NCBI GenBank assembly: GCA_905620445.1
Contig: CAJQTP010000046.1
Location: 1 to 35,841 of the forward strand
Direction of reading: 5' to 3'
Length of the DNA: 35,841 nucleotides
From: an uncultured Candidatus Thioglobus sp.
GTDB lineage: Bacteria > Pseudomonadota > Gammaproteobacteria > PS1 > Pseudothioglobaceae
Position numbers and translations under genes: made by a program. Below, piece after piece: positions 1-35,841 of this stretch; position 1 is the first letter of the stretch, and the number at the start of each line of letters is the position of its first letter. The notes beneath the pieces were generated by a model. It had not been told where the DNA came from. It searched no databases and worked only from the letters and a program-made list of their open reading frames with translations.

Positions 1-2085
1 AGAAGAAAAAGGCTCATAGCATGAAATTTCACCCTGATCAATCGACTTCTGATCAATCTCAAAAAGAAAAGAATTTGGCATTGATAATGCCTTCTGAAGC
101 TTTGGAGATAACGCTCCAATCCAACCAATAAGCTCACTACCTTTCATTATCTTAGCGCTCTGGCCCATCTGTAAGGCTGGGTGATCGGCTGCCTCAAAGG
201 CATATTCACTCTTACTGTGAAATAACAGTGCCTGAACGTCTGATTTTGCATCAAAAAAGTCAACCTCTCTTTCGTTTTCGCTCCACTGAGAATCGTAACG
301 GTTGCCACAAATAATTCCAGCAATTTTTTGAACTTGGTCTGCAACTGAAGTTCCTGAAAAGCATTGACCTAATTCGAAGAATCTTGCGTTATGATGGCCT
401 CTTCTGATGTTTGACTTAGCAGTTTGAATTAGTCCAGGCCATAGGCTTGAGCGCATAACCGCCATATCATCAGAGATAGGGTTTTTTAATAATATTTTTG
501 CAGCATTGGGGTCAACAAGCTCATGCATCTCGTGAGAGATAAAGCTGTAAGTAATGACTTCTTTATAGCCTCTATTGACCAGAGAATTTGAAAACTCATT
601 AGAGCTAATTTTCGCTTGAGATGATGTTGATATATTGGCATCAATCGAGAGTCTTTGAACTGGAATTTTATCGTATCCATATAGCCTCGCTAACTCTTCA
701 ATGATGTCCGCAGCAATTCGAATATCAAAACGAAAACTTGGCGGTTTAATGGTCCATGACTTATCACTATTCGCTGTGAAATCAAACTCAAGAAACTTAA
801 ACTTTGATTCAATCCATGACGGCTCTAGATCAAAACCCAGGACTTTTGAAATCTTATCGTTAGAAATTTCTATTGGGTCGAGCGCTGGTAGTGATTTTGA
901 GTCAACGCACTCATTAATTTTTGAAGCCTTTCCGCCGCAAATCTCAAGAACTAGCTCAGTCGCCCTCTCTAAAGCCTGGCGAGTAATATTAAAATCCACC
1001 CCTCTTTCAAAACGAAGCGAGGCTTCGGTATGAAGTCCATAAGACCTTGCTATACCTGCGATAGCTATTTGATCGAAAAAAGCACTCTCTAGTAAAATTT
1101 CAGATGAATGAGGCAAGGTGGCAGTCTTCATTCCGCCCATAACGCCAGCAATTGCGATTGCTGAATTTTCATCCGCTATAACCAGGGTTTTTTCAGTAAG
1201 CGAAACCGTTTGTCCATTTAACAGTTCAAGTTTTTCATCTTTATTTGCAGACCTGACCTCGATACCGCCGCTAATTGTTTTTAAATCAAAAGCGTGCATC
1301 GGCTGGCCGAGCTCTAATAGAACATAATTCGTAATATCTACTATTGGTGAATGCAATTGCTGAGAAGCTCTTAACAATTTTTGAGCCATCCATTTTGGTG
1401 TCTCTGCACTATTATTAACACCCTCAATAACTCTTGTTAAATACTTTGCGCACTCATTTGGGTTTGTAACTTTTGAATTGAATGACGTATTGCCTTTTTG
1501 ATCGGCTTTATAGTTAATTGATGGCATTGAAAGGTTGTAGTTAACACAAACCTCTCTTGCAACACCAAGAACACTGAAGCAGTCGCCTCTATTAGGCGTA
1601 ATGTCAAGTTCGATGATTTGATCATCAAGATCAAGAACAGATCGAATATTCTCGCCCAGAATGGAAGACTCATCAAGCTCTATAATGCCTTCATGGCTCT
1701 CTGAAAGCCCGATTTCAGATTCAGAACAAAGCATACCGTTAGATTCAACGCCTCTAAGCTTTGCGCGTTTAATTTTTAAGCTACTTGGTAGAACCGAGCC
1801 GACCGTTGCAACGACAACTTTTAAGTCTTTTCTAACATTTGGAGCGCCGCAAATTATTTGTAAGTTGCTTACCTCTCCAATATCAATCTCGCAGAGGCTA
1901 AGCTTGTCTGCGTTTGGGTGCTTTTCACAATTAACAACGTGACCCACAACTAAACCTTCAAATGCAGGAGCGACTGGAGCAATTCTGTCCACTTCAAGGC
2001 CAGCCATAGTTAGCTTCTCAGAAAGCTCGCTATCGCTAACATCTGGGTTAGCCCATTCTCTTATCCATCTAGTTGAAATGTTCAT
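1..2085 (-). CDS. pheT: Phenylalanine-tRNA ligase beta subunit, 3' end cut by window edge
   Basis: Beta chain of the alpha2-beta2 enzyme that charges tRNA-Phe; the beta chain carries the B3/B4 editing domain and tRNA-binding parts. An open frame of 695 codons runs from an ATG at 2085 to base 1 without a stop. The N-terminus (MNISTRWIREWANP) and the OB-fold tRNA-binding region (around residues 45-150, with CEKHPNADKL and ICGAPNVR) are typical, followed by B3/B4 and B5-like segments. The family is about 790 residues long, so roughly the last 95, including the C-terminal FDX-ACB domain, lie outside the window. A good ribosome site (AAAGGAA) precedes the ATG, and only 16 bases separate it from the pheS stop, so the two genes form one operon. 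I see no internal frame break in the stretches I translated. Confidence 0.96.
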   Translation of the reverse strand, partial: MNISTRWIREWANPDVSDSELSEKLTMAGLEVDRIAPVAPAFEGLVVGHVVNCEKHPNADKLSLCEIDIGEVSNLQIICGAPNVRKDLKVVVATVGSVLPSSLKIKRAKLRGVESNGMLCSESEIGLSESHEGIIELDESSILGENIRSVLDLDDQIIELDITPNRGDCFSVLGVAREVCVNYNLSMPSINYKADQKGNTSFNSKVTNPNECAKYLTRVIEGVNNSAETPKWMAQKLLRASQQLHSPIVDITNYVLLELGQPMHAFDLKTISGGIEVRSANKDEKLELLNGQTVSLTEKTLVIADENSAIAIAGVMGGMKTATLPHSSEILLESAFFDQIAIAGIARSYGLHTEASLRFERGVDFNITRQALERATELVLEICGGKASKINECVDSKSLPALDPIEISNDKISKVLGFDLEPSWIESKFKFLEFDFTANSDKSWTIKPPSFRFDIRIAADIIEELARLYGYDKIPVQRLSIDANISTSSQAKISSNEFSNSLVNRGYKEVITYSFISHEMHELVDPNAAKILLKNPISDDMAVMRSSLWPGLIQTAKSNIRRGHHNARFFELGQCFSGTSVADQVQKIAGIICGNRYDSQWSENEREVDFFDAKSDVQALLFHSKSEYAFEAADHPALQMGQSAKIMKGSELIGWIGALSPKLQKALSMPNSFLFEIDQKSIDQGEISCYEPFSS

Positions 2086-2101
2086 ACGCTATTCCTTTGC
2101 A

Positions 2102-3166
<1,065 letters not shown>

Positions 3167-3178
3167 AGTAAGATTTTA

Positions 3179-3538
3179 CTACTCAGATAAACCAGATTTT
3201 GCCTGATCTGCAATTTTTGCAAAGGCATCTTTATCAAAGATGGCAATATCAGAAAGAACTTTGCGATCAATCTCAACACCAGCTTTGTTTAAGCCATTGA
3301 TAAATTGTGAGTAGCTTAAGCCATTGTTCCTTGCCTCAGCGTTGATACGTACGATCCATAATCTACGGAACTGACGACGACGTTGACGACGGTCACGATA
3401 TGCATACTGTCCAGCTTTAATTACCGCCTGCTTAGCAACGCGATAAACTTTTGAACGAGCACCATAGTAACCTTTGGCTTTCTTTAATATTTTTTTATGT
3501 TTGGCGTGCGCCTGCACACCTCTTGAAACTCTTGCCAT
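3179..3538 (-). CDS. rplT: 50S ribosomal protein L20
   Basis: Large-subunit protein of 119 aa that binds 23S rRNA early in assembly; in E. coli it also represses its own operon. The sequence is full length and highly basic ([16 protein letters not shown] at the N-terminus, [16 protein letters not shown] in the middle). A clear GGAG sits 7 bases before the ATG. It starts 15 bases after rpmI in the standard infC-rpmI-rplT order. Confidence 0.98.
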
Positions 3539-3553
3539 AGTAATACTCCTAGT

Positions 3554-3751
3554 TTAGCTGTACGGTAACATTCTTTTGACCATTGGTACATCAGCCTTCT
3601 CAATGAAGTCTGGTGAACGCAATGAGCGTTTTCTAGAAGTACTCTTCTTGGTCAGAATATGCCTCAAGTGCGAGTGTTTACTTTTGTACTGACCGCTAGC
3701 GGTCTTTTTGAAGCGCTTTGCAGCACCTCTATTTGTCTTTAACTTCGGCAT
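3554..3751 (-). CDS. rpmI: 50S ribosomal protein L35
   Basis: Small basic large-subunit protein, 65 aa ([17 protein letters not shown], then [15 protein letters not shown]). Two ATGs lie in tandem at 3754 and 3751; I choose the second because it gives the conserved MPKLK start and a better spacing (6 bases) from GGAG. The start region lies inside the 3' end of infC in another frame, giving a 23-base overlap, and the Shine-Dalgarno is also infC coding sequence. Translation of rpmI is therefore probably coupled to that of infC. Confidence 0.97.
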
Positions 3752-4331
3752 CATTTACTCCTTCACCCTTTTCGGGTTCAATTTTTCGGGCGGCTGGCGC
3801 CTTACTTTTCTTCGATATGGGTGCTAGCATCATGCCAAGCTGGCGACCCTCCATTTTTGCACGTTGCTCTACAACGGCAAATTCTTCTGTATCCTTTTCA
3901 ATTCTATCTAACATAAGTGCGCCGATCTCTCTATGCTGCACTTCCCTGCCACGGAACCAAATAACGACTTTAACTTTGTCTCCGTTTTCTAAAAATTTTG
4001 TCAAGTTCCTAAACTTGATTTGGTAATCACCTTCCTCAGTTCCTGGACGATACTTAATCATCTTGACTTGAGTTTTTTTCTGTTTCTTCTTAGCGTCATT
4101 CTTTTGTTTCTTTAATTCATATTGAAACTTACCAAAGTCCATAACACGACAAACTGGTGGATCTGCACTTGGTGAAACTTCAACTAAGTCTAAACCGACG
4201 CTTACTGCTAATTCAAGAGCTTCTACGTTACTAAGGACTCCCATTTGCTCACCCTTGTCATTGATGACTCTGAGTGTTGGTGAACTAATTTTTTCGTTAA
4301 TCCTTGTCGTTACCTTGTTTGGTCTTTTAAT
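3729..4331 (-). CDS. infC: Translation initiation factor IF-3 (AUU start)
   Basis: IF3 binds the 30S subunit, checks the start codon and keeps subunits apart. The first ATG in frame (4244) would cut off the conserved N-terminus. Reading back gives [15 protein letters not shown] and [12 protein letters not shown], which align with the N-domain of E. coli IF3, and an ATT at 4331 preceded by GGAG at 4340-4337. An AUU start is the classic infC arrangement through which IF3 limits its own synthesis. A second ATT directly upstream (4334) is possible but lies too close to GGAG. The protein is 200 aa; after the usual end (RQLGMMLAP) there is a tail of about 28 charged residues. The gene begins 2 bases after the thrS stop and overlaps rpmI by 23 bases. 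Confidence 0.95.
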
Positions 4332-4333
4332 AA

Positions 4334-6226
4334 TTACTCCTGATTTATTAATTCAATCAACGCCTCTATAGACATTGAACCTAGATCCTCTCCACCCCTT
4401 CGGCGAACAGAGACTTGGTTATTTTCTACTTCTCGATCACCAACAACTAAAATATAAGGATAGCGTTGCATCGAGTGCTCGCGTATTTTAAAGCCTATCT
4501 TCTCATTACGCAAGTCAGAAATGACCCTAAGTCCTTGTTTTTTTAGATTCTTCTCTACTTTTTTGCTAAATTCTTCTTGTTTTTCAGAAATATTAAGAAT
4601 AACCGCTTGAATTGGAGCAAGCCATGATGGAAACGCTCCTTCGTAATGTTCGATCAAAATTCCTGTAAATCTCTCGATTGATCCAACGATTACTCGGTGA
4701 AGCATTACGGGTGTTTGTTTGGAGCCATCTTCAGCAATATACTGCGCATCAAGCCTGCCCGGCATGGAAAAGTCAGCCTGTATTGTTCCGCATTGCCATT
4801 CACGATCTAGGCAGTCCTTTAAAACAAACTCAACCTTAGGGCCGTAAAAGGCGCCTTCACCCTCCTGAAGTTCCCAGTTAATTCCTTTTGCATCTAAGGC
4901 TTCAGACAAAGAAGCTTCAGCCTTATCCCAATCCTCGTCCGAACCAACTCGCTTTTCGGGTCTGGTAGAGAGCTTAATATCAATGTTTTCAAAACCAAAA
5001 TGCTTGTAGACTTGAAACGTAAGGTCTATAAATTTAGAAACTTCGTCTTGAATTTGATCGATTGTGCAAAAAATATGAGCGTCATCCTGAACAAAATTTC
5101 GAACCCTCATAATTCCGTGAAGCGTTCCAGAAGGCTCGTTACGGTGACACGACCCAAACTCAGCTAAGCGCAACGGTAAATCTCGATAAGACTTAAGTCC
5201 CTGCTTATAAATCTGAACATGGCCAGGGCAGTTCATCGGCTTAATCGCGTAGTCACGGTTCTCTGAATGCGTGGTAAACATAGCGTCGCCAAACTTATCC
5301 CAGTGGCCTGACTTTTCCCACATTGACCTATCCATCACCTCAGGGGTGTGGACCTCGTGGTAGTCATTATCTTTAAAAACTTGGCTCATATACTGGACAA
5401 TTATTTGATAAAGCGTCCATCCCTTAGGGTGCCAAAAAATCATTCCTGGAGACTCTTCCTGGGTATGGAAAAGGTTCTGAGTCTTACCAATCTTCCTGTG
5501 GTCTCTTTTCTCAGCCTCTTCCAAGCGATGCAAATGGGTCTGAAGGTCCTCCTTATTTTCCCAAGCAGTACCGTAAACCCTTTGAAGCATTTCATTATTT
5601 GAGTCACCGCGCCAATAAGCGCCAGCCAGCTTCATTAACTTAAACGCTTTAAGCTTACTGGTTGAAGGTACATGGGGACCACGACACAGGTCTACAAAGT
5701 CACCCTGCTTGTATAGCGATAAAGCCTCGTTAGAAGGAATCGACTCAATAATCTCTGCCTTGTAATGCTCGCCCTTTGATTTAAAAAATTTAACCGCCTC
5801 TTCACGGCTCATCTCCAATCTCTCGATCGGTAAATTCTGCTTAACAATGGCGTTCATCTTTTTTTCAATCTTTGCAAGATCTTGCTCTGAAAAACCATCT
5901 TTATAAGCGAAGTCATAATAAAAACCATTATCAATGACAGGGCCAATAGTTACCTGGGCCTTTGGATAGAGTTGTTGGGTAGCTTGCGCTAATAGGTGGG
6001 CAGTAGAATGACGAATAACTTCAAGCGCCCTCTCGTCTTTATTGGTAATAATAGCAAGAGCTGCGTCACCCTCAATCATGTAAGACGTGTCAACTATTTG
6101 ACCGTCAATCTCACCAGCAATAGCAGCCTTTGCAAGGCCAGATCCAATCGATGAGGCTACTTCTGCAACCGTTAATGCCTGGTCATAAGATTTAACTGTG
6201 CCGTCAGGCAGTGTTACATTTGGCAT
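4334..6226 (-). CDS. thrS: Threonine-tRNA ligase
   Basis: Charges tRNA-Thr; 630 aa against 642 in E. coli. In order: an N-terminal TGS domain (about 1-62), the editing domain with the HSTAH zinc-like site (H73, H77), the class II core with the zinc ligand cysteine in MNCPGH (about residue 332), [13 protein letters not shown], and a C-terminal anticodon-binding domain ending in [10 protein letters not shown]. No Shine-Dalgarno is clear at the ATG. It is the first gene of the thrS-infC-rpmI-rplT-pheS-pheT string, and its last codons carry the ribosome site of infC. Confidence 0.98.
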
Positions 6227-6294
6227 ATCACAAGATTAAAAACAAAAAATCCATTTTACCTTGATAGCGCACTTATCTTGGTCAAAAATTGAGA

Positions 6295-6327
6295 CTTTAA
6301 AGAACTTTTAAATGAACCTTTTAAAGG
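6295..6327 (+). repeat. Three tandem CTTT(T)AAA units before the MFS gene
   Basis: CTTTAAAGAA, CTTTTAAATGAA and CCTTTTAAAGG follow each other at 6295, 6305 and 6317. The last is a perfect palindrome that abuts a -10-like TATATT at 6328-6333. The spacing of about 11-12 bases (one helical turn) would suit an operator, but AT-rich sequence also makes such patterns by chance. Confidence 0.35.
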
Positions 6328-6341
6328 TATATTAACACCCT

Positions 6342-7514
6342 ATGAAAATCGCTCGTAAATCACCCGAACTATTAATCCTTCTAATGACTGTTGGTTCTGC
6401 TATAAGCTGGGCTGTGTGGCTTAACCTGCTTAATAATTTTGCAATTGATGAGATCGACTTTACGGGCGCAGAAATGGGAATCCTTCAAAGCCTAAGAGAA
6501 GTTCCTGGATTTTTAGCCTTTACGGTCATCTTTGTTTTGGCTTTTATTCGAGAGCAGAAGTTGGCGTACATATCTCTCGCGCTTCTTGGTGGCGGAGTAA
6601 TATTGACGGGTTTCGTTGAAACCAATATGACCTTTTATTTGGCAACAATAGTCATGTCTATTGGCTTTCATTACTTTGAAACCATTAATGGCTCATTAAC
6701 GCTTCAGTGGATTGAAAAAGATAAAACAGCAGAGTTTTTAGGGCGAGTTATTGCTACCCGATCAGCCGCATCAATCATTGCATTTAGCCTTGTTTGGGTC
6801 CTTTTTGAGCAATTTCAAGTCGCATACATGTGGCTTTATTTGATTGGTGGCGGCGTCTCTATTGCGGTCGTATTATTTTGTTGGCAGCACTTTTCGCTGT
6901 TCCCAGAAAAAGTCGTTCAGACTAAAAAAATTATTTTAAGAAAGCGCTACTGGCTCTACTATGCGCTTCAATTCATGAGCGGCGCAAGAAGGCAAATATT
7001 TGTGGTTTTTGCGGGCTTCTTGATGGTTGAAAAATTTGACTTCACGGTCGCTGAAATATCACTCTTACTGCTTGCAAATGCTGCGGTAAATATAGTTGTC
7101 GCCCCTAAAATAGGACGGCTTATTCACAAATTTGGTGAGCGCAAAGCGCTCATATTTGAGTATGTTGGGCTCACCTTTATCTTTGCTGGATACGCGTTTG
7201 TAGAGAGCAGTTACCTTGCAGTTTTCTTGTACATTGCAGACCACCTATTCTTCTCAATTGCAATCGCCCTCAAGACGTACTTTCAAAAAATTGCGGATCC
7301 CGCTGACATAGCTTCTAGCGCAGGAGTCTCCTTTACAATTAATCACATTGCAGCGGTCTTTATTCCGGTTGCTTTTGGTTTGATTTGGCTTTACTCGCCT
7401 TCATTAGTTTTCTTGGCAGGCGCTGGAATGGCAGTCATCTCACTTCTTCTTGCTTTTAATATGCCAGCCAGCCCTTCTGCTGGAAACGAAGTCTTGTTGG
7501 GTAAATTTGCTTAA
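6342..7514 (+). CDS. Major facilitator superfamily transporter, substrate unknown
   Basis: A 390-aa integral membrane protein with about 12 hydrophobic segments split into two halves by a basic central loop (around residues 195-205, KKIILRKRYW). The size and layout fit MFS; I see no signature that identifies a substrate. The C-terminal 20 residues are polar. The gene is divergent from thrS and 33 bases before the secreted lyase-like gene, so the two may share a function, although that gene also has its own -10 element. A candidate operator repeat lies just upstream. Ribosome site weak. Confidence 0.85.
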   Translation: MKIARKSPELLILLMTVGSAISWAVWLNLLNNFAIDEIDFTGAEMGILQSLREVPGFLAFTVIFVLAFIREQKLAYISLALLGGGVILTGFVETNMTFYLATIVMSIGFHYFETINGSLTLQWIEKDKTAEFLGRVIATRSAASIIAFSLVWVLFEQFQVAYMWLYLIGGGVSIAVVLFCWQHFSLFPEKVVQTKKIILRKRYWLYYALQFMSGARRQIFVVFAGFLMVEKFDFTVAEISLLLLANAAVNIVVAPKIGRLIHKFGERKALIFEYVGLTFIFAGYAFVESSYLAVFLYIADHLFFSIAIALKTYFQKIADPADIASSAGVSFTINHIAAVFIPVAFGLIWLYSPSLVFLAGAGMAVISLLLAFNMPASPSAGNEVLLGKFA

Positions 7515-7531
7515 AATAATATAGACCATGG

Positions 7532-7540
7532 TGATATACT
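7532..7540 (+). promoter_or_regulatory. Extended -10 promoter, likely leaderless start
   Basis: TG-A-TATACT at 7532-7540 is a good extended -10 element. Only 7 bases separate it from the ATG at 7548, so transcription would begin at or next to the start codon. No Shine-Dalgarno precedes the gene, which agrees with a leaderless mRNA. Confidence 0.5.
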
Positions 7541-7547
7541 TTTCACT

Positions 7548-9878
7548 ATGAAAAAACTACTCCTACTTTTAATTCTTTCCTTCTTCTCAGCTCAAAGTCT
7601 TGCGGGTTCTTGCCCTGATGGTAGTGAGCCAGTAAAGAGTATTTCTGATGACGGCACTTATTTTGTATTCAACTGTGGCGGTGGTAATGAACAATCATCT
7701 TCATCTACTAATACTGGCAGCTGGAATGACTCAGGTCCATTAGACGAGTTGACAATTCCCGATAACTGGCAATTATTTAAATATAAAAAGACCCTAAGTG
7801 AGGCTCGCAAGAATTTTGAGGCTCTTAGTTTTACAGGATTTGGATTTGGCACTCATAGGTACATCAAAGATACTTGTATAGGTGTTCTCAAAGATTGGGG
7901 TCAATCAATGAAAGTCTACAATTCCATTAAAAAAGAGCTTGATGAAGCTACTAAATTTGGAGGTGAAGGAGCGGAGTCTAAGGATTTGCAGGGCTGTATC
8001 GATAGATTTATATACTCAACACAAAGTTCTACTGGAACCCCAGACTACATGAAAGAAATCCTTCTTCATTGGGCAAAGACTAATGCGGTTTTTATTCCTA
8101 GCGGAGTTAACGATGAAAACTGGAGTAATTATGTCTATGAGGCAGTTCAATCTTGGTCTTCTTTTGGCAGTTATTACGCGACTTTCTATGATGAATTTAA
8201 CTACAGCGATTCTGAGAGAAAGATTGTTGATGCGTATATAAAGGATAAACTTCTAAACCTCGATACCCGAAATCTAGTGTCATCCGCTCACGGTTCAGCT
8301 TGTGACCCTGATAATCTTAATAGAACTGTAGAGGGGGGGATTCAAGGAAAAATTGACCATAATAGTTGTGGCAGCTCTGTCTGGAAGACCACACTCGCTC
8401 AGCTTTTAGTTGGCCTGAGGTTAAACAATGAGGCTCTTTTTAAGAAGGGCGTAGAGAATACTAAATACCAGCTCAGCTTTTTTGATGATAGCGGAATCTT
8501 TACAACTTGGGCTCTAAAGGGTGCTAACGCTTATCACTACAGTAGCAGCGTCCCAATTATGCTGGGCGGACTCACTGAAATCTATGCCAGCGTTGGCTAT
8601 GACTTTATGGAGCACAAACTCCGCAATGGTCTGAGCGTCAAAGAGCTAATGGACAGGCAGTATGAAATCTTGCTTGACCCACATATCTTAGATGGCTATG
8701 TTAAAAGGTACCCATTAGCCTACAGGGGAGTGCCAAACTCAGTGTATATTCAGTCCTCAGCAGAGCAAATAAGAAAGGAAATTGGTATGAATTTGTTTGC
8801 TTTTGTCAGGAATCTGCCGAGATACGTTGATACTTACCGAGCTGATATTGGCAACAGTCAAGAGTTTGATAAAAAACTAGCAAGTCAACCTCAAGAAATT
8901 CGGGGAGATGTTCCGTGGATGTCTTTAGGAGCCTTCCAGCCACTTGACCCCTATTTAGTCTACATATCAGACATCAAAGAGCCAGAATCAAAGACTAAAG
9001 TCGCATCAGAGTTATCCATTTTTGAAGTTGAGGGTGATACCTTCAACTTAGCACTAGATAAAGTAGAGTTTGTTGAAACTGGCTCCTTTAAATTAGAACG
9101 TGAAGAAGAAGGGTATCTTAAGCCTTTTCAACTGCATAAAGGCCATATAAATGGTTACTTAAAAACAAAAAGTAACTGGAGCAAAAATATTGAAACCCTA
9201 GTCTATAAGCATGATAGTGTCCAAGAGCAAAAACTTGTAATCCATACAAATAGCCCAACAATAAAACCCTTAACACGGCATAGTGATTCTCTTCAGAAGA
9301 AATGTGGGTCGAAAGTAATGGAATGGGGATGGCTAAGTTTTATCAGCAAGACCAACGACATCAAGAGTGCTAGGAATCAACAATGTATATACGACTACTT
9401 TAAAGAAGCTAATGATAGAGAGGCTTTGGAATTATTCCAAGCAGTCTTAGGGGGTACGGACTCTATATTAGATTACTTGCAAACAAGTCCTGAAGAGCGA
9501 CGAATTAAAGTTGCGACCAAAGAAGAGGAAAAGCGAATTCCAGCAGACTTAGAACTACCCATTTTTGATGACGTTGAACATAAGCTAGAAGGGCAAATTC
9601 TAAAAATCAATATATTCAGCCCTAAAATGAAACCTTTAATGCGGCATTTAGCCTCTCTTCAGAGGAAATGCGGGGGGGCTTTTATAACTGGAAAAAGGTG
9701 GAATTGGCTTAGTTTTGTTAGTAGTGACTCCGATAATATTAGGAATTCTAACAACCAACAATGTCATTATGATTATTACAAATCTTCTAATGATAATGAG
9801 GCTTTTGAGTTATTTAAAGCTGTCCTAAGTGGTACTGATTCAATATTGGATTATCTTAAAGCAGAAGTTATTGAATAA
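7548..9878 (+). CDS. Secreted alginate-lyase-like protein with C-terminal repeat modules
   Basis: A 776-aa protein with a clear Sec signal peptide (MKKLLLLLILSFFSAQSLA, cut after about residue 19). A short Cys-bearing stretch (CPDGSEP ... FNCGGG) and a Ser/Thr/Asn-rich linker follow. Residues of about 90-430 are helical and resemble alginate lyase/heparinase-type alpha/alpha toroids, mainly ATKFGG-DHNSCGSSVW (about 270) and GIFTTWALKGANAYHYSSS (about 315-333), where such lyases carry their substrate-binding Asn/His/Tyr. The usual NNHxYW motif is changed, so activity is uncertain. From about residue 484 comes a region shared with the protein at 14345, including two copies (about 563-646 and 684-772) of a module with motifs RHxxSxQxKCG, NQQCxYDY and GTDSILDYL. 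The final VIE codons lie in recJ-derived DNA. Lyase assignment moderate; module function unknown. Confidence 0.75.
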   Translation: MKKLLLLLILSFFSAQSLAGSCPDGSEPVKSISDDGTYFVFNCGGGNEQSSSSTNTGSWNDSGPLDELTIPDNWQLFKYKKTLSEARKNFEALSFTGFGFGTHRYIKDTCIGVLKDWGQSMKVYNSIKKELDEATKFGGEGAESKDLQGCIDRFIYSTQSSTGTPDYMKEILLHWAKTNAVFIPSGVNDENWSNYVYEAVQSWSSFGSYYATFYDEFNYSDSERKIVDAYIKDKLLNLDTRNLVSSAHGSACDPDNLNRTVEGGIQGKIDHNSCGSSVWKTTLAQLLVGLRLNNEALFKKGVENTKYQLSFFDDSGIFTTWALKGANAYHYSSSVPIMLGGLTEIYASVGYDFMEHKLRNGLSVKELMDRQYEILLDPHILDGYVKRYPLAYRGVPNSVYIQSSAEQIRKEIGMNLFAFVRNLPRYVDTYRADIGNSQEFDKKLASQPQEIRGDVPWMSLGAFQPLDPYLVYISDIKEPESKTKVASELSIFEVEGDTFNLALDKVEFVETGSFKLEREEEGYLKPFQLHKGHINGYLKTKSNWSKNIETLVYKHDSVQEQKLVIHTNSPTIKPLTRHSDSLQKKCGSKVMEWGWLSFISKTNDIKSARNQQCIYDYFKEANDREALELFQAVLGGTDSILDYLQTSPEERRIKVATKEEEKRIPADLELPIFDDVEHKLEGQILKINIFSPKMKPLMRHLASLQRKCGGAFITGKRWNWLSFVSSDSDNIRNSNNQQCHYDYYKSSNDNEAFELFKAVLSGTDSILDYLKAEVIE
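9235..9486 (+). repeat. Copy 1 of a novel ~85-residue coding module
   Basis: Encodes residues of about 563-646 of the secreted lyase-like protein. It is closer to the module at 15391-15651 than to copy 2 just downstream; long runs such as TTATTCCAAGCAGTCTT are identical in DNA. The conserved frame is RHSDSLQKKCG, WGWLSF, NQQC, YDYFKEA, ELFQAVLGGTDSILDYLQT. Confidence 0.85.
9600..9863 (+). repeat. Copy 2 of the novel module
   Basis: Encodes residues of about 684-772 of the lyase-like protein with the same landmarks (RHLASLQRKCG, WNWLSF, NQQCHYDY, LFKAVLSGTDSILDYLKAE). It is more diverged than copy 1 and is directly followed by the recJ remnant. Confidence 0.85.
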
Positions 9879-9912
9879 GTATTGACTCAATCATGATCTG
9901 TAAAGACTCATT
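9868..9912 (-). pseudogene. Remnant of the recJ 3' end
   Basis: On the minus strand this reads NESLQIMIESILIQ plus TAA, against NESLQLMIESIAIQ plus TAA at the true recJ end (15678-15722). The DNA matches at 38 of 45 positions; three of the five changed codons are synonymous. The match fades beyond 9912. It overlaps the last codons of the lyase-like gene. This short fragment cannot be functional; it marks a past duplication or insertion beside recJ. Confidence 0.85.
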
Positions 9913-9948
9913 ATATTTGATTACTCTAATTATAAAGAGGAGTGAAAT

Positions 9949-9977
9949 TTGAATTTCGAGTTAAATTAAAATATGAT
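9949..9977 (+). promoter_or_regulatory. Candidate sigma-70 promoter for the AMP ligase
   Basis: TTGAAT, 17 bases, TATGAT. It lies 42 bases before the ATG at 10020, in the 141-base gap after the lyase-like gene. Confidence 0.5.
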
Positions 9978-10019
9978 AACATTCGAATTTTAAAGATGTA
10001 ATCATTCGGAAATACTCCC

Positions 10020-11579
10020 ATGAACAAGGCGCCACTTACTGGACGCGAAGGCCAAAAGATAAACCTCGGTCTGCTCCTTCAAAACTCTGCCAAGCAATAC
10101 GGCTCCAAAACTTTTGTGACCCAAGCTGAAACAGGCGAGCGCTTAACCTATGCTGAATTTAATAAACTAACAAATCATATTGCCCATGGCCTCATTGACC
10201 TCGGCTTTGGTGATGAAGAGTACATCGCCATAATGCTTCCAAGCTGTATTCAGTTTTTAGCTTGCTCCTACGCACTTAAAAAAATCGGCGTGATCGAAGT
10301 GGCTATTAATAGTAATGCGCGCGGCCCCTCCCTTGCGCGCATGATTGACATGACAAAGTGCAAAATACTGATTACTTCTGGGAAGCATTTGCAGCAGTTA
10401 TCTGAGGTTTCTGAAAGCCTAAAGCACTTACAGCAAGTTATCATGATCGATAAGCAACAGAGGGCTAAAGAGCTACTTCAAAGTTTTAATATATTGCCGT
10501 GGCAGTCACTTCTTGCTCAGTCCAGCTCAAATTTTTCTTGTGACTTTAGTGACGAAGAAACAGCTGTAATTCTTTTTACTTCAGGAACTACGGGCGTATC
10601 AAAAGGTTGTGATATTCCTCACAGATCCTCAGTTCGAGCTGCAGAGTCGATCATAGAGGCATTCAGTATTACTGAGCAAGATTGTGTCTACAGCCCATAC
10701 CCTTTGTATCATGTAGGGGCAACACAGTACGACATATTGCCAGCTATGATGGTTGGCGGCCGAGTGGTTATTCGTCAGGGCTTTAGCCTATCTAATTTTT
10801 GGAGTGATGTTTGCCGCTATAAGGCAACATGGTTTATGTCGATGGGCTCTGTTCAGCAGTTGCTTTGGTCAGCAGAGCCGTGCATTGAAGAAACGCAGCA
10901 TAGTTTGCGCTTTATATGGGGAACCCCTTTGCCTGTTGACCATGACGATTTTGAATCTCGCTTTCAGCTTAAACTAGCCCGAGGCACTGGATATGGCTCT
11001 ACCGAAGCTGGCGGCGTAGCGCTTCCGCTTTTTGATAAGAGCGGGGCTGGCAAGGTTCTGGATCGTTATAAAGTAGCTATTGTAGGTGCAAACGACAATG
11101 AACTCCCTATAGGAGAATCTGGCGAGCTTGTGATTCGCCCACTTGAGCCCGCTATTATGGCATCCAAATATATTGGCATGCCTGAGGAGACAGCCAAGGC
11201 TTGGCGAAACTCATGGTTCCACTCAGGAGATTTTGCTAAATTGGATGACGAAGGCAACCTTTATTGGCTAGCACGCATGTCAGAAAGGATCCGAGTGAAA
11301 GGAGAAATGGTTTCAGCTTACGAAATTGAAGAGAGCATATTTACTCACCCTTCTGTGACTGATTGCGCAGTAATTGGTATCCCAGATGGAGCTGGAGAAG
11401 AGCAAGTTAAGGCGTTTATAACGCTTAAAGAAAATAAGACACTGACCCTGGAAGAATTACGTTTATTCTGCGCTCCTATTATTAGTCGTTTTATGAACCC
11501 TACATCACTTGAAGTACTTCAAGAAATGCCGCGAACCCAAACAGGTAAGCCCGCCAAAGCAGAACTCCAAAAAAAGTAG
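10020..11579 (+). CDS. AMP-dependent acyl-CoA synthetase/ligase
   Basis: A 519-aa member of the ANL adenylating superfamily, which activates a carboxylate with ATP and usually passes it to CoA. Visible motifs: the P-loop FTSGTTGVSKGCDIPH (about residue 186), YGSTEAGG (about 324), the hinge and ribose-binding WFHSGDFAKLDDEGNLYW, ARMSERIRVKGEMVSAYEIE, and the C-terminal lysine motif TQTGKPAKAEL (about 508). Overall it most resembles CaiC-type (crotonobetaine/carnitine-CoA ligase) and medium/long-chain acyl-CoA ligases, but the substrate cannot be read from sequence. No acyl-CoA dehydrogenase or CoA transferase is adjacent. No Shine-Dalgarno is clear at the ATG. Confidence 0.88.
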   Translation: MNKAPLTGREGQKINLGLLLQNSAKQYGSKTFVTQAETGERLTYAEFNKLTNHIAHGLIDLGFGDEEYIAIMLPSCIQFLACSYALKKIGVIEVAINSNARGPSLARMIDMTKCKILITSGKHLQQLSEVSESLKHLQQVIMIDKQQRAKELLQSFNILPWQSLLAQSSSNFSCDFSDEETAVILFTSGTTGVSKGCDIPHRSSVRAAESIIEAFSITEQDCVYSPYPLYHVGATQYDILPAMMVGGRVVIRQGFSLSNFWSDVCRYKATWFMSMGSVQQLLWSAEPCIEETQHSLRFIWGTPLPVDHDDFESRFQLKLARGTGYGSTEAGGVALPLFDKSGAGKVLDRYKVAIVGANDNELPIGESGELVIRPLEPAIMASKYIGMPEETAKAWRNSWFHSGDFAKLDDEGNLYWLARMSERIRVKGEMVSAYEIEESIFTHPSVTDCAVIGIPDGAGEEQVKAFITLKENKTLTLEELRLFCAPIISRFMNPTSLEVLQEMPRTQTGKPAKAELQKK

Positions 11580-11618
11580 TAGATTAGTCTTCATTAATAT
11601 CTAATAAAGAAACCCCTC

Positions 11619-11647
11619 TTTCAATAAAAACTATGGATCAATATAGT
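11619..11647 (+). promoter_or_regulatory. Candidate promoter for the DUF1800/DUF1501 pair
   Basis: TTTCAA, 17 bases, TATAGT, ending 45 bases before the ATG at 11693. The -35 is a poor match, so confidence is limited. Confidence 0.4.
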
Positions 11648-11692
11648 ATGTATACTTTATTTAAAAGTATGGTTAATTTTAAATAACACTAC

Positions 11693-13159
11693 ATGAACGA
11701 AAACTTTCGAATTGCCCAAAAACTTGGACTCATGTTTCGACCAGAAGAAACATTGCCCCAAGACATTAAAGGATGGGCAATTAAGCAGCTCCACGCACCC
11801 TCCCCTTCCCTTGGTATTGGTAATGTTGGATCTGACGTTAAGCCCTGGCCAAAAATATTCCAACCAAGCCTAGATCAGAAGGCAGTAAAACTAAGAATCC
11901 ACTGGGAAACAATCAAAAGAGAGAGAAAGAAAAAAGGCGGCTACACTGAGAGCGCACAGCGTGCAAATGATAGGGACAACTTAATGTATGAAAAAGACAT
12001 TCTTAGATTCTCACATCGCAATGTCTATGGCTCTGACCAGCTTCGCCTTCGTCTTATGTCGTTCTGGGCAAACCACTTTACAATAGGTAGTTTTGATTCT
12101 AGGGAGGTAATTGGGCATGCAATGGAGGAGGCAATATTAGCAAATTTTAATGACTCGTTTTCAACCATGCTATACAAGGTCACCACGCATCCAGGAATGT
12201 TGAGCTACCTGGATAACCATATTAGTGCCGGACCCAATTCAAATCAAGTTAGGTGGGCCAAAGCAAACGGAGAGCAGGCTGGTCTGAATGACAACCTTGG
12301 AAGAGAGCTACTAGAACTTCATACCGTTTCACCAAGCGCAAACTATACTGAGACCGACATTAGAAATGCAGCAAAGGTTCTAGCTGGTTGGGGCATTGAC
12401 ATTAAAGGTAACCCTTTGAGTTCTTTAATGGATCAAGGTGGGACCACTAACCTTTGGGACATGTATAAAAGGAATTGGGCCGAGCCAGGCAATAAGATGG
12501 TCCTTGGAAAAACGATAGGTACAGGAAAAGGCGGCCTCAAACAGTTGACAGATTTTCTGGCCGCTCATGAGCATACGGTAATGCACCTCTCAACAAAGTT
12601 AGCCGAGCATTTTGTTAGCGATGTTCCCAATAAAACGGATGTCAATTACATTGCAAGTGCCTGGAGACAGAGCAATGGCAACCTAGACCAAATCCATACA
12701 GCAGTTATAGAAAGAGCTATTGCATCGAAGGAGCCAAAATTTCAGTTGCCGATGACTTGGCTTTTTCAAGTTTTAAGGCTGAGCAATGCCACATACTTTA
12801 TGGGCTGGAATGAGATTAATACTTCAAATAATAGCTTGAAGTTTAATATGCAGCCTATGCAAATATTTGATGAGCTAGGACAAAATTTATGGGCAGAAAG
12901 ACAACCCAATGGTTACTCAAGTAAAAAAGAGGAGTGGATGTCTGGCGAAATGTTTGAGCGGCGAATTAGGTTTGCTGACTCTATTTGGACTTCGGATAGC
13001 CAAATACAATCAACAAGTGTCATTATGGATCGAATTGGAGCAAGTAAAGAGACACGGAAGCTAGTTGAGAGTCTTCATGGAATGTCTTCAAGGTCTAAAA
13101 AGAATCAATTTATTGCACTAATGTGTAGCCCTGAACTCATGGGACTTGAAAATGCCTAA
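11693..13159 (+). CDS. DUF1800 family protein
   Basis: A 488-aa protein with the family's landmarks: LRLMSFWANHF (where wild types usually read W-x-NHF), NLGRELLELHTVSPSANYTETD (about residue 201) and VLAGWGI. Family function is unknown; members are typically encoded beside DUF1501 proteins and are usually exported. Here the N-terminus (MNENFRIAQKLGLMFRPEE) has no hydrophobic signal, and an in-frame stop lies four codons upstream of the ATG, so no longer form exists. It overlaps the Tat-signal DUF1501 gene by 8 bases, so the two are translated together and may leave the cell as a complex. No Shine-Dalgarno. Confidence 0.88.
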   Translation: MNENFRIAQKLGLMFRPEETLPQDIKGWAIKQLHAPSPSLGIGNVGSDVKPWPKIFQPSLDQKAVKLRIHWETIKRERKKKGGYTESAQRANDRDNLMYEKDILRFSHRNVYGSDQLRLRLMSFWANHFTIGSFDSREVIGHAMEEAILANFNDSFSTMLYKVTTHPGMLSYLDNHISAGPNSNQVRWAKANGEQAGLNDNLGRELLELHTVSPSANYTETDIRNAAKVLAGWGIDIKGNPLSSLMDQGGTTNLWDMYKRNWAEPGNKMVLGKTIGTGKGGLKQLTDFLAAHEHTVMHLSTKLAEHFVSDVPNKTDVNYIASAWRQSNGNLDQIHTAVIERAIASKEPKFQLPMTWLFQVLRLSNATYFMGWNEINTSNNSLKFNMQPMQIFDELGQNLWAERQPNGYSSKKEEWMSGEMFERRIRFADSIWTSDSQIQSTSVIMDRIGASKETRKLVESLHGMSSRSKKNQFIALMCSPELMGLENA

Positions 13160-14303
13160 CTATAAATTAACAAGAAGAGATTTTTTAAAGGCCTCTGGAG
13201 CATCTCTGTTCTTAGCAGGTATTCCACTTCAAGGATTTACTCAAGACAAGCCGCCCGGGAAAATCTCGGTCATTATTCTTGAAGGCGGCATGGATGGGTT
13301 AAGTGCTGTTCCAGCCTTTGGTGACCCAAATTTTGAAAAGATGAGAGGCATACTTGTCCCTGAAAATTATTTAAAACTGAATTCATTTTTTGGCCTTCAC
13401 CCCTCTCTCAAAAATCTTTCCTCCTTAATGGCATCCAATAACGCCTCAATTGTTCATGCAACCTCATTTCCGTATAAAAAAAGATCACACTTTGAAGGTC
13501 AGAATTTAATTCAAGGAGGCGGCTTGACTCCGTTTTCTGAAAAGACAGGCTGGCTTGGACGCTCTTTGGAGCTTGCAAAGATTCCAGGTAGAGCCCTTTC
13601 ACTAGAAATGCCGCTGATACTTAGAGGGTATGGTGAAAACGATAATTTTTTTCCAGCAAAAATTAACAATTCTAGCAAAATAAATATTAATTTAGTTGAA
13701 AAACTGACTGCGGCGCATGGAAAGGTGGGAAGTGATGTATTTGAAAAAGTTAAGCAAAAAAGTTTACTAACTTTAGAAAATATGCCAAGAGATTCTCAAA
13801 GTTTAGCGGAGTATGCGGGCAAGGCTATGGCAAAAAAAGATGGGCCTACAGCCTCAGTTATAAGGTTGAGTGGATTTGACTCGCACGCTTCTCAAGATGA
13901 CGGGAACGGTAATGACCATGGGATTGATTTAGCAAAAATTGACGGGGTTATTGCCGCTTACAAAAGAGGACTCGGAGGCGCATGGGATAATAGCATTATT
14001 CTTACTATCACTGAGTTTGGAAGGACGGTTGCTGTCAACGGTACAAGGGGAACAGATCATGGGTACGGCTCTGCTGGAATAATTGCAGGTGGCGCAATCT
14101 CTAAATCAAGAGTTATATCTGACTGGCCGGGTCTTGCAAAAAATGAGCAGTATGAGCAGAGGGATTTAATGTCGACAATTGATTACCGATCGGTGTGTGC
14201 TGCCTGCATTGAAAAATCTTTAGGGCTGGATCACGACCTCATTGCAAACAAGGTATTCTTTGAACCAAAACTACCAAGAGTTTTTGACTACCTCTTTTCG
14301 TGA
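13152..14303 (+). CDS. DUF1501 family protein with Tat signal
   Basis: 383 aa from the ATG at 13152 (a TTG at 13146 would add two residues). The N-terminus has a twin-arginine motif, TRRDFLKAS, then a hydrophobic stretch (GASLFLAGIPLQGF). The body shows the sulfatase/alkaline-phosphatase-like pattern of DUF1501: GGMDGLSAVPAFGD near the start, SGFDSHASQDDGNGNDHG, LTITEFGRTVAVNGTRGTDHG (about 284-304) and AGIIAGG. Such proteins are thought to be periplasmic, possibly metal-binding; no enzyme activity is established. It follows the DUF1800 gene with an 8-base overlap. Confidence 0.9.
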   Translation: MPNYKLTRRDFLKASGASLFLAGIPLQGFTQDKPPGKISVIILEGGMDGLSAVPAFGDPNFEKMRGILVPENYLKLNSFFGLHPSLKNLSSLMASNNASIVHATSFPYKKRSHFEGQNLIQGGGLTPFSEKTGWLGRSLELAKIPGRALSLEMPLILRGYGENDNFFPAKINNSSKININLVEKLTAAHGKVGSDVFEKVKQKSLLTLENMPRDSQSLAEYAGKAMAKKDGPTASVIRLSGFDSHASQDDGNGNDHGIDLAKIDGVIAAYKRGLGGAWDNSIILTITEFGRTVAVNGTRGTDHGYGSAGIIAGGAISKSRVISDWPGLAKNEQYEQRDLMSTIDYRSVCAACIEKSLGLDHDLIANKVFFEPKLPRVFDYLFS

Positions 14304-14344
14304 CTCCCAAAGACATTTAAAGAATCTTATATTCATTTAACTAA

Positions 14345-15658
14345 ATGACAACAATCAAAATCCTTACTAGTTTTCTAATACTCAGCTGCATTATTGGTAA
14401 TGTCAATGCTGGGTATCTTGATGACTGGCCAGATGAGGCATTGTGTGGATGGCTTGATGGCGCTTCTCCACCTGAATATATTATTGAGGAAGCCAATAAA
14501 AGAGGTATCAGCTGTCCAGGAGAAGTTGCATCAAAACATTTAATTGAAAATGTGCAGTCGAGTTCTACACCTAACATTGAAATTTATGACATTATATTTA
14601 GTGATGAGATTTTGCAAGAGCTTCTGGAAATATCTCCAGAAGAGAAGGCTTCAGACTTTACTAGAAACTTTAAAAATTATCGCTTAGCCTTCATTCAAGA
14701 TGAAATAATTTGTGGCTTTAACCTCAAACGCGTTGTTTATGAGAACAAAGCCGAAGGGGAGATTGAGGGCTGGGATATGGCCTATGGCTCAATAACTTTT
14801 AAGGGGCTAAATGCTGACTTCAAAGGCGCCTGGTCAAAGAATATGGGAGGACTCTCAAGTGATTCCAGATATTTTAATGATGAAATCAATATAAAGCTTA
14901 CAAAAGATGGGCACCTTGTTGGGAAAATGGCTTATTTCACCCACACTGTAGGTAGCGATGAAGCCCCTAGGAGGCCTTTATTTATTGAACTTGAAAAACA
15001 CTCAAAATCCAAACCATTGAATTATAAAAATATTAATCTTGATAATTCTGCTGAATTCTGGATTGATGTTGAAGATTGGGCAGGCGGCGTATTGAATCTT
15101 TTCCAATGCAAAGATAGAAAAATAGAAAAACAAAAAGAAGAAGCCAAGATAGCAGCTTCTATATTACATATTTTTAAAATTGATAATGAAACGTACAAAT
15201 TAACCTTAAATAAAGCTGAATTCATGGAAACTAAGCCATTTAAATTGGAGCGTTCAGAGGAATATCTAAAGCCCTATCAACTCTTCAAAACAGTTATATT
15301 CGGCAAACTTAAGTCAAAAATTGATGGCAATAAAATGATTGATTTCACTACCTTAGTTTTTAAGCAAGATGATGGCCAGGAGCAAAAACTAGTAATCAAT
15401 TTAGATGACCGGACACTAGAATCTCTTTGGCGTCATAGTGATTCTATTCAACAAAAATGCGGAATGGGTTTAATTGATCAGTGGGGCTGGATGGGTTTTA
15501 TAACTGAAACCAGTGATCTTATGAATGCTAAGAATCAGCAATGTCATTATGATTATTTTAAAGAAGCAAGTGACACGATGGCTTGGGAGTTATTCCAAGC
15601 AGTCTTGGGCGGTACGGATTCTATATTAGATTATCTTCAAACAAATGTGAAGAGATGA
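14345..15658 (+). CDS. Secreted protein with the shared C-terminal module
   Basis: A 437-aa protein with a Sec signal peptide (MTTIKILTSFLILSC ... VNA, about 22 residues). A short segment with two cysteines follows (LCGWLDGASPPEY ... RGISC). The middle (about 75-255) is a unique domain I do not recognise, with one Cys in IICGFN and one in LFQCKD. After a charged linker (KQKEEAK), residues of about 274-437 match the C-terminal part of the lyase-like protein at 7548: FKLERSEEYLKPYQL, then RHSDSIQQKCG, NQQCHYDYFKEA and GTDSILDYLQT. DNA as well as protein similarity is plain, so the two share a recent duplication. It converges on recJ, with 19 bases between stops. Function unknown. Confidence 0.85.
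   Translation: MTTIKILTSFLILSCIIGNVNAGYLDDWPDEALCGWLDGASPPEYIIEEANKRGISCPGEVASKHLIENVQSSSTPNIEIYDIIFSDEILQELLEISPEEKASDFTRNFKNYRLAFIQDEIICGFNLKRVVYENKAEGEIEGWDMAYGSITFKGLNADFKGAWSKNMGGLSSDSRYFNDEINIKLTKDGHLVGKMAYFTHTVGSDEAPRRPLFIELEKHSKSKPLNYKNINLDNSAEFWIDVEDWAGGVLNLFQCKDRKIEKQKEEAKIAASILHIFKIDNETYKLTLNKAEFMETKPFKLERSEEYLKPYQLFKTVIFGKLKSKIDGNKMIDFTTLVFKQDDGQEQKLVINLDDRTLESLWRHSDSIQQKCGMGLIDQWGWMGFITETSDLMNAKNQQCHYDYFKEASDTMAWELFQAVLGGTDSILDYLQTNVKR
15391..15651 (+). repeat. Third copy of the novel module
   Basis: Encodes residues of about 349-435 of the protein at 14345. Closest to the copy at 9235-9486, and like copy 2 it is directly followed by a recJ 3' end (here the real gene). Confidence 0.85.
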
Positions 15659-15659
15659 C

Positions 15660-15700
15660 TTGAGTCAAAAATTTTAGTTACTGAATAGCTATTGACTCAA
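15660..15700. terminator. Inverted repeat between the convergent genes
   Basis: TTGAGTCA at 15660-15667 and TGACTCAA at 15693-15700 form an 8-bp stem with a 25-base loop over the recJ stop. It could serve as a two-way terminator, but there is no strong U tract. Confidence 0.3.
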
Positions 15701-17372
15701 TCATAAGCTGCAAAGATTCATTGCCTCTAAATGAATTAACGTTTAACTTATAAGCAACCTTTACTTGTTTCGTTTCAAGCTTGCCCTGGAAAAAAGCAAT
15801 GCCCTCAAAAATCGAACTAGCGCCAACAAGTTTTAGAGTGCACTTAAGATGCTTTTCACCAACAATTTTTTGCTCTATTAGCTCAAAGTTGCCATAAAAG
15901 ATTGGCTCTTCAAAACCCTGGCCCCATGGGGATGCCTTTCGAAGAAGTTCTGCATTCTTAAGCGTTATTTCTGAAGCCTCTAACTTTCCATCCGTCATTA
16001 GCTCAATGATTGGCTTCTTGCCCTCGAGATGTTTTTTTATTGCCTCTGAAAAAGCATCACTAAACTTCTCAAAGCTCTCTGGCGAAAGTGCCAAGCCGGC
16101 CGCCATCGCGTGACCGCCAAACTTATCAATTAGGCCTGGGTTATCGCGATCAACCAGGTCTAGCAAATCTTTTATGTGCACGTCAGGTATTGAGCGGATT
16201 GAGCCTTTTAATACTTTGCCTGATTTTGCAAAAACAGCGCACGGGCACTGATACGTTTCTTTGAGCTTCCCTGCAACAATGCCAACAATACCTTCATGCC
16301 AGGTCTCGTCATATAAAACGATTGCAAACTGACTCTCATCAATTGACTGACTCTCGACAATGGCTAAAGCCTCATCCTGCATTCGGGTCTGCTCTTCACG
16401 CCTTTTAACATTGAACTCTTCAAGCGTTTGAGCGTACCTTCTTGCGTCATTCATATCTTCAGATAAGAGGCAGCGGATACCCTGTGATATGTCGCTCAGC
16501 CGGCCTGCCGCATTAATTCTAGGAGCCACCGTAAATCCGAGGTCGGATGCTTGCAGCGTTTCGACAGGACGCTTAGTAAGCTCAAGTATCGCTAGAATGC
16601 CTTTTGAGCAGAGTTTTTGACGAATGCGCTTAATTCCCTCATTAACTAGAATGCGATTGTTCTGATCCAGTTTTACGACGTCTGCAACGGTTCCAAGAGC
16701 AACAAGGTCAAGGAGTTCACGAAGATCTGGAACCTGGATGTTGTTCTCTTCAAAATACCCCTTACCAACCAGGTGAGTCTTAAGCGCTGAAAACAGATAA
16801 AAACAAACGCCGACGCCTGCTAAATTTTTAGAGGGAAAGTCACAGCCTCGTAAATTCGGGTTAATTATTGAGTTTGCATCAGGAAGAACTTTAGGAGGTA
16901 GGTGGTGGTCGGTAATGATAACGTCAATGTCAAGTGACCTAGCGAGCGCAGCGCCTTCATTACTGGATATACCATTGTCAACGGTAATAATTAGGTTTGG
17001 ATTTTTATCGGTCTTTGCCTCTTGAACAATTTCTGGGCTTAAGCCGTATCCATGCTTAAATCGGTTTGGAACCAAAAAGTCAACGTGCTTTGCTCCCATT
17101 AACCTAAGAGCCTTTATTGCTACAGCGCTTGCTGTTGCGCCGTCCGCATCAAAGTCTCCAACGATGAGTATGCGCTGGTCTTCAAGAATGCACTTTTCAA
17201 GAAGGTCAAGCGCAATGTTAAGTTGATCAAAGCTTGGCTTAAGGAGGCCTGGAAGCGCCATTGAAAGCTGTGATTCAGAAACGGCTCTTGCCGCATAGAC
17301 CCTCTTAAGAATTACAGGTATATCCTCAGAGTAGGACTCAAACAATGAATTGTCAAGCTCTCTAGTCAGCAC
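15678..17372 (-). CDS. recJ: Single-stranded-DNA-specific exonuclease RecJ
   Basis: 5'-3' exonuclease acting in RecF-pathway recombination and mismatch repair. 564 aa, matching E. coli RecJ along its length. DHH-family motifs are intact: VGDFDADGATAS (about residues 71-82), VDNGISS, TDHHLPP (about 153-159), then the DHHA1 motif KFGGHAMAAGL and the C-terminal OB domain (AYKLNVNSFRGNESLQ). The start is GTG at 17372 and overlaps the end of the DUF1566 gene by 11 bases, without a convincing ribosome site, so translation is probably coupled. A 45-base copy of its 3' end lies at 9868-9912. Confidence 0.96.
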   Translation of the reverse strand: MLTRELDNSLFESYSEDIPVILKRVYAARAVSESQLSMALPGLLKPSFDQLNIALDLLEKCILEDQRILIVGDFDADGATASAVAIKALRLMGAKHVDFLVPNRFKHGYGLSPEIVQEAKTDKNPNLIITVDNGISSNEGAALARSLDIDVIITDHHLPPKVLPDANSIINPNLRGCDFPSKNLAGVGVCFYLFSALKTHLVGKGYFEENNIQVPDLRELLDLVALGTVADVVKLDQNNRILVNEGIKRIRQKLCSKGILAILELTKRPVETLQASDLGFTVAPRINAAGRLSDISQGIRCLLSEDMNDARRYAQTLEEFNVKRREEQTRMQDEALAIVESQSIDESQFAIVLYDETWHEGIVGIVAGKLKETYQCPCAVFAKSGKVLKGSIRSIPDVHIKDLLDLVDRDNPGLIDKFGGHAMAAGLALSPESFEKFSDAFSEAIKKHLEGKKPIIELMTDGKLEASEITLKNAELLRKASPWGQGFEEPIFYGNFELIEQKIVGEKHLKCTLKLVGASSIFEGIAFFQGKLETKQVKVAYKLNVNSFRGNESLQLMIESIAIQ

Positions 17373-17922
17373 TTCTTACAAGTCTTACAAACGTGTCAAT
17401 AGTCTTATCTCGAGCTATTGAGCCGCCAAAAAAGAAAGGGATTTCATATGCAAGCTTTGGATTATCCTTTACAGACGTTGAGGTCCAATAAGAATCCATC
17501 TGAGTATTTGGGAAAAAATCAGAATTAATCAAGGTATCGCTATCACCATAATAATCTACAATAGAATTTAGCTCATTTCTTGAAGGCAATCGCCAATCAG
17601 TAAAGCTGCAAAGCTCACGCTTATTAATATCATCGGTATAGGATTTTGTGTTGCAGTTCTTACCCCAATAACAATTTTTACTGAAGGTACCATTATCTCT
17701 GCCACTCTCTCCATCAAACCAAGTGTAAGTATTTAATGAAGACTGCAAGCGCTTATCTTCACTCTTAACTTCCCAGACTAGGGAATTCTTTTCATCTAGC
17801 ACGCACGACCATTCTAAGTTATCAGACTTTAAGAGTTCACCATCACCCGACATCTTCTGTAATTCAGCACTAACAGAGATGCTGATCAACATAAGTAATG
17901 AAAGTAGGAGGCCTTTTTTCAT
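17362..17922 (-). CDS. Secreted DUF1566 (Lcl C-terminal) domain protein
   Basis: 186 aa from the ATG at 17922; this start places the signal peptide (MKKGLLLSLLMLISISVSAE) at the N-terminus. A TTG at 17943 would add seven residues. The body carries the DUF1566 pattern: LVWEVKSEDK (bacterial 'LxWexK'), TYTWFDGESG, CSFTDWRLPSRNELNSIVDY and YWTSTSVKDN, ending RLVRSAD. Members are exported proteins of unknown role, with cysteines likely paired outside the cytoplasm. It sits between lspA and recJ and overlaps recJ by 11 bases. A possible internal promoter (TG-G-TAGAAT at 17955-17963) lies upstream. Confidence 0.85.
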   Translation of the reverse strand: MKKGLLLSLLMLISISVSAELQKMSGDGELLKSDNLEWSCVLDEKNSLVWEVKSEDKRLQSSLNTYTWFDGESGRDNGTFSKNCYWGKNCNTKSYTDDINKRELCSFTDWRLPSRNELNSIVDYYGDSDTLINSDFFPNTQMDSYWTSTSVKDNPKLAYEIPFFFGGSIARDKTIDTFVRLVRSAD

Positions 17923-17992
17923 GAAAAAATAGTTTGTATTCAAAGTAAATTAATATTCTACCAGCTGAGATGATTTCTCAATGGCAATTGCC

Positions 17993-18466
17993 TTAAGTAG
18001 TCGATTTTCTCTCAAATAAAATAAGCGCAACACCAAGAAAAATAAAGCCATCTGCTAAGTTAAAGACTGGCCAGTAGAAGCCGTTAACGTGCACATCAAT
18101 AAAATCAATAACGAAACCATTTAGAGCCCTATCAATTAGGTTTCCAACGGCCCCAGAAAGCAATAAAAACTGACCTAGTAATTTTTGAAGATGAAGAGAT
18201 GAGGTTCTCTGAATCCAAAAAACGAGCCAAATAGACACTAAAACAGATACCGATAATAGAAAGGTCTTCTCTATAAACCCGCCACCGGCCAAAAAACTAA
18301 AGGCGGCGCCCGTATTTTGAAGATACGTCCAACTAAGGTAGGAATTGACAAAAACAGACTGCCCCAAATCAAAAGAAGTCATAAAAAATTGCTTAGTAAA
18401 CTGATCAAGCGATACCAATACTAAAAATAAGAGGTAATAAAGTTTGTGCTTCATTAGTAATAACAT
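17993..18466 (-). CDS. lspA: Lipoprotein signal peptidase
   Basis: Inner-membrane aspartic protease that removes signal peptides from prolipoproteins. 157 aa with four hydrophobic segments. Family motifs: DQFTKQ near residue 21, the NTGAAFSFL loop, and the catalytic aspartates in GNLIDR (about 113) and FNLADG (about 131). The first ATG (18466) and one at 18454 (MKHKLYY) are both possible; no clear Shine-Dalgarno decides. It leads the lspA-DUF1566-recJ string and is divergent from fabI. ileS, its usual neighbour, is not here. Confidence 0.95.
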   Translation of the reverse strand: MLLLMKHKLYYLLFLVLVSLDQFTKQFFMTSFDLGQSVFVNSYLSWTYLQNTGAAFSFLAGGGFIEKTFLLSVSVLVSIWLVFWIQRTSSLHLQKLLGQFLLLSGAVGNLIDRALNGFVIDFIDVHVNGFYWPVFNLADGFIFLGVALILFERKSTT

Positions 18467-18597
18467 AAAAATATATAGATTTATTAGAGGGGAATGTTTT
18501 AAATATACAGCAACACTGATTAAGTAAACAGTATCTAAGTAATCAATGCGTTTATAATTTATCAGTAATTGTATTATAAATATTGTGGAGGTTTTTT

Positions 18598-19383
18598 ATG
18601 GGTTTTTTAACAGGTAAAAAAGCATTAATTGTTGGCGTTGCTTCGAATCGCTCAATTGCTTGGGGTATTGCCGAATCTATGGCAGCAAATGGCTGCGAAG
18701 TTGCCTTTACCTATCAAACCGATAAGCTCAAAAGTCGTGTCGAAAAATGCGCTGAAATTTGCAACTCTTCAATTGTTATTCCTTGTGACGTCTCTAGTGA
18801 CGAACAAATTAATGAGACATTTACTGAACTTAAGAAATCTTGGAATAATTTTGACATCATTGTCCACTCAGTCGCATTTGCAGACAGAGCAGAGCTAGAT
18901 GGTAATTATGTTGAAGTTACAACCCGCGAAGGATTTCTTAAGGCTCATGAGATCTCATCGTACAGCTTTACAGCTCTTGCAAAAGCCGCCCTTCCAATGC
19001 TGAATGAAAATGGCGCTTTATTAACGCTGAGCTATTTAGGCTCTCTCAGGGCGATTCCAAATTACAACGTCATGGGCGTTGCAAAGGCCTCTCTTGAGGC
19101 GAACGTTAGATATATGGCTGCAGCCTTAGGAGCAGAGAAAGGAATTCGAGTTAATGCAGTATCCGCCGGCGCTATAAAAACGCTAGCTGCAAGCGGCATT
19201 AAAGGTTTTGGAAAGCTGCTTGATCACGCCGCTGAAAGTTCAGCACTTAAGCGTAATGTAAGTACTGAAGAGGTTGGCAATGCTGCAGCATTTTTATGCT
19301 CAGATTTAGCCTCTGGCATCACAGGTGAAGTCACCTATGTTGATGCAGGATATAACTTTTATGAAAAGGGGCCAGACCTTTAA
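18598..19383 (+). CDS. fabI: Enoyl-[acyl-carrier-protein] reductase (NADH)
   Basis: Last step of each fatty-acid elongation cycle. 261 aa from the ATG at 18598, chosen because GGAGG stands six bases before it and because it yields [16 protein letters not shown], the family start; a TTG at 18583 would destroy this. The short-chain dehydrogenase fold shows the NADH site ([14 protein letters not shown]), [16 protein letters not shown] and the catalytic Tyr (about 156) and Lys (about 163), as in E. coli FabI. C-terminus [12 protein letters not shown]. Single gene between two minus-strand groups. Confidence 0.97.
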
Positions 19384-19399
19384 AGTCAGGCTTCTTTTT
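19371..19399 (+). terminator. fabI terminator candidate
   Basis: An imperfect 7-bp stem (GCCAGAC with GTCAGGC, one mismatch) spans the fabI stop codon and is followed by TTCTTTTT. Confidence 0.5.
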
Positions 19400-19434
19400 A
19401 AAAGAGAAAAGAAATAGAAGTAGCTAAAAGACCA

Positions 19435-19474
19435 AAAAGGGTAAGGAGATAATTAAAAAATCAACTACCCTTTT
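19435..19474 (-). terminator. Terminator candidate of the small-membrane-protein cassette
   Basis: AAAAGGGTA and TACCCTTTT make a 9-bp stem with a 22-base AT-rich loop, 30 bases after the 37-aa gene on the minus strand. The U tract is short. The hairpin can also form on the plus strand after fabI. Confidence 0.5.
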
Positions 19475-19503
19475 AAACTAAGTAGGCCTTTCTTCAACCT
19501 GTA

Positions 19504-19617
19504 CTATTTTTTATCTTCTTTCTCTATACGTTTAAATTCTACTACAGTCATTACAGCGCCAACTATAGCAAGAGCAAAGCAGAAAAAACCAGTAAAGAAT
19601 ATTAGTGAATCATCCAT
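19504..19617 (-). CDS. 37-aa single-pass membrane protein
   Basis: Too short for usual gene callers. It starts with ATG at 19617, two bases after the stop of the 64-aa gene, with AAGGA well placed inside that gene. The protein begins MDDS, has one hydrophobic helix (LIFFTGFFCFALAIVGAV) and ends in a charged tail (KRIEKEDKK). Spacing, ribosome site and its position at the end of the string support a real gene. I do not recognise the family. Small single-pass proteins like this often act as subunits of larger membrane complexes, but no partner is identified here. Confidence 0.7.
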   Translation of the reverse strand: MDDSLIFFTGFFCFALAIVGAVMTVVEFKRIEKEDKK

Positions 19618-19619
19618 GA

Positions 19620-19814
19620 TTAGTCCTTCCTAGCTATTATTTTAAAATAAATAGCAAAAGTTAAAATTGATGGGATCCAGGTTGCTGTAAACAATGCTTC
19701 CTGTTTTAAATCTTGGCCAGTGGTTACATCAACACCTTGAAACCAAAGATAAGCAGTTGTTACAAATGCAACTGCAACTGAAATTAAAATACATATATCT
19801 GACGTTTTTATCAT
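19620..19814 (-). CDS. 64-aa two-pass membrane protein
   Basis: Two hydrophobic helices (ICILISVAVAFVTTAYLWF and ATWIPSILTFAIYFKIIA) joined by a short polar loop (QGVDVTTGQDLKQE). AAGGA lies 8 bases before the ATG. It is the middle gene of a three-gene cassette behind ppiD, with 21 bases to the 62-aa gene. No family recognised and no catalytic residues visible; a structural or regulatory membrane subunit is possible. Confidence 0.75.
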   Translation of the reverse strand: MIKTSDICILISVAVAFVTTAYLWFQGVDVTTGQDLKQEALFTATWIPSILTFAIYFKIIARKD

Positions 19815-19835
19815 AACGAAATCCTTTATTAAAAA

Positions 19836-20024
19836 TTAGTCTTCATTCCAAAAAGCCCAAGACCCTATTAGCAAGAAAATGACCGCTAATGAGGCATGCG
19901 CCCTAGTACTTGTTTCCTGAGGTAACTCTATTAAAAATGGTACCATATTAAGCATACCAAGTATAAGCCAAATTACCGCTAGCGCAGCTAAAACTAGCGC
20001 CGCTTTTCCGATTTTTCTTTTCAT
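19836..20024 (-). CDS. 62-aa two-pass membrane protein
   Basis: A basic start (MKRKIGK), a long hydrophobic helix (AALVLAALAVIWLILGML), a loop with ETSTRAH, a second helix (ASLAVIFLLIGSWAFW) and an acidic end (NED). It begins 26 bases after the ppiD stop on the same strand, so read-through from ppiD is likely; no Shine-Dalgarno is clear. No family recognised. Confidence 0.7.
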   Translation of the reverse strand: MKRKIGKAALVLAALAVIWLILGMLNMVPFLIELPQETSTRAHASLAVIFLLIGSWAFWNED

Positions 20025-20050
20025 AAAATTATTATTTTAGCGCTAATATT

Positions 20051-21895
20051 CTAAAGAAGATCAGAAAATACTCTTATCTCAGCATTCTCTCTTAGCTGCT
20101 TAATGAGTGACACAAACATTTCATTGTTTGCTTGACTCATATAAAGTGCTGCAATACCAGTATCTGCATCTTCCTCTGGGAGCCTAACGCCGCTTAAATC
20201 AATCACTAAAGAAGTCAAGCTATCAACACTTCGAGAGCTGTATGTATGCTCGCCCTCAATAGGCTTGGGTATTGAAAAGGCAATACTGGTTACGTCAAAA
20301 GGTAACTCTTTAGCTCTAGAAATCCAGCCTTCTTTATTCCACTCTAGCTCATTATCAGTAAGTAGCTTATTTGTCATCAATTCATCGCCGCTCACTAGTG
20401 CAGTGGCAATTGCAAGTGATAGATTATCAATCAATATTTTTGCGCCAATATTACTTAAGATTGATGCAACTTGATCCTTAACCTCATCTAACTCTTTTTC
20501 GCGCTCAGGCTGAGCAGATGAAAGAGACAGAACTACAAATTTTTCTGCGCTAAGCTCAATTACTTCTGAGTTCTCACCCTCATCAATAACAGTCTCACTA
20601 AAAGCGGCAGACACAAAAGCCTCATCGTACTGTTCACTTGAACTTGCAAAATAGTCACTAGTTTGAAGCTCTAGACCAAATTGATCGGCAACCATATCAA
20701 GAGACTCTTCGTAAGCTAAGCTTGCAAACTCCTCCAATAAGTCAAACAGCATTTTTTTACTAACATTTTTCTTATTAAGGGCAACTAACTGCTCTGTGAC
20801 GTCATCAAAAGATTGAACTGTTTCAACTTCAATATCAGTCAGCTTAATAATATGGAAATAGCCGTAGTCTGTAGAAACAATTTCACTAACCTCTCCCACA
20901 TTCATTGCAAATGCAGCTTCATCAAATTCTGCGCCCATTAAATCTTTTTCAAAAAATCCTAGATCACCGCCCCTCTCATTCGAAGACGTATCTTTTGAAT
21001 TAACAATTGCAAGCTCAGAGAAATCAGCACCTTGGTTGATTTGCTCAAGAAGCTCTTTCGCAAGCTCTTCATTTTCAACTAATATATGTTGGGCGCGTCT
21101 TCTTTCTGAATTGGTATATAGCTCCAAGTTATCATCGTATAGACTTTTAAGAGTCTCCTCATCTGGGCTTGCAGGCTCTTCCATATCCGCTAATGAAAGC
21201 TCAACAAAATCAACTTTAACTTTTCGGCCCTCTATAAAGTTTGATCTATTTTCGTTAAAATAGTCTGAAATTTCACTTTGTGAAACAGAAACCTGGCTCT
21301 CATAATCTGAAGTATTAAGGGCTATATAAGAAACCTCCCTCTCTTGAGATGCGAGATCATTAAGCTGTTTAATTTGAGTTGATGACATGAACGCAGAGCC
21401 GCTCAAATTACGTTTAATTTGGTCTCGCGTTAGTGCCTTTGATTGAGCAATTTCATAACCGGCTGGTGAATAGCTATTCAGTCTTAAAAGTTGGCTGTAT
21501 CGATCTTCAGAAAACTTACCATCAACAATAAATGCTTGGTTCATTTCAATAACAGAGCGAACCTCATCATCTAAAGTAACAACATCCAATGAATTAGCAA
21601 AATTCTCTAATAATTTTTCATTGATCATTGAATCTATAAGCGTCTGCTTTAAGGCGTTATCAATTTCTTGTGAATACGCGGCTCCTAATTGTTGCTGCAG
21701 GTTTCTTTGCTGCGTATTTAATTCTTGATAATAAACGTTTATGTCAACATCCTCACCATCAACTGTTGCGATCGAAGCATTTGATGACCCACTTACATAG
21801 TCCTGGATACCAAATAAAGCAAATGGAATCGTTATAAAACCAACTACAACATAAGCAACCCAACCTTTAGATTTATTTCTTATTGCACTTAACAT
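20051..21895 (-). CDS. ppiD: Periplasmic folding chaperone PpiD (SurA_N/PpiC type)
   Basis: Inner-membrane-anchored chaperone that meets outer-membrane and periplasmic proteins as they leave the Sec channel. 614 aa from the ATG at 21895 (MLSAIRNKSKGW), which puts the single membrane helix (VAYVVVGFITIPFALFGI) near the N-terminus; an upstream start at 21913 is less likely. A SurA-like N-domain follows. One rotamase (PpiC) domain lies at about residues 262-350 (RRAQHILVENEELA ... GGDLGFFEKDLMG ... GYFHIIKL). The C-terminal half is diverged, as is usual in PpiD. In E. coli ppiD follows hupB; here hupB is 5.5 kb away. A -10 element 8 bases before the ATG suggests a very short leader. Confidence 0.92.
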   Translation of the reverse strand: MLSAIRNKSKGWVAYVVVGFITIPFALFGIQDYVSGSSNASIATVDGEDVDINVYYQELNTQQRNLQQQLGAAYSQEIDNALKQTLIDSMINEKLLENFANSLDVVTLDDEVRSVIEMNQAFIVDGKFSEDRYSQLLRLNSYSPAGYEIAQSKALTRDQIKRNLSGSAFMSSTQIKQLNDLASQEREVSYIALNTSDYESQVSVSQSEISDYFNENRSNFIEGRKVKVDFVELSLADMEEPASPDEETLKSLYDDNLELYTNSERRRAQHILVENEELAKELLEQINQGADFSELAIVNSKDTSSNERGGDLGFFEKDLMGAEFDEAAFAMNVGEVSEIVSTDYGYFHIIKLTDIEVETVQSFDDVTEQLVALNKKNVSKKMLFDLLEEFASLAYEESLDMVADQFGLELQTSDYFASSSEQYDEAFVSAAFSETVIDEGENSEVIELSAEKFVVLSLSSAQPEREKELDEVKDQVASILSNIGAKILIDNLSLAIATALVSGDELMTNKLLTDNELEWNKEGWISRAKELPFDVTSIAFSIPKPIEGEHTYSSRSVDSLTSLVIDLSGVRLPEEDADTGIAALYMSQANNEMFVSLIKQLRENAEIRVFSDLL

Positions 21896-21903
21896 AATTA
21901 TTT

Positions 21904-21912
21904 TATATACCA
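21904..21912 (-). promoter_or_regulatory. Extended -10 element next to the ppiD start
   Basis: TG-G-TATATA on the minus strand, 8 bases before the ATG at 21895. No ribosome site is visible between them, so a leaderless or near-leaderless message is possible. A second -10-like TATAAT (22071-22076) further up would give a leader of about 170 bases instead. Confidence 0.35.
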
Positions 21913-21913
21913 A

Positions 21914-22121
21914 TAGCGTTGATGCTTAGCGCCATCAAACATTTAAACTTAAACTCAAAATAAAATTTGAGCTTCCTATAAAGAGTTAACTTTTAACTCT
22001 CAATTATTTATTTACTAGCTAGGAGTGTCTTACAATATTACTAGTCTCACTAAACTCGTTCAGCTGCATTATACAAGGCTAGACCCTTTATCTATACAAA
22101 GTTTTTAATCCTTAGTTTGTT
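21914..22121 (-). other. Hairpin-rich gap between ltaE and ppiD
   Basis: 208 bases without a gene. Three simple stems are visible: TTGATG/CATCAA (21920-21939), CTCAAA/TTTGAG (21955-21972) and GAGTTAA/TTAACTC (21981-21997, 3-base loop). They could be the ltaE terminator, the structured leader of a longer ppiD mRNA, or both. No U-tract-backed terminator stands out. Confidence 0.4.
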
Positions 22122-23150
22122 TTAGTATTTTTTAGCTAAAGTTTCCAAAAGATTATTAATATCATTTAACTCAGAATTCCATGCTGTTACAAACCGAACC
22201 GCCTTACCATCAAGCTCTTCTTCATTAATATCGTAACCAGAATTATTTAAATAATCTATAACGTCACGTGGAAGATGAACAAAAACTTCATTGGACTGTG
22301 TTGGATATGCGAGCTTAATATTCGAAAAAGCATCCAAACCCTCGCTCAAAATTTTCGCCATTGCGTTTGCATGGCGAGCATTTCTAAGCCATACATCATC
22401 AGTTAGATACGCTTCAAGCTGTGAAGAAATAAAGCGCATTTTAGATAGAAGCTGACCTGACCTTTTATGCAAAAATGGAAAATTTCCAACCATCTCGGGT
22501 TTAAAAAATATAACTGCTTCAGCGGCAAGGCAGCCATTTTTTGTGCCGCCTAATGTTAGGACGTCAACTCCAGATTTCCAGGTCATCTCTGCAGGGCTTA
22601 CGTCAAGAGAAACAAGAGCATTTGCAAATCGAGCTCCGTCCATATGTACGCTCATTTTATTATCGCGCGCTATTTTAGAAATAGCCTTAATCTCGTCCAG
22701 TTGATACAGGGTGCCAGTTTCACATGACATGGTTACGCTCACAACAGAAGGCTGGGTAACGTGAACATTACCTGTACCCCTTATAGTTTCGGCTAGATCA
22801 CCCGCATCTATTCTTCCATTACTACTGCGCATTGGAACTAACTTAGCGCCACCCGTAAAAAGTTCTGGTGCGCCGCATTCATCAGTATTTATATGCGATA
22901 GCTCATGGCAATAAATTTTTCCAAAAACTGGAGCAAGAGCGGAAAGCGCTAATGCATTTGAAGCGGTTCCGGTTACCGCAAGAAAGACCTCAACCTCAAT
23001 TTCAAAAATCTTAGACAATCTATTTTTTAATGCTAAAGACCACTCATCATCCCCATAAGACCCTGCAATACCTGAATTGGCAGCAATGACAGCGTCCATG
23101 ACCTCAGGGCAAGCACTAGTTACGTTATCTGATGCAAATAATGCATTCAT
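22122..23150 (-). CDS. ltaE: Low-specificity L-threonine aldolase-like PLP enzyme
   Basis: 342-aa aldolase of the beta-eliminating lyase family, which splits beta-hydroxy-alpha-amino acids such as L-threonine or L-allo-threonine into glycine and an aldehyde. FASDNVTSACPEV at the start, AVTGTASNALAL, VHMDGARFANAL (PLP-binding Asp) and LTLGGTKNG with the PLP lysine at about residue 202 are all present. AAGGAG precedes the ATG. It lies 61 bases after the DoeB-like gene and is probably in one operon with it, which hints that the true substrate is an amino acid released by that deacetylase. Confidence 0.88.
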   Translation of the reverse strand: MNALFASDNVTSACPEVMDAVIAANSGIAGSYGDDEWSLALKNRLSKIFEIEVEVFLAVTGTASNALALSALAPVFGKIYCHELSHINTDECGAPELFTGGAKLVPMRSSNGRIDAGDLAETIRGTGNVHVTQPSVVSVTMSCETGTLYQLDEIKAISKIARDNKMSVHMDGARFANALVSLDVSPAEMTWKSGVDVLTLGGTKNGCLAAEAVIFFKPEMVGNFPFLHKRSGQLLSKMRFISSQLEAYLTDDVWLRNARHANAMAKILSEGLDAFSNIKLAYPTQSNEVFVHLPRDVIDYLNNSGYDINEEELDGKAVRFVTAWNSELNDINNLLETLAKKY

Positions 23151-23211
23151 TCAAGACTCCTTAAAGTGTAATTCATGAAAATATTCTTTTGTCGCTTGAG
23201 GTTAATGAGGC

Positions 23212-24201
23212 CTAGACAGGAACTGCAACGATGCCAAGAAAATCACCATTAACTACGTGCCCTGGAAAGTGCCTTCCAGTATAAATACCATCAATTCCAG
23301 CAAAGTACTCAACTGGCTCTGTTCCTGTTCGCTCTATATTGTGAACTTTAGCAACAAGCTGGCCTTTCTTTACTTTATCACCAAGGTCAACGCAGTGCTC
23401 TACCAGTCCAGTTGTCTCACTAAAAACATAGCAGCGCTCATCGGGCATATCTAAATTCATCGTTTCATCAACCTCCATTTCACCTTTAGTGATGCCGGCA
23501 TGACGAAGAATGTTTCGGATTCCTTTTTTAGCAATACCGACTGTATAGGCAGAAGTCGTTCCGCCTCCAGCAAGCTCAGTGCTAATAAAAACTTTACCCA
23601 TATTTTCTGCTGCAGTATCATACATGTTGACCGCATCGATCTCTAAAAGCATTACGGAGTGTGGCGCATTAAAAGCCTTCATAGCTGCAATGCATTTAGC
23701 TTGCTGCTCTTTATCTTTTAGTACATGAGCACAACAAAAAGGCAGAAAATCCAAAGTCTTACCGCCAGAATGAAAATCCAGCACATAATCAGCAAGAGGA
23801 AGAAGAGTGCGATTAAAGTAGTCCGCAATTTTCTCAGTAAAGTTACCCTCAGGATCTCCAGGAAAAACTCGGTTCATATTCCCACCATCAATTGGCGACG
23901 TCCTCTTGCCCGCCTGAAAAGCAGGATAGTTCATTCCAGGAACAATAATGACGCGCCCAGAAATATCTTCAGCTTTAATTTGACTCGCCAAATCAAAAAG
24001 AGCGATTGGCCCTTCGTATTCATCGCCATGATTTGCGCCAGTGAAAAGAATGGTTGGGCCCTGACCATTTTTTGCAACTGTTATAGGAATAACAATTGAT
24101 CCCCAAGCAGAATCATCATGAGAATGCGGAAGCTTTAGAAATCCATGCTGAACACCATCTTTTTCAAAGTCAACGGTTGAACTTATTGGGCTATCTTTCA
24201 T
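23212..24201 (-). CDS. doeB: DoeB-like N-acetyl-diaminobutyrate deacetylase (AstE/aspartoacylase family)
   Basis: 329-aa zinc carboxypeptidase-fold deacylase. Zinc site: GANHGDEYEG (H58, E61) and DFHSGG (H144); substrate-binding NMNRVFPGD and a late catalytic Glu in STELAGGG. The close match in length and in stretches such as DDSAWGS, RVIIVPGMNYPAFQAG and LEIDAVNMYDTAAE points to DoeB of ectoine breakdown, which converts N-alpha-acetyl-L-2,4-diaminobutyrate to diaminobutyrate. No ectoine hydrolase (doeA) or uptake gene is in the window, so the exact substrate remains an inference. A C-terminal lipoyl-like barrel (TGLVEHCVDLGDKVKKGQLV) is also typical. Operon with ltaE. Confidence 0.82.
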   Translation of the reverse strand: MKDSPISSTVDFEKDGVQHGFLKLPHSHDDSAWGSIVIPITVAKNGQGPTILFTGANHGDEYEGPIALFDLASQIKAEDISGRVIIVPGMNYPAFQAGKRTSPIDGGNMNRVFPGDPEGNFTEKIADYFNRTLLPLADYVLDFHSGGKTLDFLPFCCAHVLKDKEQQAKCIAAMKAFNAPHSVMLLEIDAVNMYDTAAENMGKVFISTELAGGGTTSAYTVGIAKKGIRNILRHAGITKGEMEVDETMNLDMPDERCYVFSETTGLVEHCVDLGDKVKKGQLVAKVHNIERTGTEPVEYFAGIDGIYTGRHFPGHVVNGDFLGIVAVPV

Positions 24202-24233
24202 GTCTAATTAGGATGTAAAAATAATATAGCGTC

Positions 24234-24262
24234 ATTGTACTAGAGCGCTTTAATATTATCAA
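24234..24262 (-). promoter_or_regulatory. Promoter of doeB-ltaE
   Basis: On the minus strand TTGATA, 17 bases, TACAAT; 32 bases from the -10 to the ATG at 24201. Confidence 0.6.
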
Positions 24263-24335
24263 TCTTGACTGGCGGTAAGCAAAGAGCAATGAGCTTTATT
24301 TTCGCTCAAGGGCAAAGTGTTAGCATATCCATGGA

Positions 24336-25109
24336 TTACTTAACACTAAATTTAAATACGATTTCTTTATCAAATACTTCCTCATCTTGAGGAAGTGGAA
24401 GAGGCGATGATTTAAAGACTGCCCTTCTGATAGATGCTCCAAATGCTTTTGCATTGCTTTTTGACATTGCAGGTAAATCACACCCTAGAATTTTTACGCC
24501 CTCTACAGCACCATTCTCAGCTTGATTAATTAGCACATCACAACTCCAGCTGTCTTCTGCGGCTTCATAGCGCCAAAATGCTTTAATATTTGCCTCAACA
24601 CTCTTAATGTAGGGTGACTTTAAGACACTCATTTGAGATGAGTTTTTTTCTACTTCAGAATCTTTAGTAAGTCCGTTTCTTTGTCTTTCAAACTCTTCAT
24701 TTCTTTTTGTTAACGCCTCAATACGGATTGCCTGTTGTTCAGGATTTAGCTTTGACATTTGACATATAAAATTTAATAAGATTTCATAACCAGTATTTGG
24801 CTCATAGTATTCCCAAGAACTAACCATATTATTTTCAATACCTTCACCCTCTCCCATAGGCATTGAAAAATTAACTCTTTTATTAACTTTAAACCCCTTT
24901 AAATTACAATCACCCTGGGCATTAGATTTAGCACTTCCATCACTCCATGAATCCATATAAAGCCAATAAATAAAACCCTCTCGCTCTTCGAGTGTTTCAA
25001 AGTCGATGTATAAAGAGGAAGTATTGCCTGGTAGTACAGTTGTCCACTCACCATAAGCATTAAATGAGAGTATTAGAGAAGATATTAGTAGGAGTAATTT
25101 ATTTTTCAT
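24336..25109 (-). CDS. Exported protein with adhesin-E-like N-domain and TolA-like C-domain
   Basis: 257 aa from the ATG at 25109, which starts a signal peptide (MKNKLLLLISSLILSFNAYG); an upstream ATG at 25130 would add seven residues. The N-half begins EWTTVLPGNTSSLYIDF and has a Cys pair (DCNLKG, FICQMS), resembling 'surface-adhesin protein E' domains. A charged linker follows. The C-terminal 90 residues read like the TolA/TonB C-terminal fold: YIKSVEANIKAFWRY, SCDVLINQAENGAVEG, GCDLPAMSKSNAKAF, SSPLPLPQDEEVFDKEI. That fold normally binds TolB or pores, yet this protein has a cleavable-type signal instead of the TolA anchor and long helix. Calls rest on motif likeness only. Confidence 0.65.
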   Translation of the reverse strand: MKNKLLLLISSLILSFNAYGEWTTVLPGNTSSLYIDFETLEEREGFIYWLYMDSWSDGSAKSNAQGDCNLKGFKVNKRVNFSMPMGEGEGIENNMVSSWEYYEPNTGYEILLNFICQMSKLNPEQQAIRIEALTKRNEEFERQRNGLTKDSEVEKNSSQMSVLKSPYIKSVEANIKAFWRYEAAEDSWSCDVLINQAENGAVEGVKILGCDLPAMSKSNAKAFGASIRRAVFKSSPLPLPQDEEVFDKEIVFKFSVK

Positions 25110-25234
25110 GGCGACCATTCTAGGTGTCATACATAAAGGATAGATGAAGATTAGGAGTTGTTTAGATAAAGATAACCACTAAAACAAATCTGACTAAAGT
25201 CTCTCTGATATATGAGATAGAATTAATTTTGAGC

Positions 25235-25240
25235 TATAAT
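25235..25240 (+). promoter_or_regulatory. -10 element for the cupin gene
   Basis: A perfect TATAAT 32 bases before the ATG at 25273, with no recognisable -35. Confidence 0.4.
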
Positions 25241-25272
25241 TAAATTTCTTTAAAAATAAAAGGAGAAGTTTT

Positions 25273-25641
25273 ATGGCGAACTTAGTTAGAAAATCTTTTG
25301 ATACTCCTGATGATTTAATATCACCAGACAAGACTCGTGCAGAAGTGCTTGAATTTGGAACAGTAAAAGCTATTAGAGTAACAGCTCAACCAGGATGGAT
25401 GTGGTCGGAGTGTATTAAACCTCATGTTGGTGGTGATAGTTGCCAAGCAGGTCATTTAGGTGCTTGTATTCAGGGAAGCATGCGTGTTACTCATGATGAT
25501 GGCACCGAGATGATTGTTAATGCGGGTGATGCGTATTCTATTGCTCCAGGCCATGATGGTCAAGTCATTAGTGACGAGCCTTTTATTGGCTATGAGTTCA
25601 ATAATCAGGGCAAGTCATTCGCAGTATGGGATAACAACTAA
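25273..25641 (+). CDS. Small cupin-domain protein
   Basis: 122-aa single-domain cupin. The two cupin motifs are recognisable: motif 1 around GWMWSECIKPHVGGDSCQAG with HLGACIQGSMRV, and motif 2 in GDAYSIAPGHDGQV. Candidate metal ligands are His residues in HVGG, GHLG and PGHDG. The N-terminal ANLVRKSFDTPDD is typical of a widespread family of stand-alone cupins of unknown role. AGGAG sits 8 bases before the ATG. Single gene with its own -10 and terminator. Confidence 0.85.
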   Translation: MANLVRKSFDTPDDLISPDKTRAEVLEFGTVKAIRVTAQPGWMWSECIKPHVGGDSCQAGHLGACIQGSMRVTHDDGTEMIVNAGDAYSIAPGHDGQVISDEPFIGYEFNNQGKSFAVWDNN

Positions 25642-25663
25642 CAGCTATAAAAAGAGCTTATAA

Positions 25664-25688
25664 ATAAGGCCCTATCTTTGGGCCTTAT
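25664..25688. terminator. Two-way terminator between cupin and MATE genes
   Basis: A perfect 9-bp stem (ATAAGGCCC with GGGCCTTAT, 7-base loop) lies between the convergent genes and covers the stop codon of the MATE gene. The plus strand continues with CTTATT. Confidence 0.75.
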
Positions 25689-27046
25689 CTTATTCTAGAG
25701 ATTGCTTTTTGAGGACTATATAAAAGAAATAGAGCTATCGCAAGGATAAAGGCAACACCTTCAGCAATTGAAAGAGCAGCAATAAACCGGAAATCGGATA
25801 GTAAGCTATAAAAAAGTATTAAAAGACCAGTTGGAAGAATCAATCCACGACTCATTGCTAAAAGCGCAGACTGAAAAGGCAGATGAATAGCAGTTAAGTA
25901 GCCAGTTATCATCATATTAAAGCCAGCAAAAATAAAAATTGGCCAAACATAAGTAACAAACTCCAGAGCCAACGCTACAGTTTGAGCACTGCCCTTCTCA
26001 TTAACAAATAGGTAAATCAGGGGCTCACTTGCTGTTACCAATACAGTTATAAAAAATAAACTTAATAAAGCAACTATAACGCAAGCAGTTTTTAGAAAAG
26101 CTCTAGTACGCTCTGAATTGCGAGCTCCATAATTTTGAGAAATCATCACCTGGCTAGTATCCTCAATGGCAAAGAACATCATAAATCCTGTCATCAACAT
26201 ATAATTGACAACTGTAATAGCCGCAACGCCGTCAACTCCAGCACGTTGGATCAACATCCAGTTAAAGATAAATGCAATAATTGCTCCAGATACCTCATTA
26301 ATAAATTCAGAAATTCCGTTATATGCTGCCTGGAATACTTCCATCCAGTTGTTCTGTCGAAAACTAAAACTTAACGTCCTCTCTGGCATGAAAAAATAAA
26401 ACAGAATAACTAATAGCGATAGAACTTCTGATATGCCTGTTGCCCACGCTGCGCCAGTTAGCCCCCAGTCATAAACCGCAATAAATAAATAGTCCAGTGC
26501 AATATTAACTACCGCGCCAACTCCAAGCGCAATGGCGGCAAGATTAGGTAAGCCATCTAAACGGATGAAGAAATACAGAGGGATAATAATCAACTGAAAA
26601 ATTACAAATGGCATGATGATGCGGTAATACTCGCTCATCACTGGGAAGAGTTCTTTAGTAGCGCCGAGACTCGCAAATATCTGCTCTTCAAACACTAGGG
26701 TCAGAGTAATAGACGCAACACCATAGAGAGTCATAAAAATTAGCGACTTGCTGAATATTGAAGATGCAGCTGCCTTATCTCCCTCACCAAGATACTTTCC
26801 GCCTCGAACTGAGCCACCAATCGACATCATCATACTAACGCCGAATAGGAGAGTAATTATCGGAATAATAAGATTAACTGCAGCTAGAGCTGTAATGCCC
26901 ACATAGTTTCCAATAAAAATGCCATCCACCAATGAGGAAGAGGTCATAGCAATTAGACCCAGAATAGACGGAATCAAATACCTAACGAACGTCGGAAAAA
27001 TCTCACCATTAAGAGCATCATTATCTTTAGTTGTATCAACATTCAT
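25685..27046 (-). CDS. MATE family multidrug/metabolite exporter
   Basis: 453-aa membrane protein with about 12 hydrophobic helices in two halves. MATE landmarks: FVRYLIPSILGLIAMTSSSLVDGIF-type first helix with the family's short polar loop GIFIGNYVG, GLTGAAWATGIS and ISQNYGARNSERTRAF. It exchanges Na+ or H+ for organic substrates; it groups by eye with MepA/DinF-like exporters, but substrate is unknown. TATAAT lies 9 bases before the ATG and there is no ribosome site. Confidence 0.92.
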   Translation of the reverse strand: MNVDTTKDNDALNGEIFPTFVRYLIPSILGLIAMTSSSLVDGIFIGNYVGITALAAVNLIIPIITLLFGVSMMMSIGGSVRGGKYLGEGDKAAASSIFSKSLIFMTLYGVASITLTLVFEEQIFASLGATKELFPVMSEYYRIIMPFVIFQLIIIPLYFFIRLDGLPNLAAIALGVGAVVNIALDYLFIAVYDWGLTGAAWATGISEVLSLLVILFYFFMPERTLSFSFRQNNWMEVFQAAYNGISEFINEVSGAIIAFIFNWMLIQRAGVDGVAAITVVNYMLMTGFMMFFAIEDTSQVMISQNYGARNSERTRAFLKTACVIVALLSLFFITVLVTASEPLIYLFVNEKGSAQTVALALEFVTYVWPIFIFAGFNMMITGYLTAIHLPFQSALLAMSRGLILPTGLLILFYSLLSDFRFIAALSIAEGVAFILAIALFLLYSPQKAISRIR

Positions 27047-27055
27047 CGGATTTCG

Positions 27056-27061
27056 ATTATA
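27056..27061 (-). promoter_or_regulatory. -10 element directly before the MATE start
   Basis: Minus-strand TATAAT with only 9 bases to the ATG at 27046; leader at most a few bases. No good -35. Confidence 0.4.
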
Positions 27062-27128
27062 GGTTTTAAATGAATGCCATTTTCACACAATTTACTCAAT
27101 GCAATGAGAGCTTGTAATCTATTAAAAA

Positions 27129-27205
27129 TGGCGGAGCGGACGGGGGTCGAACCCGCGACCTCCTGCGTGACAGGCAGGCGTTCTAACCAACTGAACTACC
27201 GCTCC
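27129..27205 (-). tRNA. tRNA-Asp (GTC)
   Basis: 77 bases with encoded CCA. Acceptor stem GGAGCGG pairs with CCGCTCC, D arm TAGTTCAGTTGG, anticodon loop CTGTCAC (anticodon GTC), T loop GGTTCGAACC. Lies 7 bases after tRNA-Val on the same strand. Confidence 0.98.
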
Positions 27206-27212
27206 AATTTTT

Positions 27213-27288
27213 TGGTGGGCGCTACAAGACTTGAACTTGTGACCCTCGCCTTGTAAGGGCGATGCTCTCCCAACTGAGCTAAGCGCCC
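27213..27288 (-). tRNA. tRNA-Val (TAC)
   Basis: 76 bases with encoded CCA. Acceptor GGGCGCT pairs with AGCGCCC, D arm TAGCTCAGTTGGGAGAGCA, anticodon loop CTTACAA (anticodon TAC), T loop AGTTCAAGTCT. Its first base abuts the T run of the hupB terminator. Confidence 0.98.
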
Positions 27289-27324
27289 AAAAAAAATGCC
27301 CGAATCACTTCAGGAATCGGGCAT
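27289..27324 (-). terminator. hupB terminator, abutting tRNA-Val
   Basis: 8-bp stem ATGCCCGA/TCGGGCAT (27296-27324) followed on the minus strand by a T run down to 27289, the base before the tRNA. Some read-through, or a promoter inside hupB, must serve the tRNAs, since there is no room for one between. Confidence 0.75.
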
Positions 27325-27345
27325 ATTATACTGACAAAAAACTGT

Positions 27346-27618
27346 TTAGTTAACAGATTCCTTTAATAATTTTCCTGCTTTGAAAGCTGGGGCATTTGAT
27401 GCTTTAATTTGAATTGTAGCGCCAGTTTGTGGATTACGACCACTGCGAGCAGCACGAGCTCTAACCAAGAAGCTACCAAAGCCTGTAATTGCTACAGAGT
27501 CGCCTTTTGATAATGCACCTGTAATCGCGCTAGTTGTAGCATCTAAAGCGCGAGCAGCGTCTGCCTTAGAAAGTTCTGAACTGTCAGCAATTGCTGAAAC
27601 TAAATCTGATTTATTCAT
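27346..27618 (-). CDS. hupB: DNA-binding protein HU (beta type)
   Basis: 90-aa histone-like protein that bends and compacts DNA as a dimer. Full length: MNKSDLVSAIADSSELSKAD, FGSFLVRARAARSGRNPQTG (DNA-binding arms with RNP) and the end PAFKAGKLLKESVN. The ribosome site is AAGGAATA. A strong promoter and a leader with a 6-bp hairpin (27653-27678) lie upstream. Confidence 0.97.
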   Translation of the reverse strand: MNKSDLVSAIADSSELSKADAARALDATTSAITGALSKGDSVAITGFGSFLVRARAARSGRNPQTGATIQIKASNAPAFKAGKLLKESVN

Positions 27619-27685
27619 TTTTGATATTCCTTATATTTTAATTTATTTAGTAAACACCAAAAAAATTATAACGGTGTTGAAAAAT

Positions 27686-27713
27686 ATTATACATCAGTAA
27701 ACCGCAGTCTCAA
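27686..27713 (-). promoter_or_regulatory. hupB promoter
   Basis: Minus strand TTGAGA, 16 bases, TATAAT; about 60 bases of leader. Within the leader, AACACC (27653-27658) can pair with GGTGTT (27673-27678). Confidence 0.65.
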
Positions 27714-27735
27714 GCCAAATCCAATAAAAAATTAT

Positions 27736-27761
27736 AAAAAAATTATTGCATAATATGCAAT
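27736..27761 (-). terminator. End of the ccm operon
   Basis: AT-rich 7-bp stem ATTGCAT/ATGCAAT (27745-27761) followed on the minus strand by AA and a run of seven T, just after the ccmG stop. The stem is weak but the U tract is good. Confidence 0.55.
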
Positions 27762-27776
27762 TTTAATAAAAATACT

Positions 27777-28298
27777 TTAACTTTCAACAGGGTTAAGATG
27801 AACTACAAATTTTTTATCCCAGACATTTTGATCAATTTCACCGATATGCTTATATAGAATCATTCCTTTTTTATCCACTAAAAAAGTCTCTGGGGTCGCA
27901 TAAACCCCCAAATCCATTCCAATCTTGCCATCTGGATCAAACAAAATTTCATCAAAAGGATTTCCCATAATTTCTAAATACTTTGCACCATTTTCTCGAG
28001 TATCTTTGTAATCAATGCCTATTATTTGCAAATCTGTATTTTTAGCTATATTCATAATCATTTGATGCTCCTTTCGACATGTAGTGCACCATGACGCCCA
28101 AACATTGACTAAGGTCATTTTATTATCAAGAAGATTCACAACTTTAACGGTGTCGTCAGTATAAAAATCTTTACCTTCAATGGCAGGAAACATTTTTCCT
28201 AAGAGCGGAGAAGGCAGCTCACCTTTATTTGAATTTAGACTTAAAAACAGAAATGCTGCAATAACAATAAATATAATTAATGGAATTATTTTTTTCAT
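27777..28298 (-). CDS. ccmG: Cytochrome c maturation thiol-disulfide protein CcmG/DsbE
   Basis: 173-aa membrane-anchored thioredoxin that keeps apocytochrome c haem-binding cysteines reduced. N-terminal helix (IIPLIIFIVIAAFLFLSL), then the active site WASWCTTC (C71, C74), GIDYKD, and GVYATPETFLVDKKG with the cis-Pro. The family often has WCxPC; here the pair is CTTC. It overlaps ccmE by 4 bases (ATGA). ccmF, which normally lies between ccmE and ccmG, is absent. Confidence 0.93.
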   Translation of the reverse strand: MKKIIPLIIFIVIAAFLFLSLNSNKGELPSPLLGKMFPAIEGKDFYTDDTVKVVNLLDNKMTLVNVWASWCTTCRKEHQMIMNIAKNTDLQIIGIDYKDTRENGAKYLEIMGNPFDEILFDPDGKIGMDLGVYATPETFLVDKKGMILYKHIGEIDQNVWDKKFVVHLNPVES

Positions 28299-28741
28299 TC
28301 TTCTTCTGCCGTAATTTTTAATGCTGCAGCGACTTCAGGCGGCATATAGTTTTCATCATGTTTAGCTAAAACTTCAGTTGCTAGAAAATAGGTCTTGCAA
28401 GTCCACCTCACACAATTAGTTAACACTGAGCCAGTTGCAACAATGCCTTGACCCTCTCTAAAAAGATCTGGCAGAATCCCTTCAAAATTTACCTCAACTG
28501 ATTCATTATTATCTGTCACCACAAAGCTTACTATCATATCTTGCCTCTTAACACTATCTTTTTCAACCAGTCCGCCCACTCTAAAGCTTTTTCCAACTGG
28601 AGCTTTGCCGTTGGCAACATCAGTTGGCGTATAGAAATATAATAGATTTTCATTAAACGCTTTGATACCTAAATAGCCAGCTGAAAATACTCCTAACACA
28701 AGGAGCGCAACAAGCAGCATTCGGTTTTGCCTTCTAGTCAT
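28295..28741 (-). CDS. ccmE: Cytochrome c maturation haem chaperone CcmE
   Basis: 148-aa periplasmic haem chaperone anchored by an N-terminal helix (MLLVALLVLGVFSAGYLGI). The haem-attaching His is at 128 in LAKHDENY, and EGILPDLFREGQGIVATG is the classic barrel segment. Between them stand two extra cysteines (C110, C115; NCVRWTC) not found in E. coli CcmE. Overlaps: TAATG with ccmD upstream, ATGA with ccmG downstream. Confidence 0.95.
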   Translation of the reverse strand: MTRRQNRMLLVALLVLGVFSAGYLGIKAFNENLLYFYTPTDVANGKAPVGKSFRVGGLVEKDSVKRQDMIVSFVVTDNNESVEVNFEGILPDLFREGQGIVATGSVLTNCVRWTCKTYFLATEVLAKHDENYMPPEVAAALKITAEEE

Positions 28742-28908
28742 TAGCTTCTTGAATACTTATTTTTAAGACTCATTATGGCTTTTTTATGATTCCTTTTGGC
28801 ACTTACAAAAAGCGTTATAACTGTTATTGCAGAAACTCCATATGCTAGCCATACATAAAATGCATATTTACCATATGGAAGAAAAGAAAAATACTCTACC
28901 ATTGTCAT
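28741..28908 (-). CDS. ccmD: Haem exporter small subunit CcmD
   Basis: A 55-aa gene too short for most gene finders, exactly filling the space between ccmC and ccmE. It starts at ATG 28908, overlapping the ccmC stop (ATGA), and its TAA overlaps the ccmE ATG (TAATG). The protein has the CcmD layout: FLPYGKYAFYVWLAYG, a single helix (VSAITVITLFVS) and a basic tail (AKRNHKKAIM). In the family it holds CcmC, CcmE and the CcmAB transporter together. Confidence 0.92.
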   Translation of the reverse strand: MTMVEYFSFLPYGKYAFYVWLAYGVSAITVITLFVSAKRNHKKAIMSLKNKYSRS

Positions 28909-29642
28909 AAGATTGCCCCGCTCACTTCATCTTTAACCCAGCGAGAATTTTGCTCACGAATTAAAACCTCAGTCTTAGCCTTAATAACCACCAATAAAGC
29001 ATACAGAAAAATAGATGCCACAAACATTAGCGCAAGAGCAATTTGCATGTCGGGATCTTTTAGTCCGCCTGTACCAACTGAGTAACCTTGATGAAGGGTG
29101 TTCCACCATTTAACAGAGTAATGAATAACAGGTAAATTTACCAATCCAACTATTGCCAAAATTGAGCTTGCCTTAGCTGCTGTTTTTGGATTATCAAATG
29201 CATTATTGAGTGACATGTAAGCTAGATATAAAAACAATAAAATAAGCTCTGATGTTAGTCGCGCATCCCAAACCCACCAAGCCCCCCACATCGGCTTTCC
29301 CCAAACAGCCCCTGAAACCAGGGCAATAATTGTAAAGGCAGCTCCAATAGGGGCGGAAACCTTAGCGACAACTTCAGCCATTTTGATTTGCCAGATGAGT
29401 CCAATGCCGCCAGCAATGGCCATCACTGCATAAACCATCATTGACAAAATAGCGCTAGGCACATGAACAAAAATAATTCTGTAGCCATCCCCTTGTTGAT
29501 AATCAGCAGGAGAAACAATAAGAGCCCAGTATAAGCCTACTAATAAAAAACCAATAAAAGGCCAAAAAAACCAAGGGGTTAGATTAGTGCAAGTTTGGTA
29601 AAAAATTTTAGGAGACGACTGCCTTTGAATCCATTTCCACAT
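28905..29642 (-). CDS. ccmC: Haem handling protein CcmC
   Basis: 245-aa six-helix membrane protein that delivers haem to CcmE. The tryptophan-rich haem loop is intact (VWGKPMWGAWWVWDARL), as are the haem-ligand His residues in FVHVPSA and INLP-VIHYSVKWWNTLHQG. ccmA and ccmB, which usually precede it, are replaced by tsaB 28 bases upstream. No Shine-Dalgarno is clear. It starts the ccmC-D-E-G block. Confidence 0.96.
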   Translation of the reverse strand: MWKWIQRQSSPKIFYQTCTNLTPWFFWPFIGFLLVGLYWALIVSPADYQQGDGYRIIFVHVPSAILSMMVYAVMAIAGGIGLIWQIKMAEVVAKVSAPIGAAFTIIALVSGAVWGKPMWGAWWVWDARLTSELILLFLYLAYMSLNNAFDNPKTAAKASSILAIVGLVNLPVIHYSVKWWNTLHQGYSVGTGGLKDPDMQIALALMFVASIFLYALLVVIKAKTEVLIREQNSRWVKDEVSGAIL

Positions 29643-29670
29643 AACTAAAAAAAGTTATAAAAAAAAGATT

Positions 29671-30327
29671 TTATTTTAATGATTTTTGAGCGACGTTGTT
29701 TCGTAAATATATTGGTTGAGGGAGATCAAATGTTGGACTTTCCCCCGACTCAATTGCCAGAAGAGATAAATCTACTAATTCAGATGATTCAGGGTAAATA
29801 GTAAGGTCAGTGGTCTTGATATTAGTGGCTGTATGTAGTTTATCGTTATGAGCACCCCATCCCGTTCCAACTCCTACAAAATCAGCGCCTAAATTATCAA
29901 CATCTTCAGGACTACAAATTTTCATCTTACTAAGGACTCCATGATCATAAACTGCCCAGTAAACTTCTCCCATTCTTGCATCAAGCGCAACAGCAATTTT
30001 CTCTGCTTTAAGCATTTTAGATGCTCTAAATCCTAACAATTCAAGCGTTGAAAAACCGATGGTAGGAATGTTGCAAGAAAGCGAAAGCCCCTGCACAACT
30101 CCAATACACATTCTAACGCCTGTAAAAGCGCCGGGACCTTTTGAATATGCAATCACATCAACGTCATTTAATTTTTTTCCTGACTCATTAAAAACCTCAT
30201 CACAAAGCTTCAGAATGTGGCCAGAACTTTTTTCAATATTAGTTAGCACTCTGCTCGTCCTAAAACCAGAAGAATATAAAGTAACAGATGCAACCTCTGT
30301 ACATGTATCAATAGCAAGTATATTCAT
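29671..30327 (-). CDS. tsaB: tRNA threonylcarbamoyladenosine (t6A) protein TsaB
   Basis: 218 aa from the ATG at 30327; together with TsaD and TsaE it forms t6A37 in ANN-decoding tRNAs. ASKHA-fold start MNILAIDTCTEVASV, then YSKGPGAFTGVRMCIGVVQGL, the signature for YeaZ/TsaB, and ALDARMGEVYWAVY. Its ATG overlaps the mtgA stop by one base (TGATG), so translation is coupled. Confidence 0.95.
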   Translation of the reverse strand: MNILAIDTCTEVASVTLYSSGFRTSRVLTNIEKSSGHILKLCDEVFNESGKKLNDVDVIAYSKGPGAFTGVRMCIGVVQGLSLSCNIPTIGFSTLELLGFRASKMLKAEKIAVALDARMGEVYWAVYDHGVLSKMKICSPEDVDNLGADFVGVGTGWGAHNDKLHTATNIKTTDLTIYPESSELVDLSLLAIESGESPTFDLPQPIYLRNNVAQKSLK

Positions 30328-30992
30328 CAAATTATTCTTTTATAGTTTTTATGCATCGACAAAATCATTTCAACACGCTTTTTAAGGCGGTCAGGAAAAT
30401 TAGTAGGATTGAAATAAGAAGGACCTTTAAGCAAAGCAACAAGCGTAGCCATTTCCCTCAAATTTAAACTACTTACATCCTTTTCAAAGTAGTGCAAACT
30501 TCCGCTAGCAAAGCCATGAAAAGCAGTAGATCCTTGTTGGGCTAAATATACCGTATTCATATATCTCTCAAGAATAAATTTTTTATCATATGACAGCTCC
30601 AGTATGATTGCCATTAGAGCCTCCTCTACTTTTCTTGATAATGTTTTGTCTCTTGAGAGTAATGAGTTTTTAATTAACTGCTGAGATATTGTACTAGCAC
30701 CTCTAAGCTCTTTTTCATCAAATAAATAGCCGTATAAAACTCTTAATATTTCCTTAAAATCAACCCCGCTATGATTGAAAAATGATTGATCCTCAACCAA
30801 TAAAAGCATATTTACTAAATCTTTAGGGTACTCATCAAAAGAGTATTGGACCTGAATAACATCTTCCATTGATCCAATGTCTGAAGAAAATTCAGCTTTC
30901 ACTAAGCTATTCAAATACCAAGCATATGATATAAAAATAAAAATACATAATAAAAGTATTCGTTTAATCCATGAACTAGTAATTAATTTCAT
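30327..30992 (-). CDS. mtgA: Monofunctional peptidoglycan glycosyltransferase
   Basis: 221-aa GT51 enzyme polymerising lipid II into glycan strands. One N-terminal membrane helix (ILLLCIFIFISYAWYL), then the catalytic Glu at 67 in VEDQSFFNHSG, RGASTISQQLIKN, KVEEALMAIILE, ERYMNTVYLAQQG and the final motif ATLVALLKGPSYFNP. There is no transpeptidase domain, so it is the monofunctional type. It overlaps cutC by 17 bases and tsaB by one. Confidence 0.93.
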   Translation of the reverse strand: MKLITSSWIKRILLLCIFIFISYAWYLNSLVKAEFSSDIGSMEDVIQVQYSFDEYPKDLVNMLLLVEDQSFFNHSGVDFKEILRVLYGYLFDEKELRGASTISQQLIKNSLLSRDKTLSRKVEEALMAIILELSYDKKFILERYMNTVYLAQQGSTAFHGFASGSLHYFEKDVSSLNLREMATLVALLKGPSYFNPTNFPDRLKKRVEMILSMHKNYKRII

Positions 30993-31653
30993 TTTTTATA
31001 CTTATAATTTTATTAGAGTCAGTAAAAGAACTGTTTTCAAATATGCCAGAGCAAGAAGAATGAATCCAGTTGAAGTTAGAGCTCAAGGCAATTTTTTGAG
31101 CATTTTCTGGGTTAATACCTGAGCCGGGCATTATTTCGATTTTACCCAAAGCCTTGATATGCATTTCTTTGAGGACTGACAAACCATCATTAGCGGTTTT
31201 AGCACCTCCAGAGGACAAGATACAATCAAAGCCTAAATCAGTTGCAATCTCAACTGCACTAACTGGCTTCGATATAGTATCAATAGCCCTGTGTAAAGTT
31301 TTCTTTAATCCAGATGCATGCTCGACAAGCTTCTCTAGAATAGCTTGATCAATACATCCACTGGTTGATGTGGCTCCAAAAACAACGCCCTCAAAGCCAA
31401 AGGAGTGGGCCATATCAATATCTTTTTTCATTTGATTTACATCTGAAGGTGAATAATGAAAATTAGCACTTTTTGGGCGAACCATAATACGCAAAGGTAT
31501 TTTAGATTCTGATGCTTGTTTCATTAATTCAACTGTTGGAGTTAGGCCACCATGCTTAAGTGAGCTGCAAAGCTCTATCCTGTCTGCATTACCCTCGATG
31601 CATGCCTCAAGCCCAGCTAAGTTATCAATACAAACTTCAAGTTTAGTTGCCAT
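30976..31653 (-). CDS. cutC: CutC family protein
   Basis: 225-aa TIM-barrel protein, named for copper homeostasis though its chemistry is not settled. Start chosen at the ATG at 31653 (MATKLEVCIDNLAGLEACIE), which is the family N-terminus; the open frame runs 21 codons further. Motifs: GNADRIELCSSLKHGGLTP, RIMVRPKSANFHYS, GFEGVVFGATSTSG, LHRAIDTI, ILSSGGAKTA, IMPGSGIN. It begins the seven-gene string down to ccmG. TATAAT is only 7 bases from the ATG and there is no ribosome site. Confidence 0.95.
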   Translation of the reverse strand: MATKLEVCIDNLAGLEACIEGNADRIELCSSLKHGGLTPTVELMKQASESKIPLRIMVRPKSANFHYSPSDVNQMKKDIDMAHSFGFEGVVFGATSTSGCIDQAILEKLVEHASGLKKTLHRAIDTISKPVSAVEIATDLGFDCILSSGGAKTANDGLSVLKEMHIKALGKIEIMPGSGINPENAQKIALSSNFNWIHSSCSGIFENSSFTDSNKIISIKNEINY

Positions 31654-31660
31654 GTAACAA

Positions 31661-31666
31661 ATTATA
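31661..31666 (-). promoter_or_regulatory. -10 element for a probably leaderless cutC mRNA
   Basis: Minus-strand TATAAT, then 7 bases (TTGTTAC), then the ATG at 31653. Transcription would start on or beside the start codon. Confidence 0.5.
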
Positions 31667-31729
31667 AAATAGTGTTTATTTAAACAGTTTATCTCAATGT
31701 ATACATAATACGACAAGAAGAGTAAATAA

Positions 31730-31757
31730 TTGATAAATATAGATTAAGTAGTATAAA
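31730..31757 (+). promoter_or_regulatory. Promoter of rpsF-rpsR-rplI
   Basis: TTGATA, 16 bases, TATAAA, giving a leader of about 58 bases before the rpsF ATG. Confidence 0.65.
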
Positions 31758-31768
31758 ATACCCCCTTC

Positions 31769-31808
31769 CTTGCTTGATCAGCACTAGTTGGCAAGCTTTT
31801 TTTAACCG
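31769..31808 (+). promoter_or_regulatory. rpsF leader hairpin with U run and CCG
   Basis: GCTTG (31772-31776) can pair with CAAGC (31792-31796), followed at once by seven T (31797-31803) and then AACCG before the Shine-Dalgarno. The stem plus U run looks like an attenuator. Known rpsF leaders bind the S6:S18 complex through a structure with a CCG; whether this leader does so cannot be told by eye. Confidence 0.35.
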
Positions 31809-31821
31809 TAAGGAGATGTTA

Positions 31822-32199
31822 ATGAGACATTATGAAATAACTCTCATTGTCCATCCTGATCAAAGCTCTCAGGTAACGACAATGATTGAAAAATACAAAG
31901 AACTAATCACTTCAGGTGGTGGTATGGTTCACAGAGATGAAGACTGGGGTCGTAAACACCTCGCCTATCCAATCGATAAAATCTATAAAGCACATTATTT
32001 AATGATGAATATTGAGTGTGACAAAGATACTCTCGATAAATTGAACTATAACTTCCGATTCAATGACGCCATACTTAGAAACTTAATAATCTCTAAGAAA
32101 GTGGCTATCACTGATCCATCAATTATGGTTACAGAATCTGATAAAGATAAAGATCATGGTAAAGATAAAACCAAAGATCGTGTTGCTGACAAGAAATAG
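31822..32199 (+). CDS. rpsF: 30S ribosomal protein S6
   Basis: 125 aa from the ATG at 31822, chosen for AAGGAG six bases upstream and the family start [15 protein letters not shown]. Conserved [20 protein letters not shown] and [10 protein letters not shown]. The tail is rich in Lys and Asp ([14 protein letters not shown]), as in many S6 proteins. Partner of S18 encoded next. Confidence 0.98.
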
Positions 32200-32208
32200 G
32201 AGATTGTA

Positions 32209-32466
32209 ATGGCTAAAAAACAAGTAACTAAAAGACGTAAATTTCAAATCCCTATCAACCGCTTTTGTCGTTTTACAAAAGCTGGTGTTAAGGAGATCGA
32301 TTATAAAGATGTCGAAACTTTGCTCAGAAACATTGACGAGAGTGGAAAAATCACTCCATCAAGAATAACTGGTACAACAGCTAGATTTCAAAGACAGCTA
32401 ACTACTGCGATTAAACGAGCAAGGTTCTTAGCGTTAATTCCATATACTGATAAACACAAAAAATAG
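32209..32466 (+). CDS. rpsR: 30S ribosomal protein S18
   Basis: 85 aa, basic; [38 protein letters not shown] and [15 protein letters not shown] are classic. Begins 9 bases after rpsF with AGGAG in the gap. Confidence 0.98.
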
Positions 32467-32474
32467 GAGGCCTC

Positions 32475-32930
32475 ATGAAAGTAATTTTATTAGAAAAAAA
32501 TGAAAAATTAGGTAGCCTTGGTGATATTGCAAACGTTAAATCTGGCTATGCTCGAAACTATTTAATTCCTCAAGGGAAAGCTAAGCCTGCCAACAAGGCT
32601 AATATGGCTACTTTTGAAACAATACGTGCAGATCTTGAAGCTAAAGAACTTGCAGCCATGACAGACGCACAATCTAAAGAAACTGCAATGTCAGATGTTG
32701 TATGTACAATTACAGCAAATGCAGGCGAAGAAGGAAAACTTTATGGCTCTGTTAGTCCTGCTGATATTGCTGAAAACCTTCTTGCACAAGGTTTTGAAGT
32801 TGAAAAAAGAGACATTAATATGTCTGAAGCCATAAGAAACACAGGTGAATATGAAGTGACAGTTTCTCTCTATGCAGAAGTTGTTGTAACGGTTAAAATA
32901 ATAGTTATAGCTTCAACTGAAGCAGAATAA
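32475..32930 (+). CDS. rplI: 50S ribosomal protein L9
   Basis: 151 aa: N-domain MKVILLEKNEKLGSLGD, VKSGYARNYLIPQGKA, long linking helix, and C-domain with GKLYGSVSPADIAE. AGGAGG stands six bases before the ATG. Third gene of the rpsF-rpsR-rplI operon (priB not present between rpsF and rpsR). Confidence 0.98.
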   Translation: MKVILLEKNEKLGSLGDIANVKSGYARNYLIPQGKAKPANKANMATFETIRADLEAKELAAMTDAQSKETAMSDVVCTITANAGEEGKLYGSVSPADIAENLLAQGFEVEKRDINMSEAIRNTGEYEVTVSLYAEVVVTVKIIVIASTEAE

Positions 32931-32961
32931 GTTAATTCAAATCACATAAGTAAGTTAAAAT

Positions 32962-32986
32962 AAAAAGCCCTTTTTGAGGGCTTTTT
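32962..32986 (+). terminator. Terminator after rplI
   Basis: 10-bp stem AAAAAGCCCT/AGGGCTTTTT with a 5-base loop, ending in ATTTTTC. Symmetric enough to work both ways; only 19 bases before dnaB. Confidence 0.85.
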
Positions 32987-32993
32987 ATTTTTC

Positions 32994-32999
32994 TAAAAT
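32994..32999 (+). promoter_or_regulatory. -10-like element next to the dnaB start
   Basis: TAAAAT with six bases to the ATG at 33006; it overlaps the tail of the rplI terminator. No consensus -35, so this is weak. Confidence 0.3.
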
Positions 33000-33005
33000 G
33001 CACTA

Positions 33006-34448
33006 ATGGATATTGAAAACCCAAAAATACCACCAAATTCAATTGACTCTGAGCAGTCAGTTCTCGGCGGTCTATTATTGCACAATGATTCTTGGGATAA
33101 CGTTGTTAACATAATTAGTTCTGATGATTTCTATCAAGCCTCTCACCGCATCATTTATGATGCAATAGTGATCCTTCTTGAGCACGACAAGCCTGCAGAC
33201 ATACTTACCGTCAAAGAGCAAGTTATCAAGACACACGACGAGGAGTCTATTGGAGGATTTGCTTACCTTGCTCAAATTGCGGAAAACACGCCAAGTGTCT
33301 CGAATATTGATGCTTATGCAAAGCATGTAAGAGAGCTTTCAATCTTTAGGCAACTAATCAAGATTGGAAGAGAACTGGCTGATACTGCTTTCCATCCAAA
33401 AGATATTGAAGTTAACAATTTACTAGACTTATCTGAAAGAAAAATCTTTGAAATTGCAGAACAAGTCAGTCGCAATAAGCAAGAAATTACAAATGTAAAA
33501 GACATTATCAAAGATGTTGTCAATCGCGTTCATGAAATGCAAGAAAAGAAAGGCTTTAAAGGAACTGAGACTGGGTTTTCTGAATTGGATAAATTAACAT
33601 CAGGACTTCAAAATGGCGATCTAATAATTATCGCAGGAAGGCCAAGTATGGGTAAAACAGCTTTATCAATGAATATTGTAGAGCATGTAGCAATTCATAA
33701 TTCAACGCCTGTTGCAGTTTTTAGTCTTGAGATGCCTACAGAGCAATTAGTGATAAGAATGATTTCATCATTTGGGCGCATAGATTCAAGTAAATTACGT
33801 GATGGAGACATGTCTGAAATTGACTGGAATAGCTTTAATCACGCAGTAAGAGCTTTTGAAGAAAATACAATTTTGATCGATGAAACACCTTCAATCACTC
33901 CAACTGAAATACGCGCAAAATGTAGAAGACTTAAAAGAAAATATCCAGATCTTGGTTTGATAATGGTAGATTACTTACAATTAATGACTGTGCATGGAAA
34001 ATCAGAAAATAGAGTTCAAGAGATCTCAGAAATTTCACGCTCATTAAAAGCTCTTGCTAAGGAAATTAATGTTCCAGTAATTGCGCTCTCTCAGCTTAAT
34101 CGAGGCGTAGAATCTCGCTCAAAAACTGGCAAAGGAAGAATACCTCAAATGGCTGATTTACGTGAATCAGGCTCAATTGAGCAAGATGCTGATATTATTG
34201 GATTTATATATCGTGATGAAGTTTATCATGACGACTCCTACACCAATCCAGAGGAAGTAGGGAAAGCTGATTTAAGAATTGCGAAACATAGAAATGGAGC
34301 AACGGGTAATATTAAACTAGCCTTTGTAGGACAATATTCTAAATTTGAAGATTTAGCTTTTGAAGATAGATTTCAGGGCGTTAGTGATGATCAAATGGAT
34401 GCGTCGTATGTTAAAAACATGTCAAATTTTGATCAAGGCGACTTCTAA
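33006..34448 (+). CDS. dnaB: Replicative DNA helicase DnaB
   Basis: 480-aa hexameric helicase of the replication fork. N-terminal domain (EQSVLGGLLLHNDSW ... ADILTVKEQV), linker, and RecA-like motor: Walker A IAGRPSMGKTALSMN (about residues 210-224), VFSLEMPTEQL, Walker B LIMVDYLQLMT, IALSQLNRGVESR and DLRESGSIEQDAD. Standard neighbour of rplI in gammaproteobacteria. No intein. It starts just after the rplI terminator with no Shine-Dalgarno. Confidence 0.98.
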   Translation: MDIENPKIPPNSIDSEQSVLGGLLLHNDSWDNVVNIISSDDFYQASHRIIYDAIVILLEHDKPADILTVKEQVIKTHDEESIGGFAYLAQIAENTPSVSNIDAYAKHVRELSIFRQLIKIGRELADTAFHPKDIEVNNLLDLSERKIFEIAEQVSRNKQEITNVKDIIKDVVNRVHEMQEKKGFKGTETGFSELDKLTSGLQNGDLIIIAGRPSMGKTALSMNIVEHVAIHNSTPVAVFSLEMPTEQLVIRMISSFGRIDSSKLRDGDMSEIDWNSFNHAVRAFEENTILIDETPSITPTEIRAKCRRLKRKYPDLGLIMVDYLQLMTVHGKSENRVQEISEISRSLKALAKEINVPVIALSQLNRGVESRSKTGKGRIPQMADLRESGSIEQDADIIGFIYRDEVYHDDSYTNPEEVGKADLRIAKHRNGATGNIKLAFVGQYSKFEDLAFEDRFQGVSDDQMDASYVKNMSNFDQGDF

Positions 34449-34485
34449 AGCTTCCGTAAAAAATAAATTTACCAATATAGTTTCC

Positions 34486-35187
34486 ATGACCAACTCCTTT
34501 ATTCAAATTAGCGATAGTCACATTGATGATGAAAAAAATGTATGGGGTACTGATTCTCAAAAAAATCTCAGCTCTGTAGTCAAAAGTATTGCTAGTAGAA
34601 ATTATAATGCACTAATAATTAGTGGAGACTTGACACATAATGGGACTTCATCATCCTACTCAATATTTAAAGAGATAGCCAAACCAATCAGCGCTAACCT
34701 TTCTGTTGTTCCTGGAAACCACGACAATAAGTTAAATTTATCTTCAGCATTCAGTCAAAATTATTTAACAAAACTTACAATTGCAGATTGGGAAATAATT
34801 TCAATGGACTCTGTTCAAGATAATAAGACTAGTGGTTTCTTGAGAAAAGATGAACTTAAACTATTAACTGAAAACATCCTATCTTCAACCAAAAAATTTA
34901 TTGTGCTTTGCCTTCATCACCCTCCAATTTCAATGGAAAGTAATTGGGATGATCAAAAATCCTTAGAAAATCCAGATGATTTTTTTAATACCCTAGATAA
35001 GTTCAGTAACATCAAAGCAGTTATTTGGGGCCATGCTCATCAAAGCTCTGAGTTTATCAGAAACGATGTAAAGCTCTTTTCATGTCCATCGACTTCTCTT
35101 CAATTTAATGGTCCAGAAATGATTGGTTATAACCACTACAATTTGAGTGATGAAGGCGAAATTAATTGTGAAACAGTATGGCTATGA
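34486..35187 (+). CDS. cpdA: 3',5'-cyclic-AMP phosphodiesterase CpdA-like
   Basis: 233-aa calcineurin-like metallophosphoesterase; the E. coli homologue hydrolyses cAMP. Start at the ATG at 34486 (MTNSFIQISDSHI); the open frame extends further upstream into dnaB but lacks homology there. Metal-binding motifs in order: ISDSHIDD, ISGDLTHNG, PGNHDN, LCLHHPP, WGHAHQSS. 37 bases after dnaB; overlaps the next gene by 4 bases (ATGA). Confidence 0.9.
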   Translation: MTNSFIQISDSHIDDEKNVWGTDSQKNLSSVVKSIASRNYNALIISGDLTHNGTSSSYSIFKEIAKPISANLSVVPGNHDNKLNLSSAFSQNYLTKLTIADWEIISMDSVQDNKTSGFLRKDELKLLTENILSSTKKFIVLCLHHPPISMESNWDDQKSLENPDDFFNTLDKFSNIKAVIWGHAHQSSEFIRNDVKLFSCPSTSLQFNGPEMIGYNHYNLSDEGEINCETVWL

Positions 35188-35648
35188 CAAACGATCAAAT
35201 ACTAAATAAATTAATTTATAACCAAAAAAAAGTAACTTACTCAAATATAGCTGATATTTTTGAGCTTAACTTTAAAAAAATTTCAAGGCTTATACCGCTT
35301 CTACCATCTATTAAGGATGACTTTGTTGGAATAAAAAAACCATCTAATGACCTGTTTTTACTTTGCCATGATAAAGCCCCTTATACAGGAACATATACAC
35401 TGACTCACAAGATTGAATCTCAAGAGAAAATTATTAATCGGCCAGATATTTGTTTCAAAATATATTTTGATGCAAGACTCTTAGAGGTTACCTCAATTTG
35501 CAAAGAAACAAGAATCAATGACTCTCATCCTTTAATTAATGACTGTAGTGATTTAGCCTTCCAATTAGAGCTTAACCTCTTCATGCTAAGGTGGCTAGAT
35601 TATTGTCTGGATAGGTACAATGGTGCACAATGGTCAAAAAGCAAATAA
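35184..35648 (+). CDS. DUF1249 (YqiB-like) protein
   Basis: 154 aa from the ATG at 35184, which overlaps the cpdA stop; an ATG at 35178 would add two residues. The family core is visible: FELNFKKISRLIP, TYTLTHKIESQ, RPDICFKIYFDARLLEVTSI and LNLFMLRWLDYCLD. E. coli yqiB also lies beside cpdA, on its other side, which supports the call. The first 30 residues look like an extra helical segment not found in YqiB. Function unknown. Confidence 0.82.
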   Translation: MTNDQILNKLIYNQKKVTYSNIADIFELNFKKISRLIPLLPSIKDDFVGIKKPSNDLFLLCHDKAPYTGTYTLTHKIESQEKIINRPDICFKIYFDARLLEVTSICKETRINDSHPLINDCSDLAFQLELNLFMLRWLDYCLDRYNGAQWSKSK

Positions 35649-35841
35649 AAACTGAAAGCACAAAATTAGTCATTGCAATCTCCTCAAGAGCATTGTTTAA
35701 TCTTGATCACTCCCATCAAATATTTAAAGATGAAGGTATTGAGGCTTACGCCAAACACCAACAAGAAAATGAGCAGGCAGTTCTTGAACCAGGTGTAGGG
35801 TTTACTTTGGTCAAAAAATTACTTAAATTAAACAGCAAAAA
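35630..35841 (+). CDS. Cytosolic 5'-nucleotidase (PF06189 type), 3' part beyond the window
   Basis: An open frame from the ATG at 35630 runs off the edge after 70 codons. The N-terminus TKLVIAISSRALFNLDHSHQ, EGIEAYAKHQ and GVGFTLVKKLLKLN match the start of bacterial cytosolic 5'-nucleotidases, which are about 300 residues long. It overlaps the DUF1249 gene by 19 bases in another frame, so the two are likely coupled. Confidence 0.82.
   Translation, partial: MVKKQIKTESTKLVIAISSRALFNLDHSHQIFKDEGIEAYAKHQQENEQAVLEPGVGFTLVKKLLKLNSK

Follow-up and report, generated by a model that had tools for sequence, protein, structure and literature searches.

How a second 3' end of recJ came to lie some distance from the gene itself, with four other genes in between, is the question raised by a contig of an uncultured Candidatus Thioglobus sp. 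The DNA analyzed (35,841 nucleotides, hereafter the window) is the complete contig C46 of a 907 kb assembly of 52 contigs, rated 54% complete. We compared 29 genomes of the genus (G000-G028, with G000 being that of the window) along with loci of sister genera.

The assembly encodes one recJ (15678-17372, minus strand; Pfam DHH, DHHA1, and RecJ_OB). An assembly-wide search with a 501-base probe around its true end retrieved a remnant at 9866-9912 (minus strand) with an E value of 1.8e-8. The remnant and the window's own recJ 3' end (15676-15722) are identical at 40 of 47 positions without gaps, and the match of 38 in 45 bases at 9868-9912 reported in the initial annotation is part of this alignment. 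Shuffled windows gave best matches to the tail of 25-28 out of 47 (20 shuffles); together with the E value, this rules out chance similarity. Translated by eye on the minus strand, the remnant reads NESLQIMIESILIQ and then a stop, as had been noted, and the two repeats do stand in direct orientation with the AMP ligase, DUF1800, DUF1501, and P0002 genes between them. The remnant is closer to the recJ end of the related genome G010 (46/47) and to that of G023 (44/47) than to the recJ of its own genome; the difference between G010 and the own copy is 1 versus 7 mismatches in 47 (p 0.06). Judged from these alignments, the remnant is a recombination scar.

The gene running into the scar, P0001 (7548-9878, plus strand), is predicted from its translation to encode an exported protein made of a leader found throughout much of the genus, a body related to alginate-lyase-like proteins, and two C-terminal modules. 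The first module with its preceding segment (9013-9486, plus strand) is 72% identical to the recJ-adjacent gene of G010 and 58% identical, at the amino acid level, to P0002; in the second (9600-9863, plus strand) the last 47 nt match G010 at 44 of 47 positions, and the preceding stretches at 34/47 and below. A copy of the module had been described ahead of each recJ end, and we confirmed it: 9324-9486 and 15482-15644 are 76% identical, a third copy (9702-9864) is 61% identical over 163 nt, and a 113-nt repeat adjoins the module copies with identities of 72% and 62%. The longest exact runs common to the repeats are 19, 17, and 15 nt. With such short runs, the suggestion that the block is lost or amplified by homologous recombination between the repeats is weak, and excision as a likely event was rejected, given that the longest exact match is 19 bases and no excision product was seen. 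The last codons of P0001 had also been described as recJ-derived antisense DNA. The overlap exists (the last three codons and the stop, ending at 9876-9878), but it was not made by the joint: the recJ-adjacent genes of G010 (seen only in part because of a contig break) and G023 likewise terminate in AEVIE-stop and overlap recJ, indicating that the overlap arrived with the tail.

The body of P0001 is difficult to classify. It has no Pfam match of weight and no lyase match up to an E value of 10, and it falls outside the Pfam family Alginate_lyase (PF05426; curated cut-off 22.2 bits), for which a leader-bearing paralogue in the window's genome (G000 C19) scores 51.2 bits and G024C5_1368 scores 24.9 bits. 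The P0001 body shares 27% identity over ~275 residues with a paralogue from G028, which in turn clusters with G024C5_1368; this suggests a distant relationship with this alginate-lyase-like paralogue group. No close relative of the body was found in the 29 congeners, none of 6 pattern matches in a wider collection of genome contigs was confirmed, and a PDB sequence search returned no match. An AlphaFold model of the body made from the single sequence had a mean pLDDT of 36.

Downstream of the scar, all on the plus strand, are an AMP-binding gene of the acyl-CoA synthetase-like type (10020-11579; AMP-binding E 1.8e-58), which has its own, G010-like upstream region, a DUF1800 gene (11693-13159; E 1.1e-71) whose product is 98% identical to that of G009 and 97% to that of G002, a DUF1501 gene with a TAT-like start (13146-14303; E 6.8e-23), and P0002 (14345-15658). 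The latter is predicted to encode a second exported protein, without a Pfam match, and is a mosaic with a G009/G002-like 5' part and a 3' part closest to G023. Its N-terminal motif DDWPD...C-W...EA-RG--C (window 14345-14550) is found again in several dozen short proteins predicted from genomes of the genus.

The genes bordering these cargo genes are thrS (4334-6226, minus strand; Pfam tRNA-synt_2b, TGS, tRNA_SAD, and HGTP_anticodon), which is the left border in sister genera and adjoins recJ in outgroup loci, and an MFS transporter gene (6342-7514, plus strand; MFS_1 E 2.6e-21), which bounds the cargo on the left in this genus. In sister genera, whose recJ is 60-71% identical, recJ and thrS are adjacent, without MFS or cargo, in 16 out of 16 loci carrying both, with a gap of 50-59 bp in 11 of them; 11 further outgroup loci had no thrS within the stretch examined. 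Within the genus, a single contig spans MFS to recJ in 16 genomes, and the 15 other than the window's were used for synteny; in the remaining 13 genomes, recJ is missing, a contig break interrupts the site, or, in G004, MFS is on a separate contig. Ten of the 15 (G003, G006, G009, G012, G014, G018, G019, G021, G025, and G027) have DUF1800, DUF1501, and a secreted gene between MFS and recJ, three (G001, G026, and G028) have MFS directly beside recJ, and a single gene stands between them in G015 (leader/lyase-like) and G020 (P0002-like). The states are stepwise, from recJ-thrS in the outgroup through MFS-recJ and one leader gene to the DUF1800-DUF1501-secreted gene trio. This trio appears to have moved as a unit, since G001 and G020 carry it at another locus with common neighbours. 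AMP ligase copies with 82-96% identity occur elsewhere in six congeners, and the gene was seen behind MFS only in G010 and the window. The G009 interval from MFS to DUF1800 (L071:7470-8610) contains two short ORFs and, just before DUF1800, the decayed start of a leader (48 bp, 86% identical to window 7541-7588), which we read as another passing cassette. No published account of the thrS-recJ site was found among open-licence papers. The thrS-MFS-recJ interval is best read as a gene-exchange site of the genus with alternative exported-protein cassettes.

This distribution bears on the origin first proposed, in which the 5.8-kb block from the AMP ligase through DUF1800 and DUF1501 to P0002 was inserted or copied at recJ, duplicating the recJ end, and could be lost again by recombination. 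The direct orientation of the repeats around the block agrees with that account, and a tandem duplication would yield exactly the observed joint of recJ tail and spacer. However, the scar is absent from all 10 congeners that have the DUF1800-DUF1501-secreted gene trio at the site, and no remnant occurs between MFS and the next gene in any of 18 relatives (the 15 plus G002, G007, and G010), where the best match in 10 searched spacers was 24/47 and the other 8 spacers do not reach the 47 bp of the probe. We rejected an insertion of the block at recJ because relatives carry the block without the scar, and a simple insertion is contradicted, as far as gene order can tell, by synteny; a duplication step may still have taken place, whereas an arrival of the block together with its scar is not supported. 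The dissimilarity of the remnant to the window's own recJ end and the shortness of the exact repeats also argue against the proposal, which we regard as improbable. Relatives lacking the block, which the initial annotation recommended looking for, do exist (the three with MFS next to recJ), but their sites look unfilled rather than like products of excision.

Comparison with the close relative G010 redefined the inserted piece. Contig C39 of G010 aligns to window positions 5501-7507 and 9914-11651 with 32 bp between the two parts, so that MFS is joined to window base 9914 and the AMP ligase follows directly behind MFS, with neither P0001 nor the remnant between them. Relative to G010, the added piece is therefore 7508-9913, comprising P0001 and the recJ tail, and not the block to its right. 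The window is 95.1% identical to G010 over 9914-11651 (spacer and AMP ligase). To the left of the joint it matches first the G010 recJ end and then the end of the G010 recJ-adjacent gene before similarity declines, and the P0001 lyase-like body was not found in G010. The alignments show that both flanks, 9819-9912 and 9914-11651, are G010-like at the DNA level, and those with G010 contigs C39 and C4 place a non-homologous joint between the recJ tail and the MFS-AMP ligase spacer at 9912-9914, with no clear microhomology and with base 9913 assigned to neither side. On either side of the critical interval the G010 sequence is interrupted, with contig ends ~70 bp past the AMP ligase and inside a module; DUF1800 was not found in this incomplete G010 sequence. 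Assemblies of the closest relatives also break at the module/recJ end (start of G010 C4, start of G023 C38, end of G002 C24, and start of C48), as expected if strains differ at this point.

An artificial origin of the joint at 9912/9914, by chimera formation during assembly or amplification, deserves consideration for an assembly this incomplete and fragmented. The tail, however, differs at 7 of 47 sites from the only recJ of the genome, so it was not derived from that copy; the P0001 frame extends into the tail, where it ends in the manner seen for G010 and G023, and no long repeat exists at the joint. We consider a chimera decidedly unlikely. Integrative elements usually leave a duplicated gene 3' end on both sides of their cargo, as is seen here, but an integrative mobile element with the two recJ ends as attachment repeats is highly improbable and was rejected, given that the Pfam scan of ten proteins around the block found no recombinase (the block itself matching only AMP-binding, DUF1800, DUF1501, or nothing relevant), that relatives carry the cargo with no such repeat, and that the P0001 modules are repeated as well, beyond any attachment site.

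Signs of homologous exchange are found on both sides of the joint. The 3' end of the MFS gene (7442-7514, plus strand) is identical to G010 at 57 of 73 positions and to G002 at 59 of 73, compared to 89-98% (G010) and 86-97% (G002) per bin upstream of a breakpoint near 7441; G010 and G002 themselves agree at 67 of 73 positions over the same stretch. Using counts rounded from bin percentages, the drop corresponds to Fisher p values of about 5e-5 (G010) and 6e-3 (G002), and a direct comparison with the G010-G002 control (16 versus 6 mismatches) gives p 0.036 on 73 bases only. These identities indicate that the MFS 3' end has a different ancestry from the rest of the gene. The adjacent spacer (7515-7552) resembles G003, G007, G014, and G021 with 76-79% identity over 38 bases. 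On the other side, a tract at 11690-14900 was exchanged with the G009/G002 lineages, as judged by identity to G009 in 500-bp bins: the five bins within 12001-14500 are 97.8-99.4% identical, versus 81-91% between 15.5 and 24 kb, although G009, whose assembly is full of frameshifts, also reaches 94-97% at 3001-4500 (conserved genes) and as much as 94% past 24 kb. Within P0002, the resemblance to G009 declines; the 3' part of this gene is closest to G023, and the recJ end at 15733-15800 is identical to G002 at 68 of 68 positions. The DUF1800-DUF1501 tract, 98-99% identical to G009, shows inter-species exchange at the site.

Taken as a whole, the locus is probably the product of two alternative cassette alleles of the thrS-recJ exchange site that were concatenated through the non-homologous joint at 9912/9914. 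The first allele would have ended in the P0001 modules and the recJ end, the second would comprise the spacer, AMP ligase, DUF1800, DUF1501, P0002, and recJ, and the recJ tail would be the leftover of the first allele's right border. Homologous exchange would have reshaped both sides, affecting the end of MFS and the DUF1800-DUF1501 tract, and the lyase-like body may have been acquired in this way, through exchange within the MFS 3' end and within the last module. Two routes to this concatenation can be envisaged. An incoming allele ending in recJ may have been anchored by homology in MFS and joined without homology to the resident allele; alternatively, the interval may have been duplicated in tandem, after which homologous exchange, reaching from MFS to the last module, would have replaced most of the first copy. 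The ancestry pattern, as reconstructed from the alignments, fits both routes, and we prefer neither. The supposed donor arrangement MFS-P0001-recJ was not found in any genome compared. ComEC and DprA were each detected in only 3 of 29 congeners (G001, G020, and G026), with positive controls in 10/14 and 11/14, and were not found in G000, in its near relatives, or in the single-contig genomes G006 and G028; competence thus appears to have been lost within the genus. Since both genes are missing from 26 of the 29 congeners, transformation is an unlikely entry route in this clade, and imported DNA would therefore need another one.

The first 46 residues of P0001 belong to a leader family with a signal peptide and a CPDG-S-DG-Y-C motif. 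They have 44 strong matches (E < 1e-16) in 17 of 29 congeners; outside the genus, matches came from 2 of the 54 genomes of the family, one of these matches being weak. Among 33 records, 31 were kept (two very short reads were dropped), and the bodies of these 31 leader ORFs (>200 aa) fall into 14 groups under a 50% coverage rule, with C-terminal segments common to several groups. Next to recJ, the P0002 body is preceded by this leader in some cases and by a different, DDWPD-type N-terminus in others. A 14-row tree, which left out rows G020, G001o, and G020o, needs 3 changes of N-terminus, 2 of them forced by well-supported branches, and these changes may have been made by recombination at the leader. 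We tentatively suggest, as a possibility that falls short of being probable, that the site serves as one outlet for a modular shuffling of exported proteins specific to the genus, in which a constant leader precedes unrelated bodies, and recombined enzyme bodies and C-terminal modules stack between thrS and recJ, leaving scars. P0001 would then be a shuffling product of leader, lyase-like body, P0002-type modules, and recJ tail. In the open-licence literature, we found no paper on signal-peptide paralogues in Thioglobus. A dispersed intergenic repeat of ~50-60 bp with the core CACACATCAAACGAAATTTGGACTTTAG was also observed, with ~169 matches in 26 of 29 congeners (e.g. L249:2906-2975) and none in the window. 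It often stands ahead of a promoter-like TTGATATACAAT that immediately precedes a start codon, reaches up to 18 copies per genome, and occurs in arrays and before leader genes as well as many unrelated genes; it may be a REP-like element or a common promoter.

Several known systems resemble parts of this picture. Homology-facilitated illegitimate recombination, described (PMC3240628) for naturally competent species and E. coli conjugation, likewise adds a piece that is homologous at one side, here MFS, and joined without homology at the other, here by fusion of the recJ tail to the MFS-AMP ligase spacer. The homologous anchor, however, is a crossover inferred from the change in MFS ancestry near 7441 and thus from 73 bp, competence genes (ComEC/DprA) were not found in G000 or near relatives, and the process is not the sole fit, since an identical joint would result from an internal tandem duplication. 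Effector-immunity modules of the Vibrio cholerae type VI secretion system (T6SS) stack sequentially, with new modules beside old ones and 3'-end leftovers recording the order of events, for which the authors suggest the same recombination process (PMC5361080); here, the leftover stems from recJ, a housekeeping gene at the border, and the cargo consists of exported enzymes and DUF proteins rather than effector-immunity pairs. With replacement flexible genomic islands of aquatic bacteria, as defined in PMC4033161, the site shares the same place and neighbours with differing content, and a near-identical cargo within a divergent background and borders, identity to G009 being lower on the MFS and recJ sides than in the DUF1800-DUF1501 tract. 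In contrast to those islands, the cargo of ~8.2 kb (MFS stop 7514 to recJ stop 15678) is below the 10 kb of the definition, and the site grows by addition as well as replacement. Transformation-induced merodiploids of Streptococcus pneumoniae (PMC3784515), duplications spanning about 100-900 kb that form through repeats, similarly arise by unequal crossing-over that sets a region and its copy side by side, but no long repeat exists at the joint in the window.

In summary, the mechanism is a known kind of bacterial gene shuffling, clear but ordinary, and the inserted piece differs from the one first proposed; the bracketed block should not be taken as a recent insertion. The locus offers an example, readable base by base, of two cassette alleles joined at a fixed site in a widespread marine lineage of the SUP05 clade, with no apparent role for an integrase or for competence genes, and its recJ tail is a marker for tracing events of this kind within populations. 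More unusual as a lead is the possible modular shuffling of exported proteins at the site: if the leader family truly swaps bodies, it would give a handle on exported-protein variation in small-genome marine bacteria.

Follow-up and report, generated by a model that had tools for sequence, protein, structure and literature searches.

Two nearby genes on a 35,841-nucleotide contig of an uncultured Candidatus Thioglobus sp. (the window, analysed at its full length) encode proteins A and B, which have similar C-terminal sequences. A sequence-only reading of the window had called their N-terminal halves unrelated, and the two bodies indeed give no match to each other. The question raised by this locus is what the common C-terminal sequence is, and how it came to be joined to two different proteins.

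The repeating unit and its predicted fold

The sequence-only reading described three copies of a motif, two in A and one in B, with a shared region containing FKLERxEE and YLKPxQL ahead of the first copy in each protein. All three were confirmed, at residues 563-645 and 685-772 of A and residues 349-435 of B. A profile built from the three copies recovered each of them with an i-E of about 1e-49 or better, reaching 1e-52, among 2,409 ORFs of the loci examined. Identity to copy 1 is 64% for copy 2 and 60% for copy 3, far above chance. The shared region was found ahead of A copy 1 and of the B copy, and over the joint stretch of shared region and motif A and B are 59% identical. The boundaries proposed for the module were, however, too short. 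Proteins from SAR11 contain two complete copies of about 160 amino acids back to back, and the alignments therefore indicate that the repeating unit comprises both parts, the FKLER/YLKP region forming its N-terminal half and the 85-aa motif its C-terminal half. The second copy in A has an internal deletion: the stretch between the first 'xxIF' strand and the complete C-terminal half is missing. Wherever the end of a protein is visible, units lie at its C-terminus; they are arranged in tandem in A, L015 and each of the 18 SAR11 loci (L017-L034). Complete host proteins begin with a signal-peptide-like sequence, as judged by eye, in agreement with the earlier suggestion that they are secreted. 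The features of the window are collected in Table 1.

Table 1. Features of proteins A and B and their surroundings, in window coordinates.
Feature	Position	Strand	Remarks
Protein A, 776 aa: putative signal peptide, short N-terminal Cys module, alginate-lyase-like body, C-terminal units	7548..9878	+	
Short N-terminal module of A (SCPDGSEPVKSISDDGTYFVFNCGGG)	7602..7697	+	Also in proteins of quite different bodies
PL5/PF05426-like body of A	7740..8987	+	Alginate lyase profile matches; similarity to L101 lyase
Full unit 1 in A, ~160 aa	8997..9497	+	Profile E 5e-70
Second unit in A, internally shortened: strand 1 and complete C-terminal half	9540..9875	+	E 1.6e-40
DUF1800 and DUF1501 genes directly upstream of B	11693..14303	+	Three-gene block with B core conserved
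Protein B, 437 aa: putative signal peptide, short N-terminal Cys module, core, C-terminal unit	14345..15658	+	
Short N-terminal module of B (YLDDWPDEALCGWLDG...KRGISC)	14402..14524	+	Recurs in small ORFs of the genus
Core of B, residues 67-257	14543..15115	+	Conserved across the genus, with differing tails
Full unit in B	15137..15655	+	25%-identical version in G009, SNase/Sel1 tail in G006

The two cysteines described as invariant are kept in all copies, and exactly two are present in 24/24 units examined. The disulfide previously suggested as possible is on this basis likely. In an alignment of 21 units the invariant residues are C108, Q134, C136, L157, I163 and L167 (numbering of the B unit). 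In the most divergent copies invariance is limited to the two cysteines, one glutamine and hydrophobic positions, and no set of residues resembling a catalytic site is conserved; L009 and L010 have lost the 'RH' motif and other polar positions.

The structure prediction and fold comparison proposed with the sequence-only reading were carried out on the unit. Using the 21-member alignment, AlphaFold2 produced a model with pLDDT 85.6 and pTM 0.85; it was the one of five models to reach pLDDT 85, the others giving 81, 80, 69 and 46. The predicted fold is alpha+beta, with a beta-meander, two short helices, one strand and two long helices, and the confidence of the model fits an independently folding domain. 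When a match was defined as a Foldseek E below 0.001 or a substantial TM-score, none was found in the PDB (best E 0.83, TM no higher than 0.26 among the 50 matches listed) or in the viral structure library BFVD (best E 0.77). The unit regions of A and B likewise gave no significant match in Pfam, NCBIfam, PHROGs or PDB sequences, taking as the criterion a score above the curated cut-off or a clear E-value. Searching Pfam with the 21 unit members gave nothing above cut-off, the best E being 0.0079 and for single members only. A CUB-domain match in A residues 721-755 (E 0.04, far under cut-off) was dismissed as chance. Literature searches found nothing on the tail module. In these libraries, then, no described domain family clearly matches the unit, which was rightly called unrecognised and is best described as a new accessory-domain family.

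Exchange of tails between proteins

That the unit is portable, as had been supposed, is shown by comparison of B with orthologues in its genus. The orthologue in the same place in G009 is 97% identical over residues 1-66 and 91% over the core, but only 25% over the tail. At the DNA level, window positions 11690-15114 are 96.4% identical to G009, nothing can be aligned over the unit, and the flanks are 85-88% identical. The difference between block and flanks suggests recent recombination between species. G009 and G025 are 54% identical in the core and 63% in the tail; as these two agree in both parts, the tail of B in the window is probably the one that was changed. In the single-contig genome G006 the gene at this position, flanked by DUF1501 and recJ, encodes a protein with a B core (47% identical), an SNase/Sel1 tail and an N-terminal module resembling that of A. 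An SNase-like and Sel1 C-terminal tail is also common to two exported proteins with unrelated bodies, L103:6082-7659 and L105:5991-8207, and is thus a second swappable tail.

The three-gene block of DUF1800, DUF1501 and B is conserved in G006, G009 and G025. Pairs of DUF1501 and DUF1800 genes have been reported next to bacterial chitin synthase genes, where their role is unknown (PMC5122149). The core of B (residues 67-257) has no match to anything known. An AMP-binding ligase gene (10020-11579) lies between A and the DUF1800 gene, and has no counterpart in the related loci compared.

Mismatches of body and tail were also found across lineages. The L014 lyase is 62-64% identical to SAR11-type lyases and 21% to A, whereas its unit is 60-67% identical to full A/B-type units and 37-47% to SAR11 units. 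In a tree this unit grouped with the A/B-type units with moderate support (82/91). L014 is a 3.8-kb MAG contig, and its mixture of body and tail may be due to chimeric assembly; against this, a related mixture was observed in L016, a 422-kb single-cell contig, in which the lyase is 57-64% identical to the SAR11 type and the unit 47-54% identical to full A/B-type units and 35-45% to SAR11 units.

The other end of these proteins also varies in its partners. The N-terminal segment of A (SCPDGSEPVKSIS..NCGGG) is found at the start of at least eight proteins in the genus whose bodies are unrelated, among them FG-GAP repeat proteins, lyases, serine-hydrolase-like proteins and the B core, indicating that N-termini are exchanged too. 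The corresponding segment of B (YLDDW..CGWL..KRGISC) recurs in small frames of about 65-130 amino acids in the genus, among them frames on G000 contigs C13 and C34.

Lyase-like bodies and the distribution of the unit

A profile of the bodies of A and its SAR11 relatives matched alginate lyases 4f10 and 1hv6 in the PDB (E 4e-4 to 5e-4). PF05426 was matched by 4/9 members, all SAR11 relatives (E up to 10, best 2.6e-5); A itself gave no PF05426 match, and the gathering score was not reached. A is similar to the L101 lyase (E 8e-28). By these comparisons the body of A is a remote homologue of the PL5 alginate lyases (A1-III type), as are those of its SAR11 relatives. The catalytic residues of PL5 are Asn-His, Arg239 and Tyr246. 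In an alignment made by eye, Tyr246 corresponds to Tyr331 of A and is kept, and Arg239 corresponds to Lys324, this position being Lys or Arg across the lyase bodies. They differ from PL5 enzymes in their low identity, in carrying N-[NS]-C-G (NSCG in A) in place of NNHS, and in the addition of an N-terminal module and C-terminal units. The catalytic His position appears as Cys in this alignment, which is ambiguous here. Prediction of the whole of A was poor (pLDDT 47, pTM 0.38) and was left out of the fold comparison. Lyase-like proteins of the genus also occur with other tails (L099:1656-3785 and L101:6566-8389); the former, a separate protein of the same genome as A, passes PF05426 (51.2 vs 22.2 bits).

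Twenty-one further unit loci were found in public genomes, 20 in pelagic Alphaproteobacteria (mostly Pelagibacteraceae single cells) and one in a gammaproteobacterial MAG (G010) belonging to the genus of the window. The unit is present in 5/83 genomes of the family, all within this genus (5/29), and in 7/297 genomes of the SAR11 order. Each of the seven also encodes a close lyase, and lyase and unit co-occur in 7/7 genomes with such a lyase. No other unit was found outside A and B in the rest of the window's genome (0.9 Mb, 54% complete), nor in 399 genomes across the phylum except the window's own, nor in 385 genomes of the SAR11 class except the query genome. A 19-residue match in G822 (E 8.8e-4) was judged to be chance. 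Two scans of viral contigs found no relative, and a viral origin was rejected.

In the SAR11 and other pelagic alphaproteobacterial relatives, the units are the tail of alginate-lyase-like proteins that are predicted to be exported. L017, L019, L023 and L029 each have a PF14099 polysaccharide-lyase gene immediately upstream; L023 has a second PF14099 gene, and L034 has two downstream. In one SAR11 genome (L063:8975-12539) a PF14099 gene lies about 115 bases upstream of the alginate-lyase-like gene on the same strand. Upstream of L028 is a serine-hydrolase-like gene 35% identical to the gene beside B in G025, a label given by eye, Pfam having returned nothing for the G025 protein.

Possible roles of the unit

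Carbohydrate-binding modules (CBMs) fold independently, are often arranged in tandem on exported polysaccharide-active enzymes, and are exchanged between bodies. The unit resembles them in its non-catalytic appearance, its predicted independent folding, its frequent tandem arrangement and its exchange between bodies, and in A and the SAR11 relatives it is attached to a PL5-like body. It differs in that B, which also bears a unit, is not a recognisable enzyme, and in that the unit is predicted to be alpha+beta whereas CBMs are usually all-beta sandwiches. Its placement, its tandem copies, its association with lyases and the fact that divergent copies have lost polar motif residues favour a role as a non-catalytic binding or anchoring module, to which we give an even chance. 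The unit would then be a compact alpha+beta accessory domain, stapled by one disulfide and present as a single copy or a tandem at the C-terminal end of proteins with a signal peptide. Once exported and oxidised, it would tether its host to a glycan or envelope polymer, the host being the B core in B and an alginate-lyase-like enzyme in A and its SAR11 relatives; tandem copies would give higher avidity. Since such a C-terminal domain would fold independently of the body, recombination where body and tail meet could swap it, altering where or on what the same body acts.

Several observations count against this role. No sequence or fold similarity of the unit to any known or solved CBM was found, and the catalytic His position of the lyase bodies appears to be Cys. 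As the B core is of no known function, carbohydrate binding is not implied for B. The type II secretion component GspC was absent from the six host or related genomes tested; some or all unit proteins may therefore remain periplasmic, and anchoring to an external glycan would then be less obvious.

If GspC is missing, leaving the cell would require another export route, as might be expected were the unit a signal for sorting, recognised at the C-terminus by an export or outer-membrane machine and then cleaved or retained at the surface by a logic like that of T9SS or rhombosortase domains. T9SS CTD-type sorting domains are C-terminal domains common to exported proteins with unrelated bodies, and the unit likewise stands always at the very C-terminus, joined to unrelated bodies. 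Unlike them, it occurs in tandem, which a sorting signal would not need, and can be replaced by unrelated tails, and no matching export system was identified. Such a signal is also hard to reconcile with the swap of a 25%-identical tail in a near-identical protein, with the SNase/Sel1 tail on the same B core in a related species, and with the restriction of the unit to 5/29 genus genomes, although these encode several exported proteins of similar style. We regard it as unlikely.

Replacement of the tail inside an otherwise 96% identical block could also reflect a diversifying surface epitope, exchanged mainly to evade phages or grazers, its biochemical role being secondary. The sporadic presence of the unit and the variable neighbourhoods of the SAR11 loci, including a GmrSD-type restriction gene adjoining L017, are in keeping with this. 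It is nevertheless improbable, as the fold core and the two cysteines show strong conservation, the SAR11 proteins retain the same lyase partner, surface exposure is predicted at most, and the viral contigs scanned contained no unit. Similarly doubtful is a module for oligomerisation or for folding and stability, with no external ligand: the long C-terminal helices of the model, the tandem repetition and the conserved hydrophobic residues would suit it, but it is hard to see why an SNase/Sel1 tail should then take its place on the same core. The His, Trp, Gln and Asp positions conserved in most copies would be in favour of the unit being itself an enzyme, such as an esterase or lyase working with the body. 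This is very improbable, since the RH pair and other polar positions are not kept in L009 and L010, and only two Cys, one Gln and hydrophobic residues are strictly invariant.

Returning to binding or anchoring, a more specific proposal, which we make tentatively, is that the unit is a new fold family shared horizontally by streamlined open-ocean bacteria of two classes, SAR11-type Alphaproteobacteria and a gammaproteobacterium that is probably SUP05/Pseudothioglobus-like, in which it gives exported polysaccharide lyases and related proteins a specificity cartridge. If this were true, a minority of SAR11 would possess small loci for attacking polysaccharides, equipped with targeting tails that can be swapped.

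The locus provides an example, between species, of a predicted exported protein whose tail has been replaced exactly at a domain boundary, and a domain family that is absent from the libraries searched, has no detected fold relative, and is carried by abundant marine bacteria. SAR11 bacteria are usually regarded as living on small molecules. A minority of their genomes contain these lyase-plus-tail genes, some beside further polysaccharide-lyase genes and, if the lyases are active, this would bear on which organisms use acidic polysaccharides as food in the open ocean.
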